DNA of 64,000 nt, taken from Ruminococcus sp. (GTDB lineage Bacteria; Bacillota; Clostridia; Oscillospirales; Acutalibacteraceae). The stretch is taken from the NCBI GenBank assembly GCA_023665555.1, contig JAMPDR010000005.1, forward strand, positions 1 through 64,000. The letters run 5' to 3'. Each line of letters starts with the position of its first letter. The stretch's first letter is position 1. The translations under genes and the position numbers were made by a program. Shown here in pieces: positions 1 through 64,000 of this stretch. Below the pieces are notes generated by a model. It did no database searches. It was not told the origin of the DNA and saw only the letters and a list, made by a program, of their open reading frames with translations.

Positions 1-130
1 ACTAACTCCCATGTCCTTTGGACGCCGTACAATAATGACGAAATACGTTCGGCTACAGTTAGACTGTTCACCATAACCATAGAGATTCAAAACAGCCGGG
101 GCTTTGTCGGCTGTCTTTACTTGTAGTCTT
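1..130. other. Window edge, possible 3' end of an upstream gene
   Basis: Frame 1 on the plus strand is open from base 1 to a TAG at 127-129, and the minus strand is open too. Neither translation resembles a family I recognise. The plus-strand frame reads through the hairpin at 91-118, so it may not be real. I treat this as an unassigned edge. Confidence 0.2.
91..118 (+). terminator. Probable rho-independent terminator of an upstream gene
   Basis: The 7-bp stem ACAGCCG/CGGCTGT is followed by a short T-rich stretch (CTTTACTTG). It would end transcription entering from the left edge. The U-tract is weak. Confidence 0.4.
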
Positions 131-194
131 ATTGGAGGATTGTTTTATTCATTATTCTGCTTTTAGCTTGCGTATAACTTTGTTTCGCGGATAC

Positions 195-390
195 AAATTA
201 AAATATATTACTGCTTTACCCGCGACCAAACTTATTCACTATTACTTATTACCTATTACTTCTGCGTAGTAGCTGCTCCTCATTTCTAATTTTTTCTTCC
301 TTTGCGGACTAAATCTTTCAACAAGTACAATCTGACCCGCATCATAGCCGTACGCAGTACCCGTGCGCAAGCACCGCATTAATCTAATTA
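195..390. repeat. Dispersed repeat cluster: heptamer array, 40-bp element, mini-hairpin
   Basis: From 231 to 260 the sequence runs in steps of seven (TATTCAC, TATTACT, TATTACC, TATTACT). A 40-bp unit starting TGCGGACT and ending CCCGCAT lies at 303-342. It is followed by CATAGCCGTACGCAGT and a GTGC-GCAA-GCAC hairpin. The same order of parts recurs at 6194-6250, and related parts occur at 14521, 41689 and 56140. This fills the gene-free stretch downstream of mazF. Confidence 0.7.
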
Positions 391-402
391 TCACCATGGC
401 TG

Positions 403-765
403 TTATGTATTAGCCATGCTGCTGCCAAGTCCAAAACTTACTGTAAGGGCTTTGTCAATTCTGGACATATCCCGCTCATCAAGATTTCCCATTCTCTCTT
501 TAAGTCGTTTTTTATCAAGAGTTCTCACCTGCTCAAGCAGAACAATTGAGTCACGTGAAAGTCCGCAGTTGTCGGCATTGACTCTGATATGTGTCGGCAG
601 ACTTGTTTTTGAGCGCTGACTCGTAATTGCTGCTGCGATAACGGTCGGACTGAATTTGTTTCCGATATTATTTTGAACAATCAGCACGGGTCTGACTCCG
701 CCCTGCTCAGAGCCTATGACAGGACTCAAATCCGCGTAAAATATATCTCCTCGTTTAACATTCAT
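403..765 (-). CDS. MazF/PemK-family mRNA interferase toxin
   Basis: The 120-residue protein opens with the family signature RGDIFYADLSP, followed by EQGGVRPVLIVQNN and AAITSQ, as in Firmicutes EndoA/NdoA-type MazF toxins. The family cleaves mRNA at short single-stranded motifs in the cytoplasm. The start is preceded by GGGAGT. The usual partner, a MazE-like antitoxin gene just upstream, is not visible: the 200 bases before the start hold no ORF and the next gene upstream is an unrelated membrane protein. In many Clostridia ndoA lies alone or behind alr, so a solitary gene is not abnormal. The family is secure; the biological role is inferred. Confidence 0.9.
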   Translation of the reverse strand: MNVKRGDIFYADLSPVIGSEQGGVRPVLIVQNNIGNKFSPTVIAAAITSQRSKTSLPTHIRVNADNCGLSRDSIVLLEQVRTLDKKRLKERMGNLDERDMSRIDKALTVSFGLGSSMANT

Positions 766-931
766 AATTAAAACTCCCTTTGCGTCTTAACGCATAATCT
801 TTCGACTGCGTTCATACTTTGACTGTTTCACAATTATTATGTGCAGTCACTTTGATTTTTAATCTGTTTCGGGGAGTAATTTTGCCTCGGTCTATTATAT
901 GCTGATAAGACATTTAATGAACCTCAGCATA

Positions 932-966
932 AAAAATACCTGCATGAAAAACACACAGGTATTTTT
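932..966 (-). terminator. Rho-independent terminator
   Basis: The inverted repeat AAAAATACCTG...CAGGTATTTTT lies immediately after the stop of the TVP38 gene and ends the GT8/membrane/TVP38 operon. The A/T arms on both sides would let it act in either direction. Confidence 0.85.
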
Positions 967-967
967 A

Positions 968-1753
968 TCATTCATTGTCAGTTTCAGCGTTTATTTCGCT
1001 TGATTCCTCAAGTTTTGCACTGTCTGTTCGTGCATTAAGTTTTTTCTCAAGTTTATTATAAATCACAAGTCCTACAAGTCCCAGCAACGCTGTTCCCACA
1101 AATACACCGATTGAAAGTGCATAATTCTTTTGCTCAAGCGATGCACCGCAAATTGTTGACGTTATAATCGATGGTATTCTTGCTATGCTCGTCAAAATCA
1201 TGAATTTCACCATACCGTAATCGGTAAGACCGATAAGGTAAGTTATAATATCTTTCGGTGTGCCCGGAATAAGATATAAAATGAAAAGCGTGATACTAAG
1301 CTTTGATTTATTCTGCAAAAAGCGAAGGGAATTTATCTGCTCCTGCGGAACAAACACATTGACAATTTTAACACCGAAAATCTTTGTCAGAACAATAATT
1401 ATCATTGAGCCGATAAATGTACCGAGCATGCAATAGAACATTCCGCCGAAAGTACCATATGCAAAGCCTGAACCAATTTCAAGTGGTTCAGCAGGGATAA
1501 ATTTAACAACCGTCTGAAGTGCGCGAATAGTTACAAAGACAACCTTACCTGTTGCCCCGAAGCTATCAAGCCAATCTTTAAATTTATCGGTATCTTCAAA
1601 AAATGCGAGCAGTTTTTTTCCGAAAATACAATAGCAGATAATAAAAGCTACAATCAAAACAGCAGCCGCAACGATGATTGCTATCTGCTTTTTCTTTTGC
1701 TTTGGGTCATCACTGATAATTTTTATACTTTTAATTTTCTCTTTAAAACTCAT
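968..1753 (-). CDS. TVP38/TMEM64 (VTT domain) membrane protein
   Basis: The 261-residue protein has a lysine-rich cytoplasmic N-terminus, a first membrane helix near residues 24-46, and a central VTT/SNARE-associated region (IPAEPLEIGSGFAYGTFGGMF, then LYLIPGTPKDIITYLIGLT). Two further helices follow before a charged tail. These features match the DedA-related TVP38/TMEM64 superfamily, whose members are linked to membrane lipid handling. It is the last gene of a three-gene minus-strand unit after a 17-bp gap and is followed directly by a terminator. The substrate is unknown. Co-transcription with a glycosyltransferase suggests an envelope role, which is inference. Confidence 0.85.
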   Translation of the reverse strand: MSFKEKIKSIKIISDDPKQKKKQIAIIVAAAVLIVAFIICYCIFGKKLLAFFEDTDKFKDWLDSFGATGKVVFVTIRALQTVVKFIPAEPLEIGSGFAYGTFGGMFYCMLGTFIGSMIIIVLTKIFGVKIVNVFVPQEQINSLRFLQNKSKLSITLFILYLIPGTPKDIITYLIGLTDYGMVKFMILTSIARIPSIITSTICGASLEQKNYALSIGVFVGTALLGLVGLVIYNKLEKKLNARTDSAKLEESSEINAETDNE

Positions 1754-1770
1754 TCTATGTCAACCTTTTA

Positions 1771-2118
1771 TTATTTTTTACTTTTATAGAATTCATCAAT
1801 ATAATCATTGTTAATAACCGTTGGAATACAGCAGACAATAAACGGCAATAAAATCAAATAGTTTTTATTCATAAACAAAATTATTACTGCACCTGACAAC
1901 TGAACAACAAGTTCAACAATCATTCTACGAACTGACATATTGAAGCATTTAAAAGTTTTCACTCTGTATATTATGTACAAAACCGACACAAAAGCACACA
2001 AGCAGATTGCTGAAGTTTTCATGACAACATTGCCTGCATTCCAACCGGAACTGTAAAGTCCATGACTCACCATCAACATAACAATGTAAAGATAGAATAT
2101 CCCTTTGTAATACTTCAT
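1771..2118 (-). CDS. Small multispanning membrane protein, unknown function
   Basis: The 115-residue hydrophobic protein has about four predicted membrane segments (residues 5-22, 28-48, 65-85 and 86-104 roughly) and a lysine-rich C-terminus. I do not recognise a family. It sits 18 bp after the GT8 gene and 17 bp before the TVP38 gene, so it is almost certainly co-transcribed with them. The size and membrane topology are compatible with a GtrA-like or flippase accessory role, but no diagnostic motif is present and no function is proposed. Confidence 0.65.
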   Translation of the reverse strand: MKYYKGIFYLYIVMLMVSHGLYSSGWNAGNVVMKTSAICLCAFVSVLYIIYRVKTFKCFNMSVRRMIVELVVQLSGAVIILFMNKNYLILLPFIVCCIPTVINNDYIDEFYKSKK

Positions 2119-2136
2119 GGTCTGATACTCACTCTC

Positions 2137-2937
2137 TTAATCTATATCAAGCTGCTCTTTATATTCAAAATACAACGGTGCAAGAATACCTCTATAATTC
2201 GGCTTCCATGGCTTATATGAACCATTAAAATGAACAATAACCGTGTTTTTCCTTACCCAGTCAAGATCAGTTACTCTCTTTTTATTATGGCTTACCGTCT
2301 TTTCATCCAAGTTATAAATACATTCATCAACAAAAAGAGTCTTATCGTTAAACATGCCGTTTAGCACATCCTGGTCTGCAAGGAAAAGCCATTTTTCATG
2401 TCTTCTGATATAATCAAAGATGTCATTAATATTAACAAGCTTACGCATCATATCAACGTTGAACATGATGATGCCTGCATTAAAATACCGGTGTCCCTTT
2501 GGATATCTGAATCTTGGACGATTAAGGAACTCACGGAACGGGCCTGTGTGGGATGCCGCGGCAAGAACGCAGTCACCGAAGTCAATATTGTAAAACTCAC
2601 TGATATCATTTATAACGACAGTATCAGGATCAATATAAAGAATTCTGTCCACTTCTTTTGGAAGATAGTCAGTTATAAGTAATCTATAATATGTTTCCTT
2701 GGAAATTCGTTTCAGCACGGGAGCGGAATCGAGTATTTTCGGGTCAACCTCAATCGAGTGAACAGCAGTTCTGCACTTATCAATACTTTTATCTATTAAA
2801 TTAAAATCATTTTCTGTCAAGGATGAGTGTGCAACATATAAATCAAAGTTACCGTTCGGATTTGACAGCATGAGCGATTTAAGCATAACACAAAGCGGTG
2901 TTATATAATTGCTGTTAAGAGTAACAAGAAGATTCAT
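2137..2937 (-). CDS. Glycosyltransferase family 8 (LgtC/GspA-like)
   Basis: The protein is about 266 residues, starting at the ATG at 2937 (MNLLVTLNSNYITPL); the TTG two codons earlier is less likely. GT8 hallmarks are the N-terminal NLLVTLNSNYITPL strand, RILYIDPDTVVI with the metal-binding DxD, the FNAGIIMFN acceptor region, ADQDVLN, and VHFNGSYKPW near the C-terminus. GT8 enzymes are retaining hexosyltransferases that use UDP-sugars. No membrane segment is visible, so it probably acts on the inner membrane face, consistent with the two membrane-protein genes downstream in the same operon. The donor and acceptor cannot be told from sequence. Confidence 0.9.
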   Translation of the reverse strand: MNLLVTLNSNYITPLCVMLKSLMLSNPNGNFDLYVAHSSLTENDFNLIDKSIDKCRTAVHSIEVDPKILDSAPVLKRISKETYYRLLITDYLPKEVDRILYIDPDTVVINDISEFYNIDFGDCVLAAASHTGPFREFLNRPRFRYPKGHRYFNAGIIMFNVDMMRKLVNINDIFDYIRRHEKWLFLADQDVLNGMFNDKTLFVDECIYNLDEKTVSHNKKRVTDLDWVRKNTVIVHFNGSYKPWKPNYRGILAPLYFEYKEQLDID

Positions 2938-3082
2938 TATCAAAACCGTCCTTATGTAAAAATTGAAATTAGTTTTTGTCTTTTCAGAATAACAAAGTTA
3001 TCCTTTAAAGTAGCTTTAGTTTACTCTATTTAAAAATAATTGTCAATAATTATTACGAGAATGTTATTATTGCAAACCAAAC

Positions 3083-3135
3083 CTTAAGAAAATCTTAAGA
3101 AATACATTGACAGAATATGCTATAATATTTTATAT
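3083..3135 (+). promoter_or_regulatory. Two-component promoter with 11-bp-spaced direct repeats
   Basis: CTTAAGAAA occurs at 3083-3091 and 3094-3102, spaced one helical turn, the geometry used by OmpR/PhoB-type regulators. Directly downstream are TTGACA (3107-3112) and TTATAT (3130-3135) with a 17-bp spacer. A TATAAT at 3121 is too close to that -35. The regulator may control its own operon, which is inference. Confidence 0.5.
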
Positions 3136-3193
3136 CAGCGATCCTAAACGACATAAAACGCTGATTGCATACTATATATTATCGGTGATATCT

Positions 3194-3895
3194 ATGAAAA
3201 TACTTATTGTTGACGATGAAAAAGAAATTGCAGACCTCATTGAATTGTTTCTCAAAAGTGAGGATTATGATATCTGCAAATGTTTTAACGGAAAAGATGC
3301 GCTTGAAAAAATAAACAGCGTGGAATTCGATCTCGCTGTGCTTGATGTTATGCTTCCTGACGTTGACGGATTCGAACTATGTTCTGCAATTCGCGCAAAA
3401 TATACCTATCCTGTTATTATGCTGACTGCAAGAACAGAGGATATAGACAAAATTTCAGGACTCACACTCGGCGCAGACGACTATGTTACAAAGCCGTTCA
3501 ATCCGCTTGAGCTCACGGCAAGAATTAAGGCGCAGCTGAGAAGATATAAACAATACAGCAATGACAGTGCTGACAACACAAAAAATGACAGTATAATTGA
3601 AATTTCCGGTCTTGAGGTTGACAGCCGCACTCATAAATGTTATCTTTTCGGTAACGAAGTTTTTCTCACTCCTACTGAATTCGGCATTTTATGGATTCTT
3701 TGCGAAAATGCAGGCAACGTTGTTTCAACTGAAGATATATTTGAAAAGGTCTGGGGCGAGAAATATCTTGACAGCAACAATACCGTCATGGTACATATCA
3801 GAAGAATAAGAGAAAAACTGCACGAGCCGTCACGCAATCCGAGATTCGTAAAAACCGTTTGGGGAGTTGGATATAAAATTGAAAAGAAGTCCTAA
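3194..3895 (+). CDS. OmpR/PhoB-family response regulator (VanR-like)
   Basis: The 233-residue protein starts at the ATG at 3194, preceded by GGTGAT; the longer upstream frame lacks a start with an RBS. The receiver domain (residues 1-115) has the acidic pair DDE near residue 8, the phospho-acceptor Asp in LAVLDVMLPD, the T in MLTART and the Lys in YVTKPFNP. A winged-helix DNA-binding domain follows (about 135-230: LTPTEFGILWILCENAG, VMVHIRRIREKL, VKTVWGVGYK). It overlaps the start of the histidine-kinase gene, so the two are translationally coupled. The inducing signal is unknown. Confidence 0.93.
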   Translation: MKILIVDDEKEIADLIELFLKSEDYDICKCFNGKDALEKINSVEFDLAVLDVMLPDVDGFELCSAIRAKYTYPVIMLTARTEDIDKISGLTLGADDYVTKPFNPLELTARIKAQLRRYKQYSNDSADNTKNDSIIEISGLEVDSRTHKCYLFGNEVFLTPTEFGILWILCENAGNVVSTEDIFEKVWGEKYLDSNNTVMVHIRRIREKLHEPSRNPRFVKTVWGVGYKIEKKS

Positions 3896-5114
3896 ATCTA
3901 AAGATACAGATACACAAAAAAAGAAAAAAAGCAAGCGCGCAAAGAAAAATGTAACAACCAAGGAGAGAATGAGCACTAAAATCATCCGTGATTTTCTCAG
4001 GTTCAATCTATTCTGTTTTGCGTTACTGTTTGTTCTATATATTATTCTGCTTCTTGCATCGGCTCAGTATCCGTCAATACAAGATTACATTTATATGATA
4101 GTATCGGACCTTTTCGGAGAAAGTGCCGCTTTGTTTGTCAGAGGTAACAGCTTTGTCGCTATGCTTGCAATATACGGAATCTTCTTTGTGTTTTCATGCG
4201 TCGGATATTCTATTTCGACACTTATAAATTTTGACAAAACATGGCGAAGCCTTTCGGCAATTCTCACCGATGATGTTGAAGTAAAAAAGTTTTCAAAAAA
4301 CTTTTCGGATGTTGAAATTGCCATAAAAGATATCAAAATGGACGTGTTCCGTAATCAGCAAATTGCCGCACAATCGGAATCAAGAAAAAACGACCTTGTT
4401 ATGTATCTTGCTCACGACCTTAAAACTCCGCTAACAAGCGTTATCGGATATCTTTCACTGCTTGATGAATGTCCTGAACTACCGCTTGAACAAAGGGCAA
4501 AATATATCGGAATCACACTTGAAAAAGCTTATCGCCTCGAACAGCTTATTAATGAATTTTTTGAAATCACACGCTTCAATCTTCAGCAAATCACACTTCA
4601 GCGCAACAGAATCGACCTTGGCATGATGCTAAGTCAAATCGCGGATGAATTCTACCCGATGTTTAAAGACAAAAATCTTGATTTCGACATAGACATACCG
4701 CAAAAAATAGTCATGTTTGCAGATTCGGACAAAATTGCAAGAGTGTTTGACAACCTGTTGAAAAACGCAGTAAATTACTGCTACCCCAACACCACAATAC
4801 GTATCGGTGCAAGAATTATAAACACAAGAGTTGTGATAAAATTCCGCAACCTTTGCGATGAAATTCCTCAGGAAAAACTCGACAGGCTGTTTGATAAGTT
4901 TTTCCGCCTTGATTCATCAAGAACCACCTCAACAGGCGGTTCCGGTTTAGGCCTTGCAATTGCCAAGCATATTGTTGACCTGCACGGCGGAACAATAAAG
5001 GCAAAAAGCACAACCGAACACACGGATTTTACAGTTGTACTGCCATATGTTGACGCTTCAATTGATGTTGATGAATTTAATATTAATGAGGAATGGAAAT
5101 CAGGTAATAAGTAA
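3879..5114 (+). CDS. Sensor histidine kinase (VanS-like)
   Basis: The protein is about 411 residues if it starts at the TTG at 3879; a TTG at 3867 is also in frame but sits against the GGGGAG. A lysine-rich N-terminus precedes two membrane helices (about residues 45-65 and 92-115) flanking a short extracytoplasmic loop. The HisKA dimerisation box with the phospho-accepting His is LAHDLKTPLTSVIGYL. The ATPase domain shows the N-box NLLKNAVNYC and the G-box GGSGLGLAIAKHIVDLHGG. HDLKTPLT is typical of VanS-type kinases. The last codons (GNK, stop TAA) lie inside a heptamer repeat array, so the C-terminus appears repeat-derived. Confidence 0.92.
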   Translation: MKRSPKSKDTDTQKKKKSKRAKKNVTTKERMSTKIIRDFLRFNLFCFALLFVLYIILLLASAQYPSIQDYIYMIVSDLFGESAALFVRGNSFVAMLAIYGIFFVFSCVGYSISTLINFDKTWRSLSAILTDDVEVKKFSKNFSDVEIAIKDIKMDVFRNQQIAAQSESRKNDLVMYLAHDLKTPLTSVIGYLSLLDECPELPLEQRAKYIGITLEKAYRLEQLINEFFEITRFNLQQITLQRNRIDLGMMLSQIADEFYPMFKDKNLDFDIDIPQKIVMFADSDKIARVFDNLLKNAVNYCYPNTTIRIGARIINTRVVIKFRNLCDEIPQEKLDRLFDKFFRLDSSRTTSTGGSGLGLAIAKHIVDLHGGTIKAKSTTEHTDFTVVLPYVDASIDVDEFNINEEWKSGNK

Positions 5115-5192
5115 GAGGTAACAGGTAAGAGGTAATAGTGAATAAGTGCGGTCGCGGATTAGTTATCTGCAATTTTTGGGTTTATGCCCGCA
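5101..5192. repeat. Heptamer array plus degenerate 40-bp element
   Basis: The top strand reads GGTAATA, AGTAAGA, GGTAACA, GGTAAGA, GGTAATA in steps of seven, the reverse complement of the TATTACY arrays at 231-260 and 14563-14592. It encloses the stop codon of the histidine-kinase gene. It is followed by CGCGGATT...GCCCGCA (5154-5192), a weak relative of the 40-bp element. Confidence 0.6.
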
Positions 5193-5264
5193 AAATTAAA
5201 TTGTGTAAGAATTAAAAATCCACACAATTTAATAGCAATTATATTTATATTGGAGGAAACAATC

Positions 5265-5927
5265 ATGAACTTAATTGAAGCAATGAATGAACGACATAGT
5301 GTTCGCAGATATAAGAATAAGCCTATAGAAGCTGAAAAAATTGAAGCAATAAAGGCAGAGATTGACAAGTGTAACGAAGAAAGCGGGCTTCATTTTCAGC
5401 TTGTTGTTAACGAGCCGAAAGCGTTTGACAGTCGTATGGCACATTACGGTCACTTCTCCGGTGTAAGCAACTATATTGCTCTTGTCGGCAAAAAAGGCTC
5501 AGACCTTGAAGAAAAATGTGGCTATTACGGTGAGCGTATTGTGCTCATAGCACAACAACTCGGACTTAACACCTGTTGGGTAGCCTTGACATACAGTAAA
5601 ATCAAAACTGCGTTTGTTGTTGATAAAGGCGAAAAACTTTGTGTTGTCATCACTCTCGGATATGGCGAAACACAGGGTGTACCTCATAAATCGAAGGAAT
5701 TTTCATCTGTTGCAAAAGCTGACGAAGAAATGCCGGAATGGTTCAAAAACGGTGTCAATGCTGCTCTGCTCGCTCCCACTGCGCTCAATCAACAGAAGTT
5801 TATGTTCACACTGATTGGTGATAAGGTGACAGCCAAGGCAGGACTTGGATTTTATACTAAACTTGATCTCGGCATTGCAAAATATCACTTTGAACTTGGT
5901 ACAAACGGAAAATATAAATTTGGGTAA
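5265..5927 (+). CDS. Nitroreductase-family protein
   Basis: The 220-residue protein starts at the ATG at 5265, which has a clear TTGGAGGAA ribosome binding site; the longer frame from 5184 has none. MNERHSVRRYKNKPIEAEKIEAI is the FMN-binding N-terminal signature of nitroreductases. ISHGV-type loops are replaced by GEKLCVVITLGYGETQGVPHKSK near residue 135, and LLAPTALNQQKFMFTL near residue 170 is the second active-site region. This arrangement resembles the TM1586-type subgroup. Family members reduce nitro or quinone compounds with NAD(P)H, but the physiological substrate is unknown. It is monocistronic, with a strong terminator at 6027-6066. Confidence 0.85.
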   Translation: MNLIEAMNERHSVRRYKNKPIEAEKIEAIKAEIDKCNEESGLHFQLVVNEPKAFDSRMAHYGHFSGVSNYIALVGKKGSDLEEKCGYYGERIVLIAQQLGLNTCWVALTYSKIKTAFVVDKGEKLCVVITLGYGETQGVPHKSKEFSSVAKADEEMPEWFKNGVNAALLAPTALNQQKFMFTLIGDKVTAKAGLGFYTKLDLGIAKYHFELGTNGKYKFG

Positions 5928-6026
5928 TATCACTGCATCATCTTAACTTGTCCTCGTGCTGAATTGGCAGTTCCTTTTTCTGTGTTCGGAAAAAAACTCA
6001 AAAAAGAAACTCTGATATATGCAAAA

Positions 6027-6066
6027 AATACACCTAAAAATCACTCGTGATTTTTAGGTGTATTTT
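6027..6066. terminator. Strong terminator hairpin
   Basis: The stem AAATACACCTAAAAATCA / TGATTTTTAGGTGTATTT with loop CTCG is perfect over about 18 bp. T-richness on both flanks makes it usable by either strand. It ends the nitroreductase transcript. Confidence 0.9.
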
Positions 6067-6193
6067 GCTATAGATAAGATTGCAGGTCGACCACATTGGG
6101 TCTTTTGACAAGTGCAATCTAACTCGCAATATTAGCTGTGCGCAAGCATAGCAACCACAGTTACTACTCCTCATGCCTAATTATTTCTTTCTC

Positions 6194-6250
6194 TGCGGAC
6201 TATTACTTACAATAGGTACATTCTTCCCCGCATCATACCCGTACGCAGTT
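6194..6250. repeat. 40-bp element copy with extension into a gene
   Basis: TGCGGACT...CCCCGCAT (6194-6233) is followed by CATACCCGTACGCAGT, matching 303-358 closely. Just upstream (6135-6165) lie an AGCTGTGCGCAAGCATAGC hairpin and CTCCTCATGCCTAATTA heptamer sequence. The repeat supplies the stop codon and the last few codons of the hydrolase gene on the minus strand. Confidence 0.7.
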
Positions 6251-7261
6251 CCTCATGAACTCTACGACCTTCCCCATAACTTCGGGGTCTTCTTCTGTCA
6301 TCAGTGAATAGTCAATGTCATAAAGTTCTTTACGTACATCATCAGGCATTTCGCCTTTTTTATAATGCTTTTTGGTTTCATCTATCTTTGCGAGAGTTTC
6401 GCCGAGATATTTTTCTGAGCGCTTTGTCTGATACACATTGTGCGCCCTGCCATCATATAAAACAGTTGTAACATTCGGGTTTGATTTCACTTCATCAGAC
6501 GAAACAGGTGAATTTTGAAGTGTTACCAATTTGTCGGCATCACCTTGCAAAAGCAAAACAGGTACATCTGTTTTAGCAAGAATCGAGGCTGAACTGTGAT
6601 ATGAATCCTTACCGCCGAAAATAACTCCCGCAAGTGCAAAAATCGGACGCATGAAATTCACCGAAAGTCCTGTCATATTTTTTGCACCGTCACAAAAAAT
6701 TCCCGATGTTCTGTCAGGGCCTGAGAACGAAACTACACCTGCAGCTTTTTCATGAGCCAAAGCCTGGCACACCGTATAACCGCCCCACGAATGTCCCGCT
6801 AAAATTACTTTATATTTTGAAAGTGATTCACTTTCACGAACAAACTTCAATGCCGAGCGCAGATCTCTCACTGCCTGATAAAAGCTGCCAAGTGACTTTC
6901 CGTCGGATGACATTGTTCCTGTGTTGTCATATGCCAAAACAACAAAGCCTGCCGCAGCAAAAGTGTTGATTTCAGTTGTATAACTGAGATGTCCACCGCC
7001 CATTCCATGAGCAAACACAACAAGTCCGATCGGTTCTTTAACATCACAGTGAGTATAAACAGCACCCCTGAGTATCTGACCCTTATTGGACGGAAATTCA
7101 ATCCTTGCAGCCTTCAATCCGTCAAAATCCTCGTGTGTAAAATATTTCAGCGATGAACTGCCCTCACAGCGTCTGCCGAAAATGGCATACATGCATAAAC
7201 AGCCAAACAAAATATTGAGAACCAACACCGCTAAAATTATTATTGCAATCCAAAAAATCAT
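6233..7261 (-). CDS. Alpha/beta hydrolase with N-terminal membrane anchor
   Basis: The 342-residue protein has an N-terminal hydrophobic helix (residues 2-25) likely anchoring it to the membrane. The hydrolase core shows the oxyanion region VVFAHGMGGGHLSY, VLAYDNTGTMSSDGKSLGSF, the nucleophile elbow GHSWGGYT, and LLLQGDADKLVT before a late histidine in DGRAHNVY, completing a Ser-Asp-His triad. It resembles esterase/lysophospholipase-type members; the substrate is unknown. A GGAGG lies before the start. The final residues NCVRV and the stop fall inside the 6194-6250 repeat. The MocR regulator gene lies directly upstream on the same strand (27-bp gap), so they may share a transcript. Confidence 0.87.
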   Translation of the reverse strand: MIFWIAIIILAVLVLNILFGCLCMYAIFGRRCEGSSSLKYFTHEDFDGLKAARIEFPSNKGQILRGAVYTHCDVKEPIGLVVFAHGMGGGHLSYTTEINTFAAAGFVVLAYDNTGTMSSDGKSLGSFYQAVRDLRSALKFVRESESLSKYKVILAGHSWGGYTVCQALAHEKAAGVVSFSGPDRTSGIFCDGAKNMTGLSVNFMRPIFALAGVIFGGKDSYHSSASILAKTDVPVLLLQGDADKLVTLQNSPVSSDEVKSNPNVTTVLYDGRAHNVYQTKRSEKYLGETLAKIDETKKHYKKGEMPDDVRKELYDIDYSLMTEEDPEVMGKVVEFMRNCVRV

Positions 7262-7288
7262 AACTAAAACCTCCTAAAAATGTTTCAA

Positions 7289-8629
7289 TCACTCATAAAC
7301 TGCTTTCACTAAGAGTTCAAGCATATCATCACAATTTTGTGTATCAAAACCTGCAACAGATATCAGCAGCAATGCTCTGCCGTTTTCATTGCCGATCGGA
7401 CGAATTTTCACACCAAGCATCTCAGCAGTTTCTGCAATATCCTCACTGCTTTTCTGCGTTCTTGCCTTGATACGTATCAGATAGCTTGCATGACATTCAC
7501 TAAATTCAATTGTTTTTGGGAGTATCTCGCTCGCTCTTTTGCATATCTGTTTTGTTTTTGATGCATACTGCTTACGCTGCTTTTTTATTTGTGCACCAAG
7601 GTGTCCGTCACGAATATACTGACAAAGCGCAATCTGCTCAGCTTTTGATGCAGTCTGATTATACAATCTGCCGCGTTTTTCATATTCAGCGACCAGCTTC
7701 GGTGGCAATACCATAAAGCTGATACGTATTGACGGAAGCAGCATTTTTGAAAACGTGCCGATATATACGACATTTTGTCCTGCGTCCATTCCTTGAAGTG
7801 ACGGCATCGGACGCGTATAATAACGAAATTCGCTGTCATAATCATCTTCGATTATCAAACAGTCACGCTCGTGAGCGAATTCAAGCATTTCACGGCGCTT
7901 TCCGATATCAAGCACGCTTCCCCAACTATCAATGTGTGACGGTGATGTGTAAATCAGTGACACATCAAAATTGGAAAGTTCATTCATTTTTTTAGGTATC
8001 GGTAGCATTGCAGAAACATGCTTGCCGTAATCTTCAAATACAGCCTTACCGCCGTCGAACCTTGAACCGACAAAAACAACTTCTTTGCGCTCCCTCGTTA
8101 TTGCGCACAAAATACCAATCAGACTCTGCGTGCCTGCGGCAATGACAATCTGCTTGGGTGTACAAATAACATTGCGTTCCTTGCTTATATAGCTGCATAT
8201 GGCTTCACGCAAATCGTGTTCGCCCTGCGGCTCGCCATAAGACAAAAGCCGTTCATCCTGCCTGAGTGCGCTTTTGATATATCTACGCCAGAGCGCAAAA
8301 TTAAAGCTTTCTCTGTCCGCACCTGATGAAACAAGATCATATTTTATCTTATGCTGATTTTTCACATCAGCGTCGTCATTGTTTCTGATTGCGGCAATTT
8401 TTTCAAAGTCGGCTTTACATACATAAAAACCGCTTTGTGCTTTTGATATAATATATCCCTCGGCTTCAAGCATAGCATAGGCTGTTTCAACAGTAGTGCG
8501 GCTAAGGTTAAAATTCTGAGAACTTGTTCTGATAGACGGTATCTTTTCGCCGCTTGAAAGCACTCCGTCAAGAATCAGCGATTTATATTGCTCATATAGC
8601 TTGACATATTTTGGCACGAATTTATCCAT
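7289..8629 (-). CDS. MocR-type regulator (GntR winged helix fused to aminotransferase fold)
   Basis: The protein is about 446 residues from the ATG at 8629, which follows GGAGGGTGGCT; the longer frame adds six residues without an RBS. Residues 1-75 are a GntR-type winged helix (YKSLILDGVLSSGEKIPSIR, LSRTTVETAYAMLEAEGYI). Residues about 110-446 are a class-I aminotransferase fold, with IIEDDYDSEFRYY and GTFSKMLLPSIRISFMVLP carrying the PLP lysine. MocR/PdxR/GabR proteins bind PLP and often control vitamin B6 or amino-acid genes. The downstream neighbour is a hydrolase, so the regulon is not evident. Confidence 0.9.
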   Translation of the reverse strand: MDKFVPKYVKLYEQYKSLILDGVLSSGEKIPSIRTSSQNFNLSRTTVETAYAMLEAEGYIISKAQSGFYVCKADFEKIAAIRNNDDADVKNQHKIKYDLVSSGADRESFNFALWRRYIKSALRQDERLLSYGEPQGEHDLREAICSYISKERNVICTPKQIVIAAGTQSLIGILCAITRERKEVVFVGSRFDGGKAVFEDYGKHVSAMLPIPKKMNELSNFDVSLIYTSPSHIDSWGSVLDIGKRREMLEFAHERDCLIIEDDYDSEFRYYTRPMPSLQGMDAGQNVVYIGTFSKMLLPSIRISFMVLPPKLVAEYEKRGRLYNQTASKAEQIALCQYIRDGHLGAQIKKQRKQYASKTKQICKRASEILPKTIEFSECHASYLIRIKARTQKSSEDIAETAEMLGVKIRPIGNENGRALLLISVAGFDTQNCDDMLELLVKAVYE

Positions 8630-8643
8630 AGCCACCCTCCGAT

Positions 8644-8849
8644 TCAATTAGGAATTAGGAATGAGGAGTTAGGAATTATCTTCGCGGTTGAAAGCTAATT
8701 GTTGCAGATGTTTTCCTCGCGACCGCAACTATTCACGAAGTGAATAATTTAGCTTGCGAAGCAATTTTAGCTGTGAACGAAGTGAACTATTTAGCTATGC
8801 GTAGCATAATTTAGCTTTCACAGGCTCCTCATTCCTCACTCCTAATTAA
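8644..8849. repeat. Inverted heptamer arrays flanking a mini-hairpin series
   Basis: The left end carries TTAGGAATTAGGAATGAGGA (from 8648) and the right end its complement CTCCTCATTCCTCACTCC (8825-8842), giving a roughly 200-bp element with inverted ends. Inside, short hairpins with three-base GNA loops alternate with TTTAGC spacers: TTCACGAAGTGAA (8732-8744), TTGCGAAGCAA (8754-8764) and TATGCGTAGCATA (8796-8808). A related unit, GTGAACGAAGTGAAC, lies at 8773-8787. No ORF is visible. This fills the gap between the MocR and UPF0340 genes. Confidence 0.75.
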
Positions 8850-8982
8850 AACGTTTCTGTCCTCTAAAAAAATATCATTTTTGTGCATTTTATTACTGAC
8901 AGATTTCAAGTATATTATACGTATTGAAAGCAAAAAATCAATATGTAATTTGAATTTCATAGATGAAAGGATTTGACTTGTT

Positions 8983-9528
8983 ATGACAAATATTAAGAAA
9001 CAGGCTGAAACCGCTATACGTGAATTGATTGAAAAAGCAAACCTCAAAAAAGGCGATCTGCTCGTTATAGGTTGTTCTTCAAGCGAGATTGTTGGCGAAA
9101 CAATCGGACACGGCTCTTCTCTGGAAACGGCTCAGGAAGTATTCCATGTGATATATCCGATTTTGAAAGAACATGGAATTGAACTTGCGGCGCAGTGCTG
9201 TGAACACCTTAACAGAGCGCTTATCATTGAAAAATCTGCCGCTGAAAAACGCGGATATGAAATTGTAAACGTTCGTCCACAGCCTAAAGCCGGCGGCTCT
9301 TTTGCAACAACAGCATATGAAAACTTCGCCGAGCCTGTTGCTGTTGAACACATCAAGGCTGACGCAGGACTTGATATCGGGCTCACTCTTATCGGTATGC
9401 ATCTTAAACATGTTGCAGTTCCTCTCAGACTTTCGGTTGATCATATCGGACAGGCACACATCACAGCCGCACGCACAAGAGCAAAATATATCGGCGGCGA
9501 ACGTGCTCATTATGTTGAGAATATGTAA
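8983..9528 (+). CDS. UPF0340/YwlG-family protein (DUF436, TIGR01440)
   Basis: The 181-residue protein opens KKGDLLVIGCSSSEIVGETIGHGSS and continues with GIELAAQCCEHLNRALIIE, VRPQPKAGGSFATTAY and IGMHLKHVAVPLR. These are the conserved blocks of the UPF0340 family (B. subtilis YwlG), whose biochemical role is not established. An ATGAAAGGATTT ribosome site precedes the start. It is the only gene between the repeat element and a terminator at 9587-9627. A longer minus-strand ORF over the same bases is a shadow frame. Confidence 0.9.
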   Translation: MTNIKKQAETAIRELIEKANLKKGDLLVIGCSSSEIVGETIGHGSSLETAQEVFHVIYPILKEHGIELAAQCCEHLNRALIIEKSAAEKRGYEIVNVRPQPKAGGSFATTAYENFAEPVAVEHIKADAGLDIGLTLIGMHLKHVAVPLRLSVDHIGQAHITAARTRAKYIGGERAHYVENM

Positions 9529-9586
9529 TATAAAAATAAGCTGTCGTTTTAGCCAGCTTGTTTTTCGTTGAATTAAGCACATATTC

Positions 9587-9634
9587 AAAAACTTGCCGAT
9601 ACGCATTGCAAAAGGCAAGTTTTTTTGTTATAAT
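9587..9634 (+). promoter_or_regulatory. Terminator overlapping the metA promoter
   Basis: The stem AAACTTGCC/GGCAAGTTT (9589-9621) with a T-tract ends the UPF0340 transcript. TTGCAA (9606-9611) and TATAAT (9629-9634), exactly 17 bp apart, form the metA promoter. Its -35 lies inside the terminator loop. No riboswitch or T-box fits in the short leader before the start at 9673. Confidence 0.7.
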
Positions 9635-9672
9635 TACAGTTACCGCAAAATCTTAAGTATGAGGTGATTACA

Positions 9673-10590
9673 ATGCCAATCAGAATTGACGACAGACTTC
9701 CGGCAAGAGAAAGTCTTGAAAGTGAAAACATTTTCGTCATGACGCAAAGCCGCGCTGAATTGCAGGACATTCGTCCGCTTAAAATTCTCATTCTGAACCT
9801 CATGCCCACAAAAATTGACACAGAAACTCAGTTGCTGAGAATCCTCGGAAATTCTCCTTTGCAGGTTGACATTGAACTTTTGCAAACCGCAACACACAAA
9901 GCAACACATATTGACGAAACTCACATGCTGACTTTCTATAAAAATTTTGATGAAATAAAGCATAAGAAATATGACGGAATGATTATTACAGGTGCTCCAG
10001 TTGAACAATTTGAGTTTGAGGATGTGGACTATTGGCCCGAACTTTGCGAAATTTTTGAATGGACAAAGACAAACGTTTATTCAACCTTCCACATTTGTTG
10101 GGGCGCACAAGCGGCGCTATATTACCATTACGGTATACCCAAGCATGAACTTAAAGAGAAAATGTTCGGTATCTTCCCACATAAGCCGCTTGATCTGCGC
10201 CATCCTCTGCTTCGCGGTTTTGACGATTGCTACAACGTTCCTCAGTCACGTCACACAGAAACACGCTTTGAAGATGTTGCAAAATGTAAGGATCTACAAA
10301 TACTTTCCTATTCTGAGATATCAGGAATACATCTGATTTCCGACCTTGCTTGCAGGAAGTTTTTCACAACGGGTCATTCTGAATATGACGTGGACACACT
10401 CGCCAAGGAATACTTCCGCGACAAAAGCAAAGGCCTTGACATCAAAGTTCCTCACAACTATTTTCCGGACGATAACCCGGAGAACAAACCTATCATGACA
10501 TGGCGCAATGTCGGAACACTGATGTTCACAAACTGGCTTAATTACTTCGTATACCAAAGAACCCCGTATGATATCAACTCTATTAATTAG
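9673..10590 (+). CDS. metA: Homoserine O-acetyltransferase, MetA type
   Basis: The 305-residue protein starts at the ATG at 9673 behind GAGGTGATT; an in-frame GTG at 9664 overlaps that site. The class-I glutamine-amidotransferase-like fold of MetA has the nucleophile Cys142 in [16 protein letters not shown] and His235/Glu237 in TTGHSEYDV. Residue 111 is Glu in GAPVEQFE. In characterised MetA enzymes Glu111 selects acetyl-CoA and Gly selects succinyl-CoA, so the product is predicted to be O-acetylhomoserine for methionine synthesis. The gene has its own promoter. Its TAG stop falls in a TAATTAGGAGTGAGGAATTA heptamer repeat. Confidence 0.95.
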
Positions 10591-10875
10591 GAGTGAGGAA
10601 TTATGGTCGCGATAAAAATTGGCGTCTGACTTTAATCATTCTCCGCGAAGCAAATTAATTTTTTATTTGTAGCAGATATATTCTAAATATTGCAAGCAAC
10701 AGCAAATCCCGTAGTCGGCACATGTCCTACTACGGGATTATTAATTTGAAAATCTGACTGTTGGTTATTCTTTTCATGTGCGGGAGAAAAGTTAAGAATT
10801 CATCTCTGCTTTCAACGCGACATTCGTTCCTAACTCATCACTCCTAATTCCTCATTAAATCACGCAGTGATTTAT
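10583..10875. repeat. Repeat-rich intergenic region with hairpin
   Basis: TTAGGAGTGAGGAATTATGG (10587-10606) at the metA stop, a GCGAAGC mini-hairpin core (10645-10651), and CTAACTCATCACTCCTAATT (10831 on) are all members of the heptamer/mini-hairpin family. AATCCCGTAGT...ACTACGGGATT (10705-10740) is an 11-bp stem without a clear U-tract, possibly a terminator for both convergent genes. AAATCACGCAGTGATTT (10857-10873) is a GCA-triloop hairpin encoding the last residues of the phosphoesterase. Confidence 0.6.
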
Positions 10876-12240
10876 ATCAAACTCTCTTTTCACAAGCAGA
10901 TTATGCAGTGTTTCTCTGACGTCAAGAGTCAGTTTGCACCTTTTGATTTTCACAAGTGCATCAGCCGCACCCATAACAACATTATAATATGCACTGCCCT
11001 GCTCATGATAGTTTGTTGTTCCATCCATGAAAGAAAGCATCATTTCATGAATTATTTCAACTATCGGCTTATCAGCAAGGATATTAATGTCCCTTGAATT
11101 TACATTATCAGCCAATTTAAGCGGTTTCAACAGTTTATATACATCTTTTACCGTTGATTTCGAAAGTGCTTTAAACAACGGCTTTGCAATCAAATATAGA
11201 TTTTGAAATGCTTCTCCGTCAAGCTGCAATGCTGTCAATCTGTCACGGAATTCTGATTTATCTGCGTCAGCGGTTTCAATAAGCCTATCAATAAGGGTAT
11301 ATGCATTTGCTGAAAGATATTTTTCAGCATCGTATATCCTGCCGTTATAGCTGAACTTTGACACATGATTTGTTTCAACTTCCAGTTTACCATCTGAAAC
11401 TATCACATTCACAATAGGTGATGGATAGCCGCATAATGAACCAACGTTGAACTGTGTTATTGTGTTTCCGTTCTGCGAAGTAAACGTATCTATACCCTGC
11501 ATATGAGAGTGACCTACAAACATATATTTTAGTCCTGCATCAGCAAGTCTTGATGCAACCTCTTCCCTATCGCCTACGCATGTTCCGCCGCCTGTGATAA
11601 GTGCATGAACATTCGGCATAATCAAGTGATGCTCCATCGCAATAAGTACTCTGCCGTCATTTTTTGCCTGCCGTATTTGCTCCTCAATCCAACAGAAATG
11701 ATCCTCTTTAAAACCTGCTCTGCCCTTACCGTTTTGGTCATCGTTGAGTGCAAGCAAACGAACATCATCACCGATGTCAACCGTGTATGAACAAGTGCCT
11801 AAATGTGTGATAAACTCTGACTTAGCCTGCTTCGGACCAAAGTCATAATAGAAGTCGCGTAACTCATCATGCATCATTGTGGGAACATCATTTGAAACCG
11901 TGTCACCGTCATATTTTCGCGGATTTTCATCACAGCACCAATCATGCGTTGCGGTGATAACATAAACCGATTTTGCATTTTTCAGCGCATACAACTTTTC
12001 GCGAAACTCTTCATGGCACACTCTTTCACCGTCATTGGTTAAGTCGCCGATAATCATCACCGCATCGGTATCACTCAATGCAATATCCGAAAAAGCGGCA
12101 TCAATGATGCCGCCGGTTTCTTTTAAGCATTTTTGGTCAGAGTCACTTCTTAAATCATAGGCTCTGCCGTCTTTTGCAAGCGAAAGCGAAAAATGGTGAG
12201 TGTCGGCAATAAACGTTAATTTTGTCTTATGCCTGCTCAT
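10855..12240 (-). CDS. Calcineurin-like metallophosphoesterase
   Basis: The 461-residue protein carries the dinuclear-metal motifs in order: FIADTHHF (D-x-H), MIIGDLTNDGE (GD), ITATHDWC in place of GNHD, AMEHHLIMP, and MFVGHSHMQG (GHxH). The C-terminal 190 residues form a helical extension. No signal peptide or membrane helix is visible, so it is probably cytosolic. It overlaps the symporter gene by 14 bp as the last gene of a HAD phosphatase/symporter/phosphoesterase operon. The substrate is unknown; the operon suggests handling of an imported glycoside or phospho-compound, which is inference. The last residues INHCVI derive from a repeat hairpin. Confidence 0.87.
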   Translation of the reverse strand: MSRHKTKLTFIADTHHFSLSLAKDGRAYDLRSDSDQKCLKETGGIIDAAFSDIALSDTDAVMIIGDLTNDGERVCHEEFREKLYALKNAKSVYVITATHDWCCDENPRKYDGDTVSNDVPTMMHDELRDFYYDFGPKQAKSEFITHLGTCSYTVDIGDDVRLLALNDDQNGKGRAGFKEDHFCWIEEQIRQAKNDGRVLIAMEHHLIMPNVHALITGGGTCVGDREEVASRLADAGLKYMFVGHSHMQGIDTFTSQNGNTITQFNVGSLCGYPSPIVNVIVSDGKLEVETNHVSKFSYNGRIYDAEKYLSANAYTLIDRLIETADADKSEFRDRLTALQLDGEAFQNLYLIAKPLFKALSKSTVKDVYKLLKPLKLADNVNSRDINILADKPIVEIIHEMMLSFMDGTTNYHEQGSAYYNVVMGAADALVKIKRCKLTLDVRETLHNLLVKREFDINHCVI

Positions 12241-13753
12241 TGACTACCTCCGACTCTGCAGCTGCTCTTGCTGCTGCAATCTGCTCACGTCTTACGGTAA
12301 GTTCTGCCATCATTTCCTTGTGGCTCTTAGCTGTGATATTGTAGAAATGCATCGGGATAAGCATGAGAAGATATCCAACAGCAGGAACAAGAGTTGTCAT
12401 GATGAAGAGTGCCCAGTTAGTGCTCGGATTCTGGGCAACAGTACCATCTGAATGAGAGAGATAGCCTGTTAAACCGAGAACTGCAAGACCGATTGATGAT
12501 GAGAATGTATTTTCAACTTTACCTGTGAATGACATGATTGAAAGCATTGTACCATCTGCACGTGTGCCTGTTTTCCATTCAATATAGTCAACAGTTTCAG
12601 CTTCCATCTCTTTTTGAATAAGGTTTTTAAACTCAAGCGGAATAGTTGCAAGACCTGTGAAGATGATAACAATAACACCGATGATTACAGAAACTGATTC
12701 GCCTGCACCCTTGTTCATCAATCCGTTATAGGTAAGACCTGCAAAGAGCAAATGGATAATGATTGCTGAAATACAGCAGAATTGATAAATCTTTCTTGAG
12801 TCCGATTTTTCGCCGAGTTTTTCAACGATTTTCGGAACGATAAGACCTGCAAGGAGGAATCCGGGGAACTTGACAACGTCAATGAATACGTTGTATTTTC
12901 CGTTGGACATAAGGTCATAAACAAAGTAATATGAAACCTGTTCGGGAATTTTGCAAAGAATGAAGAAAATGTTTCCGATGAAGAGCATGAACAACGGTCT
13001 GTTCTTGAAAAGCATTTTAAAGCAATCCTTGACTGACGGACTTTCTTCTCTGTGTTCAACTCTTTCATGGGTGTTTTTATAAGTCAAACGGGTAAGGAAG
13101 AATATTCCGATTGCCGAAATAATTGCAGATGTAAGATATGCTTTAGCAGTATGATCTTTAAAGTACGGGAGCAACCCGCCTGCTGCAATGAATACCTGCG
13201 GAAGAGCACCGACAATTGAACGTGTGATTGAACTGATACCGAACAGCTTGGTTCGTTCGACACCGCTCGGCGTTATTGAAAATGCCAACGCACCCATCGG
13301 TATGTCAAAAGCAGTATATGTAACATCAAGCATTACAAACAGGAATGTTGCATATGCAATGTTTACCCAACCCGGCATATCAGAAGAACCGACAAAGAAC
13401 AGAACCATAACAATGGAAACGAGTATCGGTGCCCATTTGATATACGGACGCATCTGACCGTCTTTTGTTCTTGTTTTGTCAACGATGATGCCCATAACAG
13501 GATCGTTGATAGCATCAAAAATTCCGCAGAACAATCTGATTTTTGATGCAATGCCCATCGGGTTTTTCAACTTAACAAATAAAACGTCTGTCAAAAATTT
13601 GTTGATGTACTTTGAACTTGTCATGCTGGTATTCATACCCTGCGCACCGCGTCCGACAGCATAAGAGAGCGTTTCTCTCCATGTCAGGACGGTTTCTTCA
13701 CCAACATCTTTTTTGATGATTTTACTATCAAGAAATTCTCCAATTCTTCCCAT
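12227..13753 (-). CDS. GPH-type MFS sugar:cation symporter
   Basis: The 508-residue protein has about 12 membrane helices and features of the glycoside-pentoside-hexuronide group: LSYAVGRGAQGMN near the start, LFCGIFDAINDPVMGIIVDKTRTKDGQMRPYIKWAPI after helix 2, and a long loop before the second half. A loop near residue 395 carries VDYIEWKTGTRADGTMLS, which is common in this group. The substrate is probably a glycoside or uronide moved with Na+ or H+, but it cannot be named. The gene lies 10 bp after the HAD gene and overlaps the phosphoesterase start by 14 bp, so all three are one operon. Confidence 0.9.
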   Translation of the reverse strand: MGRIGEFLDSKIIKKDVGEETVLTWRETLSYAVGRGAQGMNTSMTSSKYINKFLTDVLFVKLKNPMGIASKIRLFCGIFDAINDPVMGIIVDKTRTKDGQMRPYIKWAPILVSIVMVLFFVGSSDMPGWVNIAYATFLFVMLDVTYTAFDIPMGALAFSITPSGVERTKLFGISSITRSIVGALPQVFIAAGGLLPYFKDHTAKAYLTSAIISAIGIFFLTRLTYKNTHERVEHREESPSVKDCFKMLFKNRPLFMLFIGNIFFILCKIPEQVSYYFVYDLMSNGKYNVFIDVVKFPGFLLAGLIVPKIVEKLGEKSDSRKIYQFCCISAIIIHLLFAGLTYNGLMNKGAGESVSVIIGVIVIIFTGLATIPLEFKNLIQKEMEAETVDYIEWKTGTRADGTMLSIMSFTGKVENTFSSSIGLAVLGLTGYLSHSDGTVAQNPSTNWALFIMTTLVPAVGYLLMLIPMHFYNITAKSHKEMMAELTVRREQIAAARAAAESEVVNEQA

Positions 13754-13763
13754 CTTGATAACC

Positions 13764-14330
13764 TCACTTAATCTTTGTTATTTTTTTGCCTTTAACAAGA
13801 TAGACATTTTTGCTTATGTCCATCATTGACTTATCGTTCATTGAATCAGTGTAAAAATTTTCAATTTCAGCGTCAGGATAAGCCTCACGAAAAAGCTTAA
13901 CCTTGTTTTCAAGGAAGCATAGCCTGGTGAACTTGCCTGTTTTCCTGTCAACTGCTGAAGTTATGTAATTTTTGATACCCATTCGCCGAGCGATTTCGTC
14001 AAAAATAAAATCGGTTGTACCGGTAACAAAAACGTCATCATCGCGGCGGATTTTCTCATAAAAAGGTTTGATTTTCTTTTCATGGCTGTTCCAGAATTTT
14101 ACCGTGTCTTCATCGAGTGTTTTTATATGGACATAATATCCTTCAAGAAAACCGGCATAGGCTTCAACAGCTTCTTCGACCGTAAACAGATGCAAACTGT
14201 CCTTCAGCCAAATGAAAAGCAACTTCGGAATGAATCTCCATATCTTTATGTCATGCAAAACATAGTATAGAATGAAGTCCACCAACGTTTCACCGTCATA
14301 AACCGTATTGTCAAAATCAAACACGTTCAT
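13764..14330 (-). CDS. HAD-IB-family phosphatase
   Basis: The 188-residue protein has HAD motif I at the very N-terminus (NVFDFDNTVYDGET, nucleophile and acid Asp), motif II at FVTGTTDF, and motif IV at NFYTDSMNDKSMM, with a helical cap between I and II. The SerB-like arrangement matches HAD subfamily IB (phosphoserine-phosphatase and CicA-like enzymes). It is the first gene of the operon with the GPH symporter and the phosphoesterase. Its substrate is unknown; a phosphorylated small molecule from the transported compound is a reasonable but unproven guess. Confidence 0.87.
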   Translation of the reverse strand: MNVFDFDNTVYDGETLVDFILYYVLHDIKIWRFIPKLLFIWLKDSLHLFTVEEAVEAYAGFLEGYYVHIKTLDEDTVKFWNSHEKKIKPFYEKIRRDDDVFVTGTTDFIFDEIARRMGIKNYITSAVDRKTGKFTRLCFLENKVKLFREAYPDAEIENFYTDSMNDKSMMDISKNVYLVKGKKITKIK

Positions 14331-14520
14331 AAGAAATTACCTACAAAAACCGATATTATGTTTATTATATTAAATTGATAATAAAATGTCAAGATTATCT
14401 GCAATGTTTTTTGTTAAATCTGACTAATTATACTAATATGTGATTATGCGGGCAAGTTCTGCACCTATCAAAAGCTATCGTCTGCAAAAGAAAAACTACA
14501 AAATTACATCCACCTTACTT

Positions 14521-14592
14521 TGCGGGCAATATTTTCAGGCAGACTCAAGCCGCCCCGCACACCTATTCCTTATTCACTATTACTTATTACCT
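14521..14592. repeat. 40-bp element followed by heptamer array
   Basis: TGCGGGCAAT...CGCCCCGCAC (14521-14560) has the length and terminal TGCGG/CCGCA of the family. It runs straight into the heptamer-periodic TATTCACTATTACTTATTAC, the same junction as at 41689-41760. Together with TATGCGGGCAAGTTCTGC at 14446-14463 it fills the gap between the HAD and pnp genes. Confidence 0.65.
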
Positions 14593-14621
14593 AAACAAAA
14601 GGCCGCCCTTGCGGACAGCCT
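14593..14621 (-). terminator. pnp terminator
   Basis: On the minus strand AGGCTGTCC-GCAA-GGGCGGCCT forms a 9-bp stem (two G-U pairs) with a GNRA loop, followed by TTTTGTTT. It lies 15 bp after the pnp stop. Confidence 0.85.
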
Positions 14622-14635
14622 AATAGTTTTATTGA

Positions 14636-16804
14636 TTAGTGACGGTTTCTTCTATTGTCACGTCTTGGTTTTCTTGCGCCATCGTCACCGTTATCTTCGG
14701 GAACTGCACCTTCAATTTCGATAAGTGCGTCGCGTCTTGAAAGATTGATTCTGCCCTGATCGTCAATTTCAATTACCTTAACGATAACTTCATCGCCGAC
14801 TGCAACGCAATCTTCAACTTTTTCGGTTCTCTTAACGTCAAGCTTGCTGATATGAACAAGTCCCTCTTTACCCGGAGCAATTTCAACAAATGCACCAAAA
14901 CTCATGATTCTTGTTACAACACCTCTGAAGATTGAACCTACTTCGGGATCGTTAGCAATTGTTTCAATGATTGAGATTGCGCGTCTTGCATCGTCAATAT
15001 CAATTGCCGAAACAAAGATTGAACCGTCTTCCTCAACATCAACCTTACAGTTGCATTCAGCACAGATTTTCTGGATAACCTTGCCCTGCTTACCGATAAC
15101 TTCAGCAATCTTATCAACGTCAATTTTGGTTGTGAGCATCTTCGGAGCATATTTTGAAAGTTCTGCTCTCGGCTCAGCGATGCACGGAAGGATTACTTCA
15201 TCAATAATCTTGCAGCGTGCGTCATATGTCTTTTCAAGAGCCTCTTTGATGATTGCCGGAGTAAGGCCGTGAACCTTAAGGTCCATCTGAATTGCTGTGA
15301 TACCTTTCTTAGTACCTGCAACCTTGAAGTCCATGTCGCCGAAGAAATCTTCAAGTCCCTGGATGTCAACCATTGTCATGAAACGGTCGCCCTCTGTGAT
15401 AAGACCGCATGAGATACCTGCAACGGGAGCCTTGATCGGAACACCTGCTGCCATAAGTGAAAGTGTTGAGCCACAAACTGATGCCTGTGAAGTTGAACCG
15501 TTTGATGAAAGCACTTCTGAAACAAGGCGAATTGTGTACGGGAACTCCTCAACTGACGGAATAACCGGAACAAGTGATCTTTCAGCAAGAGCGCCGTGAC
15601 CGATTTCACGTCTGCCCGGACCTCTTGAAGGTCTTGTTTCACCAACTGAATATGACGGGAAGTTATAGTGATGGATATATCTCTTGTTTGTTTCATTATC
15701 AAGTCCGTCAAGCAGCTGAGCGTCGCTCATCGGTCCGAGTGTTGTTACTGTGAGAACCTGAGTCTGACCTCTGGTGAACATACCTGAACCGTGAACACGG
15801 CTGAGAAGGTCAACCTGTGCATCAAGAGGACGCATGTCGTTGATACCGCGTCCGTCAACACGCTTACCCTCATCAAGAAGCCAGCGGCGAACAACATATT
15901 TCTGAAGCTTATAGATGCACTCGTCAATCTTTTCGATTGCTTCGGGATATTTTTCATCAAACTCAGCATGAACCTTTTCATATACAGGCTTAAGAGCCTC
16001 ATCGCGTACTCTCTTGTCGTCTGTGTCAAGAGCGGACTTTACATCGTCAATTGCAAAATTCTTGATTGCTTCAAACATTGCAGGATCGGGATCCTGTGAT
16101 TCAAACGGAACTTTAGTTTTGCCGACTTCTTTCTGAATACCTTTGATGAATTCAACGATTTCCTGATTTACCTTGTGGGCATACATGATACCGTCATACA
16201 TTGTTTCGTTGTCAACTTCGTTTGCACCTGCTTCAATCATAGCAACGAGGTCTGCTGTTGATGCAACTGTAACAGCCATATCCGACTTTGCTCTTTCTGC
16301 CTCTGTGGGGTTGATTACAAATTTGCCGTCAACAAGTCCGACACTTACGCCGCTGATAGGACCATCCCAAGGAATCTCTGAAATTGAGATTGCAATCGAA
16401 ACACCGATCATTGCTGTGATTTCAGGAAGACAATCCTGGTCAACAGACATAACGGTTGCAACAACACCGACATCGTTTCTCATATCCTTCGGGAAAAGCG
16501 GACGAATCGGTCTGTCGATAACTCTTGAACAAAGTGTTGCTTTTTCGCTTGCTCTGCCCTCTCTTCTCTGGAAAGAACCGGGGATACGGCCTACTGAATA
16601 AAGTTTTTCTTCAAAGTCAACTGAAAGCGGGAAGAAGTCAACTCCCTCTCTCGGCTTTGCAGCCATTGTAGCTGTGCAAAGCACTTCTGTTTCGCCGTAG
16701 CGAATCAAGCATGAACCGCCTGCAAGTCCTGCCATTTTGCCTGTTTCAACAACAAGCGGTCTGCCAGCAAGGGTTGTTTCAAATTTTCTGAATTCCGGAA
16801 ACAT
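14636..16804 (-). CDS. pnp: Polyribonucleotide nucleotidyltransferase (PNPase)
   Basis: The 722-residue protein is full length for the family. Two RNase PH domains (about 1-215 and 310-540, the second with GSGMFTRGQTQVLTVTTLG and RREIGHGALAERSL) flank a helical linker. A KH domain (about 550-610, VIGKQGKVIQKICAECNC) and an S1 domain (about 620-690, GVVTRIMSFGAFVEIAPGKEGLVHISKLD) follow, and a basic tail ends RKPRRDNRRNRH. It degrades RNA phosphorolytically in the degradosome. It lies downstream of rpsO, as usual, but with a terminator and a 360-bp gap containing its own promoter. Confidence 0.98.
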   Translation of the reverse strand: MFPEFRKFETTLAGRPLVVETGKMAGLAGGSCLIRYGETEVLCTATMAAKPREGVDFFPLSVDFEEKLYSVGRIPGSFQRREGRASEKATLCSRVIDRPIRPLFPKDMRNDVGVVATVMSVDQDCLPEITAMIGVSIAISISEIPWDGPISGVSVGLVDGKFVINPTEAERAKSDMAVTVASTADLVAMIEAGANEVDNETMYDGIMYAHKVNQEIVEFIKGIQKEVGKTKVPFESQDPDPAMFEAIKNFAIDDVKSALDTDDKRVRDEALKPVYEKVHAEFDEKYPEAIEKIDECIYKLQKYVVRRWLLDEGKRVDGRGINDMRPLDAQVDLLSRVHGSGMFTRGQTQVLTVTTLGPMSDAQLLDGLDNETNKRYIHHYNFPSYSVGETRPSRGPGRREIGHGALAERSLVPVIPSVEEFPYTIRLVSEVLSSNGSTSQASVCGSTLSLMAAGVPIKAPVAGISCGLITEGDRFMTMVDIQGLEDFFGDMDFKVAGTKKGITAIQMDLKVHGLTPAIIKEALEKTYDARCKIIDEVILPCIAEPRAELSKYAPKMLTTKIDVDKIAEVIGKQGKVIQKICAECNCKVDVEEDGSIFVSAIDIDDARRAISIIETIANDPEVGSIFRGVVTRIMSFGAFVEIAPGKEGLVHISKLDVKRTEKVEDCVAVGDEVIVKVIEIDDQGRINLSRRDALIEIEGAVPEDNGDDGARKPRRDNRRNRH

Positions 16805-17121
16805 AATTTTTTACCTCTCTTTTTTACGGTGTTTACCGTTTTTATTATATCCGACATGAGGCAGGTTTAGCAATAAATTGAGCGTTCGCATAAATTGATC
16901 AAGCGTTCAATTTAGTGCTAACCCGTTAACAGCTGAATGCTGAATTAGCCCCATGTTAAATAACTAATTTGTTTGCACGATGTTTAACAGTCTAATTTTT
17001 AATATCACTTGGGAATCACTTGTTAATGCAATGATGTGCGAAGCGTCGAGTAAATTTTTAGTCAGATTGTTTGGAAACCGCAGACAATACTTTATTAATA
17101 AACGACACCTCATACAACGTG
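16805..17121 (-). promoter_or_regulatory. pnp promoter and leader region
   Basis: On the minus strand TATAAT (16844-16849) lies 18 bp from TTGCTA (16868-16873). The leader carries a small hairpin, ACGGT-AAAC-ACCGT (16826-16839), just before the RBS GAGAGG. PNPase autoregulates through its leader in other bacteria; whether this hairpin serves that is inference. Farther upstream are AAATTGA-containing near-inverted sequences (16873-16915) and a GCGAAGC mini-hairpin core (17038-17044), but no gene. Confidence 0.5.
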
Positions 17122-17152
17122 CAAAAGGCAGACACGATTGAACATGTCTGCC
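17122..17152 (-). terminator. rpsO terminator
   Basis: On the minus strand GGCAGACA...TGTCTGCC with a 10-base loop is followed by TTTTGC. It lies 13 bp after the rpsO stop. Confidence 0.8.
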
Positions 17153-17164
17153 ATGTGTGCATGA

Positions 17165-17431
17165 TTATTTACGAAGACCGAGTCTTGCAACGATAGAACG
17201 GTATCTTTCGATGTCGTTCTTCTGGAGATAAGCAAGAAGGTTTCTTCTGTGACCAACCATCTTAAGAAGACCACGACGTGAATGGTGATCCTTCTTGTTT
17301 GTTTTGAGATGCTCAGTGAGGGTGTTGATTCTGTATGTGAGGATAGCGATCTGAACCTCCGGAGAACCTGTGTCACCTTCGTGAGTTGCATACTCAGCGA
17401 TGATCTTGCTCTTTTCTTCCTTAGTAATCAT
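17165..17431 (-). CDS. rpsO: 30S ribosomal protein S15
   Basis: The 88-residue protein has the complete S15 helical pattern: [67 protein letters not shown] and [16 protein letters not shown]. It binds 16S rRNA early in small-subunit assembly. An AAGAGGTGAAAAC ribosome site precedes the ATG. The gene has a strong promoter about 110 bp upstream and its own terminator, and pnp follows separately. Confidence 0.98.
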
Positions 17432-17571
17432 TTGTTTTCACCTCTTAGATAATAGTCATTTGCCTGACCCTCAGAAAGCGGTTGGTGAAACTCCTCAACA
17501 AGGCTTAGTCCGCAAACCGAGAAATCGGCATAATGCTTGTAGATTATAACATGACAAATCAAATTTGTAAA
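17432..17571 (-). promoter_or_regulatory. rpsO promoter and roughly 105-nt leader, possible S15 autoregulatory RNA
   Basis: On the minus strand TTTACA (17566-17571), a 17-bp spacer and TATAAT (17543-17548) place the RNA start near 17536. The leader to the ATG is therefore about 105 nt and can form local stems (GTTG...CAAC around 17477-17500). S15 represses its own mRNA through structured leaders in several phyla. The length fits, but I cannot assign a known S15-binding fold by eye. Confidence 0.5.
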
Positions 17572-17610
17572 GAGTTTCAGCTGAAATATTTGGAGAAAGT
17601 TTGAGAATAT

Positions 17611-18156
17611 TTATTCAACAGACCATTCGGTTTCTTTCTGATCAACAGTATCATAAAGTTCACCGATCAAACCATCGAATTCATCAGTTTCAATTTCATA
17701 TACAGAATTGCCGATCAAAAGTGCATTAACATAATTATCAGCTGTATTGTTGCGATGCACCCAAATAATATCTCCGTTTTTGAAAAGTACTCTTACTGCG
17801 TATCCCCAAACCACACCGTTCGGCACGGAAAGAGGTTCGCTTTTTAAATTTACCTTTTTCAAAATGTCGATAAACCGATTTATATCTTCATCCGACGTCA
17901 GCGTTTTACACATGATTTTCCCATCGTTACAATTAGAATTTGTCAGTTCAACTGCACTTATTTCATCAAAACTGCACGATAAAAGTTTTTCAGCATAATT
18001 AACTGACGGATCAAAATTATCATTTGTTGTCTGTTCAGCATGTTGTCCTGACGGCAACTCCGACAGCTGAGTGATTCCGGTTTCAGAATCACCGCAGGCA
18101 CAGCAAAACAGAACCATCATCAAAACAGAAAGTACCAATAGAATTGTTTTCTTCAT
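17611..18156 (-). CDS. Predicted lipoprotein, unknown function
   Basis: The 181-residue protein has a lipoprotein-type signal (MKKTILLVLSVLMMVLFCCACGDSE, with lipidated Cys near residue 21) and a Thr/Asn-rich linker. A compact domain of about 130 residues contains SCNDGK-like and GDIIWVHRNNTADNYVNALLIGNSVYEIETDEFDGLIGELYD. I do not recognise the family. The WGYAVRVLFKNGDIIWVH strands suggest a small beta-rich, PepSY- or DUF-type sensor domain at the outer membrane face, but that is weak. A strong AAAGGAGGC RBS precedes it. It is monocistronic and transcribed away from the tRNA genes. Confidence 0.7.
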   Translation of the reverse strand: MKKTILLVLSVLMMVLFCCACGDSETGITQLSELPSGQHAEQTTNDNFDPSVNYAEKLLSCSFDEISAVELTNSNCNDGKIMCKTLTSDEDINRFIDILKKVNLKSEPLSVPNGVVWGYAVRVLFKNGDIIWVHRNNTADNYVNALLIGNSVYEIETDEFDGLIGELYDTVDQKETEWSVE

Positions 18157-18363
18157 AATTATGCCTCCTTTAATATTATTTTACCACCCGCTATATTAAA
18201 TGTAAATATTTGCTGCTGCTTTTTTACAGGTTTTTAATTTTCGTATCATCGTTATGTAACATTATGAAAGCTTTGAACCAATTTAGGATACGGTCATATC
18301 AGGAAGAAAAAAAGACGACATAAAAACTTTAAGCAAAAAAATTAAAAAAATTCAAAAAAGTTA

Positions 18364-18392
18364 TTGACAAAGCAAAAACATTGTGATAATAT
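18364..18392 (+). promoter_or_regulatory. tRNA-Ser operon promoter
   Basis: TTGACA (18364-18369) and TAATAT (18387-18392) with a 17-bp spacer start just before the first tRNA gene. Confidence 0.65.
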
Positions 18393-18405
18393 ATCAAAGC
18401 GAAAC

Positions 18406-18494
18406 GGAGAGATACCGAAGCGGTTATAACGGAACGGTCTTGAAAACCGTCGTACGGCAACGTACCGTGGGTTCGAATCCCACTCTCTCCGCCA
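18406..18494 (+). tRNA. tRNA-Ser (anticodon UGA)
   Basis: Acceptor arms GGAGAGA (18406-18412) and TCTCTCC (18484-18490) pair, with discriminator G and an encoded CCA. The anticodon stem-loop ACGGT-CTTGAAA-ACCGT gives UGA. A long variable arm (CGTACGGCAACGTACCG) and the T-loop GGGTTCGAATCCC confirm a class II serine tRNA. Confidence 0.97.
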
Positions 18495-18526
18495 TTTTTT
18501 TATATCTGTCGTATAGCGACACCAAT

Positions 18527-18617
18527 GGAGAAGTACTCAAGTTGGTGACGAGGCGCCCCTGCTAAGGGCGTAGGTCGGGCAACCGGCGCAGGAGTTCGAG
18601 TCTCCTCTTCTCCGCCA
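18527..18617 (+). tRNA. tRNA-Ser (anticodon GCU)
   Basis: GGAGAAG (18527-18533) pairs with CTTCTCC (18607-18613), followed by G and an encoded CCA. The anticodon stem-loop CGCCC-CTGCTAA-GGGCG gives GCU. The long variable arm GTCGGGCAACCGGC and the T-loop AGTTCGAGT are present. It lies 32 bp after tRNA-Ser(UGA), under the same promoter and before a shared terminator. Confidence 0.97.
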
Positions 18618-18618
18618 T

Positions 18619-18652
18619 AAAAAAAGACAAGTTTGCGCTTGTCTTTTTTATT
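18619..18652 (+). terminator. tRNA operon terminator
   Basis: AAAAAAGACAAG-TTTGCG-CTTGTCTTTTTT forms a perfect 12-bp stem ending in a T-tract, two bases after the second CCA. Confidence 0.92.
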
Positions 18653-18797
18653 TTTCGGGAAGAGTGTTTAGACCTTCCTCGTTTTATTTGTAGAAAAAAT
18701 TATTAATAGTCACATGGTTATTTTGCACAATATGAACGAGAAAAAATATACATTTGTATCAAAATCGCTCATTTGTTAATTTTATTTTAATAATCTA

Positions 18798-18826
18798 TTG
18801 ACATTTGTTAAACAATAGTATATAAT
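18798..18826 (+). promoter_or_regulatory. Perfect consensus promoter for the 41-aa gene
   Basis: TTGACA (18798-18803), a 17-bp spacer and TATAAT (18821-18826) match the housekeeping sigma consensus at all twelve positions. The predicted RNA start near 18833 gives a leader of about 58 nt. Confidence 0.85.
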
Positions 18827-18890
18827 CTAAGCATACTGAGAGCCGAATATTAAAGCAAATCAGTAAAAATTTATTGGGAGGATTATACTA

Positions 18891-19016
18891 ATGGAAAAGA
18901 TCATGGAACTCCTCGGTAAGCTCTGGGTTGCACTTGCTGCACACCTTCAGAACGTTTTGCCGGCAGAAGTATTTGATGGCATTATCGCTAAGCTTCCGAT
19001 GCCTATCGCTGACTAA
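18891..19016 (+). CDS. 41-residue small protein, unknown, probably highly expressed
   Basis: The ATG at 18891 follows GGGAGGATTATACTA. The frame runs 41 codons to TAA and encodes a mostly helical, mildly acidic peptide: MEKIMELLGKLWVALAAHLQ, then NVLPAEVFDGIIAKLPMPIAD. Residues 1-24 can form an amphipathic helix with Leu/Ile/Val/Trp on one face. There is no signal peptide, Cys pair or known motif. A perfect promoter, strong RBS, rich use of common codons and a 13-bp terminator stem give it the layout of an abundant transcript. It stands alone between the tRNA genes and an aldo/keto reductase. No homologue is recalled and the function is unknown. Confidence 0.8.
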   Translation: MEKIMELLGKLWVALAAHLQNVLPAEVFDGIIAKLPMPIAD

Positions 19017-19033
19017 TTAATAGCAAAACATGA

Positions 19034-19068
19034 ACAAGTGGGGAACGAAAGTTTCCCACTTGTTTTTT
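19034..19068 (+). terminator. Strong terminator of the 41-aa gene
   Basis: ACAAGTGGGGAAC-GAAA-GTTTCCCACTTGT (13 bp, one G-U pair, GNRA loop) is followed by TTTTTT. It starts 17 bp after the stop codon. Confidence 0.95.
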
Positions 19069-19177
19069 ATACCCTTTTATCTTGACACCGTAATGTAATA
19101 CAAATATAATTATATAAAGGAAGTTCTTAATAAAATCAGAGTTCCCACAATAAATAAGAAAGCGAGTTTCAATTGAT

Positions 19178-20296
19178 ATGGATACAATTTTCAGCAATGT
19201 TAAAAAGAATTTCGGTTTCGGCTGTATGCGCCTGCCGATGAAAAAAGGAAAAGTTGATAACGATGAATTCACAAAAATGGTTGATACTTTCATCGAAAAT
19301 GGTTTCAACTATTTTGATACCGCTCACGGATACCTTGACGGAAAAAGCGAAATTGCAATCCGTGAATCTCTTACGAGCCGCTACCCTCGCTCAAGCTACA
19401 TATTGACTAACAAGCTTTCTTCGCATACATTCAAAAAAAATGAGGACATCAGAAAAATCTTTGAAAAGCAGCTTGAAATCTGTGGTGTTGAATATTTCGA
19501 TTTCTATCTGATGCACGCTCAAACAGCCGAATTATTCGAGCAATATAAACGCTGTCAAGCATATGAAACCGCTTTGAAATTCAAGGAAGAGGGAAAAATC
19601 AAGCATTTAGGCATCTCTTTCCACGACAAAGCTGAAGTACTTGACCGAATTCTTACTGAATATCCGCAGGTAGAAGTTGTTCAAATTCAGTTTAACTACA
19701 TCGACTATGATGACCCATCTGTCGAGGGAAGAAAGTGTTATGATGTTTGCAGAAAGCATGGCAAACCCATTATCGTTATGGAGCCTGTCAAAGGCGGCAA
19801 CCTTGTCAATTTGCCATCACAAGCCTTGGAGATTTTAGAAGGACTGAACGGCGGCAGTGCGGCAAGCTATGCCATTCGATTTGCCGCAAGTTTTGAAGGC
19901 ATAGAAATGGTATTATCAGGCATGGGTAACATGGACATGATGGCTGACAACATCAGCTTCATGAAAGATTTTTCGCCGCTCAACGAAAAAGAGTTTGATG
20001 CTGTCAGCCAAGTCTGCAGCATCATGAAGAAGCAGAACCTTATCCCCTGCACCGATTGCAGATATTGTGTTGCAGGTTGCCCGAAAAACATCAAAATTCC
20101 GGACCTATTCGCCTGCCTTAATGCAAAAAAGCAGTTCAAAAATTGGAACACGGATTACTACTACAATGAGATACATACGCAAAATGGCGGCAAAGCATCA
20201 GACTGCATCAAGTGCGGTAAATGTGAGCATACCTGTCCACAGCACCTGCCAATTCGCGATTTACTTGAGGATGTTGCAAAGGAATTTGGGAAGTAA
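19178..20296 (+). CDS. Aldo/keto reductase with C-terminal ferredoxin-type [4Fe-4S] domain
   Basis: The 372-residue protein has an AKR barrel at residues 1-275: FGFGCMRLPM, the catalytic region YFDTAHGYLDGKSE with Asp/Tyr, LTNKLSS with Lys, and FYLMHAQT with His. The C-terminus holds two cysteine clusters, CTDCRYCVAGCPKNIKIP and CIKCGKCEHTCPQHLPI, so iron-sulfur clusters are expected. The fused form is common in anaerobes and probably couples carbonyl reduction to ferredoxin-type electron transfer; the substrate is unknown. It is monocistronic. Before the island inserted it would have faced guaA convergently across the terminator at 20314-20346. Confidence 0.92.
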   Translation: MDTIFSNVKKNFGFGCMRLPMKKGKVDNDEFTKMVDTFIENGFNYFDTAHGYLDGKSEIAIRESLTSRYPRSSYILTNKLSSHTFKKNEDIRKIFEKQLEICGVEYFDFYLMHAQTAELFEQYKRCQAYETALKFKEEGKIKHLGISFHDKAEVLDRILTEYPQVEVVQIQFNYIDYDDPSVEGRKCYDVCRKHGKPIIVMEPVKGGNLVNLPSQALEILEGLNGGSAASYAIRFAASFEGIEMVLSGMGNMDMMADNISFMKDFSPLNEKEFDAVSQVCSIMKKQNLIPCTDCRYCVAGCPKNIKIPDLFACLNAKKQFKNWNTDYYYNEIHTQNGGKASDCIKCGKCEHTCPQHLPIRDLLEDVAKEFGK

Positions 20297-20313
20297 GAAA
20301 GAATATAAATTCA

Positions 20314-20346
20314 AAAGACCTCATGATTTTCTCATAAGGTCTTTCT
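20314..20346. terminator. Bidirectional terminator, ancestral guaA/AKR boundary
   Basis: AAAGACCTCATGA...TCATAAGGTCTTT forms a long stem with A/T tails on both sides. It ends the aldo/keto reductase transcript. In the reconstructed empty site it would also terminate guaA from the other side. Confidence 0.8.
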
Positions 20347-20402
20347 CTGTTTCGGGGGTAATATTTTTTTGAAAAACGGGATTGTTTGGGGATAAAGGTT
20401 TT

Positions 20403-20413
20403 TATTCCCACTC
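20403..20413. repeat. Island attachment repeat, distal copy
   Basis: TATTCCCACTC matches bases 30575-30585 at the guaA stop codon exactly. Read on the minus strand with its left flank it gives GAGTGGGAATAA, which encodes the GuaA C-terminus VEWE-stop context. This is what the unoccupied target should look like. Confidence 0.75.
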
Positions 20414-20570
20414 GCTCCTGACAAACTTAACTTAAACGATTTTGTATGTGTCATTTAGCACAGATTATCAGGATTATTCAGATTGTTCATTAAATATGGA
20501 CTATCAAAATTTTTGTTGTCATTGTGTTGTCAGAATAAAAAGTACGGAACTCATTATTTTGTAAAACAGG

Positions 20571-21104
20571 TCATAGCTTGGTGAACAAATTCAATATAAT
20601 TCGGTCACATTTGCTATTTATGTTTTCGGAATATAATCTCAAATGGCTTTCTGATTTTGATAAATAATCCAAATCACCAACTTTTACTGAAACAAAATCG
20701 TTATATCCTCTAACCTGCTCATTTATGTATGCAACCTCGTTCTTTATGTTTATATATTCGCTATATTCCTGAAGCACGGCAGTACAGTTTTTTATCATCC
20801 TAATTGTCATTGTAACTTTTTTCCGTACTTCATCCGGATCATCATCGATAGAAAATGAGTAAAAATCTGGATCACTTGTAACAGTTTGTATTTTTACCGT
20901 TATCCTCTCTATTTCGTCTTTAATTCTTCGTTCGTCGGTCTTTCTTTGTACTGCCCAAAAAGCAAGCAGAATCGCCACCAACAAGGTTAAAATTTGAGCA
21001 ATTGAGGCGTCCTAAAATGTTGGATTCTTGATAATATTGTAAATTGTTATACTAACTATACCTGTGATTAAGAAAACTTCAACGATAAGAACAACTTTTT
21101 TCAT
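20571..21104 (-). pseudogene. Membrane-anchored coiled protein interrupted by an in-frame TAG
   Basis: From the ATG at 21104, 14 bases beyond AGGTGA, the frame reads MKKVVLIVEVFLITGIVSIT then YNIIKNPTF and hits TAG at 21014-21012. It continues in the same frame with DASIAQILTLLVAILLAFWAVQRKTDERR and 120 more residues to 20571. The full-length product would be about 177 residues: two N-terminal membrane helices and a charged, coiled C-terminal region (DERRIKDEIERITVKIQTV...). TAG ends normal genes here (metA), so this is a nonsense mutation unless it is read through. It follows the DUF4325 gene directly. No family is recognised. Confidence 0.7.
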
Positions 21105-21114
21105 ATATCAGGAA

Positions 21115-21444
21115 TCACCTCTTTACATTTGCATTTGTAATATATGACTTAACTTCATTAATCAATGACGGCTCATCATTGGATATAAAGTCGAGTATAC
21201 GCATAACTTCAGCAGGACTATATATTCTTGCCAATCCTCCAAATGCTTCCTCAAGGAATGAAGTCGGATAGCCGTATCCACCATCAAAATCTATAGTCAA
21301 TGTCTGTCCTTGTTCTTTTGCATTCTCAAAATGCTTAATAAGGACATCCTCGCGAAACTCTTCGCCAGAAAACTTTCCTTCACTTTTATATCTTGCACCC
21401 GGCGTTTCAGAAAAATCTCTGCTAATTTTAATAATCATAATCAT
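21115..21444 (-). CDS. STAS-like DUF4325 protein
   Basis: The 109-residue protein matches the DUF4325 pattern: FSETPGARYKSEGKFSGEEFREDVL, then LTIDFDGGYGYPTSFLEEAFGGLARIY. This family has a STAS-like fold and is repeatedly found next to genes for GHKL-type ATPases, as here, where the ATPase gene ends 11 bp upstream. The pairing resembles anti-sigma-factor/antagonist switches (SpoIIAB/SpoIIAA logic), but partners and targets are unknown. It is part of a continuous minus-strand transcript with the restriction-modification genes. Confidence 0.82.
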   Translation of the reverse strand: MIMIIKISRDFSETPGARYKSEGKFSGEEFREDVLIKHFENAKEQGQTLTIDFDGGYGYPTSFLEEAFGGLARIYSPAEVMRILDFISNDEPSLINEVKSYITNANVKR

Positions 21445-21454
21445 CCTCCATCAC

Positions 21455-22510
21455 TTATAATGTTGAAATATCTATTTGCCAATAATATAAAGTGCCACGT
21501 AAAGGAAAGGAAACATCCTTAGATTGACAGGAATCTTCGTATACAACAACATTGGCTCTATTTGTTATTATATGCAAATTCTCAATCTTTTTTTCTTGGG
21601 CAAACTCACAAATTTTAGGCAAACCTTTTCCTCTATAATCTTTCTTTGTAGATGTTCTGAAATCTCCTTTTAAAGCTGAAACAACATATGTATATTCTCC
21701 TTTTAGCCGAAGAATATCAATCTTTTCTGCAAAATTCTTCTTTACCGTAGCTGGAATTCCTGCACCTGTATCCATGAAAGAAAAGGATATTTTTTGATTA
21801 CCGTCATATTTTGCAAAGCAGTACCATCTCGAATGTAGAACTGTTGTGTCCAACGGATAAGCGTGTCTATGGGTATTAGACATTAACTCTATAACCATAT
21901 TATACAAAAAGCTGCAGGCACGTTTATTCACATTCGCTTTTTCACAGACAAAATCAGACAACCTCTTTGCAATGACAATATCACAATCTTCTCCTGAAAC
22001 TATTTGGAGCGTATTTTCGTTTTTAATTAACGGATCTGTACCTTGGTATTTCACAAATTGGTAGAACCCTGACTCAGAGAAAAGCTTACGTACTTCATAA
22101 TTACTCGGGGCATTTCCAGAAAATGTGTATTTGTTTTGAAAATTTGAATTCAAATTATTAACTACTGCAAGCAAATACATCAGAGCGTCTATTGACAATG
22201 TCGAGACATTAGATATATCAATAAATAGTGATTTTCCAAAATTTCGCTTATCAACAATAAATGAAATTATATCATTGAAAAAAGAAATTGTTTCTTCTGG
22301 ATTATCAATAATGCTAAAGTCTAACGGGGCACGAAATTCATATTGTCTTGTTTTGCTGTTAAAAGATGATAGTTTCTTTGATTTTCTGTTATAATTGTTC
22401 TGTGCTGTTTGAGCATTTCTTTTTCTCTTTTTTCGTTTTGAACGACGAATAAGATTTTTTTCATTCTGTCGGCGTTTCCATTGCCGATATTCTGTAGTAT
22501 TAATTCTCAT
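21455..22510 (-). CDS. GHKL-type ATP-binding protein paired with DUF4325
   Basis: The 351-residue protein starts with a very basic N-terminus (residues 1-45, RRSKRKKRKRN). A STAS-like middle region follows (about 60-165; SLFIDISNVSTLSIDALMYLLAVVNN). The C-terminal histidine-kinase-type ATPase domain has the N-box VIELMSNTHRHAYP, G1 FMDTGAGIP and G2 YRGKGLPKICEFA. No histidine-phosphorylation domain or membrane segment is present, so it is not a classical sensor kinase. It lies 32 bp after the second methylase and 11 bp before the DUF4325 gene. Similar ATPase/DUF4325 pairs occur in accessory regions; a defence or switch role is inference. Confidence 0.8.
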   Translation of the reverse strand: MRINTTEYRQWKRRQNEKNLIRRSKRKKRKRNAQTAQNNYNRKSKKLSSFNSKTRQYEFRAPLDFSIIDNPEETISFFNDIISFIVDKRNFGKSLFIDISNVSTLSIDALMYLLAVVNNLNSNFQNKYTFSGNAPSNYEVRKLFSESGFYQFVKYQGTDPLIKNENTLQIVSGEDCDIVIAKRLSDFVCEKANVNKRACSFLYNMVIELMSNTHRHAYPLDTTVLHSRWYCFAKYDGNQKISFSFMDTGAGIPATVKKNFAEKIDILRLKGEYTYVVSALKGDFRTSTKKDYRGKGLPKICEFAQEKKIENLHIITNRANVVVYEDSCQSKDVSFPLRGTLYYWQIDISTL

Positions 22511-22542
22511 CCGATAAAGTTATATGCCTCCATAATCATTTT

Positions 22543-23289
22543 CTATTTCCTAAACACAAATAAATACTCATGCGCAATAAGTAAAAAATTATATTTAATA
22601 CTATTGGTTTTCCAATACCCCGTTGCTTTACAGTTATGCTGTTCTTTTATTATAAGCTCTTTTAATTTGAATCCAGCATCTTCGAAAATACGCATTACTT
22701 CAAAAGACATTGGTATCATATGTCCTTTTTTGCGTGTATCTCCCATAAGAACAGCGCAAAATTTATCCTTCTTCAGAACACGGTAGCTCTCAGCAGCTAC
22801 CTTTTTCATTTCTTTTAAAAAATCATTCACCTTTAGTAAAGATAAATCTTCAGGAATATTTTCGCTATACTGGATTATATCTGCATATGGAGGATGGGTG
22901 CAGATGAGATCTATGCTATTGTCCGATAAAAAGTCAAGATTTCTCGCATCGCCTTTATGAAGATGTACTTTTCCGTTAGCACCTTCATGTTCAAATGATA
23001 TCTTTTCCTCACAACGAGCCAGTGCAATATCATTTACATCAACACCGATAATGTTGCGATTGAGCAGTTTTGCCTCCACGAGAGTGGTTCCACCACCTGC
23101 AAATTGATCAAGTATTAAATCATTTTCCTTTGAATAGCGAAGCAGAATGTTGCGGGGTATGTAGGGCGACCAGTTACCGCGCCATTTTGCATCGTGAGTT
23201 GCCCAATCACCACGTTTTGGAAACGACCAATGCGTAGTCATTTCTAACTCAAAATCTTCCGGTTCCCATTTTGTTATTTTCTTCGTCAT
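22543..23289 (-). CDS. Site-specific DNA amino-methyltransferase (second methylase)
   Basis: The 248-residue protein has the SAM-binding motif LILDQFAGGGTTLVEAKLLNRNIIGVDVN followed by the catalytic motif DLICTHPPYADIIQYSE (THPPY in place of DPPY/SPPY). The order (SAM motif first) and the N-terminal block WATHDAKWRGNWSPYIPRN fit N4-cytosine or N6-adenine methylases of the TRM11-like type. It does not look like DpnA, whose catalytic motif comes first. The start overlaps the endonuclease stop by one base (ATAATGA). It probably protects a site cut by one of the two neighbouring nucleases. Confidence 0.85.
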   Translation of the reverse strand: MTKKITKWEPEDFELEMTTHWSFPKRGDWATHDAKWRGNWSPYIPRNILLRYSKENDLILDQFAGGGTTLVEAKLLNRNIIGVDVNDIALARCEEKISFEHEGANGKVHLHKGDARNLDFLSDNSIDLICTHPPYADIIQYSENIPEDLSLLKVNDFLKEMKKVAAESYRVLKKDKFCAVLMGDTRKKGHMIPMSFEVMRIFEDAGFKLKELIIKEQHNCKATGYWKTNSIKYNFLLIAHEYLFVFRK

Positions 23290-24167
23290 TATTTAAAAAC
23301 CTCGCTAATTACACCATTTTCCAAATCTTTAATGTTGTAAATGTGCTGCATAACATCATAAGTTTCTTCGAGGTTGTTTCGTGCGCTTGTCCAACCTTTT
23401 CCGTCGGTAAACCAAACGAAAGTAAAAGCGTCAATCTCTTCAGTTTCCCACGCAAGAGTTTTATAACTACGTGCGGTTTCGTTTAACTTACTACCACCGC
23501 TTCCGTAAAAGTTCGTTTCGATACCATAAATCATATTAGGTGTCTTAACGACAAAATCAAAGCGTTTTTCCGTCTTGCCTTGATTGGAAATAGCAGATAA
23601 GTCTATGTTCCATTTGTCGGTAATCTGGTGAATATACATTTCTTTGAAGTAATTAACACCTTTTATGAAACCTGCTTTTTGAATAAAGCTCTCGACCAAA
23701 TCTTCCATAAGGTGACCGCCACGATTCTTGCGACCGTTAGAATCAAGACCTGTTTCAACGCCCGTTGCATAGTCAACCAAATTATTCACGATATGATTTT
23801 CCAACAAATCAAACAATCCGGTTTCACGCATAAAATATTTGTATCTTTCGTAATGAGCGTGACTGTTAGGCGGATACTTTCCAAAATCAAATTGGAATAA
23901 ATGCCCACCATTTTCATCCTGACAGTATATTTCATTTGCTCGAACCGCTAAAAGCAGAGGGATACACTTCAGTACTTCAGGATATTTTCTCAGCAAATTC
24001 TCGAAATCAGCCTCAATATTTTTAGAGCCGATGAGAGAATTTAAGATATTAAGTTCGACCTTGATATTATCGACGTTTCTGTGAACCTTTTCAAAATCTA
24101 TGTAATAACCATAATCTGCGATACTATCACGAAAACCTGATAACCAAGTATTAAAATCTCTTGACAT
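23289..24167 (-). CDS. DpnII/MboI-family type II restriction endonuclease
   Basis: The protein is about 292 residues from the ATG at 24167 behind GGAGGAATAAGTG. Family landmarks are NSLIGSKNIEADFENLLRKYPEVLKCIPLLLAVR, the LFQFDFG segment, DYATGVETGLDSNGRKNRGGHLMEDLVE, and the nuclease-like RFDFVVKTPNMIYGIETNFYGSGGSKLNE. This matches the DpnII family, which cuts GATC when unmethylated. The adjacent Dam-type methylase is the expected protecting partner. Specificity is inferred from the family, not read from sequence. Confidence 0.87.
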   Translation of the reverse strand: MSRDFNTWLSGFRDSIADYGYYIDFEKVHRNVDNIKVELNILNSLIGSKNIEADFENLLRKYPEVLKCIPLLLAVRANEIYCQDENGGHLFQFDFGKYPPNSHAHYERYKYFMRETGLFDLLENHIVNNLVDYATGVETGLDSNGRKNRGGHLMEDLVESFIQKAGFIKGVNYFKEMYIHQITDKWNIDLSAISNQGKTEKRFDFVVKTPNMIYGIETNFYGSGGSKLNETARSYKTLAWETEEIDAFTFVWFTDGKGWTSARNNLEETYDVMQHIYNIKDLENGVISEVFK

Positions 24168-24170
24168 CAC

Positions 24171-24707
24171 TTATTCCTCCTCGCTGTTAGGCGGCACAGG
24201 TAACCCCAACTTTGTAAGCGGTATATATTCAAAATAGTAGTGGCAACGCATACTTATGATATAATCCAAAACATCCTTGTATTTAGGATCTTTGAACCAC
24301 TCCGAAAGCAGATAGATGTATTCAACATCAATATTGAGCTGTGCCATCAACTTCTGATATTGCTTTCTTTTAAAATCACAAGTCTGCAATTTTTCATCAA
24401 CAGAACCTGCGACTTGCTGATATTTACATTCGATAATAAAAAGCGTGTTATTGATGATTACATAAATGCTGTCATCTGGCAGAAGCTTTTTGGAAATAAT
24501 CTTTGTCCAATCAACGCCGACTTCCTTTAAATATCTATAAAATCCGTGTTTTTTAAATATGCAAGCAACTTTTTCACCATTATAAAACACAATGCCATCA
24601 GTCACACAATATCCCTCTTGACTATTTAAGAAGGTTGCCAAATCAGTTTTTCCCTCAAAGACAAGTCCCGTTTTGGTGTTTCCTCCACCTTTTCCGTTCT
24701 TTATCAT
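24171..24707 (-). CDS. Predicted PD-(D/E)XK-type nuclease, unnamed family
   Basis: The protein is about 178 residues from the ATG at 24707 (AAGGAG upstream). It opens with NGKGGGNTKTGLVFEGKTDL, a glycine-rich block I associate with restriction-enzyme-like proteins. LLPDDSIYVIINNTLFIIECKYQQVAGSVDEKL follows, placing D...ECK in a PD-(D/E)XK arrangement near residues 75-100. It lies between the Dam-type methylase (15 bp) and the DpnII gene (3 bp). It could be a second restriction enzyme, a subunit, or a nicking partner; I cannot assign a specificity. Confidence 0.65.
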   Translation of the reverse strand: MIKNGKGGGNTKTGLVFEGKTDLATFLNSQEGYCVTDGIVFYNGEKVACIFKKHGFYRYLKEVGVDWTKIISKKLLPDDSIYVIINNTLFIIECKYQQVAGSVDEKLQTCDFKRKQYQKLMAQLNIDVEYIYLLSEWFKDPKYKDVLDYIISMRCHYYFEYIPLTKLGLPVPPNSEEE

Positions 24708-24722
24708 AAATTCCAATTCTCC

Positions 24723-25793
24723 TTAAAAATTACTAATAAGCAACTCTTTGATTTTTCCTCTTGCTTCGCTATTGCAGTTAATCAAACGTGTTGCTTCAAC
24801 TCGTTTGATTTTATGAGCCGAATAAATGTTATCAAAGAAATCATCTTCTGTATTTGAGTTCTTTGGATCGGAATTACTAATTACGACCTTTGCGCCTTTT
24901 CTGTGCATATCATCAACAAATCGAGCAAGTTCAATCTGTTCTTCATCATTAAACAAGTTCTCAGTATATGCGGTAAAACTTGCTGTATCTGTAATAGGTC
25001 TGTATGGCGGATCAAAATAGACAAAGGTATTTTCGTCAATAAAATCAGCCGACTCTCTGTAATCTCCGCATACAATATTAACTTTCTGCAATTTCTCTGA
25101 TACTGCTCTGAGATTGTTTTCATCACAAATCATAGGATTTTTATATGCACCCATAGGAACATTAAACAATCCTTTTTTGTTTACACGGAACAATCCATTA
25201 AAGCAAGTTTTGTTTAAGAATATCATCAATGCTGCTTTTTCAATATTGATGTTTTCGTTTCCATTAACTTTCAAATCATTGAAACACTCACGCTTTTCCA
25301 TATAATATGCTTTACGATTATATGTATCCAATGGAATAAACTTATTCTGCATAGTATCGAGCATTTCAATTAAAGCATCTATATCATCACGAATAATGCG
25401 ATAGGTATTGATAAGTTCGGCATTAATGTCGCTGATATAAACTTCTTCTAAATCAAATTTACTGAGGATATCAAACAAAACTGCACCGCCACCAACAAAT
25501 GGCTCTGCATACTTTTTAATATTACCGTTGGCAAATGGATAATAGCGTTCAATTTCTTTAAGGAGCTGACCTTTACCGCCTGCCCACTTCAAGAAAGGTT
25601 TAACCGTTTTTCCTTCGCTTTTATTGTATCTTGTACTTCTTGCATCTATCGGTTTTTCTGCCGAAGTAGGTATAATCCACATATTACCTACCATAATTGC
25701 CTCGGCAATTCTTTGTTCAGAACAAAGAACGGCTACTCTCCTTTGAGAAATGCCCCACTTATCAGCGGCTTCTCTTGCAGACATAAATTCCAT
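24723..25793 (-). CDS. Dam-type adenine methylase with N-terminal HTH
   Basis: The protein is 356 residues. Residues 1-55 form a MerR/excisionase-like helix-turn-helix (SAREAADKWGISQRRVAVLCSEQRI...MWIIPTSAEKP). Residues 70-356 are a D12-class N6-adenine methylase with FLKWAGGKGQLLKEI (SAM motif) and FVYFDPPYRPI (catalytic DPPY). Target adenine methylation of GATC is expected from pairing with DpnII. The fused HTH could let the methylase bind its own promoter, a job done by separate C proteins elsewhere; that is inference. AGGAGG precedes the ATG. It is the first gene of the cargo operon. Confidence 0.88.
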   Translation of the reverse strand: MEFMSAREAADKWGISQRRVAVLCSEQRIAEAIMVGNMWIIPTSAEKPIDARSTRYNKSEGKTVKPFLKWAGGKGQLLKEIERYYPFANGNIKKYAEPFVGGGAVLFDILSKFDLEEVYISDINAELINTYRIIRDDIDALIEMLDTMQNKFIPLDTYNRKAYYMEKRECFNDLKVNGNENINIEKAALMIFLNKTCFNGLFRVNKKGLFNVPMGAYKNPMICDENNLRAVSEKLQKVNIVCGDYRESADFIDENTFVYFDPPYRPITDTASFTAYTENLFNDEEQIELARFVDDMHRKGAKVVISNSDPKNSNTEDDFFDNIYSAHKIKRVEATRLINCNSEARGKIKELLISNF

Positions 25794-25831
25794 AACAACC
25801 TCCTGAATACACTATGTTAGCACCCTATAAT

Positions 25832-25860
25832 ATTATATTCTAAAACTCGAATAATAGCAA
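25832..25860 (-). promoter_or_regulatory. Promoter of the restriction-modification operon
   Basis: On the minus strand TTGCTA (25855-25860), a 17-bp spacer and TATAAT (25832-25837) lie 39 bp before the first ATG. No other strong promoter is seen before 21104, so the seven genes may be one transcript. Confidence 0.6.
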
Positions 25861-25913
25861 TACCATTTTAAAAACTTATTGTAAACTTTTTTATTCCTTG
25901 GTTAAAACAGTAT

Positions 25914-25949
25914 TGGCGACAGAGAAGAACAAATCTCCCTGCCGCCGCT
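25914..25949 (-). terminator. Hairpin after TnpV
   Basis: GGCGACAGAGA...TCTCCCTGCCGCC forms a long GC-rich stem (with G-U pairs) 5 bp after the TnpV stop. The U-tract is poor. It separates the mobile backbone from the cargo operon. Confidence 0.5.
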
Positions 25950-25953
25950 GACG

Positions 25954-26331
25954 TTATGCAAATATCAATTCTACGTTTACAATATCTGTAACTCTGTTGC
26001 AGATATTATTTATCCAACCAACCCACTCTATTTGATTTTCATCTTTAAGCTTTTCAGTAATACCCTCACGCTCCATCATCTGTTTTACCAACTGAAAGAA
26101 CATTTCTTCCGCCTGTTTATCAATGCCAGCAAGATAACTGTTCAGTTTTCCGGAAGTCGAAATTATGGTATAAACCGCTTGTTTGTACTGCCGGATATGC
26201 CGCAAATGTCGCTGTCCCCAAATGCCGACTGACTGTTTTTCTTCGGGTGGTAATGCAAGATCGGGTAAGTAGTAATCTCCATGTAATGTGTAACTGATGC
26301 CTGTTTTTTCGTCTGTGATGTGCTTGTTCAT
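25954..26331 (-). CDS. TnpV-family transposon-encoded protein
   Basis: The protein is about 125 residues from the ATG at 26331 (GAGG nine bases before it); a start at 26346 is possible. It shows the TnpV pattern: DEKTGISYTLHGDYYLPDLALPPEE, IWGQRHLRHIRQYKQAVYTIISTSGKLNSYL, and a C-terminal region in which WVGWINNICNRVTDIVNVELIFA follows QMMEREGITEKLK. These proteins occur in Clostridia mobile elements near relaxase genes. Their function is not established. It follows the truncated mob gene directly. Confidence 0.87.
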   Translation of the reverse strand: MNKHITDEKTGISYTLHGDYYLPDLALPPEEKQSVGIWGQRHLRHIRQYKQAVYTIISTSGKLNSYLAGIDKQAEEMFFQLVKQMMEREGITEKLKDENQIEWVGWINNICNRVTDIVNVELIFA

Positions 26332-26342
26332 TTGTCTGTACC

Positions 26343-27326
26343 TCATCTTTCATTTTGATTATTCCTAAAGCGTTTATCATGCTGTTTGGACTGTGTTATT
26401 ATTGATTTTGCCTGCTCTAATAGCTTGTCAATTTGCGCATTACCGAACACCTTGCGGAGCAATTTATATTCGCCAACTTGTTTTTCTAACATTTGATTTC
26501 GCTCGGATAAAGTATCATTTTCACGAGATAATTGCTGTGATTTTGCCTTTTCAATACCGTACCATAATCTTTCACTATCAAGCTGGGTTTTGAACTCAAA
26601 ACACCTTTTTACTGCTGTTTTTGCAAGTTTGATAAGCTTCTGTATTAACGGTTCAACAAACCTTATCTTGTAATTTTTCGCTGTCATCAAAGGCGGAGGA
26701 TCAGGCAATTGATACTCTTCTTCCTCATAAAACACATTGGAGATTTCTTCGATTTCATCCTCATATTCCTTGAAATCTGAAATTTTAGAATTCAATTCAT
26801 CAACTTTTATTTGCAATTTTTCAGATTCTTTTTCAAGTGTTTTAACTTCTTCGGCACGCATTTTCTTCTCATAATCATAAACAGATAAATGTTTTTCATG
26901 CGTGCCTTTTTGCTCCCACTCAATGTCATATTTCTGCATAACTTTTGACAGTTCTTCTTTCTCTGATTGTATCCATTGATTCCATTCCGTATCGTGTTTA
27001 GAACCACCGACAAATCCCTGTTTAGCAAGTGCTTGTTTGAGGGATACACGGGTATCAAGTCCACGCTTGCTTCCTGTTGTGAACGGTACAAAATCAATGT
27101 GCAAATGCGGCGTTGCTTCGTCCATGTGCAGGTGTGCTGAGAATACATAGAGGTTAGGATTTCTCGCTTGAAAGCCTTGATAATACTCATCAAGCATCTT
27201 TTTTGCAAGTAACCCATTATCGCCTTGCGCATTCATATCTTCACAATTTCCTATCTGCAAAATGATCTCATGAAACGGTTTTTGCCTACTTTCGGAGAAC
27301 CTACGAACAAGTAAGTTCCCCTGCAA
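26343..27326 (-). CDS. 5'-truncated MobA/Pre-type relaxase
   Basis: The frame gives 327 residues, but relaxase homology begins only near KPFHEIILQIGN (about base 27285). The metal-binding motif HLHMDEATPHLHIDFVPF is present, followed by FVGGSKHDTEWNQWIQSEKEEL and a long coiled C-terminal half (150-300). The first hundred or so residues of a full Mob/Pre protein are missing. They have been replaced by bases belonging to the rep' gene in another frame. The likely result is a protein unable to nick oriT, although parts of the active site remain. Confidence 0.75.
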   Translation of the reverse strand: MQGNLLVRRFSESRQKPFHEIILQIGNCEDMNAQGDNGLLAKKMLDEYYQGFQARNPNLYVFSAHLHMDEATPHLHIDFVPFTTGSKRGLDTRVSLKQALAKQGFVGGSKHDTEWNQWIQSEKEELSKVMQKYDIEWEQKGTHEKHLSVYDYEKKMRAEEVKTLEKESEKLQIKVDELNSKISDFKEYEDEIEEISNVFYEEEEYQLPDPPPLMTAKNYKIRFVEPLIQKLIKLAKTAVKRCFEFKTQLDSERLWYGIEKAKSQQLSRENDTLSERNQMLEKQVGEYKLLRKVFGNAQIDKLLEQAKSIITQSKQHDKRFRNNQNER

Positions 27327-27577
27327 AGCAAACCGTCAATCAGTGGCGATTGAGTTTCAAAAACTGTATCATACAGATCTGACATCGTGATTGTTTTAAG
27401 ATAAGATGGATCCATTTGAAGCCGTAATTCTCGCTGCATTTTTTGAAAAACTTCGCTGTAAATCTTGCAATCTTCATCATTTTCAGTTATACTGTTTACA
27501 CTACATATTTGATTTGACTGCCTTTCATCTGCTCCAACAGATGAATTAACGGCGGTCATTTCTTTTTCTTCAATCAT
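27251..27577 (-). pseudogene. 3'-truncated RepA-like AAA ATPase
   Basis: The 108-residue frame reads DLYDTVFETQSPLIDGLLCR, then GTYLFVGSPKVGK (Walker A) and stops nine residues later after running into mob sequence. Full-length homologues on mobile elements continue for over 200 residues with Walker B. The start overlaps the MobC stop (ATGA). It is the left partner of the rep'-mob' deletion junction near 27279-27286. Confidence 0.7.
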
Positions 27578-27900
27578 TCGCTCACCTCCTTCATATCACC
27601 TAAAATAGCGGTGATCATTTCAATTACAGCAAGTAATTCATCACTCAATTTATTGCTTGACCCTATCCTTTTAAGCTCATAAAGTACATCTGCAAGTTGA
27701 TTGCGAAGTGCTTTATACACTCTCGGATTCCCCTGTACAACTACATCTCTGTTCAGCAATTTCTTGATTATATAATCCTGCTTTGTAAGTCCTGATAAGG
27801 CTACTACTCTATTCAATAAATCACTTTCTTCAGGCGATACTCTGAAACCCACTGTAACACTTCTCAAGCGATTATATTGATCAACATTTTTTGCCGACAT
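27574..27900 (-). CDS. MobC-like relaxosome accessory protein
   Basis: The protein is about 108 residues from the ATG at 27900, two bases from the integrase stop. The N-terminal ribbon-helix-helix-type segment VTVGFRVSPEESDLLNRVVALSGLTKQDYIIKKLL is followed by a helical tail with LRNQLADVLYELKRIG, as in plasmid MobC proteins. These bind oriT and help the relaxase. It is the gene between int and rep'. An oriT, if still present, should be near, but none was recognised. Confidence 0.8.
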   Translation of the reverse strand: MSAKNVDQYNRLRSVTVGFRVSPEESDLLNRVVALSGLTKQDYIIKKLLNRDVVVQGNPRVYKALRNQLADVLYELKRIGSSNKLSDELLAVIEMITAILGDMKEVSE

Positions 27901-27901
27901 T

Positions 27902-28981
27902 TCATTCACCACTCTTTCTTAAACTATTTAACTTTTCGGCCATATCGATTTGCGTTGATGGAAACATATGGGCATAATTGTAAGTGATATTTATACTTTC
28001 GTGACCTACACGGTCAGCAATTGCTACCGCAGAATATCCCATTTCAATCAAAAGTGATATATGGCTATGCCGCAAATCATGAATGCGAATTCGCTTTACA
28101 CATGCCGCTTTAGAACCTCTGTCCATCTCGTGATGAAGATAGCTTTTCGTAAGTTCAAATATTCTGTCGTTCTTACCTACTCCATAAAGCTGTTTGAGAT
28201 AGTCCTGCATTTCTTCAACAAGGAAATCCGGCATTTTTATTACACGATTGCTCTTTTGTGTTTTCGGATCAGTAATTACATCTCGTCCGTTTAATCGTTG
28301 ATAAGATTTTGTTATTGATACCGTGCCATGCTCGAAATCAAAATCAGCAGGTGTTAAAGCTAATAGTTCTCCCTCTCTGATACCGCACCAATACAACATT
28401 TCAAAAGCGTAATATGAGCGAGGTTTATCCATCATTTCTTCTGCAAATTTGGCATACTCCTCCTGTGTCCAAAATTGCATTTCTTTGCTTTTTGCTTTGC
28501 CCATATTTCCAACTTTAGCTGCCGGGTTTTCCTTGAGTCCGTAAAACTTTACAGCGTGGTTGAAAATAGCGCTAAGTTGATTGTGTAGCGTTTTCAGATA
28601 TACCGGTGAATACGCCTTTCCGCTTTTACTCTTGATTTTTAGCATCTCATTCTGCCAAGCGATAATATCTTTCGGCTGGATTTCACTAATCCTACGCTTT
28701 GCAAAGTACGGCAAGATTTTTGTACGTATTATATGTTCCTTTGTATGCCAAGTATTTTCTTTAATGCGATTTTTCATATCTGCCGTATAAGTTTCTACAA
28801 AGCTTTCAAATGTCATGTCAAGGTTAGATTGTACCTTATTAAGTTGATCTCGCTCCCAAGCTTGTGCTTCTTTTTTGGTCGCAAAGCCACGTTTAGTAGT
28901 CTGCTTTCGATTGCCTTGCCAATCGGTATAACGATAATATACCTTCCATGTGTTTGTCTTTTGTTCCTTGTAAACCGCCAT
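27902..28981 (-). CDS. Tyrosine site-specific integrase
   Basis: The 359-residue protein has three parts. An N-terminal arm-binding region (1-60, WQGNRKQTTKRGFATKKEAQAWERDQL) is followed by a SAM-like core-binding domain (65-160). The catalytic domain (170-355) has R in WCGIREGELLALTP, K after it, HDLRHSHISLLIEMGYSAVAIADRVGH (H-x-x-R...H) and the nucleophile Tyr in YNYAHMFPS. It is complete and of the Tn916/phage-integrase group. It is predicted to recombine the 11-bp GAGTGGGAATA core at guaA. Confidence 0.92.
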   Translation of the reverse strand: MAVYKEQKTNTWKVYYRYTDWQGNRKQTTKRGFATKKEAQAWERDQLNKVQSNLDMTFESFVETYTADMKNRIKENTWHTKEHIIRTKILPYFAKRRISEIQPKDIIAWQNEMLKIKSKSGKAYSPVYLKTLHNQLSAIFNHAVKFYGLKENPAAKVGNMGKAKSKEMQFWTQEEYAKFAEEMMDKPRSYYAFEMLYWCGIREGELLALTPADFDFEHGTVSITKSYQRLNGRDVITDPKTQKSNRVIKMPDFLVEEMQDYLKQLYGVGKNDRIFELTKSYLHHEMDRGSKAACVKRIRIHDLRHSHISLLIEMGYSAVAIADRVGHESINITYNYAHMFPSTQIDMAEKLNSLRKSGE

Positions 28982-28984
28982 TAT

Positions 28985-29182
28985 TTAATCACCTTCTTTC
29001 TTATTTGTGCCGTAACAGGCCCTTTCTAAAAAATATCGCTTATTAACACGTCCTGAAATCGTCAGAAATCCTTGCGCCTTTAATTCGGCGTTTAATTTTT
29101 GCACGATTTTATAGGCATAGGATTTTGATATACCTAATTCCTCTGCGACTTCTTCAACTTTCATAAATGTTGCGCTCGACAT
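28985..29182 (-). CDS. Small HTH protein, probable excisionase/regulator
   Basis: The 65-residue protein carries MKVEEVAEELGISKSYAYKIVQKLNAELKAQGFLTISGRVNKRYFLERACYG, a winged-HTH/excisionase-type fold. AGGAGG lies six bases before the ATG. It sits three bases before the integrase gene, the usual place for Xis. It could also act as a repressor; the two roles cannot be told apart here. Confidence 0.8.
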   Translation of the reverse strand: MSSATFMKVEEVAEELGISKSYAYKIVQKLNAELKAQGFLTISGRVNKRYFLERACYGTNKKEGD

Positions 29183-29315
29183 AACAAACCTCCTTCCTTT
29201 TTTATTTTATGTCTTTATTAAACTTATTTGTTTAGCACGTTCATTTTACTAAACATTTTTGCTTTTGTAAAGTGGTTTTCAAAAAAAATATTAAACTTTT
29301 TTATTTAATATATTC

Positions 29316-29460
29316 TTGACATCACTAAACATATATGTTATACTGGGCGCATAATTAAATTACGCCCAGTACAAAGTTCTGTCAGGCAGGAGAGTGTGGA
29401 GATTTTCGTAGAAAATACTACCCGATGCTTGACAGGCTCTTATACTGTTGGCAAGTACAT
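29316..29460 (+). promoter_or_regulatory. XRE promoter, operator candidates and structured leader
   Basis: TTGACA (29316-29321) and TATACT (29339-29344) are 17 bp apart. The palindrome ACATATATGT lies inside the spacer. ACTGGGCG...CGCCCAGT (29342-29370) covers the -10 and start. The leader contains CTGTCA (29379-29384) pairing with TGACAG (29430-29435) around an inner ATTTTC-GTA-GAAAAT hairpin (29402-29416). The parts suggest autoregulation plus an RNA structure; no known riboswitch class is recognised. Confidence 0.55.
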
Positions 29461-29478
29461 AGCTGAGGAGAAAACACT

Positions 29479-30000
29479 ATGGCAATTGGAGAAAGAATAC
29501 ATTTTTTTAGAACTCTAAGAGGAATGACACAAAAGTATCTCGGCATAGCTGTCGGGTTTCCTGAAAAAAGTGCCGATGTACGTTTGGCTCAATATGAAAC
29601 AGGAACAAGAACACCGAAAGCAGATTTAACAGCAGCATTAGCAAATATACTTGATGTTTCACCGCAGGCACTTGCTGTACCGGACATTGACAGTTACATA
29701 GGACTTGCGCACACCTTGTTTACCATTGAAGATCTTTACGGTATTACGGTCGATAAAACAAACGGGGAAATTTGTTTGCGAATATGTGACTACAAAGGCC
29801 CTACTACAGAAGAATTACTGGACATACTTACCGCTTGGCAAGAGCAGGCCGAAAAATATAAAAATGGAGAAATCAGCAAAGAAGAATATGACAAATGGCG
29901 CTATAACTATCCTAAATTTGATACCTCTCAGCATTGGGCGAAAGTGCCGTCTCAGGCTCTCAATGATATACTGATAGATGCGCTTAGCTCCGAAGACTAA
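29479..30000 (+). CDS. XRE-family regulator of the island
   Basis: The 173-residue protein has an N-terminal HTH (GERIHFFRTLRGMTQKYLGIAVGFPEKSADVRLAQYETGTRTPKADL, residues 4-50). The C-terminal domain, of a type often seen in Tn916-like elements, contains GLAHTLFTIEDLYGITVDKTNGEICLRI and EQAEKYKNGEISKEEYDKWRYNYP. It probably represses int/xis, which are transcribed divergently from it across a 300-bp control region. GAGGAG precedes the ATG. Confidence 0.85.
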   Translation: MAIGERIHFFRTLRGMTQKYLGIAVGFPEKSADVRLAQYETGTRTPKADLTAALANILDVSPQALAVPDIDSYIGLAHTLFTIEDLYGITVDKTNGEICLRICDYKGPTTEELLDILTAWQEQAEKYKNGEISKEEYDKWRYNYPKFDTSQHWAKVPSQALNDILIDALSSED

Positions 30001-30034
30001 ACAATTTCAAAAAAAAATGGAGAAAGGACTATTT

Positions 30035-30391
30035 ATGAAACTGAACAAAAAATTATGTGCTGTAATATAAGAGCTTGAATACCTTATTGGCTCTGAATGC
30101 TATAACCCCAACTCATATGATGGATGGAATGACATTGAAGGATGTGATTTCAGATATCCTATTAACATCCGAAATCAGGAAGGTGAATTTATCAAAATTC
30201 GGACCAATATTAACACCACTGCACTTTTAGACAAAAAGGATATTGCGCCCGACTCCATACGATATATGAAATACAAGTTTGGCTCAAACGAGCTGTTCAT
30301 CGGGCTCGGAATTATAAAGGTTCTTGAATATTTAGAAAGCAGATATGCAATCGACTTCAACGAAATGGAAAAACAGCTCAAAAAAGACTAA
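30035..30391 (+). pseudogene. Interrupted gene: single in-frame TAA after codon 11
   Basis: After GGAGAAAGGAC, the ATG at 30035 opens MKLNKKLCAVI and meets TAA at 30068-30070. The same frame then runs 106 codons to 30391 (ELEYLIGSECYNPNSYDGW...NEMEKQLKKD). The post-stop region has a normal coding character and no frameshift, so this is either a recent nonsense mutation or a short leader peptide with internal restart. No family is recognised. It lies just after the XRE gene and appears co-transcribed. Confidence 0.65.
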
Positions 30392-30435
30392 GAATAGATG
30401 TTACATCTGTGTCTGATCTGATAAGATAAAAACAA

Positions 30436-30475
30436 AAAGAGCTAACAGACTTCAACAAAAATCTGTTAGCTCTTT
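30436..30475. terminator. Bidirectional terminator inside the island edge
   Basis: AAAGAGCTAACAGA...TCTGTTAGCTCTTT is a perfect 14-bp stem with A/T flanks on both sides. It can end the XRE transcript and, from the other side, guaA, replacing the ancestral guaA terminator. Confidence 0.88.
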
Positions 30476-30573
30476 ATTTATGAATAATCTGAAAATGTTG
30501 TCAAACTGTTGTCTCAAGGTCATTTTCAAAGCGGAAATCCCAGTAATATCAAGGCTTTTCGCCGTTCTCGCAA

Positions 30574-32109
30574 CTATTCCCACTCAACCGTTCCGGGCGG
30601 CTTTGATGTGATATCATACACTACTCTGTTGACATGTTCAACCTCGTTAGTGATTCGGTTTGACACTTTTGCAAGCAGATCATACGGAATCTGCGCCCAG
30701 TCTGCGGTCATAAAGTTGTCGGTAGTAACTGCTCTAAGCGCAATAAGATGGTCATATGTTCTGTGATCGCCCATAACACCTACAGTTTTAACATCAGGCA
30801 GAACTGCAAAGAATTGTGAAAGTTCTTTTTCATAGCCGCTTGTTGACATTTCCTCACGGAAAATTGCATCTGCTTCTTGAAGGATTTTAACCTTTTCTTC
30901 AGTAATTTCGCCGATGATCCTTACACCTAATCCCGGACCCGGAAACGGCTGACGCCAAACAAGTTCTTTCGGAATTCCAAGCTTTTCGCCTACTGCACGG
31001 ACTTCATCCTTGAACAGATCGCCAAGCGGCTCAATGACATCATCAAACTTGATATCATCAGGCATTTTCACCTTGTTATGGTGCGTTTTTATTGTATCAG
31101 CTTTGCCCTTGCCACTCTCGATTCTATCAGGATAAATTGTGCCTTGTGCGAAGAATCCGCCATCAGCTTCCTCACGGATTTTGTTCCAAAATACACGATA
31201 GAACTCTTCGCCAATGATTTTTCTCTTCTTTTCCGGATCGCTGACACCTTTAAGTTTTGAAATAAACTCATGTCCGCAATTAACTCTGACAAATTTCATG
31301 TCGAACAACTTTGTGAATGTTTCTTCAACAAAATCGCCCTCGTTCTTACGCATAAGACCCTGGTCAACAAAAATGCATGTCAGCTGATCGCCTACTGCTC
31401 GGCTGAGAAGTCCGGCTGCAACTGAACTGTCAACACCGCCCGATAAGCCGAGAACTACTTTTTTGCTGCCGATTTTTTCGCGAAGTTTCTGAACAGTATC
31501 CTCAATGAAACTGTCCATTACCCAATCACCTTTACAACCGCAAATATCAAAAACAAAATTGTGAAGCATCTGACTGCCGAATTGACTGTGTGTAACCTCA
31601 GGGTGGAACTGAACAGCATATACGTTCTTTTCTCTATTTTCCATTGCTGCACAGGGGCAATCGTTCGTTGTGCCGATAATTTTATATCCTTCAGGAGCTT
31701 TTGCAATGAAATCCGTGTGACTCATCCAAACTATGCTATTTTCGGGAACATCGCGGAAAAGCACCGAAGAAGTATCTGCCTTAAGGTCAATTTTACCGTA
31801 TTCAGAAACCGGCGCAGTTTCAACAACTCCGTCTTCCATCCACGCGATAAGCTGACTTCCATAGCAAATACCGAGAACGGGGATTCCGAGAGATAAAATT
31901 TCCTTTGTGTAATGAGGACTGGTTTCATCATAAACGGAATTCGGACCGCCTGTAAAGATAATTCCTTTGTAATTACCCTGTTTGATTTTTTCTATATCGT
32001 CTTCGTATGAAAGAATTTCTGCATAAACATGAAAATCTCTCACGCGGCGAGCAATAAGCTGATTATACTGACCGCCGAAATCAAGAACAAGTATCTTCTC
32101 TTTAGACAT
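30574..32109 (-). CDS. guaA: GMP synthase (glutamine-hydrolysing)
   Basis: The 511-residue protein starts at the ATG at 32109 behind GGAGGTAAAT. The class-I amidotransferase domain (1-190) has the catalytic Cys in GICYGSQ and the pair HPEVTHSQ. The ATP-pyrophosphatase domain (about 205-390) has the P-loop [18 protein letters not shown]. The dimerisation domain ends with PPGTVEWE. It converts XMP to GMP. purA lies upstream on the same strand. The last codons GAGTGGGAATAG overlap the island attachment core, and the coding sequence is intact after integration (only TAA changed to TAG). Confidence 0.97.
30575..30585. repeat. Island attachment repeat at the guaA stop
   Basis: TATTCCCACTC, identical to 20403-20413, overlaps the stop codon and last codons of guaA. 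Integration here preserves the reading frame. Confidence 0.75.
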
Positions 32110-32147
32110 ATTTACCTCCATGCAGTTTTATATGTGAATTTAATCAA

Positions 32148-32190
32148 GGAACTTTACCCGAACCCACATAAATTGTTCAGGCAAAGCTCC
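32148..32190 (-). promoter_or_regulatory. Hairpin between purA and guaA
   Basis: GGAACTTTACCCGAAC (32148-32163) and GTTCAGGCAAAGCTCC (32175-32190) pair over 16 positions on the minus strand, using G-U pairs. It lacks a U-tract, so it may be a processing or attenuation element rather than a full terminator. Confidence 0.5.
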
Positions 32191-32198
32191 GTCAAATA

Positions 32199-33473
32199 TT
32201 ATTTCTTTATGATTTCTTCTCTCTTCGGACCGTTTGATACGTAAGAAATTTTTACGCCGATCTCTTTTTCAATGAAGTTAACATAATCCTGTGCTTCTTT
32301 AGGAAGCTTGTCAAACTCAGTGATACCTCTGATATCGCATTTCCATCCGGGCATTGTAACAAGAACAGGCTTAGCCTTTTTAAGAATTGGCGTTACAGGG
32401 AAATCTTTCGTAACTTCACCGTCAATTTCATAACCTACACAAAGACTGATCTCATCAAGATATGAAAGGCAATCAAGTGCAGTTAAAACGACCTGCGTTG
32501 CACCCTGTGCCTCAACACCGTATTTTGTTGCAACACAGTCAAACCATCCCATGCGGCGCGGACGGCCTGTTGTTGCGCCAAACTCACCCGCATCACCGCC
32601 GTGAATACGCATCTCCTGAGCCTCATCACCAAAAATTTCGCTGACAAACTCACCTGCACCGACAGCACTTGAATATGCCTTGGTGACAACGCAGATATCC
32701 TTGATTTCGTACGGCGGAATTCCGGCTCCAACTGCACCGTATCCGGCGAGCGTAGATGATGATGTAACCATCGGATAGATACCAAAATCGGGGTCTTTGA
32801 GTGAACCGAGCTGACCTTCAAGAAGAATCTTCTTGTTATCCTTGATAGCCTGTCTGATAAACTTTGAGGTGTTGCAAACATACGGCTTGATCATTTCACG
32901 ATATTCAAGAAGTGTGTTATAAACCTCTTCAACATCAAGCTGGGGTTTGTGATATACATTTTCGAGAATGAGATTCTTAACTTCCAATACTCTTGTAAGT
33001 TTTTCCTTGAGATACTCCTCATCAAAAAGCTCGCAAATTTGGAAGCCTATTTTTGCATATTTATCTGAATAAAACGGTGCTATACCGCTTTTGGTTGAAC
33101 CGAATGCATTATTTGCAAGACGCTCTTCCTCATATGTATCAAGAAGTACATGATAAGGCATCATGATCTGACAGCGTTCGCTTACAAGAAGATTTACATT
33201 CGGTACACCGCCGTCTTTTACTGATTGAATTTCTTTGATGAGCCTTGGGATATCAATTGCAACACCGTTACCGATAATGTTTGTTGTGTGATCGAAACAA
33301 ACACCGCTCGGCAGCTGATGAAGTGCAAATTTACCATAGTTATTGATTATGGTGTGACCTGCGTTTGCACCACCTTGAAAACGAATTACAACATCGGATT
33401 CAGCGGCAAACATGTCGGTAATCTTACCTTTACCTTCGTCACCCCAGTTTGCGCCAACAATTGCTCTTACCAT
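32199..33473 (-). CDS. purA: Adenylosuccinate synthetase
   Basis: The 424-residue protein starts at the ATG at 33473, nine bases after CGGAGG; a longer frame to 33521 lacks an RBS. MVRAIVGANWGDEGKGKITDM is the GTP-binding N-terminus, with FQGGANAGHTI. GSTKSGIAPFYSDK, LEGQLGSLKDPDFGIYPMVTSSS and the C-terminal GPKREEII complete the family pattern. It joins IMP and aspartate in AMP synthesis. The -35/-10 pair TTGACT (33550-33555) and TATAAT (33527-33532), with a 17-bp spacer, drives it, probably together with guaA. Confidence 0.97.
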   Translation of the reverse strand: MVRAIVGANWGDEGKGKITDMFAAESDVVIRFQGGANAGHTIINNYGKFALHQLPSGVCFDHTTNIIGNGVAIDIPRLIKEIQSVKDGGVPNVNLLVSERCQIMMPYHVLLDTYEEERLANNAFGSTKSGIAPFYSDKYAKIGFQICELFDEEYLKEKLTRVLEVKNLILENVYHKPQLDVEEVYNTLLEYREMIKPYVCNTSKFIRQAIKDNKKILLEGQLGSLKDPDFGIYPMVTSSSTLAGYGAVGAGIPPYEIKDICVVTKAYSSAVGAGEFVSEIFGDEAQEMRIHGGDAGEFGATTGRPRRMGWFDCVATKYGVEAQGATQVVLTALDCLSYLDEISLCVGYEIDGEVTKDFPVTPILKKAKPVLVTMPGWKCDIRGITEFDKLPKEAQDYVNFIEKEIGVKISYVSNGPKREEIIKK

Positions 33474-33526
33474 TTTTTTAGACCTCCGAAAATTCATTTT
33501 GTTTCCTTTAGAAACGAACATGTTTA

Positions 33527-33555
33527 ATTATAGTATATTTATCAGTTTAAGTCAA
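33527..33555 (-). promoter_or_regulatory. purA promoter
   Basis: On the minus strand TTGACT (33550-33555), a 17-bp spacer and TATAAT (33527-33532). No purine riboswitch aptamer is visible in the short leader. Confidence 0.75.
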
Positions 33556-33590
33556 GAGAAACTAATATTTATTCATATAATGTGTGAAAT

Positions 33591-33616
33591 ACCCTCCGAA
33601 GAAAACCTCGGAGGGT
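33591..33616 (-). terminator. Terminator of the large surface-protein gene
   Basis: ACCCTCCGA-8 nt-TCGGAGGGT gives a 9-bp GC-rich stem ten bases after the stop of the 1752-codon gene, before the purA promoter. Confidence 0.8.
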
Positions 33617-33625
33617 AAAATTTGT

Positions 33626-36600
33626 TTATTTACCAAACATTTTAGCGAAAACTCTTTCAAGCCAGCGGAAAATTACAAGGAATCTGTTAATAAGTTTGTA
33701 GAATACATTGTCTGAATCTGAAGAATCTACATCCTTACCGCAGGTGTCGCACTTTTCGTCACCGTCCATATCAATATGACCCGGTGCAGGAGTGATAACA
33801 GTCTTTACTTCATCACCGCAAATTCTGCATGCATACATTATCTCACCGTCAACTGTGCAATTCGGCTTAACGATTACAAGCCATTCTTCCCAGTTGTGAG
33901 CACCCTCATGCTTAAAGATACCATCAGATGAGAAGGCATATACCTTGCCGTTAATCTCGGTGTTGTCAGTAGCCATGAAACCGGTGCTTGGATTGAAGTA
34001 ATATTTCTCTCCGTCGATTTCCTGCCATCCGCCAACAGCTTCACTGCCCCAGTAATAAAGCGTTCCGTCCTCATTTGAGAGGAATGCACCTCTTGTGAGT
34101 TTACCATCTCTTGAGAAAGTATATTCAAGCTTTTGACCTGTTCTGATTCTTATAGTTGTGCTGCCTGTACGCATATAACCGTTTTCAGCAGTTGAGAAGT
34201 AATACAGATCTCCGTTTGATTCGCACCAGCCGTGAAGAAGAACGCCGCCGCGATAGCCGACTGTTCCGTCGCTTTTCTTAACAAACGCAATACCAATCTG
34301 CTTACCGCTTTCGTCGAACTTGTAGCCTTTTACACCGTCAATGTCCTTGGTGCCGGAAACTGCAAGACCGTTATTATCAAAGTAATAGTAATCATCACCG
34401 ATGAACTGCCAGCCTATTCTTGCAGCGCCGCTTACGAAGTACATATTCTTGCCTGTAGCTGCATCTGTTGCAAAGCCTGTGTATTTGGCATTATCGAACG
34501 GATAGTTACACTTTGAACAATAAAGTTCACCGTCAGCGAAGGTAACATCATGACCGTTTTCTGTGCATGTAACTTCCTTTGTCTTGGTGTATGTATCTAT
34601 AACTTCTACACCGCGACCTGTGTAATCATAAACTGTTACAGTAAGTTCAGTATCAGTTGAACTTGCAGTCAGATAAATTGCGTTATAATCTTCGTCGAAA
34701 GCCTCGAAGTTGAACTTCGGATTATTAACAATTTCATATGACTTTTCGCCTGTTGAACCGCAAATGTAATAAGCTGTTCCGTTCTTATCCTTTTCTCCGC
34801 CCGTCATTGCTACTGTTCTTGCGAATGAATGGTCGTGACCTGAGAATACAAAGTCAAAGCCTGCTTCATCACAAAGTTCTCTGAAAATCTCGGCAGTTGA
34901 CGCTGAGTTACCTGACGGATTTGTATAATACGGCGGCTGATGAACTGCAAGAATTTTCCACTGAGCATTTGTGTTTGCGGCGTCAGATTTGATCCATTCA
35001 GCAGCAGCCTTATATGTTTCAGGTCCTGCATAGTTGATAACTGCAACATATGTATTACCATACTGTGTTGAATAGCAGATAGGTGCATTATCTCCGTTTG
35101 TGTTTGGAAGATTGAAATATGCAGCTGCATTTTTACCTGTCAAGTCACCATAATATTCATGGTTACCGAGTACTTGAATCATATCCTGATTGCCAAGGAA
35201 ATCACCGCTGAGAACCTTAGCAATGTTTGCCCACATCTTGTAGTTACCACCGTTATCGACAGCATCGCCGGTTTGAATACCGAAGTCATATTTGACACCT
35301 GAGTTTGCAAGAAGCTTTGTGATTTCATCAGTGTTTGTTGTATCTGTTGCCTGAGTATCGCCGATTACAAAGAAGTTAACAGGTGCACCGTTCTTTGTTG
35401 TTGTGAAACTCTTGACGTCAGACATTTTAACACAATCGCCTACTTTATAGACGTATTCACAGCCTGACTTAAGACCGGTTACGACTGCATTATTAATTCT
35501 TACTGCATAGTTATTCTCTATTGAGCCTGAACTTGCCATTTCAGAAATTACACTTTCGCCTTCAAAAGTCTTAAATGCAGCATCGCCCTGAGCCTCATAA
35601 TCTGCTTTTTCTGCATAATATACAACAGCTTTTGCATCGCTGTTCAATGCAGAGGACATCCATGAAATGCTCTGACTGGTTGTCGGATTTACTGTAGCAT
35701 TAAGTTTAACATATGACGGATATCCGCCGGCATCCGCACCTGACTGGAAGCTCTGCGTTGTTGTGAGGAATGAACGTGAGCCTTCCTTTTCGGCATAGAT
35801 TGAGAAACTCTTAACAGCATTTGTAAACTTATCTGTGAACAGTTTACCCTCGGCATCTGTTGTTCCGATGAGTTCGCCTGCTGAAGTGTAAACATTTACA
35901 TTTTCTGCCGGAGAACCATCAACAGCTGTAACAATAATATTAGCACCATTTGAGCCGACAACCATTGTTTCAACTTCAATGTTGAACGGTGAAGAGCAAG
36001 TTGTTGTTACCTTACCGGAGAATGATGATTTTGAGCCATCATCAAGAACAACTGCGCCCTTTGCAATTCTGTAAGTTGCACTGAGTCCCTCTGGAACATC
36101 TGTCGGAATTGAAATGATTATCTTTGCAATAGTGTTATCATCAGCTGAGAAATCAGCCTTTTTAACAGCCTTGAAAGAAATTGTGTCGTTATTTGAATCG
36201 TATGTTGCTTTTCCGTCAAGTTCGTAATTGTCACCCGGAACTACTTCCCAGTTATTCCAATACTTAACGAAGTTAGAAAGAATCTTAACCTTAACGTCAG
36301 CAGTTGCAACATTTGTGTTGTTAGCTGTTACAGCAAGAACATAATCCTCACCGAGAATCGCTGTGTTAAGCGGTGAAAGTGAAAGTTCTGTCGAAGTCTG
36401 ATCAGCTTTAACGTCGAAGTAACGAATGTCACTTGTTGTGTTACCGAAGAGGTCTGCAACTGAAACCTCTATGCTGTGTGTACCGTTTGAAAGATACTTA
36501 TCGTAAAGATAAATTTCTTCGTCGCCTTTGTTGATATAGCAATTTTCTGTTACATCAACACCGTCAATAAGCATCTTGACTGAATCATAATCAATGCCTG

Positions 36601-38884
36601 TTGCATACTTTCCGTCGAAATCAGAATAAGAAGCCTTGAAAGTATTGATTGATGATGTCAATACGGTTTCGTTATCAGTGATCTGATCTTCCATTGTTCC
36701 GATTGAATCAATGAGCGGATTATCGATATCATCTGTGTTTGCACCGTAAACCAACTGGATGTTATCAAGATATACCTTAGATGCTGTTTTGTCGCCGCGA
36801 GGACCGCCTGCCTGATATGAGATCCAGAACACACCGCAGCCCTGATAGAAGCCGAACGGAGCATTTGCAGGACCTGCACCCTGTGCTGTTACGGTATCAT
36901 TCAAATCAAATTCAACATATGTCCAACGATCATACCAATCCTTTGTGATACCTTCCTTGGTGGTTACAGGCTGATATGCAAGTCCTTCATTCTTGTTGCA
37001 GCAGTTGAGATACAACATGAAGTCTGACGTTCCTTCGGGAACATATACCCAGCAGCCGATAGCTGTCGGTGAACCCTCAAAGAAATATGTCGGAGATGTA
37101 ACTCTGAGATAGTTGTTCGAGTTACCGTTTTTGTTATATGTTTCATAGTTGTAATCAATTCTGAGTGATTTATCACCGAAACGTACCGGTTCACCGTCAG
37201 CCTTGCTTACAATTGTTGCTTTCATTGAATCCTGGTCTGTAAGTGAATCATTCGGCCAGCAATAAAGAGGATATCCCTGCTCATAGAACTCGGCTGCCTG
37301 CTGCGGACTTGATGTTCCGATTGAGCGATCGAATCTCGGCATCTTATATGACGGAACATACTGGAGTGCGCCGTTGCTGTTTTCAGCTTCTTCCTTGTCT
37401 GTTGTATATTCAAAGTCATACATTACAACCGGCATTGCACCGATAACGGCTCTGACACTTACAGCGACTTTTTTGTTATATTTAAGCGTAGCAGTAATAT
37501 TTGCATTAACAGTTACACCCTCAAGAGTTGTGAATTCAAGGCCGTCGAATGTACCTGCGGATTCACCGAGGTCGGCATTTGTTTTCTCGTCAACAATGCT
37601 CCATTCAATATCTCCGGCTTTAAGTTCAACAGTTCTGTTTTCATGCTTTGCAACAATACCGAAGTCAGTTGTGTCCTCAAAGCCGAGAGATACTTCACTG
37701 TTCGGAACATAAAGTGTGTCAGGAACAACTATTTCAACAGAAACACTGCCGCAAACCTTATCGTCTGAAACATAGTTAACCGTAACTTTACCTGTCTGAC
37801 CGTTTGAAACAAACTTTCCGTCAGCTGAAATCGTACCGAGTGATGCACTTTCGTCAGCGAGAACAAACTTACCGTCATCGGGAAGATTTGCCTTACCGCC
37901 TGCACTGTCAACACCGACTGCGTTGAATTCTACAGTTGAATAAGGAGTGTAAAGAACATCGTTCGGAGTAAGTGATGCATGATCAAACTCACCTGTCGGC
38001 TTTGCTGAAGATACTATGAAAAGAGTTGAAGAAACTATTCTTTCAACACCGTCTGAGGGTTTATTGCCGATAACAAGATCATCGCTACCCTCATATTTAA
38101 CTGCGTATGTTGTTGAGCCGCCGCCATCAAGATTGATAACGTCAACACAGCCAAGACCGATCATGATATCTGCAAGGTCAGCATCGTGAAGTCCGACTGA
38201 AACAGGTACATTACGTCCGTCAGCAACATAAACAACAACGTTGCCGTCAGCTTTAATACCAACTGCTGTCTTCGGGGCAAAGTTACCTGTTGAATATCCG
38301 TAAGATGTTTTCTGACCGTTTTCAACAAGAGTGTAGAAACCGCCGACAGCCTCTTTGACATCTTTAAGAACTTCTTTTGTCATGCTGCTGCCGATTTTAA
38401 CACTGCCGTCTTTCATAACCGCAAAGTACGGCTTGCCTATACCCTCTTTAACAACTTTACCGTCAAGAACAAGGATATTTGTCGGCTCACCTGTCTGCAT
38501 ATTGAAAATATCTGCATTGAAACCTGCAACAACATTAACACCTTTATTCTTTTCAAGTGCGTCTGCCTGGTTTCTGACAGTCTGCATTTTCCATGCATCG
38601 CCGTTGTAATCAGCATAACCTGCCATGAATGAAGCTGTTGAGCCTTCCGACATATCAACAGTCACGGCATAACCCTGAACCTGGCTTTGACCGTCATCTT
38701 TGTTTGTGATGATCTTATTCTCGGTTACACCCGGTGCAATTTTGCTTTGGGTATTTGAGATAAGATACATTCCGTCCGGTGCTGTAAATTCGCCGACTGC
38801 CGATGCAGCAACCGAAACGGTTGTCAGCAGAAGCACAGCAGTAAGCAGCACTGACAAGAACTTTGTGAACTTGGTGTGTTTCAT
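33626..38884 (-). CDS. Exported multidomain protein: NAGPA-like and purple-acid-phosphatase-like domains with cell-wall repeats
   Basis: The protein has 1752 residues. A signal peptide (1-28, ends SVAASA) is followed by a phosphodiester-glycosidase (NAGPA/DUF2233) domain at about 65-295 with VVAGFNADIFNMQTGEPTN and VINLDGGGSTT. Beta-rich Ig-like and lectin-like regions occupy 300-1050; the 510-760 part resembles a jelly roll. A purple-acid-phosphatase-type Fn3 domain (about 1053-1165) and a metallophosphoesterase domain (about 1168-1400) follow, the latter with FVIGDTQATD, QTGDAVDNGG, VLGNHEYYG, AVHQPPYY and FSGHDHSF. Choline-binding-type repeats (about 1490-1660, GWQFIGDDYYYFDNNG) and a cysteine-rich tail (YACRICGDEVK, CDTCGK) end it. 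It probably processes a phosphodiester-linked envelope or host glycan; the substrate is unknown. Confidence 0.85.
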   Translation of the reverse strand: MKHTKFTKFLSVLLTAVLLLTTVSVAASAVGEFTAPDGMYLISNTQSKIAPGVTENKIITNKDDGQSQVQGYAVTVDMSEGSTASFMAGYADYNGDAWKMQTVRNQADALEKNKGVNVVAGFNADIFNMQTGEPTNILVLDGKVVKEGIGKPYFAVMKDGSVKIGSSMTKEVLKDVKEAVGGFYTLVENGQKTSYGYSTGNFAPKTAVGIKADGNVVVYVADGRNVPVSVGLHDADLADIMIGLGCVDVINLDGGGSTTYAVKYEGSDDLVIGNKPSDGVERIVSSTLFIVSSAKPTGEFDHASLTPNDVLYTPYSTVEFNAVGVDSAGGKANLPDDGKFVLADESASLGTISADGKFVSNGQTGKVTVNYVSDDKVCGSVSVEIVVPDTLYVPNSEVSLGFEDTTDFGIVAKHENRTVELKAGDIEWSIVDEKTNADLGESAGTFDGLEFTTLEGVTVNANITATLKYNKKVAVSVRAVIGAMPVVMYDFEYTTDKEEAENSNGALQYVPSYKMPRFDRSIGTSSPQQAAEFYEQGYPLYCWPNDSLTDQDSMKATIVSKADGEPVRFGDKSLRIDYNYETYNKNGNSNNYLRVTSPTYFFEGSPTAIGCWVYVPEGTSDFMLYLNCCNKNEGLAYQPVTTKEGITKDWYDRWTYVEFDLNDTVTAQGAGPANAPFGFYQGCGVFWISYQAGGPRGDKTASKVYLDNIQLVYGANTDDIDNPLIDSIGTMEDQITDNETVLTSSINTFKASYSDFDGKYATGIDYDSVKMLIDGVDVTENCYINKGDEEIYLYDKYLSNGTHSIEVSVADLFGNTTSDIRYFDVKADQTSTELSLSPLNTAILGEDYVLAVTANNTNVATADVKVKILSNFVKYWNNWEVVPGDNYELDGKATYDSNNDTISFKAVKKADFSADDNTIAKIIISIPTDVPEGLSATYRIAKGAVVLDDGSKSSFSGKVTTTCSSPFNIEVETMVVGSNGANIIVTAVDGSPAENVNVYTSAGELIGTTDAEGKLFTDKFTNAVKSFSIYAEKEGSRSFLTTTQSFQSGADAGGYPSYVKLNATVNPTTSQSISWMSSALNSDAKAVVYYAEKADYEAQGDAAFKTFEGESVISEMASSGSIENNYAVRINNAVVTGLKSGCEYVYKVGDCVKMSDVKSFTTTKNGAPVNFFVIGDTQATDTTNTDEITKLLANSGVKYDFGIQTGDAVDNGGNYKMWANIAKVLSGDFLGNQDMIQVLGNHEYYGDLTGKNAAAYFNLPNTNGDNAPICYSTQYGNTYVAVINYAGPETYKAAAEWIKSDAANTNAQWKILAVHQPPYYTNPSGNSASTAEIFRELCDEAGFDFVFSGHDHSFARTVAMTGGEKDKNGTAYYICGSTGEKSYEIVNNPKFNFEAFDEDYNAIYLTASSTDTELTVTVYDYTGRGVEVIDTYTKTKEVTCTENGHDVTFADGELYCSKCNYPFDNAKYTGFATDAATGKNMYFVSGAARIGWQFIGDDYYYFDNNGLAVSGTKDIDGVKGYKFDESGKQIGIAFVKKSDGTVGYRGGVLLHGWCESNGDLYYFSTAENGYMRTGSTTIRIRTGQKLEYTFSRDGKLTRGAFLSNEDGTLYYWGSEAVGGWQEIDGEKYYFNPSTGFMATDNTEINGKVYAFSSDGIFKHEGAHNWEEWLVIVKPNCTVDGEIMYACRICGDEVKTVITPAPGHIDMDGDEKCDTCGKDVDSSDSDNVFYKLINRFLVIFRWLERVFAKMFGK

Positions 38885-38966
38885 ATCTTAACATCCCTTC
38901 CGATAACTTCAAATTCCGAAATTCTCCTTACTGTGAATCTGATGTTATCAAATAAATAATTTATAA

Positions 38967-38988
38967 AATATTGCCTGGGCAATGTTTT
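38967..38988 (-). terminator. Weak terminator after the cotH-like gene
   Basis: ATTGCC-TG-GGCAAT with flanking A/T lies just before the cotH-like stop on the plus-strand scale. The U-tract (ATATTTTAT) is imperfect, so some read-through into the large surface-protein gene is likely. Confidence 0.4.
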
Positions 38989-38996
38989 ACCGTAAA

Positions 38997-41015
38997 TTAA
39001 TTAACCGCTATCGTAAATCTGTCGAAAATCATACATGCGATTTTTTTCACAACACTGAACAGTTCGGCCGCAATCGCTTTTATTGCAGGAACTTTTTTCC
39101 ACTGTGCATAAAGCGTTACAGTGTTTGAATCAAGTTCAATATTATCACCCGGCATGTACGTCTGACCGCTTCCGTCCTTTTCGGTGTTCCATGAATCGAA
39201 TTTATAATAAACCGTTTCGTATTCAAGTGTACTCGGCTGAACCTTGGCACTGTCACCTATGACATATCCGTTTGCATCAACAACAACTCCTAAACCGCCA
39301 TTAGCGTCATAGCTGATCTTTACAGCCTTTTCGGAAAATCCTGTTTCAAGGAATTTTACTCGCTTCTTAAGAAAATCAGTAACAATCTTAACTTGCTCAT
39401 GATATTTCTCGTTGTTAACACTAACATCTGACGTTTCATATCTGTTCCAACGAATTGCATCCATAACAGCTGAATCCGAAATCTTATCTGCGAGTTTTTC
39501 AATCTTCTTAAGTCGCTTTTTTCCCACTTGAGCGGCAAAATTCGACTCCCACTCTTTCTTAACAAGTGCCATAAAATCATCATGCCTGCAAAGAAGATTG
39601 AGCACTGTCGGTATAGCGGCATTGTTAAATACTGTATGATTTCTGTCATCAACTATGTAGTCGATGCTTGCCCACCAATGTTCTGGGTCGGTGAAATCAA
39701 GATCATACCGCTTATACTCTTTGCCGAGCGAATAATCAAAATCCCACACCGGAGATGCAACAAGTTTATCAGTATTTGCATCCTTATAAAGATAGAAGCT
39801 TGTTGTTCCTGCATCGAGATTCATTGCTGTTTCCTGAATGAGATACATTCTTGCCATGGATACCATGTCTATATAATCAGAATAATGCTTACCCTCGCTG
39901 TTGCGTCCGTCAGCCGAACAAAGTGCATCTTCGAAATCTTGATAGAATTTACTTATATATTCCATTTGTGCCTTAGACGCATATTCCGGACTTTTCATCG
40001 TGACAGGCTGCCCAAGTTTCGAAACAAAACCGCTGACTTCTGATTTATATCGGTTAGCCTGTTCAAATTCAATAAGATATCCGCCCGAAATGTCAGCGGG
40101 GTCATTTGGTAAATCCACCCATTTGATGCTACCGGCATCATATCCTGACTCACTTGTTCGCGAACCCGAACGATTGAGATTTTCAAAATCAATGCCGGGA
40201 TTCATAGCTTCGTTAAGTTCTTCAAGATCTGTTATATTAACACGCTGTGAACCTATCTGAACAGACTCACAAACAAGATAGTTGCCCATGTAGTCACCAT
40301 TGATATACAAATCAACATGCTGCGACTTGGATGAATATTTCAATCCGATATCTTCGGCAAGATCATAAACAGTTTTATTTCTTATCAGCGATTCCTCTTC
40401 AGCAGAAGCAATCAGACACCATTTTTTTGCATTGCCCATACCGAAAAGGTCAATTTTCTTTTCAAATTTAATATTATATGGCTTTTTATCGAGTGCCCAA
40501 GTTGAATTTCCTCTACCCTTGATATATTCAAGTTTGGAATCTATCGTCTTTTCACCGCTTTCATATACAGTAATGTCCGCAGTTTCTTTATTTTTCTTGC
40601 TTTCGTGAATAAAGTCGAGAGTGCCTGACTCAGTTTCAATATATATAGACGGAAGATTATCAGACTTCAGGAAAACAACCTGATATTCAACACCCGACAG
40701 TGTAACGGAATATTCGCCGCCAGCTTTGAAAGCGTCTGTAGTTTCACCGTTTTCGATTTCTTTTCCATTTACCTCAATACTGTTCGCGCCTGTTAAATTG
40801 AGTGTCAGCTTTGACATATCGACATCACTCGGCATGAAAACATAATATTTTCCGTCGAACTCGTTCTCCCACCAACTGACCTGTGATGCATCATCCGAAA
40901 AGGCAGACACAGAAAATCCAATCTCTTCGTTTTCAGCAAAGCAATTGAATGAAACAAAAGAGAATATGAGTAAAGATGACAACAGAAATGCAGTCACTCT
41001 TTTTAGCCTTAACAT
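38997..41015 (-). CDS. CotH-kinase-family surface protein with InlB-type repeat
   Basis: The protein is about 672 residues from the ATG at 41015 (AAGGTG seven bases before it; the longer frame has no RBS and would bury the signal). A signal peptide (MLRLKRVTAFLLSSLLIFSF...CFA) leads. The CotH domain (about 130-520) has YIKGRGNSTWALDKKPYNIKF, WCLIASAEEESLIRNKTVYDLA, NYLVCESVQIG and VWDFDYSLG, the last carrying the metal-binding DFD. A Listeria-Bacteroides (InlB B) repeat lies at about 580-650 (ISYDANGG...FDSWNTEKDGSGQTYMPGD...LYAQW). Related CotH proteins phosphorylate protein substrates. An XRE gene lies 35 bp upstream. Confidence 0.88.
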   Translation of the reverse strand: MLRLKRVTAFLLSSLLIFSFVSFNCFAENEEIGFSVSAFSDDASQVSWWENEFDGKYYVFMPSDVDMSKLTLNLTGANSIEVNGKEIENGETTDAFKAGGEYSVTLSGVEYQVVFLKSDNLPSIYIETESGTLDFIHESKKNKETADITVYESGEKTIDSKLEYIKGRGNSTWALDKKPYNIKFEKKIDLFGMGNAKKWCLIASAEEESLIRNKTVYDLAEDIGLKYSSKSQHVDLYINGDYMGNYLVCESVQIGSQRVNITDLEELNEAMNPGIDFENLNRSGSRTSESGYDAGSIKWVDLPNDPADISGGYLIEFEQANRYKSEVSGFVSKLGQPVTMKSPEYASKAQMEYISKFYQDFEDALCSADGRNSEGKHYSDYIDMVSMARMYLIQETAMNLDAGTTSFYLYKDANTDKLVASPVWDFDYSLGKEYKRYDLDFTDPEHWWASIDYIVDDRNHTVFNNAAIPTVLNLLCRHDDFMALVKKEWESNFAAQVGKKRLKKIEKLADKISDSAVMDAIRWNRYETSDVSVNNEKYHEQVKIVTDFLKKRVKFLETGFSEKAVKISYDANGGLGVVVDANGYVIGDSAKVQPSTLEYETVYYKFDSWNTEKDGSGQTYMPGDNIELDSNTVTLYAQWKKVPAIKAIAAELFSVVKKIACMIFDRFTIAVN

Positions 41016-41049
41016 AACATCACACCTTAAATTTACAAATAATTCACAA

Positions 41050-41388
41050 TCACAGCTTGGCAGATTGGTATTCATCGAGCATTTGAATAAATTGCAGAAG
41101 AATTTTCTTTTCCTTCTCGCTTTTTGAATTGATAATTGTCAACAATTTGCTCGCAGTGATATCATCATCGCCGATTCCGAATTCATCGTTAAAGAATTCA
41201 GACAGCGTCACACCAAGTGCGGCGCAGATTTTTTCCATAGTTTTGACTGTTGGGTTTTTTATGCCGCGCTCAATCTGACCGATAAACTGCGTGGACAATT
41301 CTGCCTGTTCAGCAAGTTTTTCTTGTGACAAGCCTGATTTCATTCGCAAAAATGCTAATCGTTTTCCCAAATTTTGGCTGTTAAACAT
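41050..41388 (-). CDS. XRE-family transcriptional regulator
   Basis: The 112-residue protein has an HTH at residues 8-62 (LGKRLAFLRMKSGLSQEKLAEQAELSTQFIGQIERGIKNPTVKTMEKICAALGV). A short helical C-terminus (SEFFNDEFGIGDDDITASKLLTIINSKSEKEKKILLQFIQML) follows, resembling small SinR/ClgR-like regulators. It lies 35 bp before the cotH-like gene on the same strand with no obvious terminator, so it probably shares its promoter and may regulate it. Confidence 0.87.
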   Translation of the reverse strand: MFNSQNLGKRLAFLRMKSGLSQEKLAEQAELSTQFIGQIERGIKNPTVKTMEKICAALGVTLSEFFNDEFGIGDDDITASKLLTIINSKSEKEKKILLQFIQMLDEYQSAKL

Positions 41389-41514
41389 TCGATATCACCA
41401 CTATAAATAATAATTCTTAATAGACTTGTTAACAATAAACTATGATATGTTTAATTACAGAAACTATTGTTTCCTATGCACCTTATGTTGTGTTCAATAG
41501 ACTTTTTTATACAC

Positions 41515-41797
41515 AAAAAACGACATGTACCGTGTAAGTACATGCCGTTTTTGAGGTGCAGAAATGATTATTTAAAACTTGATTGTGATAATATCTGTAT
41601 CTTTAACAGTACACAGATAAAATTATCAGTGGCTTTTTATTCTTTAGCCATTAGGATGGTTATGTTTATAAGCACAAAAGAGAAAAAATGCGGACTGAAT
41701 CTTACAACAGGCACACGCTCACCCCGCATACCTGTTTCTATTCCTATTCACTATTACCTACAAAAAACTCCCCACCACATAGGTGAGGAGTTTTTAT
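41515..41797. other. Intergenic region with two terminators and a 40-bp repeat
   Basis: AAAACGACATGTAC...GTACATGCCGTTTT (41518-41550) is a bidirectional hairpin with A/T tails. TGCGGACTGAAT...CCCCGCAT (41689-41729) is a family copy of the 40-bp element followed by heptamer sequence. ACTCC...GGAGT nested around CACC/GGTG (41763-41797) with T-runs terminates rplL on the minus strand. No ORF is supported. Confidence 0.75.
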
Positions 41798-41810
41798 CAA
41801 CAAGTTGAAC

Positions 41811-42188
41811 TTATTTAAGAGTTGCTTTTGCGCCTGCTTCTTCAAGCTTAGCCTTAGCAGCTTCAGCATCGTCCTTGCTCATTGCTTCCTTAATTACCTT
41901 CGGAGCGCCGTCAACAGCTTCCTTTGCTTCCTTAAGACCAAGACCTGTGAGTTCACGAACAGCCTTGATAACAGCAATCTTGTTGCCGCCGATTTCTGTG
42001 AGTTCAAGATCGAACTCTGTCTTTTCTTCAGCAGCAGCAGCGCCACCTTCAACCGGGCCTGCAGCAACAACTGCAGCAGCAGCTGATACGCCAAATTCAT
42101 CTTCAACAGCGTGAACGAGTTCTGAAAGTTCAAGAACTGTCAAAGTCTTCAATTCTTCAATAATAGCAGTAATTTTTTCTGATGCCAT
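41811..42188 (-). CDS. rplL: 50S ribosomal protein L7/L12
   Basis: The 125-residue protein has the N-terminal dimerisation domain ([34 protein letters not shown]), an Ala/Gly-rich hinge, and the C-terminal domain ([46 protein letters not shown]). It forms the stalk that recruits translation factors. It follows rplJ after a 42-bp gap and ends at a terminator. rpoB, the usual next gene, is absent here. Confidence 0.98.
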
Positions 42189-42230
42189 GGTGTTTTACCT
42201 CCAATAATACAATTAATGTTTAAGTTAAGA

Positions 42231-42770
42231 TTATGCCTCTTCAGTTGCTTCAGCAACTTCCTCAGCGGGAGCAGCCTCACCGTCTTTGTCAACGATGGCC
42301 TGAACGGCACGTGCGAATGCGGAAATCGGAGCCTGGAATGCACCGAGAACCTGAGCAAGAAGAACTTCACGTGACGGAAGTTTTGCAAGACCGGAAATCT
42401 TTTCAATTCCGATTACTTCCTTATCAAGGAAACCGTTCTTGATTGCGAAATCATTGTGTGTTTCAGCGAACTTGCTGAGAATGCGAGCTGCTGCAACATA
42501 ATCATCTGCGCTTGTTGCGATTGCTGTTGTTCCCTCAAGAACTGCATCAAGACCGTTAAGTTCTGTTGAAGCAATTGCAAGACGAAGAAGAGTGTTCTTA
42601 ACAACTGTGTATTCAACGCCTGCTTCACGAAGTTCTTTACGAAGAGCAGTGTCATCAGTAACATTGATACCCTTGTAATCAACGATTACACCGGCACATG
42701 AACTGTTGAGTCTTTCAACAAGATCAGCAACCACTTGCTTTTTTTGTTCTAAAACTTTAGCACTTGGCAA
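42231..42770 (-). CDS. rplJ: 50S ribosomal protein L10
   Basis: The protein is about 179 residues if translation starts at the TTG at 42770, ten bases after AGGAGG, giving MPSAKVLEQKKQVVADLVERL, the usual L10 N-terminus. No ATG fits; the longer frame to 42812 would translate the RBS region. GVIVDYKGINVTDDTALRKELREAGVEYTVVKNTLLRLA is the rRNA-binding part. The C-terminus is Ala/Glu-rich. It binds L12 dimers and represses its own operon through the leader upstream. Confidence 0.96.
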   Translation of the reverse strand: MPSAKVLEQKKQVVADLVERLNSSCAGVIVDYKGINVTDDTALRKELREAGVEYTVVKNTLLRLAIASTELNGLDAVLEGTTAIATSADDYVAAARILSKFAETHNDFAIKNGFLDKEVIGIEKISGLAKLPSREVLLAQVLGAFQAPISAFARAVQAIVDKDGEAAPAEEVAEATEEA

Positions 42771-42997
42771 GATGAATTCACCTCCTGATAAATTTTTCGA
42801 GCTATCGCTCAATCCCTTGGTGTAAAAAAGGAAAGTGCCTTTTCAACAAACCGAAGAAAAGGCACAACATAAAAATCAATTAAAAACTGAAATTATGCTG
42901 AATATCCTCGGCAGGCGGCATAAGCCTTTAAGTGTTACACCTGCTGTCTTAGGGTTGACAGCTTTAGTATTCTAACATAAGAAATATGATATGTCAA
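42771..42997 (-). ncRNA. L10 leader with attenuator and its promoter
   Basis: TTGACA (42992-42997), 17 bp and TAGAAT (42969-42974) place the start near 42962. The leader contains the L10-binding signature AAGACAGCAGGTG...CCTGCCGAGG (42905-42958). A terminator hairpin GTGCCTTTTC...GAAAAGGCAC with T-run (42823-42865) follows, then the RBS AGGAGGTG. L10/L12 binding is expected to control read-through or translation. Confidence 0.85.
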
Positions 42998-43075
42998 GTG
43001 TATTTTAAAAATTTTTCTGTAATCTTCTTGATTTTTCAAAAAGCATTATAAACCGATTTAAAATTATAGTTAAAC

Positions 43076-43591
43076 TTATTTTATATTTCCGTTTTTATCA
43101 CATGTCATCACTATTGTTCTTTCAATTGTTTTCAGTGGTACAGCAAGTTTTGACTGTCTGACCGAAAATTCTCCTCTTGCCGTATTTAAATCTTTTGTTG
43201 CATTCGCCTTTATTGCTTTCCAGTCCTTATCATATATTTCCGAATAAACCGAAGCACTGTTACATGTTGCACCGCTTTTTGAATAAGTAAATTCCGCTTT
43301 CAGATAGACTGCCCAAAGCATTACGTTGTTTGAATCATAATAGTAAACATATTTCGTTTTGGAAATAGTACTTTTCCCTGAAATAAGGCTTATTATCCTT
43401 TTAAATAAATCAATTATTTTCGCAAATACATTCTGTGATTCTTCCTTTTCAGAGTCAGACACAGAAGTTACAATATATGAACCATCATCAAAGAATTCCT
43501 TTTCTGAAATGTTTTCAGTTGCAGCATATGCCGGAATAAAAAGCAAAAAACATAACATTCCACAAAGTAAAGCCGATATTATTTTTTTCAT
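43076..43591 (-). CDS. Predicted exported protein of the PadR operon
   Basis: The 171-residue protein has a signal peptide (MKKIISALLCGMLCFLLFIPAYAAT) and a short amphipathic helix (FAKIIDLFKRIISLI). A beta-rich domain follows with KYVYYYDSNNVMLWAVYLKAEFTYSKSGATCNSASVYSEIYDKDWKAI. Similar small exported domains occur as uncharacterised proteins in Clostridia; I assign no family with certainty. The start overlaps the end of the DUF1700-like gene by four bases, so it is translationally coupled to it and controlled with PadR. Confidence 0.7.
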   Translation of the reverse strand: MKKIISALLCGMLCFLLFIPAYAATENISEKEFFDDGSYIVTSVSDSEKEESQNVFAKIIDLFKRIISLISGKSTISKTKYVYYYDSNNVMLWAVYLKAEFTYSKSGATCNSASVYSEIYDKDWKAIKANATKDLNTARGEFSVRQSKLAVPLKTIERTIVMTCDKNGNIK

Positions 43592-43992
43592 ACAAAATGC
43601 GCCTCCCTAATTATATTCGAAATATACAAAAATCCCTCTTTTATGTATCCGTGAGCTTCAGTATGAACATCAATCAAACTTATCAATACAAAAATCGCAT
43701 ATATGATTACCGCAGCAACTAATGCAGCTATTACTGCCTTCTTAATACTGAACCCGTGCTTTATTTCTTTTGTATCAGCAGTTTGAATAACGCTGCGTGC
43801 AATTTCTTCCGGCATCCCGAAAACAGAAATAATATCATCTTTTGTTGCGTTTTCATTTTGACTGATATACTCGCCAATGCCCGTTTTAAGTTCAGTCATT
43901 ACTGCTCTTTTTCGCTTTCTGTCACATATAAGAAGCTTCTGCGTTTCTTTATAATAGGCTTTTAGTTCTTTTTCAGTCATTTTCTTCGCCAC
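43588..43992 (-). CDS. DUF1700/DUF6120-like membrane protein
   Basis: The 134-residue protein has a cytoplasmic helical region resembling PadR-associated DUF1700 proteins (LICDRKRKRAVMTELKTGIGEYISQNENATKDDIISVFGMPEEIARSVI, residues 20-66). One membrane helix (about 82-107) and a short outer tail follow. Such proteins are usually encoded right after padR, as here (20-bp overlap), and are thought to respond to envelope stress. It is the middle gene of a three-gene operon. Confidence 0.8.
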   Translation of the reverse strand: MAKKMTEKELKAYYKETQKLLICDRKRKRAVMTELKTGIGEYISQNENATKDDIISVFGMPEEIARSVIQTADTKEIKHGFSIKKAVIAALVAAVIIYAIFVLISLIDVHTEAHGYIKEGFLYISNIIREAHFV

Positions 43993-44311
43993 CTTTTGTG
44001 ATAAGTTCTACTCCGGCAGAGATTTTCCTGTATTCATCAAGCAACTGCTTATAATACTCCCTACCCTTTTCTTCAAGGTGATAATACTTTCTCAGTCTTT
44101 TATTGACTATCTCATCTCTGTCTGAGACATATTCATTCTCAACAAATCTGTAAAGCACGGGATAAAGAGTACCCAAAACAAGCTTATAATTTCCGTTGCT
44201 TAATTTTTCTATTTCTTGCACTATTTGATAACCATACATATCCTCTTTTTGAAGCACGCACAAAACAACAAGTTCAGTTGTTCCTCTTTTAAAATTCTCA
44301 GAACCGAGCAA
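43973..44311 (-). CDS. PadR-family transcriptional regulator
   Basis: The 112-residue protein has the PadR winged helix: FKRGTTELVVLCVLQKEDMYGYQIVQEIEKLSNGNYKLVLGTLYPVLYRFVENEYVSDRDEI, followed by RKYYHLEEKGREYYKQL and a dimerisation helix. It heads the PadR/DUF1700-like/exported-protein operon and is divergent from an Ig-like protein gene. Palindromes of the ATGT/ACAT type lie in the shared 170-bp intergenic region, fitting autoregulation. Confidence 0.9.
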   Translation of the reverse strand: MLGSENFKRGTTELVVLCVLQKEDMYGYQIVQEIEKLSNGNYKLVLGTLYPVLYRFVENEYVSDRDEIVNKRLRKYYHLEEKGREYYKQLLDEYRKISAGVELITKGGEEND

Positions 44312-44345
44312 TTAATCACCCTCTTTTATCTGTTTCATTTTAACA

Positions 44346-44439
44346 CATGTTAATGCATATGTCAAAGAAAAGTTTTGCACTTCATTATATATTGCGTAAC
44401 AAAATATATGTTGACAACATATATATATTGTGTTATTAT
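44346..44439 (+). promoter_or_regulatory. PadR-type operators and promoter
   Basis: ATATATGTTG-A-CAACATATAT (44404-44424) is a perfect 21-bp palindrome with the ATGT...ACAT core of PadR sites. It overlaps TTGACA (44411-44416), which pairs with TATTAT (44434-44439) at 17 bp. A weaker ACATGTTAATGCATATGT sits at about 44346-44363, toward padR. PadR binding would block the -35. Confidence 0.7.
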
Positions 44440-44485
44440 GATATTGCAGACTAGTCAGCAATATTTAGTGGAAAGGAGGATTAAA

Positions 44486-44890
44486 ATGAATCTATTCAGA
44501 AAACTTGTTGCATATTTACTTTTGATTCTATCCGTATTAATGCCTGCCAAACCTGATCAACTCATCCTAACTACAAATTCCGCAACACCGGAAACTGTGA
44601 TAATTGAATGTGAAAACAAAACAGGTAAAGTGCTCATAATGACACAGGAATTCACGCTTGAAAAACAAAGCGGTAATAATTGGGAAGAAGTCAAATTCAG
44701 CGAAAGTTTTGCCGGGTTTGAAGAAATGGCAAGGGAACTTTTGCCAACTCAAAAAATGCAAATTAAGATTGACACTCTTTCCTGCTTCGGTAAAGAACTG
44801 GAAAACGGAACCTACAGAGTTAATATCAATGCTTTTATGAACGGCAAAGGCAACATAACAGCAAGCACTGAATTCACAATAGCTAGATAG
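44486..44890 (+). CDS. Exported Ig-like-domain protein
   Basis: The protein has 134 residues, starting at the ATG at 44486 behind AAAGGAGGAT; the longer ORF has no RBS. A signal/anchor helix (MNLFRKLVAYLLLILSVLMPA) precedes one beta-sandwich domain: VIIECENKTGKVLIMTQEFTLEKQSGNNWEEVKF then LLPTQKMQIKIDTLSCFGKELENGTYRVNINAFM. This matches the bacterial immunoglobulin-like type (Big_14 style). It is probably exposed at the cell surface and PadR-controlled. It is monocistronic with a strong terminator. Confidence 0.78.
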   Translation: MNLFRKLVAYLLLILSVLMPAKPDQLILTTNSATPETVIIECENKTGKVLIMTQEFTLEKQSGNNWEEVKFSESFAGFEEMARELLPTQKMQIKIDTLSCFGKELENGTYRVNINAFMNGKGNITASTEFTIAR

Positions 44891-44906
44891 CAGCCCATAA
44901 AACATG

Positions 44907-44939
44907 ATCCGAGCAGTTTTTTGCTGCTCGGATCTTTAT
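44907..44939 (+). terminator. Terminator of the Ig-like gene
   Basis: GATCCGAGCAG-TTTTTT-CTGCTCGGATC forms an 11-bp perfect stem followed by TTTATT. The 120 bp beyond it up to the rplA terminator hold no gene. Confidence 0.9.
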
Positions 44940-45063
44940 TACAATATGAAAACACCTAGGTCTAAGTAAACGATGATTAAATACTGTGCTATCTGACGGA
45001 ACTTTATGCAAACAAGCAGAGTACCTCAATTTATACAGCGTTTACCTAATGTCAAACAACTAA

Positions 45064-45088
45064 AAAAGCCACCCGAAGGCAGCTTTTA
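45064..45088 (-). terminator. rplA terminator (end of secE-nusG-rplKA operon)
   Basis: On the minus strand AAGCTGCC-TTCG-GGTGGCTT, an 8-bp stem with a stable TTCG loop and a following T-run, lies just after rplA. It cuts the canonical link from rplA to rplJ. Confidence 0.78.
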
Positions 45089-45095
45089 TTAATTA

Positions 45096-45806
45096 TTATT
45101 CAGCACTTGCGGCAGAACCAACCTTGTTCGGGTTAACTCTGACACCGGGGCCCATTGTTGCAGAAACAACGCATGAGCGGATGTATTGACCCTTTGATGC
45201 AGCCGGCTTAGCCTTGATGATAGCATCAAGAAGAGCATTGAAGTTCTCAAGAAGCTTATCAGCACCAAATGATGCTTTACCAATCGGGCAATGAATAATG
45301 TTTGTTTTGTCAAGACGATACTCGATCTTACCTGCCTTAGCTTCAGTAACAGCCTGAGCCACGTTCGGTGTAACTGTACCGGCCTTCGGACTGGGCATAA
45401 GACCACGGGGGCCGAGAACTTTACCAAGACGGCCTACAAGACCCATCATATTGGGAGTTGCGATTGCAACGTCAAAGTCCATCCAGCCTTCGCCCTGGAT
45501 TCTTGCAACAAGGTCTTCTGCACCAACAACTTCAGCACCTGCTGCTTCAGCTGCTTTTGCATCGTCACCCTTAGCAAAAACTGCAACGCGAACATTTTTA
45601 CCTGTTCCGTTCGGAAGAACAACTGCACCACGAACCTGCTGGTCTGCATGACGTGAGTCAACACCAAGACGAACGTGAGCCTCAATTGTTTCATCAAATT
45701 TTGCGGTAGCAGTCTTAACTGTGAGGTCAAGAGCCTCCGCAGTATCGTAAAGCTTTGCTTTATCATAAAGCTTTACATTTTCAGCATATTTTTTACCATG
45801 TTTCAT
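45096..45806 (-). CDS. rplA: 50S ribosomal protein L1
   Basis: The protein is about 236 residues from the ATG at 45806 (AGGAGG nine bases before it). It shows [28 protein letters not shown], the domain-II region [47 protein letters not shown], and a C-terminal TMGPGVRVN. It binds 23S rRNA at the exit site. It follows rplK after a 55-bp gap and is the last gene of this operon. Confidence 0.97.
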
Positions 45807-45861
45807 TACATTCATCCTCCTATAGAGTGGTTAATCGGATTTTTCCTCCCACCCGGAAGCA

Positions 45862-46287
45862 TCAGTCAGCGACTACGATGCCCATGCTGCGAGCTGTGCC
45901 GGCTATCATACTCATAGCTGCTTCAATGCTTGCTGCGTTTAAGTCAGGCATCTTTTGCTCTGCAATTTTTCTAACCTGCTCACCGGTAATTGTTGCGACC
46001 TTTGTTCTGTTCGGCACACCTGAACCGCTTTCAATGCCGCATGCCTTTTTAATGAGGACTGCTGCCGGCGGAGTCTTTGTGACAAATGTGAACGAGTGAT
46101 CAGCATAAACTGTGATGACAACCGGAATAATAAGACCGATGTCATTTTTGGTACGCTCGTTGAATTCCTTTGTGAAAGCCATGATGTTAACACCGTGCTG
46201 ACCGAGAGCCGGACCAACAGGCGGTGCCGGAGTGGCCTTACCTGCAGGAATCTGAAGCTTAATTAAACCTACAACCTTTTGAGCCAT
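45862..46287 (-). CDS. rplK: 50S ribosomal protein L11
   Basis: The 141-residue protein has the conserved proline-rich loop [27 protein letters not shown] and the rRNA-binding C-terminal domain ([50 protein letters not shown]). It forms the GTPase-associated centre with L10 and L12. The 150-bp gap to nusG contains AAGGAGTTTAAACTCCTT (46357-46374), a small palindrome of unknown role. Confidence 0.98.
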
Positions 46288-46439
46288 TTTTTTGCACCTC
46301 CAAAATAATGTGGTTGATGGCGACTTATCTGAGAAATATTAATAAGTCTCCCACAAGGAGTTTAAACTCCTTCTGAATAACCTTAATCGGTTACTCAATA
46401 ATAAACGGCAGTGCCGTAAATTATCAATTTTTTCATCGC

Positions 46440-47015
46440 TTAGTCATATGTGACAACTTCAACGTCGGAAAGATCAACATCTGTTGGAGTTTCTCTTCCT
46501 CCGAACATCGAGATGAGAACTTTAACCTTTTCGTTTTCAAGGTCGATTGAATCAACAATTCCGCTGAAGCCGCTGAGTGTACCGCCAACGATATTGACAA
46601 GATCGCCGACTTTAAAGTTAACTTCAACTCTCTTCTGTTCGATTCCGAAGGCGATGACTTCTTTTTCGGAAAGAGGAAGCGGTTTGCTTTCCGGGCCAAC
46701 AAAACCTGTAACGCCGCGAGTGTTACGAATAACATACCATGCATCGTCTGTCATGGCAAGTTCCTCGTCCTCGGTTTCACTGCGTCTTTTATAAACGCAG
46801 GCAACCTTGACCATAACATAACCCGGGAAAAGCTTACGCTCAACTTCCCTTTCGCGTCCGTCTTTGATTTCCTTGACTATTTCAGTCGGAATTTTTACTT
46901 CAAAAATTTCCGATTGCATCTGACGGTTTTCAACAACCGTTCTGATGTTTGAAGCAACTTTGTTTTCATAACCTGAATAGGTGTGTACAACAAACCATCT
47001 GGCATTTTCAGCCAT
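46440..47015 (-). CDS. nusG: Transcription termination/antitermination protein NusG
   Basis: The 191-residue protein has an NGN domain (ARWFVVHTYSGYENKVASNIRTVVENR...FPGYVMVKV...WYVIRNTRGVTGFVG) and a C-terminal KOW domain (VNFKVGDLVNIVGGTLSGFSGIVDSIDLENEKVKVLISMFGGRETPTDVDLSDVE). Here it contacts RNA polymerase and ribosome or Rho. It follows secE by 18 bp. There are no unusual insertions apart from a short acidic stretch near residue 85 (SETEDEELAM). Confidence 0.98.
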   Translation of the reverse strand: MAENARWFVVHTYSGYENKVASNIRTVVENRQMQSEIFEVKIPTEIVKEIKDGREREVERKLFPGYVMVKVACVYKRRSETEDEELAMTDDAWYVIRNTRGVTGFVGPESKPLPLSEKEVIAFGIEQKRVEVNFKVGDLVNIVGGTLSGFSGIVDSIDLENEKVKVLISMFGGRETPTDVDLSDVEVVTYD

Positions 47016-47033
47016 AGTTACACCTCCTGCCGA

Positions 47034-47492
47034 TTATTCTGCTTTTGCGGTTGTTTCTGCCTCTGTTGTTGTTTCAGAGTCTGATTCCGCTGTTGTTTCA
47101 GCTACTGTTGTTTCTTCATCCGAATCAGCCACAGTTTCTGATACTGTTGTTTCCTCACCGGCAGCAAGATGCTTAAGTCCTGAAATACCTGCTGTAAGAC
47201 CTGTATCAATACCCCAAATGATAATTGAAACAATTGCCACAACAAGAATTACTACACCTGTGCTTTTGAGGACAGTTTTTGCATCCGGCCAAACGATTTT
47301 CTTGGATTCACCTTTGAAATCCTTGAAGAAACGCTTTATACCGCTGCCCATACGGGAAAATACATTAGGCTTGTCTGATTTTTTACCTGAGCCCTTTGCA
47401 GCCTTGGCAACTTTTGCGGCGGCCTTACTTTCATCGGATGCGGTCTTTTCAGCCTTTGAATTTTCAGCAGCCTTGTTTTCTTTGTCAGCCAT
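47034..47492 (-). CDS. secE: SecE with acidic Thr-rich C-terminal tail
   Basis: The 152-residue protein has an Ala/Lys-rich N-terminus (1-55), the conserved amphipathic helix FFKDFKGESKKIVWPDAKTVLKSTG, and a single membrane helix (about 81-100). After the usual end it continues with a roughly 45-residue tail of Thr, Glu, Ser and Ala (GEETTVSETVADSDEETTV...). SecE topology (N-in) puts this tail outside the membrane. SecE stabilises SecY in the translocon. The tail is unusual for the family. Gene order rpmG-secE-nusG confirms identity. Confidence 0.93.
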   Translation of the reverse strand: MADKENKAAENSKAEKTASDESKAAAKVAKAAKGSGKKSDKPNVFSRMGSGIKRFFKDFKGESKKIVWPDAKTVLKSTGVVILVVAIVSIIIWGIDTGLTAGISGLKHLAAGEETTVSETVADSDEETTVAETTAESDSETTTEAETTAKAE

Positions 47493-47510
47493 TGATTATA
47501 CCTCCCGTAA

Positions 47511-47660
47511 TTATTTGGTTTCTTTGTGGAGAGTGTGCTTCTTGCAGAATCTGCAGTACTTGTTCATCTCCAGCCTGTCAGGGTTGTTCTTTTTGTTTTT
47601 CATTGTGTTGTAGTTGCGTTGTTTGCACTCCGTGCAAGATAAAGTAACTTTTACTCTCAT
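47511..47660 (-). CDS. rpmG: 50S ribosomal protein L33
   Basis: The protein is 49 residues from the ATG at 47660 behind [28 protein letters not shown] and [14 protein letters not shown] hold the two CxxC pairs of the zinc-binding form. The longer frame upstream lacks an RBS. It leads the secE operon, as is common in Clostridia. Confidence 0.95.
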
Positions 47661-47778
47661 GAACGGCACCTCCATTATCGGATTATTTTGGAAAGACTTG
47701 GGAAATACCCTCACTTTCCTCTAAGACCTCCCTCTTCAGTAAGGCACAAAAATAAAGCCCTCACTCAGAGGTACTAAG

Positions 47779-47808
47779 AGTTTACCATATTACAATCACA
47801 TAAGTCAA
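47779..47808 (-). promoter_or_regulatory. Promoter of the rpmG-secE-nusG-rplKA operon
   Basis: On the minus strand TTGACT (47803-47808), an 18-bp spacer and TAAACT (47779-47784). The leader of about 110 nt to rpmG has no known regulatory fold that I recognise. Confidence 0.5.
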
Positions 47809-47948
47809 GTGGTTTCGGCAAAATTTTCAAATTTTTTGTTTCATTTTACACTTGAATAATGCCAACTGTTTATGATATATTTATTTTATCAGAAAATCTG
47901 CTGAAATGCAAGCATTTTTTCACTATACTAATTAATAAGAGGGTACAT

Positions 47949-48395
47949 ATGCTTATCTCAAACAATCATAGTTCGGTTGATTTCAGCGTTTTGGGTTATC
48001 AGTTTGCTGAAACCGCCAACTTTTATGATGCTAACTGGCTTAATGTAAAATTAGTTTACACTTCTAAAACAGGCACGGCTGAATATATCGATCCGTGTAT
48101 CCTGACAACAGAATTGTCAGATACCGTCTGCCACATTGAGAAACTTCTCACAGGGGAAACATCGGGATTTATCAGTTGCTATACCGAACCGAATCTCATT
48201 ATTGAAATAAAAACGGAAACTGACAGCTATAATTTTCGTCTGCACTTCAACGGCTATTCCGCCGAAGGTGAACATAAGGTAATTGATGTTTCAGAAACAA
48301 TCGATACGGTAAAGCTTTTGGATATTAACAATGAGTTTAAAGGGTATCTTTCTAAGTTCCCGCAAAGGCGAAGATTTCAACATGACCGAACATAA
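47949..48395 (+). CDS. WapI-like immunity-type protein (orphan)
   Basis: The 148-residue protein starts at the ATG at 47949 (AGAGGG upstream); the longer ORF has no start signal. FSVLGYQFAETANFYDANWLNVKLVYT and YIDPCILTTELSDTV resemble the WapI family of immunity proteins, which neutralise WapA/CDI-type toxins. No toxin gene lies near, so it would be an orphan immunity gene. The match is by eye. It is followed by a strong terminator. Confidence 0.6.
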   Translation: MLISNNHSSVDFSVLGYQFAETANFYDANWLNVKLVYTSKTGTAEYIDPCILTTELSDTVCHIEKLLTGETSGFISCYTEPNLIIEIKTETDSYNFRLHFNGYSAEGEHKVIDVSETIDTVKLLDINNEFKGYLSKFPQRRRFQHDRT

Positions 48396-48474
48396 ACACA
48401 AACTGACATTGAGATTTTTCAATATGACACTGAAAAAAATGTAGATTTATTAAGTTGTAATTTTTTAATATACA

Positions 48475-48522
48475 AACGTCACATTCAAGTGGGGAGTTCC
48501 ACCCGAATGTGACGTTCTTTTT
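48475..48522 (+). terminator. Terminator before feoA
   Basis: AACGTCACATTC...GAATGTGACGTT is a perfect 12-bp stem with CTTTTTAT following. It ends the WapI-like transcript. Confidence 0.9.
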
Positions 48523-48645
48523 ATATAAAACTTAATTTTTAATCAAGCTCATTGTTCACACATCATATATTCTGCGGCATCAAGCGCAAAACTGACGAAT
48601 ATCCCACACGCATACCTGAAAAAAGCATAAAATGCAGTCGACACA

Positions 48646-48674
48646 TTAACCAAAATGTACATCATGTATATGAT
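48646..48674 (+). promoter_or_regulatory. feoAB promoter candidate
   Basis: TTAACC (48646-48651), 17 bp and TATGAT (48669-48674). A symmetric ATGTACAT sits in the spacer. No clear Fur or DtxR box is seen, so the iron or manganese control is not resolved. Confidence 0.4.
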
Positions 48675-48707
48675 GATAATAAGAATCGTTTTTCAAAGGA
48701 TGTGATT

Positions 48708-48932
48708 TTGATTAATACTTTAACTTCTCTTAATGAGGGTGATTTCGGAATTGTTGACAGCGTGACGGCTCGCAGTTCCATAAGACGCAGACTGCAAGAC
48801 ATCGGTCTTGTCAAGGGCACTCGTGTTCTTTGCCTTCAAAAAAGCATTTTCGGCGACCCCGTTGCTTATCTTGTCAGGGATACCGTAATCGCAATACGCA
48901 ACGAGGACGCTGCTGATATTACTATTGATTAA
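48708..48932 (+). CDS. feoA: Ferrous iron transport protein A (SH3-like)
   Basis: The protein is about 74 residues from the TTG at 48708 (AAAGGA seven bases before it; a GTG at 48702 is in frame). TLTSLNEGDFGIVDSVTARSSIRRRLQDIGLVKGTRVLCLQKSIFGDPVAYLVRDTVIAIRNEDA is a complete FeoA SH3-like domain. It acts with FeoB at the membrane. feoB starts 15 bp downstream. Confidence 0.93.
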   Translation: MINTLTSLNEGDFGIVDSVTARSSIRRRLQDIGLVKGTRVLCLQKSIFGDPVAYLVRDTVIAIRNEDAADITID

Positions 48933-48947
48933 GGAGTTGGTGGCATA

Positions 48948-51062
48948 ATGGGTCTGACGATTGATTCAGTCGGTAAAAAAGCCGCAGGTGAGTCGCTCTC
49001 ATATGGCGGCAGCGATATCGTTGTTATGCTTGCAGGTAATCCCAATGTCGGCAAAAGCACCGTCTTTAATGCCTTGACCGGGCTTAATCAGCATACCGGA
49101 AACTGGCCCGGAAAAACTGTAACAAGCAGTATCGGGAAATTCTCCGCTGACGGCAAAGAGATAGCACTTGTGGATTTGCCCGGTACATATTCACTTTTGC
49201 CGCACTCTGAAGAAGAGCGAGTTGCCAGAGATTGCATTTGCGGCGGTGACGCTGACGTGACAGTTGTTGTTTGCGACGCAACAACGATTGCAAGATGTAT
49301 GAACCTTGTTCTGCAAATTCTCGAAATAACCAACAAGGTTATCGTGTGCGTAAACCTCATTGACCAGGCAAAAAAGAAAAAAATAGACATTGACACAAAA
49401 CTTTTGAGTTCCGTTCTTCATGTGCCTGTTGTTGAAACCAATGCAAGAGGCGGAAAGGGTCTTGATAAACTGACAGAAAAAATTCTCGAATTGAAAGAAA
49501 GTAACACGTCATATTCAGCGCCGTTCCTCTATGACACAAAAATAGAAACTGCCGTAAGATGTATCAAAACAGAGAATTTCGAGGACAGTCGATTTTTCAG
49601 ACTGCGCTTAATTTATGATGACAAAGATTACATCAGCGGAATTGAAAATAAATATGACTGCAAAATAGAGGATGACAATGTACTTACTGAAAGTATCAAA
49701 CATGCGAAAACCCTGCTTGATACCAACTATATCAACAACACTGCCATTCGTGACAGCATGGCAGCAACAATCATCAACGAGTGCGACAAAATTGCCGAAG
49801 CGGTAACAAAATCACAGACGCGTGACGACAGGCTTGACCGAAAACTTGATAAGATTTTCACAGGCAAATATACAGCTGTTCCTATTATGCTTCTCATGCT
49901 TGCAGTTGTTTTTTTCATCACTATTTATGCCGCCAACTATCCGTCACAGCTTTTATCAAAAGTGCTGTTCTCATTCGGTGATGTACTGCGCAATCTGCTT
50001 GATCGCATTGGCGCCGCGTGGTGGATAACTGAACCGCTTATTGACGGAGTATATACGGTCATGGCATGGGTAGTTTCTGTCATGCTTCCGCCGATGGCAA
50101 TTTTCTTTCCAATGTTCACATTGCTTGAAGATTTCGGATATCTTCCGAGAATGGCTTTCAATCTTGACAAATGCTTTCAAAAGTGTAATGCTTGCGGAAA
50201 GCAAAGTTTATGCATGGCGATGGGTTTCGGATGCAACGCTGCAGGCATTGTCGGGTGTCGTATCATCGACTCTCCGCGTGAACGGTTAATTGCGATTCTG
50301 ACCAACAGTTTTGTGCCGTGTAACGGAAGATTTCCAACCATCATTGCAATCATATCAATGTTTTTCGTCGCATCGCTTTCCGGGGTAGTGAAATCAGCAT
50401 CAGCGGCACTGATTCTGACAGCAATCATCATTTTAAGTGTTGCGGTAACATTAACGATATCGAAACTGCTTTCCAAAACACTTCTCAAAGGTACACCCTC
50501 ATCATTTACGCTTGAACTGCCGTCATATCGTCCGCCGAAAGTCGGCAGTGTGATAGTGCGTTCCATTTTTGACAGAACCTTGTTTGTTCTTGCAAGAGCG
50601 GTTTCCATCTCTGCTCCGATGGGACTTATCATTTGGCTGCTTGCAAACGTCAAAATTGCTGACACCGCGCTGATAACGCTGGCATCAGATTATCTTGATC
50701 CTCTCGGCAAACTTATGGGGCTTGACGGAGTTATCATACTTGCATTTATCCTCGGCTTTCCTGCAAACGAAATTGTTCTGCCGATTACACTTATGTGTTA
50801 TCTTTCTCAAGGCACACTTGTTGACATAACCGACTACGGTTCAATTTTTGCAATTCTTTCACAAAACGGCTGGACATGGGTAACAGGTATATGCTTTATC
50901 CTGTTTTCACTTCTTCATTTCCCCTGCTCCACAACACTTATGACGATAAAAAAAGAAACAGGCAGCATGAAATATACTGCACTGTCATTCATGATTCCGA
51001 CTGTCATAGGCTTTGTGATGTGTGTGTTTGTGAGAGTGATATCGTTGATAGCAACAGCTTGA
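48948..51062 (+). CDS. feoB: Ferrous iron transporter B
   Basis: The 704-residue protein has an N-terminal G domain (about 25-185) with GNPNVGKSTVFNALTG, switch II DLPGTYSLLP and NLIDQ. A helical GDI-like domain follows, and then a membrane domain from about residue 305 with two Gate motifs (MGFGCNAAGIVGCRIIDSPRERLIAILTNSFVPCNGRFP and LGFPANEIVLPI). It imports Fe2+ with GTP hydrolysis. It is co-transcribed with feoA. TGCTTAA heptamers begin a few bases after the stop. Confidence 0.97.
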   Translation: MGLTIDSVGKKAAGESLSYGGSDIVVMLAGNPNVGKSTVFNALTGLNQHTGNWPGKTVTSSIGKFSADGKEIALVDLPGTYSLLPHSEEERVARDCICGGDADVTVVVCDATTIARCMNLVLQILEITNKVIVCVNLIDQAKKKKIDIDTKLLSSVLHVPVVETNARGGKGLDKLTEKILELKESNTSYSAPFLYDTKIETAVRCIKTENFEDSRFFRLRLIYDDKDYISGIENKYDCKIEDDNVLTESIKHAKTLLDTNYINNTAIRDSMAATIINECDKIAEAVTKSQTRDDRLDRKLDKIFTGKYTAVPIMLLMLAVVFFITIYAANYPSQLLSKVLFSFGDVLRNLLDRIGAAWWITEPLIDGVYTVMAWVVSVMLPPMAIFFPMFTLLEDFGYLPRMAFNLDKCFQKCNACGKQSLCMAMGFGCNAAGIVGCRIIDSPRERLIAILTNSFVPCNGRFPTIIAIISMFFVASLSGVVKSASAALILTAIIILSVAVTLTISKLLSKTLLKGTPSSFTLELPSYRPPKVGSVIVRSIFDRTLFVLARAVSISAPMGLIIWLLANVKIADTALITLASDYLDPLGKLMGLDGVIILAFILGFPANEIVLPITLMCYLSQGTLVDITDYGSIFAILSQNGWTWVTGICFILFSLLHFPCSTTLMTIKKETGSMKYTALSFMIPTVIGFVMCVFVRVISLIATA

Positions 51063-51077
51063 GAATCAGGAATGGAT

Positions 51078-51118
51078 TTAATGCTTAATGCTTAATGCTT
51101 AATGCTTAATGCGTAATT
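51078..51118. repeat. TGCTTAA heptamer array
   Basis: TTAATGC occurs four to five times in a row at a seven-base period (51078-51112) right behind the feoB stop. It shares its period with the TATTACY and TAGGAAT arrays but not its sequence. Confidence 0.8.
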
Positions 51119-51125
51119 CGCAATT

Positions 51126-51251
51126 AATTTGGTACACCATATTCACAAAAAACTGTTTTAATACAGTAAATACAACATTTGCAGCACTTAATGAAGGCAT
51201 GATTGCCGGATTTGATGAGTTTAAGGAACTTTAGTTTAATTAAGTTCCTTA
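51126..51251 (+). other. Possible gene remnant and stem-loop
   Basis: A frame ending at TAG (51232-51234) reads CFNTVNTTFAALNEGMIAGFDEFKEL, with coding character but no start or RBS. It could be the tail of a lost gene. Its end lies in TTAAGGAACTT...AAGTTCCTTAA (51220-51251), a terminator-like stem. Confidence 0.3.
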
Positions 51252-51324
51252 AATATAACTGTAAAATTAGGGTATACTAATCTCTGCAAATAAAAAATGT
51301 GAACAACCCGAAAGGAGAACCACT

Positions 51325-51756
51325 ATGACCAATGACACTGTATACCTTTTAAAAGAATGTGACAGCGGAACAAAGACAGCCGTTAACTCAATTAGAGAAG
51401 TGCTTGATAATGTTAAAAATGAGCACTTGCTCGAAATCCTCACTGACTCACTGAAAGAGCATGAAAAGCTCGGCGATGAAACCCATGAAATGCTCAGCAC
51501 TCTCGGTGAGAACGGCAAAGATCCAAATCCGATTGCCCGTGCGATGTCGTGGACTAAAATCAATGTTAAGCTGTTCGATGATCCGTCTGATGAAACGATT
51601 GCCGCGCTGATGACCGACGGCTGCAACATGGGAATCAAGCAGCTTGGTATCTACAAAAACAAATATTCTTCGGCAGACAGTAAAGCACAGCGCTTGGCAG
51701 AAAAGCTGATTAAAGAGGAAGAAAGTCTGCTTGATGAACTGAGAAGATATCTTTGA
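51325..51756 (+). CDS. Helical-bundle protein, conserved in Clostridia, unknown function
   Basis: The 143-residue, all-helical protein reads TVYLLKECDSGTKTAVNSIREVLDNV, HLLEILTDSLKEHEKLGDETHEMLSTLGE, PNPIARAMSWTKINVKLF, and TIAALMTDGCNMGIKQLGIYKNKYSSADSKAQRLAEKLIKEEESLLDELRRYL. The E/H spacing (KEHEKLGDETHEML) recalls DUF2383/ferritin-like four-helix proteins. Its place after feoAB would suit an iron or stress role, but that is guesswork. AAAGGAGAACC precedes the ATG. Confidence 0.75.
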   Translation: MTNDTVYLLKECDSGTKTAVNSIREVLDNVKNEHLLEILTDSLKEHEKLGDETHEMLSTLGENGKDPNPIARAMSWTKINVKLFDDPSDETIAALMTDGCNMGIKQLGIYKNKYSSADSKAQRLAEKLIKEEESLLDELRRYL

Positions 51757-51807
51757 GTGCTAATTGATGCCAACTATAGCTTGACAGAAAAATACAACAC
51801 TTTGTGC

Positions 51808-51933
51808 TTGACAAAGTGCTGATAAGTGGTGTATTATATTTAAAGTAGGGAAAACTGCGATAGCAGTTATGCTCGCATTAGATGATTAATAAAAAAATAA
51901 CCGTACTAAATGGAGATTGGCGGTTATTTTTTT
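51808..51933 (+). ncRNA. Antisense RNA of a type I toxin-antitoxin-like locus
   Basis: TTGACA (51808-51813), 18 bp and TATTAT (51832-51837) start a short RNA near 51844. It contains the hairpin AACTGC-GATA-GCAGTT (51853-51868) and ends in AAAATAACCG...CGGTTATTTT (51894-51930), which is shared with the convergent toxin mRNA. The layout matches RatA/TxpA- and RNAII/Fst-type antitoxins that overlap the toxin 3' end. Confidence 0.6.
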
Positions 51934-52035
51934 ATGTAATTCACAATTGCAATGATAACATTTACGAAAATGTCAACGATTGAAGCAATCAATGACAACA
52001 GAGCTAAAAGCTCTTCTAATGTAACATGATTCCAT
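51924..52035 (-). pseudogene. Small hydrophobic type I toxin with a one-base frameshift
   Basis: The ATG at 52035 follows GAGGGGGTGAATACAC, but its frame (MESCYIRR...) soon stops. In the next frame an uninterrupted segment reads VTLEELLALLSLIASIVDIF then VNVIIAIVNYIKK and ends at TAA (51926-51924). Removing one T near 52026 joins them into MESVTLEELLALLSLIASIV..., a typical 36-residue membrane toxin with a lysine end. The mRNA has its own promoter and the antisense RNA overlaps its 3' end. The locus is therefore either dead, phase-variable or frameshifted in translation, or the base is a sequencing error. Confidence 0.65.
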
Positions 52036-52159
52036 GTGTATTCACCCCCTCATGTAAATGTAGAGGGAGTCATAAAATTCCCTCTCATGGAATGAGCGAG
52101 AACATAACCGCTATATTCTGTTATACAGTAATCCCTACTGCAAGTCACCTTGCTCAATA

Positions 52160-52188
52160 AGAATATCATTATTGTCGAATTTTGTCAA
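52160..52188 (-). promoter_or_regulatory. Toxin mRNA promoter
   Basis: On the minus strand TTGACA (52183-52188), 17 bp and TATTCT (52160-52165, preceded by TGA). The leader to the toxin ATG is about 118 nt. It carries AGAGGGA...TTCCCTCT (52064-52087), which could mask the RBS as in other type I toxins. Confidence 0.6.
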
Positions 52189-52206
52189 CTGACAATTGGT
52201 TTTAAC

Positions 52207-52237
52207 ATTAAAAGACGATGCATTTGCACCGCCTTTT
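52207..52237 (-). terminator. Terminator of the 266-residue membrane-protein gene
   Basis: On the minus strand AAAAGGCGGTGC-AAAT-GCATCGTCTTTT forms a stem with G-U pairs ending in a T-run, just after the gene and before the toxin promoter. Confidence 0.65.
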
Positions 52238-52257
52238 GTTTTTTAGTTTGTTTGCAA

Positions 52258-53058
52258 TCAGCCCTGTACGAGTTGGGGTCCAAGCATACCAAGACTGCCA
52301 GAAATAATCAGCAAAATTGCAACGATTGCAGTCATAATGCTGACCGCGAGTATCTGACGCTTTCTCGGTAAATCGTGAACGATGTATGCACTGAAGAAGA
52401 ACGGGCAATAGCCGATGATGAAGAGAATAAGAGGTCTTGTGGGCTGCCACCATGATTTTTCCCATGTGAGAACATTACAGTAGTTGAGCAGGATCTCAAT
52501 TACAACAGCAAGTGCCGAGCCGATAAGAGCCGGGACAACTCTGCCAATGACGGCTTTTCTTTTGATGGCTCTTGATTCCTTGCTTAAATTCTTGCTTTTG
52601 ACGTTTGCCATGTAATACATGTTGTGCGGGTCGGTTCGCCATTTTTTGTTGCCGTCCCAGAAACTTTCGCCTTCGTTGTTTCTTGAGGTTGCAAGCATTT
52701 TGCATGCTGCCATTCCGAGAATAAAGAACATGAACGAAATTTCAATGTTATAGCCGACCAAAATTTGCAATGCACTGTTTCCGGCAGCTGTTGTTCCCCA
52801 AACAGGCTGCCCTGTTGTTGCATATACCATTGAGTTCCAGGTTTCATTAAAAACATCGGCAAGCCAAAATGCAAATCCGCCGAAAACCACATTGTAATTC
52901 TTGTTTTTAATTTCCGAAACAATCAGGTAGACAAGAATTACAAAAATCGGGACTATGTACCAATTAAGGCCGCTGGGATTTTGAAGTACTTCTTCAAGCA
53001 TTTCAGGGGTTGTTTTGTTGGGTATTGCTGTGGTAAAAAATGAGAGCAATGTGTTCAT
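52258..53058 (-). CDS. Polytopic membrane protein, unknown family
   Basis: The 266-residue protein has about six membrane helices (roughly 34-52, 58-75, 100-122, 172-190, 207-225 and 235-258). A hydrophilic cytoplasmic loop contains ESFWDGNKKWRTDPHNMYYMANVKSKNLSKESRAIKRKAV. WLADVFNETWNSMVYATTGQPVWGT and EISFMFFILGMAACKML look conserved in character, with acidic residues inside helices, but I do not recognise a family. AAGGAG lies upstream of the ATG. It is monocistronic. Confidence 0.7.
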   Translation of the reverse strand: MNTLLSFFTTAIPNKTTPEMLEEVLQNPSGLNWYIVPIFVILVYLIVSEIKNKNYNVVFGGFAFWLADVFNETWNSMVYATTGQPVWGTTAAGNSALQILVGYNIEISFMFFILGMAACKMLATSRNNEGESFWDGNKKWRTDPHNMYYMANVKSKNLSKESRAIKRKAVIGRVVPALIGSALAVVIEILLNYCNVLTWEKSWWQPTRPLILFIIGYCPFFFSAYIVHDLPRKRQILAVSIMTAIVAILLIISGSLGMLGPQLVQG

Positions 53059-53641
53059 GGGTATCCGCCTTTCTCCTTATTATTTTGGAATTACAGATTA
53101 ACTAAAGTAACACACCTTATTAATCAGTTCATCCTTTTTTACGAGTTAAATCTCGTATGCATTAAATTTAACATAATATACATTTATTGTCAAGTTATAT
53201 AATGTTTATCCATGATTTGTTTACAATTTTATGAACATTGCAGTGTTCAAATACGGCTATAATGCGTGAAAGATTGTACATGTCTAAAGATATCGTCCGC
53301 AGAAATAATAGTTAAATATGGGATCGAATATACTTAATTTGCATTGATTGCTTGACAGAAAAATCACTGCCTGATAAAAAGTGGATTACAGATGTAACGG
53401 TATTCAGATTGTTTGGGCATAAGTTGTATTTTTCTCCTATTCTTGATTTAATTTATATAGTGTAGATATGTTTCATTCACAATTTACAAACATACTCCTA
53501 AAAGAATATTAATACTCCTGCTTTTCTGTCAACTCAAAAAGTGTTAGCATAAAACCCGCGTACCTCTTCACTATTCCATATTACTTAAAATTGTCCGGTA
53601 TGAGAACAAAACAACAGACAGCCGCCATGCCTTCATGTTTC
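53059..53641. other. Long intergenic region with repeat traces
   Basis: No ORF with an RBS is seen in 580 bp. It holds the second GCTTGACAGAAAAAT copy (53350-53364). Near 53557-53590 it has CCCGCGTACCTCTTCACTATTCCATATTAC, a relic of the 40-bp element tail plus heptamer array. The rest is A/T-rich. It may include promoter sequences for the 266-residue membrane-protein gene. Confidence 0.5.
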
Positions 53642-53974
53642 TTACTCTTTAATAAAATCTTTATCCGTTGCAGATATACCGCTTTCATCAGAAACATATC
53701 TCTCAACGCGCATATGAAGATTATATTTTTCACGTAGCTTAGTGATTTTCTCCATCATCGGTGACGAATGATGAACATCCAAAGCCTGCTGATTCTTCCA
53801 GATGTCAATCAAAAGCACTGTTTCACTATCGTTCATCGGAAAGAAATAATCATATTTCAGATTACCCTCCTCTGCACGAATTTCATCAACGACACCGCTT
53901 GCAAGCATTTCTTCGGCAAATTTTCTCGCACTGCCGTTTGTGCCAATATAATAGATATTTATTACAATAGCCAT
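53642..53974 (-). CDS. Antibiotic-biosynthesis-monooxygenase-domain protein (YgiN-like)
   Basis: The 110-residue protein has a dimeric alpha-beta barrel of the ABM type: IVINIYYIGTNGSARKFAEEMLASGVVDEIRAEEGNLKYDYFFPMNDSETVLLIDIWKNQQALDVHHSSPMMEKITKLREKY. The pattern of GN...Y and W...ALxxHxxSPxM is standard for putative quinol monooxygenases. It is predicted cytosolic. AGGAGG lies seven bases before the ATG. It stands alone and the substrate is unknown. Confidence 0.88.
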   Translation of the reverse strand: MAIVINIYYIGTNGSARKFAEEMLASGVVDEIRAEEGNLKYDYFFPMNDSETVLLIDIWKNQQALDVHHSSPMMEKITKLREKYNLHMRVERYVSDESGISATDKDFIKE

Positions 53975-54137
53975 TTTTTACCTCCTAAAACGTTCAATAA
54001 ACAGTAATTCTTCTACGCAACTATTATACAAAAATTTGCAAGATATTCAACAGTTTATTTGAAAATGCAAAAAAGCTGCAACATTATCTGTCGTAGCTTT
54101 TTTGCCGAATAACAAAGCGGAAAGAGGATTAGAGTAT

Positions 54138-54797
54138 TTAATAAAGATATAAATATATACCTATAAAATGCAGTAGCGTTCCTGCCAAAACAAAAATATG
54201 GAATATCCCATGAAAGTATTTCTTCTTTTTGCCAAGTGCTAAAAATGTCGTGCCAACTGTATACACGACACCGCCGAGAAGCACAAACAAAATCAGCTTT
54301 GCGGCATTTTCACAATTCTTATATATCGGGTACATCAATATAAGACACATCCAGCCGAGAAACATATACAATACCATCTGAACAGTTTTGAACTTTTCCT
54401 GGTTGATATAAGTAAGTGCTGTTCCGACTATATCTATAACAAGGCTTATGCTTATCATGGCAATTGCAAGAGGCTTATTATATGGATAAACCGCAAGCAG
54501 CATCAATGTTATGCTCGTTCCTGATATCAAAACATATATAACAGCGTGATCAACTACGCGCATGATTTTTTTAACTAAACTTGGTTCGAGTGCGTGATAT
54601 ATAGTTGATGCCGTATAAAGTGTTATAATTGACAAACTGTAAATAACCGCTCCGAGATAACCGGTCATATTTGTTGCTTTGCTGAAACAAAGACAGAATG
54701 TAATTAAGCCGAAAAAGATTCCGACCGCATGTGAAATCGCATTGAATAGTTCTTCTTTTCTCGTATAGTTTGGCAACTGCACTGCTTCGAAATGCAT
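54138..54797 (-). CDS. Hemolysin III/TrhA-family membrane protein
   Basis: The protein is about 219 residues from the ATG at 54797, eight bases after AAGGAG. It has seven membrane helices and the family motifs EELFNAISHAVGIFFGLITF (His early), IYSLSIITLYTASTIYHAL (S-x-x-x-H), MRVVDHAVIYVLISGTSI and a C-terminal HGIFHIFVLAGTLLHFIGIYLY with the H-x-x-x-H zinc ligands. Related to PAQR receptors, these proteins may have hydrolytic or membrane-homeostasis roles. Monocistronic. Confidence 0.92.
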   Translation of the reverse strand: MHFEAVQLPNYTRKEELFNAISHAVGIFFGLITFCLCFSKATNMTGYLGAVIYSLSIITLYTASTIYHALEPSLVKKIMRVVDHAVIYVLISGTSITLMLLAVYPYNKPLAIAMISISLVIDIVGTALTYINQEKFKTVQMVLYMFLGWMCLILMYPIYKNCENAAKLILFVLLGGVVYTVGTTFLALGKKKKYFHGIFHIFVLAGTLLHFIGIYLYLY

Positions 54798-55036
54798 GTC
54801 AATCACTCCTTTTCCATGTCATCCATTTTATGACATTGACATGCATTTGTCACCCTACACCACACTTTGATGATTCTACGAAACAATTTATGGCTGTAGA
54901 ATCAGCTATAAATCACTCTACCTGCAGTAGAAAAGCGACGATATCGCAAGTTATGACTATTATTTTCTGTTGACTTTAGCAAAGCACAATGGTAAAATAT
55001 CAAAAAAGATTATCTTCGGAAAGGCTATGAATATTT

Positions 55037-56128
55037 ATGATTAATAATTTTATTTATGAGCAGCCGGTCAAAATTCATTTCGGATTCGGTAAACTTGCAG
55101 AGCTTGAAGCAATACTCGATGAAATAAACGCTGAAAACTGTGTACTCGTAAGTAGCAAATTTTTCACCGAAAAATGCAATGAACTCATGAAAAGTTCAAA
55201 TAAGATCAAGGCCGTCTATTGCAGTGTTCAACCCAACCCTTTGCTTTCGGGCGCAGAGGAAACCGTCAGACTCATCAAGGAAAATAATGCTGATACTGTA
55301 ATTGCTCTCGGCGGCGGAAGCGCAATTGATACAGCAAAATTTGCGGCCGCATGCGCTTACAGCGAGATTGCTCCGTATGAGCATTATCTCTCACCTGCTT
55401 TTCCCGAAAAGACAGCTAAAATTGTTGCTATTCCAACAACGGCAGGAACAGGCTCAGAAGTTACAAAAGTTTCTGTTATCAGTCACGGTAACGAAAAGAA
55501 AAGTATCCACAATCCTGCTTTCATGCCAACAGTTTGCATTGTTGACCCTGAACTTACAATGACTGTACCGGCAAAAACAACCATGATAACAGGCATTGAT
55601 GCGTTCACTCATGCAATCGAAGCATATTGGAGCATTAACCATCAGCCAATCACAGATGCATTGGCAATCGAAAGCATAAAACTCATTCTTGCCAATCTTG
55701 AAAAATCATATGAAATCGGCGACAAGGAATCCAGAATAAATATGTCATGTGCCTCACTGCTTGCAGGTCTTGCATTTGCAGTACCGAAAACAGCCGCATG
55801 TCACGCATGCAGTTTTCCTCTTTCTGCACATTATCATCTTCCTCACGGCGAAGCATGTGCACTAACGCTTGATTCACTGATGATGATTAATAATGACAGC
55901 AGACTTGAGCAGCTTGCCAAAGCTGTCGGAGTTGAAAACACAAAGGCTCTTGCTGATATAATCGTTCGTTTAAAAAAGATTGCAGGCCTTTGCACAACGA
56001 TTTCGCAACTCGGTGATGTTGAAATTGATATGCTTGCAAAGGAATGTCAGAAGCATCCTCTTATGGCAAACAATCCTGTTAAGCTGAGCGTTGAAGATTT
56101 GAAAGAGATGTTTATCAATCTCGGCTGA
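55037..56128 (+). CDS. Iron-containing alcohol dehydrogenase
   Basis: The 363-residue protein has a Rossmann-type N-terminal half with ALGGGSAIDTAKFAA (NAD(P) binding) and PTTAGTGSEVTKVSVI. The metal-binding C-terminal half has TGIDAFTHAIEAYWS, SFPLSAHYHLPHGEACAL (His ligands) and a D in the first segment. It is a class III ADH-like enzyme; the substrate, perhaps an aldehyde or a phosphonate aldehyde, is unknown. The RBS AAAGG is distant. A 40-bp element copy begins 11 bp after the stop. Confidence 0.93.
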   Translation: MINNFIYEQPVKIHFGFGKLAELEAILDEINAENCVLVSSKFFTEKCNELMKSSNKIKAVYCSVQPNPLLSGAEETVRLIKENNADTVIALGGGSAIDTAKFAAACAYSEIAPYEHYLSPAFPEKTAKIVAIPTTAGTGSEVTKVSVISHGNEKKSIHNPAFMPTVCIVDPELTMTVPAKTTMITGIDAFTHAIEAYWSINHQPITDALAIESIKLILANLEKSYEIGDKESRINMSCASLLAGLAFAVPKTAACHACSFPLSAHYHLPHGEACALTLDSLMMINNDSRLEQLAKAVGVENTKALADIIVRLKKIAGLCTTISQLGDVEIDMLAKECQKHPLMANNPVKLSVEDLKEMFINLG

Positions 56129-56139
56129 TCGATTAAGTA

Positions 56140-56179
56140 TGCGGACTAGATACCTATAACGGCAGATGTTTCCCCGCAT
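56140..56179. repeat. 40-bp element copy
   Basis: TGCGGACTAG...TTTCCCCGCAT fits the family length and ends, and starts 11 bp after the ADH stop. The terminator AAGGCGATGCTGA...TCAGCATTGCCTT (56196-56232) follows and can serve both the ADH and the convergent CarD gene. Confidence 0.7.
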
Positions 56180-56195
56180 ATAAAAAATAAAAACA

Positions 56196-56232
56196 AAGGC
56201 GATGCTGAATCAATTTCTCAGCATTGCCTTTT
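56196..56232. terminator. Bidirectional terminator
   Basis: AAAGGCGATGCTGA...TCAGCATTGCCTTT forms a 14-bp stem (one G-U) with A/T flanks, between the ADH and CarD genes. Confidence 0.88.
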
Positions 56233-56251
56233 AATATTGGAAACTATGTTT

Positions 56252-56755
56252 TTATTTATTTACTTTCAATCTGTCAACTATATATTTTCCGACAGCGTCA
56301 GGCTCAATTCCCAACACAAATGCAAATTCACTGCCTATTATAGTTTCGGCTGTTCTTAGTGTTCGCTCATCGTTGATTTTCAGCCGCTTACCTTCTTTGG
56401 CACGTTCAGACCGTTTAGCATGAATTTCGCTGATCATTTTCATTATACAAACACGGTCGCCATCAGCAAGTACCTGAGAGAATCGTTCATCACGCAGTTT
56501 ATCGTTGTCTGTCCACACAGGCTTGCATTTTGACACTTTCTCAATTAATTCGGCAATTTCTTCACCTGACACAACAGCTTTGAATTTGCCGTCTTCACTT
56601 CCGACAGGAACATAAATTTTTGTGCTGCAAGTATCGCAAAGCGGGTTAAGAACATAATATTTAACCCTTGATTTTCCAAAGGCTTCATATCTGATATCAA
56701 CAATTTTGCATACACCTGTGTTTTGATAAATAACAGTGTCACCGGACTTATACAT
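56252..56755 (-). CDS. CarD/CdnL-family transcription factor
   Basis: The protein is about 167 residues from the ATG at 56755 (GGTGAT upstream; the longer frame adds 24 residues without an RBS). MYKSGDTVIYQNTGVCKIVDIRYEAFG...YYVLNPL...KIYVPVG is the RNA-polymerase-interacting Tudor-like domain of CarD/CdnL/TRCF. The rest is the helical DNA-binding half (MKMISEIHAKRSERAKEGKRLKINDERTLRTAETIIGSEFAFVLG). It modulates promoter-complex stability, often for rRNA genes. It is encoded alone. Confidence 0.9.
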   Translation of the reverse strand: MYKSGDTVIYQNTGVCKIVDIRYEAFGKSRVKYYVLNPLCDTCSTKIYVPVGSEDGKFKAVVSGEEIAELIEKVSKCKPVWTDNDKLRDERFSQVLADGDRVCIMKMISEIHAKRSERAKEGKRLKINDERTLRTAETIIGSEFAFVLGIEPDAVGKYIVDRLKVNK

Positions 56756-57017
56756 GATAATCACCATGCGATACAGAACACTGCTCAAAATGAAATAAAA
56801 CATTTCATCTGAGCGCCCGCACCGCAACCTCCTTCAATTCTTTTCACGATAATGCATACCGTTTCACAAATTCAGCAAGGGGACATGCCCGGCTATCGGC
56901 AGGTTCAATATAAACACGGATAACACATATAAATCTTTTGGATTTAATATCTTGTCTGTTGTATGTTTAATTATAGCACAAAATAAATAATATTTCAAAT
57001 GGATATTTTCAACAAAA

Positions 57018-57048
57018 AACATCGCCAATAAGATACATGGCGATGTTT
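57018..57048 (-). terminator. Cyclophilin-gene terminator
   Basis: AAACATCGCCA...TGGCGATGTTT is a perfect 11-bp stem just after the cyclophilin stop on the minus strand. Confidence 0.85.
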
Positions 57049-57055
57049 CGGATTC

Positions 57056-57661
57056 TTATTTAACTTCAGTCATCGAATCAATATAAATAGGTTCAACAGG
57101 AGATGCTTTTTCACCCATCGAGTTATAGGTCATTTCATTCTTGCAGAAATCATCAACAACCTCCATGCCTTTGATTACCTTACCGAAAGCGGCATAGCTT
57201 CCGTCAAGAGCAACACAGCTGTCTGTATAGCAAATGAAGAACTGACTTGATGCTGAATCGTTTTGAGCGCTTCTTGCCATTGAGATAACACCCCTCGTGT
57301 GAGAAAGTGTGTTCTGAGTGAAACCGTTTGAACTGAATTCACCTTTGATTTTGTCCTTGCTGCCACCCATTCCTGTGCCGTCCGGGTCGCCGCCCTGAGC
57401 CATGAAGTTTTCAACAACTCTGTGGAAAGTCAGACCGTTGTAGAATCCCTCATTGACAAGCTTGAGGAAATTCTCAACCGTAGCAGGTGCATATTCGGGG
57501 TAAAGTTCAATTGTAAACTCGCCGCCATTTTCCATTTTAACGTTAACTTGCGGATGATTCATTGTGTTGTCCTCCTTGGAATCAGATTTAGAACATGAGC
57601 AAAGCAGTGTCAATGCAATGATCATTGCAACTGCAACAGCAATAATTCTTTTCAATTTCAT
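57056..57661 (-). CDS. Cyclophilin-type peptidyl-prolyl isomerase, lipoprotein
   Basis: The protein is about 201 residues from the ATG at 57661 behind AAGGAAGATGAAC. A lipoprotein signal (MKLKRIIAVAVAMIIALTLLCSCSKSD, Cys after LCS) and a short linker precede the cyclophilin domain (about 35-200). That domain has FLKLVNEGFYNGLTFHRVVENFMAQGGDPDGTGMGG with the catalytic Arg, SMARSAQNDSASSQFFICY with Gln/Phe, and LDGSYAAFGKVIKGMEVVDD. It is expected on the outer membrane face, assisting folding of exported proteins. Monocistronic. Confidence 0.93.
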   Translation of the reverse strand: MKLKRIIAVAVAMIIALTLLCSCSKSDSKEDNTMNHPQVNVKMENGGEFTIELYPEYAPATVENFLKLVNEGFYNGLTFHRVVENFMAQGGDPDGTGMGGSKDKIKGEFSSNGFTQNTLSHTRGVISMARSAQNDSASSQFFICYTDSCVALDGSYAAFGKVIKGMEVVDDFCKNEMTYNSMGEKASPVEPIYIDSMTEVK

Positions 57662-57796
57662 GTTCATCTTCCTTTCATATTTTAAATCAACATTTTGATT
57701 ATACTACTTTTTTTGAATCTGTCAACAAAAAATTATAGGAGTATTCAAAACACAAATAAAATCTCACTGCGAACATGCCAAAAATTATTTAACGTG

Positions 57797-57825
57797 TTGA
57801 CAAAATCAAGTATTGGTGTTATAAT
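57797..57825 (+). promoter_or_regulatory. Perfect consensus promoter for the aldolase-domain gene
   Basis: TTGACA (57797-57802), 17 bp and TATAAT (57820-57825) match the consensus fully, about 58 bp before the ATG at 57883. Confidence 0.85.
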
Positions 57826-57882
57826 ATCACCCACTAAGGCGCTTTAAAGTATTAAAGTGTAAAATACAGAGGTGTACAATCT

Positions 57883-58860
57883 ATGGAAAAAAGAAAAGGT
57901 AATCTTATGACCGTCAGAACCGACATTAAGGTTGTTGACGCAACAATACGCGACGGCGGTCTGTGCAACAATTTTGAATTCACCGACGAGTTCGTCACTG
58001 AACTTTACAAGACGAACATCAAAAGCGGCGTTGATTATATGGAATTCGGCTATAAAGCCAGCAGACAGCTTTTTAACGAAGAAGACTACGGCAAGTGGAA
58101 ATTCTGCAAAGAAGAAGATCTTCGTGCAATCGTCGGCGACAATGTTTCTGACATGAAAATCGCAGTTATGGCCGATGTAGGCAGATGCGATTTCAGAACC
58201 GATTTCCTTCCCAAAAGCGAAAGTGTTATCGACATGGTTCGCGTTGCCTGCTATATTCATCAGATTCCGTCAGCAATTGAAATGATTGAATATTTCCATG
58301 AACTTGGATATGAAACCACATGCAACATCATGGCAATTTCTCAGGCAAACTCAAATCAGATTGATGAAGCTCTCGACATGCTTTGTCAGTCAAGCGTTGA
58401 TGTTATCTATCTTGTTGACAGCTACGGCTCACTCTACCCCGAAAATGCATCTGACTTTGCAAAGATTTATATTGATGCAGCAGAAAAAGCAGGCAAAAAG
58501 GTTGGTTTCCACGCTCACAACAATCAAAATCTTGCTTTCGCAAACACAATCGAAACCTTATCTTACGGTGTATCTTATCTTGACGCAACTGCACAGGGCA
58601 TGGGCAGAGGTGCCGGCAACTGCGCAATGGAACTGCTTCTCGGATTTTTGAGAAACCCGAAATATAATCTTTACAGTTTGCTTAGATTCATTGAAAAATA
58701 CATGCTTCCGCTGAAAGAGCAGGGCATCGTTTGGGGTTATGACCTTCAGTACATGTTCACAGGTCAGCTTAACCGCCATCCAAGAGAAGCAATCAACTTC
58801 ACAAATGCCAAAAGAAATGATTACTGCGAGTTTTACAAATCACTGCTTGATAATGATTGA
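57883..58860 (+). CDS. HMGL-like aldolase-domain protein
   Basis: The 325-residue protein has a TIM-barrel of the HMG-CoA-lyase-like family: VVDATIRDGGLCNNFEFTDEFVTELY (D-x-T-x-RDG), VDYMEFGYKAS, YLVDSYGSLYPE, VGFHAHNNQNLAFANTIE (metal His pair) and LDATAQGMGRGAGNCAMELLLGFL. This subgroup resembles 4-hydroxy-2-oxovalerate aldolase-type proteins annotated only as aldolase-catalytic-domain-containing. The divalent metal site appears intact and the substrate is unknown. Strong promoter, AGAGGTG RBS and a 10-bp-stem terminator (58935-58962) enclose it. Confidence 0.87.
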   Translation: MEKRKGNLMTVRTDIKVVDATIRDGGLCNNFEFTDEFVTELYKTNIKSGVDYMEFGYKASRQLFNEEDYGKWKFCKEEDLRAIVGDNVSDMKIAVMADVGRCDFRTDFLPKSESVIDMVRVACYIHQIPSAIEMIEYFHELGYETTCNIMAISQANSNQIDEALDMLCQSSVDVIYLVDSYGSLYPENASDFAKIYIDAAEKAGKKVGFHAHNNQNLAFANTIETLSYGVSYLDATAQGMGRGAGNCAMELLLGFLRNPKYNLYSLLRFIEKYMLPLKEQGIVWGYDLQYMFTGQLNRHPREAINFTNAKRNDYCEFYKSLLDND

Positions 58861-58934
58861 TTTTGTTAATATGCGTTTTAGCTTATGAATTATGTTCAAG
58901 TTATGATACCGCAGAGAAAATAACATAAACATTT

Positions 58935-59187
58935 AAAGGAACTGTCAATCGGCAGTTCCTTTAAGACTGTCGATAAAGGCGCATGAACGTGCACAAAGAA
59001 ATAAATGGGAGTAAAGGTATTCTTTTAAGAGATAAATTCTGCCATCTAATTCAGCGACAAAGTATTAAACTGTGCCGCTGAATTTTGTGCACTTGTCGTT
59101 TTTCTCCCTCTCGTAGTACCTTTGTACGGCTTCGAGTCGAAGAAAACGGCATCCTGCACCTTTCTCAACAGTCTTTTTTTGTTGCCA
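58935..59187. other. Terminators and intergenic region upstream of thiN stop
   Basis: AAAGGAACTG...CAGTTCCTTT (58935-58962) ends the aldolase-domain gene. AATTCAGCG...CGCTGAATT (59048-59084) is a second stem that may terminate thiN on the minus strand. The remainder shows no ORF. Confidence 0.65.
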
Positions 59188-59802
59188 TCACTTAATCTCA
59201 GACATGATAATTAAAGCGCCATCTTTGACTTCGATATATGATTTTTTTCCGAGAAATTCGTTGCTGACTGCCATCGGGAAAGTCGATTTAAGTGTAAAGT
59301 CACTCACTTCATATTTAAGTCCGCTTATCGTAATACCGCGGCTTTCGGGTATAAACGAAAAGACAGATATCATTCCGCTTTCAGTTTCATCATAATCAAC
59401 TCGCGAATTCTTAATTGCAGTGATTTTATATCCACAGCCTATAAGCGTTCCGATTGCATCTTTTTCGCAAAGATACATCAAAAGCTGTATGTTAGCATAG
59501 GTGTGATCCAATCTTCCGCCGAGCATACCATACATGATAAAATCTTTATATCCGCGCTCAAGGCCGCAGTTGACTGCAAGAAGTGAGTCTGTTTCATCTT
59601 TTTCAGTCGGATGTACTATCACGTTTTCTCCTTTCGGAACACGTCCGAGTGAGTCAAAATCTCCAACAAACAAATCAGGTGTGATCCCATTCCTTTCAGC
59701 GGCATCCGCACCGCCGTCAGCACAGATAACAAAATCATCGGCTCTTTTTTCTATATTAATCACATCGGACTCACCTGCTCCGATAATATAGCAAATTCCC
59801 AT
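59188..59802 (-). CDS. thiN: Thiamine pyrophosphokinase
   Basis: The 204-residue protein has the TPK catalytic domain ICADGGADAAERNGITPDLFVGDFDSLG (Mg-ATP Asp cluster), HPTEKDETDSLLAVNCGLERGYKDFIMYGMLGGRLDHTYANIQLL, and the C-terminal thiamine-binding domain (ISVFSFIPESRGITISGLKYEVSDFTLKSTFPMAVSNEF...). It makes thiamine diphosphate from thiamine and ATP. Monocistronic; no TPP riboswitch is visible upstream. Confidence 0.95.
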   Translation of the reverse strand: MGICYIIGAGESDVINIEKRADDFVICADGGADAAERNGITPDLFVGDFDSLGRVPKGENVIVHPTEKDETDSLLAVNCGLERGYKDFIMYGMLGGRLDHTYANIQLLMYLCEKDAIGTLIGCGYKITAIKNSRVDYDETESGMISVFSFIPESRGITISGLKYEVSDFTLKSTFPMAVSNEFLGKKSYIEVKDGALIIMSEIK

Positions 59803-60024
59803 TTTACTTACCTCTTCATTTACGCATTACTTATAAATTAAGGAGTATCCCAAATACGGAGTTTAATTTGTGTTTCCCCGTCTGCGGCGCGAAAACACAC
59901 GGCAAATAAATTCTCGCAGTGACTACTCCCATAAATTATAACATGACACAATAGTTTTTACAAGGTTGTACTTATGTGGAAAATTTCATATATATCAACT
60001 ATCGAAACATACTGAGGTGAAAAC
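59803..60024 (+). promoter_or_regulatory. alsT-type promoter region
   Basis: TTGTAC (59966-59971), 17 bp and TATATA (59989-59994) lie before the AGCS start at 60025 (GAGGTGAAAAC). Before this are heptamer-like TTACGCATTACTTATAAATTA and TTAAGGAGTATCCC traces, and a GGCGCGAAAACACAC segment, of the intergenic repeat family. Confidence 0.45.
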
Positions 60025-61746
60025 ATGCTCGAAACTTTAAACAGCATCATCAACAAATTAAATTCAGTCGTCTGGGGTGTGCCCACAATTGCAATTCTCA
60101 TCGGCACGGGAATATTTTTCACTGTGATTTTGAAATTCTTCCAATTTTCAAAAATGCGTCTTTGGCTTGACAACACCCTTTTTGCAATTTTCAAAAAGAA
60201 TGATGTCAGAAATACTAAGGACAAATCTGCAATCAGTCAGTTTCAGGCAGTTTCAACCGCTCTTGCCGCAACAATCGGAACAGGCAACATTGCAGGTGTT
60301 GCAACCGCAATATCCGCAGGCGGTCCCGGTGCAGTGTTCTGGATGTGGATTTCCGCATTTTTCGGCATGATGACAAGCTATGCAGAAAACACACTCGGAA
60401 TATATTACAGAAAAAAGAACGCAGACGGCGAGTGGTCAGGCGGTCCGATGTATTATATAAAAGACGGCCTTAGCAGGAAAAAGCATATCGGGAAAATCGC
60501 AAAACCGCTTTCAATAGTTTACGCTCTGTTTCTCATTGGAGCGTCGTTCGGCATTGGCAACATGACGCAGGCTAATTCAATCTCTGATTCGCTTCATACA
60601 TCGTTCGGTGTTTCGGTTTATATCACCGCGGCAGTACTTGCGGTTATCACTCTACTTGTAATTTCAGGCGGTATTAAGAGAATCGGCAATGTTACGGAAA
60701 AGCTTGTTCCGTTCATGGCACTTTTTTATATCGCCGCAACGTTGTGGATATTTCTTTCAAATTTCAATTTTATTCCATACGTATTTGGCTCAATTTTTTC
60801 AAATGCATTTTCATTCAAGGCGGTTTTCGGTGCAGCAGGCGGCATCGCGATAAAAAAATGCATTTCAATGGGATTTCGAAGAGGTATATTTTCAAACGAA
60901 GCCGGCCTCGGTGCATCGGTAACAGTCGGTTCATCTTCAAATATCAGAGAACCTGCTGAGCAAGGTATGTGGGGTATTTTCCAAGTTTTTGTTGACACTA
61001 TGATAGTCTGCACTATGACGGCATTTGTTCTGCTTTCCACTCAGGTTGATGCAAAGCCGCTTGATAAAGCACTGGAAAATATATCCACACAAACGCAATA
61101 TGTATGCATAAAGTCAGACGATACATCAGACGGCGGCAAAGTCATGCTGACCGACATTGAAGCAAGCGAGGTCATTCAAAAAAGCGCAGACGGTGAAACT
61201 TACACCGCTATGGCAAACGGCAAACAGTTCGGTGTTCAACTCAAAGGCAATGGTGATTACTCCTACACCAACATTATGGCTCTGACGGGAATTGCCGACA
61301 AAAACGGTGAGATCACTGACATCAAGCTTGAAAGTGTTGACGGTGTTTCGCTCATCACCCTTGCTTTTTCACAGCAATTCGGCAGTGTGGCGGCAATCAT
61401 GCTTTCGGTTGCAATCGCGCTGTTTGCATTCTCAACGATTATCGGCTGGTCATTCTACGGCACAAAGGCAATTGAATACCTGTTCGGCAGAAAAGCTGTC
61501 GGTATCTACAGAATTATTTTTGTTGTGATTGCATTTGTGGGAGCAGTTGCCAAACTGAATATTGTTTGGGGAATCTCTGATGTTTTCAACGGATTAATGG
61601 CAATACCAAACCTTATTGCATTGTTGGCTCTTTCCGGCACAGTAACAAAGATTACTAGGAACTATCTCAGACGGCAAAACGGAGAGAACATCACACCGAT
61701 ACTTTCTGCTGATGAGGTTATACAGTTTGAGATGGAAATGAAATAA
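60025..61746 (+). CDS. Sodium:alanine symporter (AGCS family) with large insertion
   Basis: The 573-residue protein has the AGCS core with about ten membrane helices and the signatures VSTALAATIGTGNIAGVATAISAGGPGAVFWMWISAFFGMMTSYAEN, GPMYYIKDGL and RRGIFSNEAGLGASVTVGSS. Most relatives are about 440-490 residues. The extra length is a hydrophilic block at about 345-440 (KPLDKALENISTQTQYVCIKSD...VQLKGNGDYSY...GEITDIKLESVDGVS) between two late helices. It takes up alanine or glycine with Na+; the block could be a regulatory outer or inner domain. Confidence 0.92.
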   Translation: MLETLNSIINKLNSVVWGVPTIAILIGTGIFFTVILKFFQFSKMRLWLDNTLFAIFKKNDVRNTKDKSAISQFQAVSTALAATIGTGNIAGVATAISAGGPGAVFWMWISAFFGMMTSYAENTLGIYYRKKNADGEWSGGPMYYIKDGLSRKKHIGKIAKPLSIVYALFLIGASFGIGNMTQANSISDSLHTSFGVSVYITAAVLAVITLLVISGGIKRIGNVTEKLVPFMALFYIAATLWIFLSNFNFIPYVFGSIFSNAFSFKAVFGAAGGIAIKKCISMGFRRGIFSNEAGLGASVTVGSSSNIREPAEQGMWGIFQVFVDTMIVCTMTAFVLLSTQVDAKPLDKALENISTQTQYVCIKSDDTSDGGKVMLTDIEASEVIQKSADGETYTAMANGKQFGVQLKGNGDYSYTNIMALTGIADKNGEITDIKLESVDGVSLITLAFSQQFGSVAAIMLSVAIALFAFSTIIGWSFYGTKAIEYLFGRKAVGIYRIIFVVIAFVGAVAKLNIVWGISDVFNGLMAIPNLIALLALSGTVTKITRNYLRRQNGENITPILSADEVIQFEMEMK

Positions 61747-61756
61747 ATATAACCAC

Positions 61757-61785
61757 TTGATTGCGACCTGAATTTATGATATAGT
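61757..61785 (+). promoter_or_regulatory. Promoter of the ArsC/Spx-DUF896-kinase genes
   Basis: TTGATT (61757-61762), 17 bp and TATAGT (61780-61785), about 30 bp before the next ATG. Confidence 0.6.
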
Positions 61786-61816
61786 ATTAAGCAGTAACAC
61801 GGCGAAAGGATACATC

Positions 61817-62161
61817 ATGAATATTCAGATTTACGGAACATCAAAATGTTTTGATACAAAAAAAGCGCAAAGATATTTTAAAGAACGCGGAATCAAGTTT
61901 CAGTTCATTGATCTTGCAAAATACGGCATGAGCAAAGGCGAATACAACAGCATCAAAACGGCTCTGAAATGCAAACTCGATGACCTTGTTAATGAAAAAT
62001 CAAAAAAATATGACAGTTCATTCATCAAATATCTGGCATCGGAAGAAGCAAAAGAAGAAAAGCTTCTTGAAAATCAGGAACTTTTTAAAACACCGATCGT
62101 CAGAAACGGCAAAAAGGCAACAATCGGATATCAACCGGATGTCTGGAAAGAATGGGAATAA
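61817..62161 (+). CDS. ArsC/Spx-family protein
   Basis: The 114-residue thioredoxin-fold protein has IYGTSKCFDTKKAQRYFKERGIKFQFIDL with a single N-terminal Cys (CFDT). It continues SKGEYNSIKTALKCKLDDLVNEKSKKYDSSFI and ends LFKTPIVRNGKKATIGYQPDVWKEW. Spx has CxxC and classical ArsC has further catalytic Arg residues, so this is the third, less studied subgroup often annotated arsenate reductase family. The reducing partner is unknown. A CGAAAGGATAC RBS precedes the ATG. The DUF896 gene follows after 19 bp. Confidence 0.88.
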   Translation: MNIQIYGTSKCFDTKKAQRYFKERGIKFQFIDLAKYGMSKGEYNSIKTALKCKLDDLVNEKSKKYDSSFIKYLASEEAKEEKLLENQELFKTPIVRNGKKATIGYQPDVWKEWE

Positions 62162-62180
62162 AGGAGATACAAAAGTTAAT

Positions 62181-62396
62181 ATGGTAACACAGGAACAAAT
62201 CAACAGAATCAATGAGCTTTCGCGTAAATCAAAAACACCGGAAGGTTTAACTGAGGCTGAAAAAGAAGAGCAAAAGATTCTTCGTCAGGCATATGTTGCC
62301 GCATTCCGTGAAAGCCTTGTTTCAAACCTCGAAAGCACTTATATTGTTGACGAGCACGGAAACAAAAGAAAAGTTCAGCGCAAAAAGAAAAAATAA
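62181..62396 (+). CDS. DUF896/YnzC-family protein
   Basis: The 71-residue protein matches YnzC (DUF896): TQEQINRINELSRKSKTPEGLTEAEKEEQKILRQAYVAAFRESLVSNLESTYIVDEHGNKRKV, with a basic RKKKK end. YneA/YnzC-type proteins are small helical hairpins of the SOS region in Bacillus; function elsewhere is unknown. AAGGAG lies 14 bases upstream, longer than usual spacing. It sits between the ArsC-like and kinase genes on one transcript. Confidence 0.92.
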   Translation: MVTQEQINRINELSRKSKTPEGLTEAEKEEQKILRQAYVAAFRESLVSNLESTYIVDEHGNKRKVQRKKKK

Positions 62397-62421
62397 TCAT
62401 ACTCAAAAAGGGGTTGGTTTT

Positions 62422-64000
62422 ATGACAATAGAAAAACTTCGTAATTTTGAACCGCTGTTTGGCTCATGGTACGTTGAAAATATGGTTGCTCAAGGCAGAA
62501 GTTCTGTAATTTATCGAGTCAGCCGAACCGAAAACACTGACACACAGTATCTCGGACTGAAAACAATCAGATTTCCCAGAAGTGAACAGGATTTCAACCG
62601 AGTTATGGCTTCGGGCAAATATGAAACTCCGTCACAATATCTTGATGTTCTTGAGAGCAGCCTGAAGAAAAACATGGATAAAATGATGTTTCTTCGTGCC
62701 AACACAAACATCGTGAGATTTGACAATTATCAAATCGTCAGAGAATTTAATTGTTTCTATGTTATAATCCTCATGGAGTTGCTGACACCGCTTAGTGATT
62801 ATCTTTCACTCGATAAGATCAACACAGGTGAAATTGCAAAAATGGGATCAGATCTTTGCAAAGCACTTGCGGGTTTCCGTCAGGCAGGAATCATGCACAG
62901 AGAAGTAAAACCCGAAAACATTTTTGTTGATAAAGACGGTAACTACAAACTCGGTGATTTCGGCATCGCATCGGTCGATTCAGTAGGCGATAAGGTTGAG
63001 GAAATTTCAACTTATCTTGCACCCGAAGTACTTCGCAGTGAGACCAACGACTATTGCTCTGACATATACTCGCTCGGTGTTCTGATGTATAAATTTATGA
63101 ACAATAACAGGATGCCGTTTTTGCCGGACTTCCCTGCCCCGATTTCTCCGGCAGACAGACAACGTGCTTTTGAAAGACGCATGAGCGGTGAACTTTTGCC
63201 GAAACCTGCCAACGCTGATCTCCCGCTTGCAAAAATCATTTTTAAAGCGGCCGCTTTCAAGTCCGAGGACAGATATGCTGACCCAAGACTGCTTGACAGC
63301 GATCTTCAAAGATACATACTTTCATCAGGCATCGACACAGGCATTGATCAGACTCAGGTGATACCGCAGGTTAACGGATACCGCGTTGCAAACGACGCTG
63401 ACATTCATTTTGATTCATATACATCTGATTCAGATGATGACTCACGCGCAAGAGATGAATATTCCGATGCATTCAATGATGACGACGAGGACGATGAAGC
63501 AGATAACGCTGAAAAGAATAAAAAATTGCTCATTCTTATCCCGATTCTTGCAGTAGTGCTTATCATAGTGTTTGTTTTTGTATTCAAAGCTGTGACAGGC
63601 GGCAAAGAACCTGAAACCACAGTGGTAACAACCGAAGAAACAAGCATTACAACAGTGACAACAACAGAACCTGTTACTACCGTTGTTATTACCACCACCG
63701 AAGCACCTACCACAACAACTGAGCCGACTACAACGGAAACTACAACAGAAGCACCGACTACCACCGAGGCTCCGACAACAACCGAACCGCCTACCACCAC
63801 CGAGCCAACAACGACTGAACCCGAAACAACAGAACCAATAACAGACCCGGCTCCGCTTTATGTTATTTCAAAGCACAGCGATGGTGACACGGCAAATAAC
63901 GGCAAAACATACATTGATGTATCAACCGCATCAGCAAGTAAAAATGTTAAGAAAGCCTTGATTCAAAAAGTCACCGTAAGACTTGACGATATCGGTACTG
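62422..64000 (+). CDS. Membrane serine/threonine-kinase-like protein, runs off window
   Basis: At least 526 residues are present, starting at the ATG at 62422. The kinase domain (about 10-290) has a weak glycine loop VAQGRSSVIYRV, the Lys in LGLKTIRF, HREVKPENIFV at 159-169 and YKLGDFGIAS with the DFG Asp at 179. The catalytic Asp of HRD is Glu here (residue 161). An acidic linker (335-365) leads to one membrane helix (about 367-391). An extracellular Thr/Glu/Pro-rich stalk follows (about 396-475, repeats of TTTEAPTTTEP), then the start of an outer domain. Activity is uncertain. Confidence 0.9.
   Translation, partial: MTIEKLRNFEPLFGSWYVENMVAQGRSSVIYRVSRTENTDTQYLGLKTIRFPRSEQDFNRVMASGKYETPSQYLDVLESSLKKNMDKMMFLRANTNIVRFDNYQIVREFNCFYVIILMELLTPLSDYLSLDKINTGEIAKMGSDLCKALAGFRQAGIMHREVKPENIFVDKDGNYKLGDFGIASVDSVGDKVEEISTYLAPEVLRSETNDYCSDIYSLGVLMYKFMNNNRMPFLPDFPAPISPADRQRAFERRMSGELLPKPANADLPLAKIIFKAAAFKSEDRYADPRLLDSDLQRYILSSGIDTGIDQTQVIPQVNGYRVANDADIHFDSYTSDSDDDSRARDEYSDAFNDDDEDDEADNAEKNKKLLILIPILAVVLIIVFVFVFKAVTGGKEPETTVVTTEETSITTVTTTEPVTTVVITTTEAPTTTTEPTTTETTTEAPTTTEAPTTTEPPTTTEPTTTEPETTEPITDPAPLYVISKHSDGDTANNGKTYIDVSTASASKNVKKALIQKVTVRLDDIGT

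Follow-up and report, generated by a model that had tools for sequence, protein, structure and literature searches.

The K-S-M locus and the element that carries it

The window (the whole stretch of DNA analyzed, 64,000 nucleotides) contains three closely packed genes, here named K, S, and M, which follow a set of DpnII-type restriction-modification genes inside an integrated element. The relevant features are listed by position.

10.2 kb, at the 3' end of guaA: mobilizable element, recognized by integrase, Mob, and NikA genes and flanking repeats
20403-20413, plus strand: left attachment repeat TATTCCCACTC, exact copy
20571-21104, minus strand: M, membrane-protein gene, interrupted in the window copy (family HMM and alignment to L016)
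21012-21014, minus strand: in-frame TAG, codon 31 of M
21115-21444, minus strand: S, DUF4325 STAS-like protein, 109 aa (PF14213, E 2.7e-13)
21455-22510, minus strand: K, STAS+GHKL protein kinase-like ATPase, 351 aa, with a basic N-terminal helix
22543-23289, minus strand: DpnA-like N6/N4 DNA methyltransferase (PF01555, E 5.7e-24; PADLOC MTase_II, E 2.2e-154)
23289-24170, minus strand: DpnII restriction endonuclease (PF04556, E 3e-112)
24171-24716, minus strand: PD-(D/E)XK nuclease-superfamily protein (PF20472, E 2.4e-8)
24723-25793, minus strand: Dam-family adenine methyltransferase (DpnM-like) with N-terminal HTH (TIGR00571, 290.6 bits, cut-off 114.85)
26343-27326, minus strand: Mob/Pre relaxase of the element (PF01076, E 5.7e-12)
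27902-28981, minus strand: tyrosine integrase of the element
30575-30585, plus strand: right attachment repeat TATTCCCACTC, exact copy, covering the last guaA codons

The original prediction placed the genes in an integrated island, and this was borne out by the presence of TATTCCCACTC at both ends, the position at the 3' end of guaA, and a NikA gene alongside those for the integrase and the Mob/Pre relaxase. The repeat is short (11 bp, with a mean of 0.66 chance matches per window when one mismatch is allowed), and both copies are exact and lie at the expected ends of the element. The purA-guaA arrangement is conserved in the genus, where an empty-site comparison did not find the left flank of the element adjoining guaA. 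L179 and L180, from two congeneric relatives, have a second, diverged GuaA C-terminal-like stretch adjoining guaA. A query with the ATPase alone, run against viral contigs, phages, and the 197 nearest genomes, gave no close relative besides the window copy, which suggests that the cassette is uncommon in the family of the host and arrived there by horizontal transfer.

K and S are present as predicted and are separated by 10 bp. The trio lies 3' of the DpnII-type set, on the same strand and after a gap of 32 bp. The PD-(D/E)XK gene, found between those of the Dam-type methyltransferase and the DpnII endonuclease, is an unusual extra member of a DpnII operon. Strong-stemmed terminator-like sites on the minus strand flank the DpnII and K-S-M stretch (25946-25915 and 20345-20313) and make a single transcription unit plausible, although every such site is identified by consensus match alone, and a weaker one occurs inside the stretch at 24634-24613. 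Transcription of the trio with the DpnII system, as originally proposed, fits the spacing and strand seen in the window, but the arrangement is not general for the K-S-M family.

The K and S proteins and the interrupted M gene

K was expected to be a soluble GHKL ATPase with a basic N-terminus, a STAS-like middle, and no histidine-phosphotransfer domain, and each of these features was found. The AlphaFold2 model (pLDDT 93) comprises a basic helix (residues 6-44), a beta-alpha STAS-like region (approximately 56-150), and a GHKL domain (166-351). Lys and Arg make up 0.40 of the first 45 residues (family median 0.33 across 136 proteins). In a search for HisKA/HPt phospho-histidine domains there was no HisKA match in K, and the region preceding the GHKL domain is STAS-like. 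The best solved structural match is SpoIIAB (Z 12.7 over 136 residues, rmsd 2.9), with RsbW also matched, and K has the GHKL fold, the N-box Glu/Asn, and the G1 and G2 boxes typical of SpoIIAB; E208, N212, D247, G249, and G296 are each kept in at least 135 of the 136 proteins. At L007, on an Acinetobacter plasmid, K is truncated and adjoins ISAba14 copies.

The VapKSC system, published in June 2026 (PMC13373217), consists of the VapK kinase, the VapS STAS antitoxin, and the VapC PIN toxin/RNase. The K profile aligns with VapK over 250 columns (hhalign E 6e-12). Single-stranded DNA is sensed by W68 of CapK and F54 of VapK (PMC13373217); the equivalent residue was sought in K and could not be identified. 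The modeled basic helix of K suggests nucleic-acid sensing.

The top PDB match of the S profile is Escherichia VapS (9z7o, E 0.0054), with the VapS serine aligned to position 61 of S. The VapS of a Deinococcus vapKSC locus (L176), itself a PF14213 protein (E 1.5e-14), gives the same acceptor alignment at E 1.5e-6. Thr61 of the window S thus aligns with the VapS phospho-acceptor. Among the 173 loci defined below, position 61 is Ser or Thr in 147 and position 62 is Ser in 166; in most of the 26 loci with another residue at position 61, Ser62 is kept. From these alignments, T61 and S62 are candidate phospho-acceptors. S is a protein of approximately 110 aa that consists of a STAS domain only, without a winged helix-turn-helix (wHTH), and is for this reason nearer to the inhibitor VapS than to the repressor CapS. 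A VapS query against viral contigs gave no matches. In four uncultured Bacilli (L065, L069, L072, and L037), a diverged DUF4325 protein is encoded behind murE, and both candidate acceptor residues are absent in three of the four loci; these proteins are perhaps a different, maybe housekeeping, branch.

The third gene had been predicted to be a two-helix protein encoded by an ORF at 20984-20571, which proved to be a partial gene. Its TTG start lies inside helix 2 and is not preceded by a Shine-Dalgarno sequence. The expected start is the ATG at 21104, preceded by AGAGGTGA, which overlaps the stop of S; from there M reads MKKVVLIVEVFLITGIVSITIYNIIKNPTF (30 codons), meets TAG at 21014-21012, and continues as an open frame to 20571. 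The closest relative of the locus is in a Lachnospiraceae genome (L016; identity 64% for K, 74% for S, and 53% for M), whose M is uninterrupted, aligns end to end across the window TAG, and has two TM helices. Most close relatives have an aromatic residue at the position of the TAG, and none has a stop there. Read-through of the TAG as pyrrolysine was rejected, as no pyrrolysyl-tRNA synthetase scored over the cut-off in the genome and the relatives lack that stop. In-frame stops within an otherwise intact M are also found at L059 (2116-2637) and L075, hinting at repeated loss of the effector.

Because M is cut by the TAG, the window copy of K-S-M is probably inactive or recently inactivated, as judged from the sequence. 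In all likelihood this one copy is a decaying remnant, in which K and S have nothing left to control; the stop at codon 31, for which no suppressor is expected, the intact M of the closest relative, and the stops at L059 and L075 all point in this direction. Against decay, the rest of M is intact, and its pN of 0.26 versus pS of 0.92 downstream of the TAG indicates purifying selection until recently. The TAG could also be an assembly or strain-level error, given that the genome is fragmented.

The intact M of L016 was modeled with a pLDDT of 94 as two TM helices, of which the second reaches into the cytosol, plus a helical bundle on the cytosolic side; from its positive charges, the topology is probably N-in. 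In proteobacteria and phages, M mostly has one predicted TM helix. A comparison of M with PDB folds gave no match at E ≤ 0.001, which is not proof of a new fold, and no structural relative of M establishes that it forms a pore. A SLATT-like assignment was discarded, the match being weak (E 0.66) and not repeated across the family. Uncharacterized orf1 of phage HP1 (L198:1698-2315), which closes the HP1 cI operon, resembles M in its predicted fold (BFVD E 4.6e-3); no relationship is claimed, since HMM scores are at noise level and neither K nor S adjoins it.

Conservation and genomic context of K-S-M

Loci were chosen by the DUF4325 motif alone, giving 80 of 340 genome loci and 80 of 207 IMG/VR loci, which together with 12 plasmid or phage records and the window make up the 173 loci. 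The K-S-M architecture is present in 147 of the 173 (63/80 from genomes, 76/80 from viral contigs, 7/12 from plasmid or phage records, and the window), a figure that describes co-occurrence within one branch and not all DUF4325 proteins, as the selection motif came from K-S-M members. Among the loci without the full trio, several are cut off by the end of a contig or encode a membrane ORF that has diverged. K-S-M is spread over many phyla, plasmids, and viral contigs. An iterated HMM of M, begun with 12 clostridial seeds, matched 152 proteins among all ORFs of the loci, and 148 of these are encoded directly after S. Seeds from phages converge on the same family, the two profiles aligning with an E of 6.5e-28 that rests partly on members shared after iteration. 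The conservation of the trio is far beyond chance, and the membrane gene anticipated as its co-conserved third member is confirmed by the 147 loci and by the position of M. By these profiles, M is a single, new membrane-protein family.

A wider search with PF14213 across 398 genomes of the phylum found stand-alone proteins, HTH-GHKL-DUF4325 fusions, and VapK/VapS-like pairs, so that K-S-M is one branch of a larger superfamily. The same genomes contained one further basic-tailed K with S and a two-helix protein (L217). At that locus (L217:233-2381), the protein after K and S is 204 aa long and is unmatched by the M profile; it may represent another family of membrane effectors using this switch.

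Upstream of K, the viral contigs most often encode a CI-like repressor (at least 20/57 by one PHROG family). With an iterative HMM, a CI-like repressor is the first gene upstream on the same strand in 27 of 71 loci and lies within two genes in 35 of 71. For the genome loci, PADLOC models matched 10 of the 20 large immediate neighbors tested; among 20 genes lying more than 4 kb off in loci of the same kind, they matched 3 (Fisher p 0.02, and 0.05 once three related loci are collapsed). The matched neighbors include type I restriction, Shedu, OLD/GajA-like proteins, a UvrD-like helicase, the candidate systems PDC-S02 and PDC-S27, and a methylase. Enrichment of defense genes beside K-S-M, proposed as a check in the original prediction, is suggestive rather than strong, the control being small (20 versus 20). 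K, S, and M themselves gave no significant match to any PADLOC 2.0.0 model. Toxin-antitoxin genes sometimes adjoin the trio (MNT/HEPT on Leptospira p4, RelE/NadS in Acinetobacter, and PemK in Vibrio), and the trio also occurs in prophages and plasmids with no restriction-modification neighbor.

A proposed phospho-switch and its relation to known systems

Starting from the conservation of the genes, the homology of K with VapK and of S with VapS, the GHKL motifs, the acceptor position, the single M family, and the prophage and defense context, we propose, with a probability of roughly 0.58, that K-S-M works as a phospho-switch of three genes with a membrane effector, most likely for abortive infection or superinfection exclusion. 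At rest, S would bind and restrain the cytosolic bundle of M. The trigger for K may be infection or DNA damage, probably in the form of nucleic acid, sensed via the basic N-terminal helix or the STAS-GHKL groove. Acting as a kinase, K would then phosphorylate S at the Thr61/Ser62 pair, and phosphorylated S would release M, which would oligomerize or open and impair the membrane. M would in this way be a membrane toxin inhibited by S, and the anti-phage activity would consist of stopping phage growth at the expense of the cell. Restraint of M by S and phosphorylation of S by K would be the simplest transfer from VapKSC, because the homology of K and S spans their whole domains and S lacks a DNA-binding domain. 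The original view of a switch-like set, one that includes a membrane component and sits where defense genes lie, is well supported by the 147/173 loci, the CI neighbors, the 10/20 versus 3/20 comparison, and the VapK/VapS homology.

The trio might instead serve retention rather than defense, as a toxin-antitoxin or maintenance module in which M is a membrane toxin, S the antitoxin, and K the protein that frees M under stress. Its presence on plasmids and prophages, sometimes adjoining toxin-antitoxin genes, would be in keeping with this, and VapKSC itself is framed as a toxin-antitoxin system (PMC13373217). We nevertheless consider it unlikely, as a dedicated kinase would be superfluous for plain addiction, and the cI-adjacent position and the restriction, Shedu, and OLD neighbors fit defense. 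On our analysis the two readings overlap, VapKSC being both. More doubtful still is a role in prophage regulation, with the trio tuning lysogeny or induction to DNA damage or membrane state and the non-prophage copies as remnants: the 35/71 viral loci in which the trio is co-oriented with a CI-like repressor agree with it, but the trio is also found on plasmids, in an IME, and in chromosomal defense neighborhoods of many phyla, with no phage repressors. Least probable is CapKS-like control by K and S of the neighboring restriction operon or of other genes, M serving as an anchor or sensor in the membrane. Although 88 of the 443 capKS loci directly follow a restriction-modification system (PMC13373217), as in the window, S lacks the wHTH of CapS, the window trio is 3' of the restriction-modification genes in the same apparent operon, and prophages and plasmids retain K-S-M with no such neighbor.

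The defense phospho-switch, which we prefer, can be stated more broadly, as an evenly balanced proposition: K-S-M would be an immune system, widespread and carried largely by prophages, whose GHKL kinase senses nucleic acid and, by phosphorylating a STAS antitoxin, unleashes a membrane effector, a RexAB-like exclusion logic operated via phosphorylation, and the kinase-STAS pair would be a general sensor with exchangeable effectors (repressor, RNase, or membrane protein). If true, the switch described in 2026, with a DNA repressor or an RNase as its output, would have a membrane effector as well, and DUF4325, which two papers of the literature searched mention once each, would gain a function together with a large unannotated membrane-protein family. 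It would also account for unannotated genes adjoining CI repressors in many temperate phages, and the modularity of the sensor pair would be directly testable by effector swaps. The module had been called undescribed; the kinase-STAS switch is in fact known from CapKS and VapKSC (PMC13373217), but the literature searched, which covered few subscription journals or preprints and named VapKSC in that one paper, yielded no membrane-effector version and no experiment on a K-S-M operon, and a prior description of K-S-M elsewhere is possible.

K-S-M is most like VapKSC, which protects against phage Bas42 and loses protection when K, S, or C is mutated (PMC13373217). The two share the order of kinase, STAS, and effector genes, tight spacing, mobile and defense contexts, homologous STAS+GHKL kinases, and S proteins of the same Pfam family with Ser or Thr at the acceptor position. 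They differ in that VapC is a PIN nuclease, whereas the third protein of K-S-M belongs to a TM and helical-bundle family with no PIN match, and in the basic N-terminal helix of K, which is absent from the VapK compared (L176). CapK, when bound to ssDNA, phosphorylates CapS at a STAS serine (PMC13373217). CapK/CapS and K-S-M both pair a STAS+GHKL kinase with a STAS substrate and can sit directly behind restriction-modification genes. CapK has an N-terminal HTH in place of the basic helix of K, CapS has a wHTH and represses DNA whereas S has no wHTH, and a third gene is fixed in K-S-M.

WonAB (an ABC ATPase) and VcSduA (a fusion of Shedu and GHKL), candidates taken from the literature, were set aside for their different architecture. 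The SpoIIAB/SpoIIAA and RsbW/RsbV partner switches, which control sigma factors, share the GHKL fold and the kinase-STAS acceptor logic; no membrane protein of the M kind is known in SpoIIAB or RsbW operons. Phage lambda RexA/RexB, a proposed sensor of a DNA intermediate acting on a membrane effector, sits behind cI, as K-S-M does behind CI-like repressors. RexAB consists of two genes with no kinase/STAS pair, and its likeness to K-S-M is one of position and proposed logic, with no homology expected.
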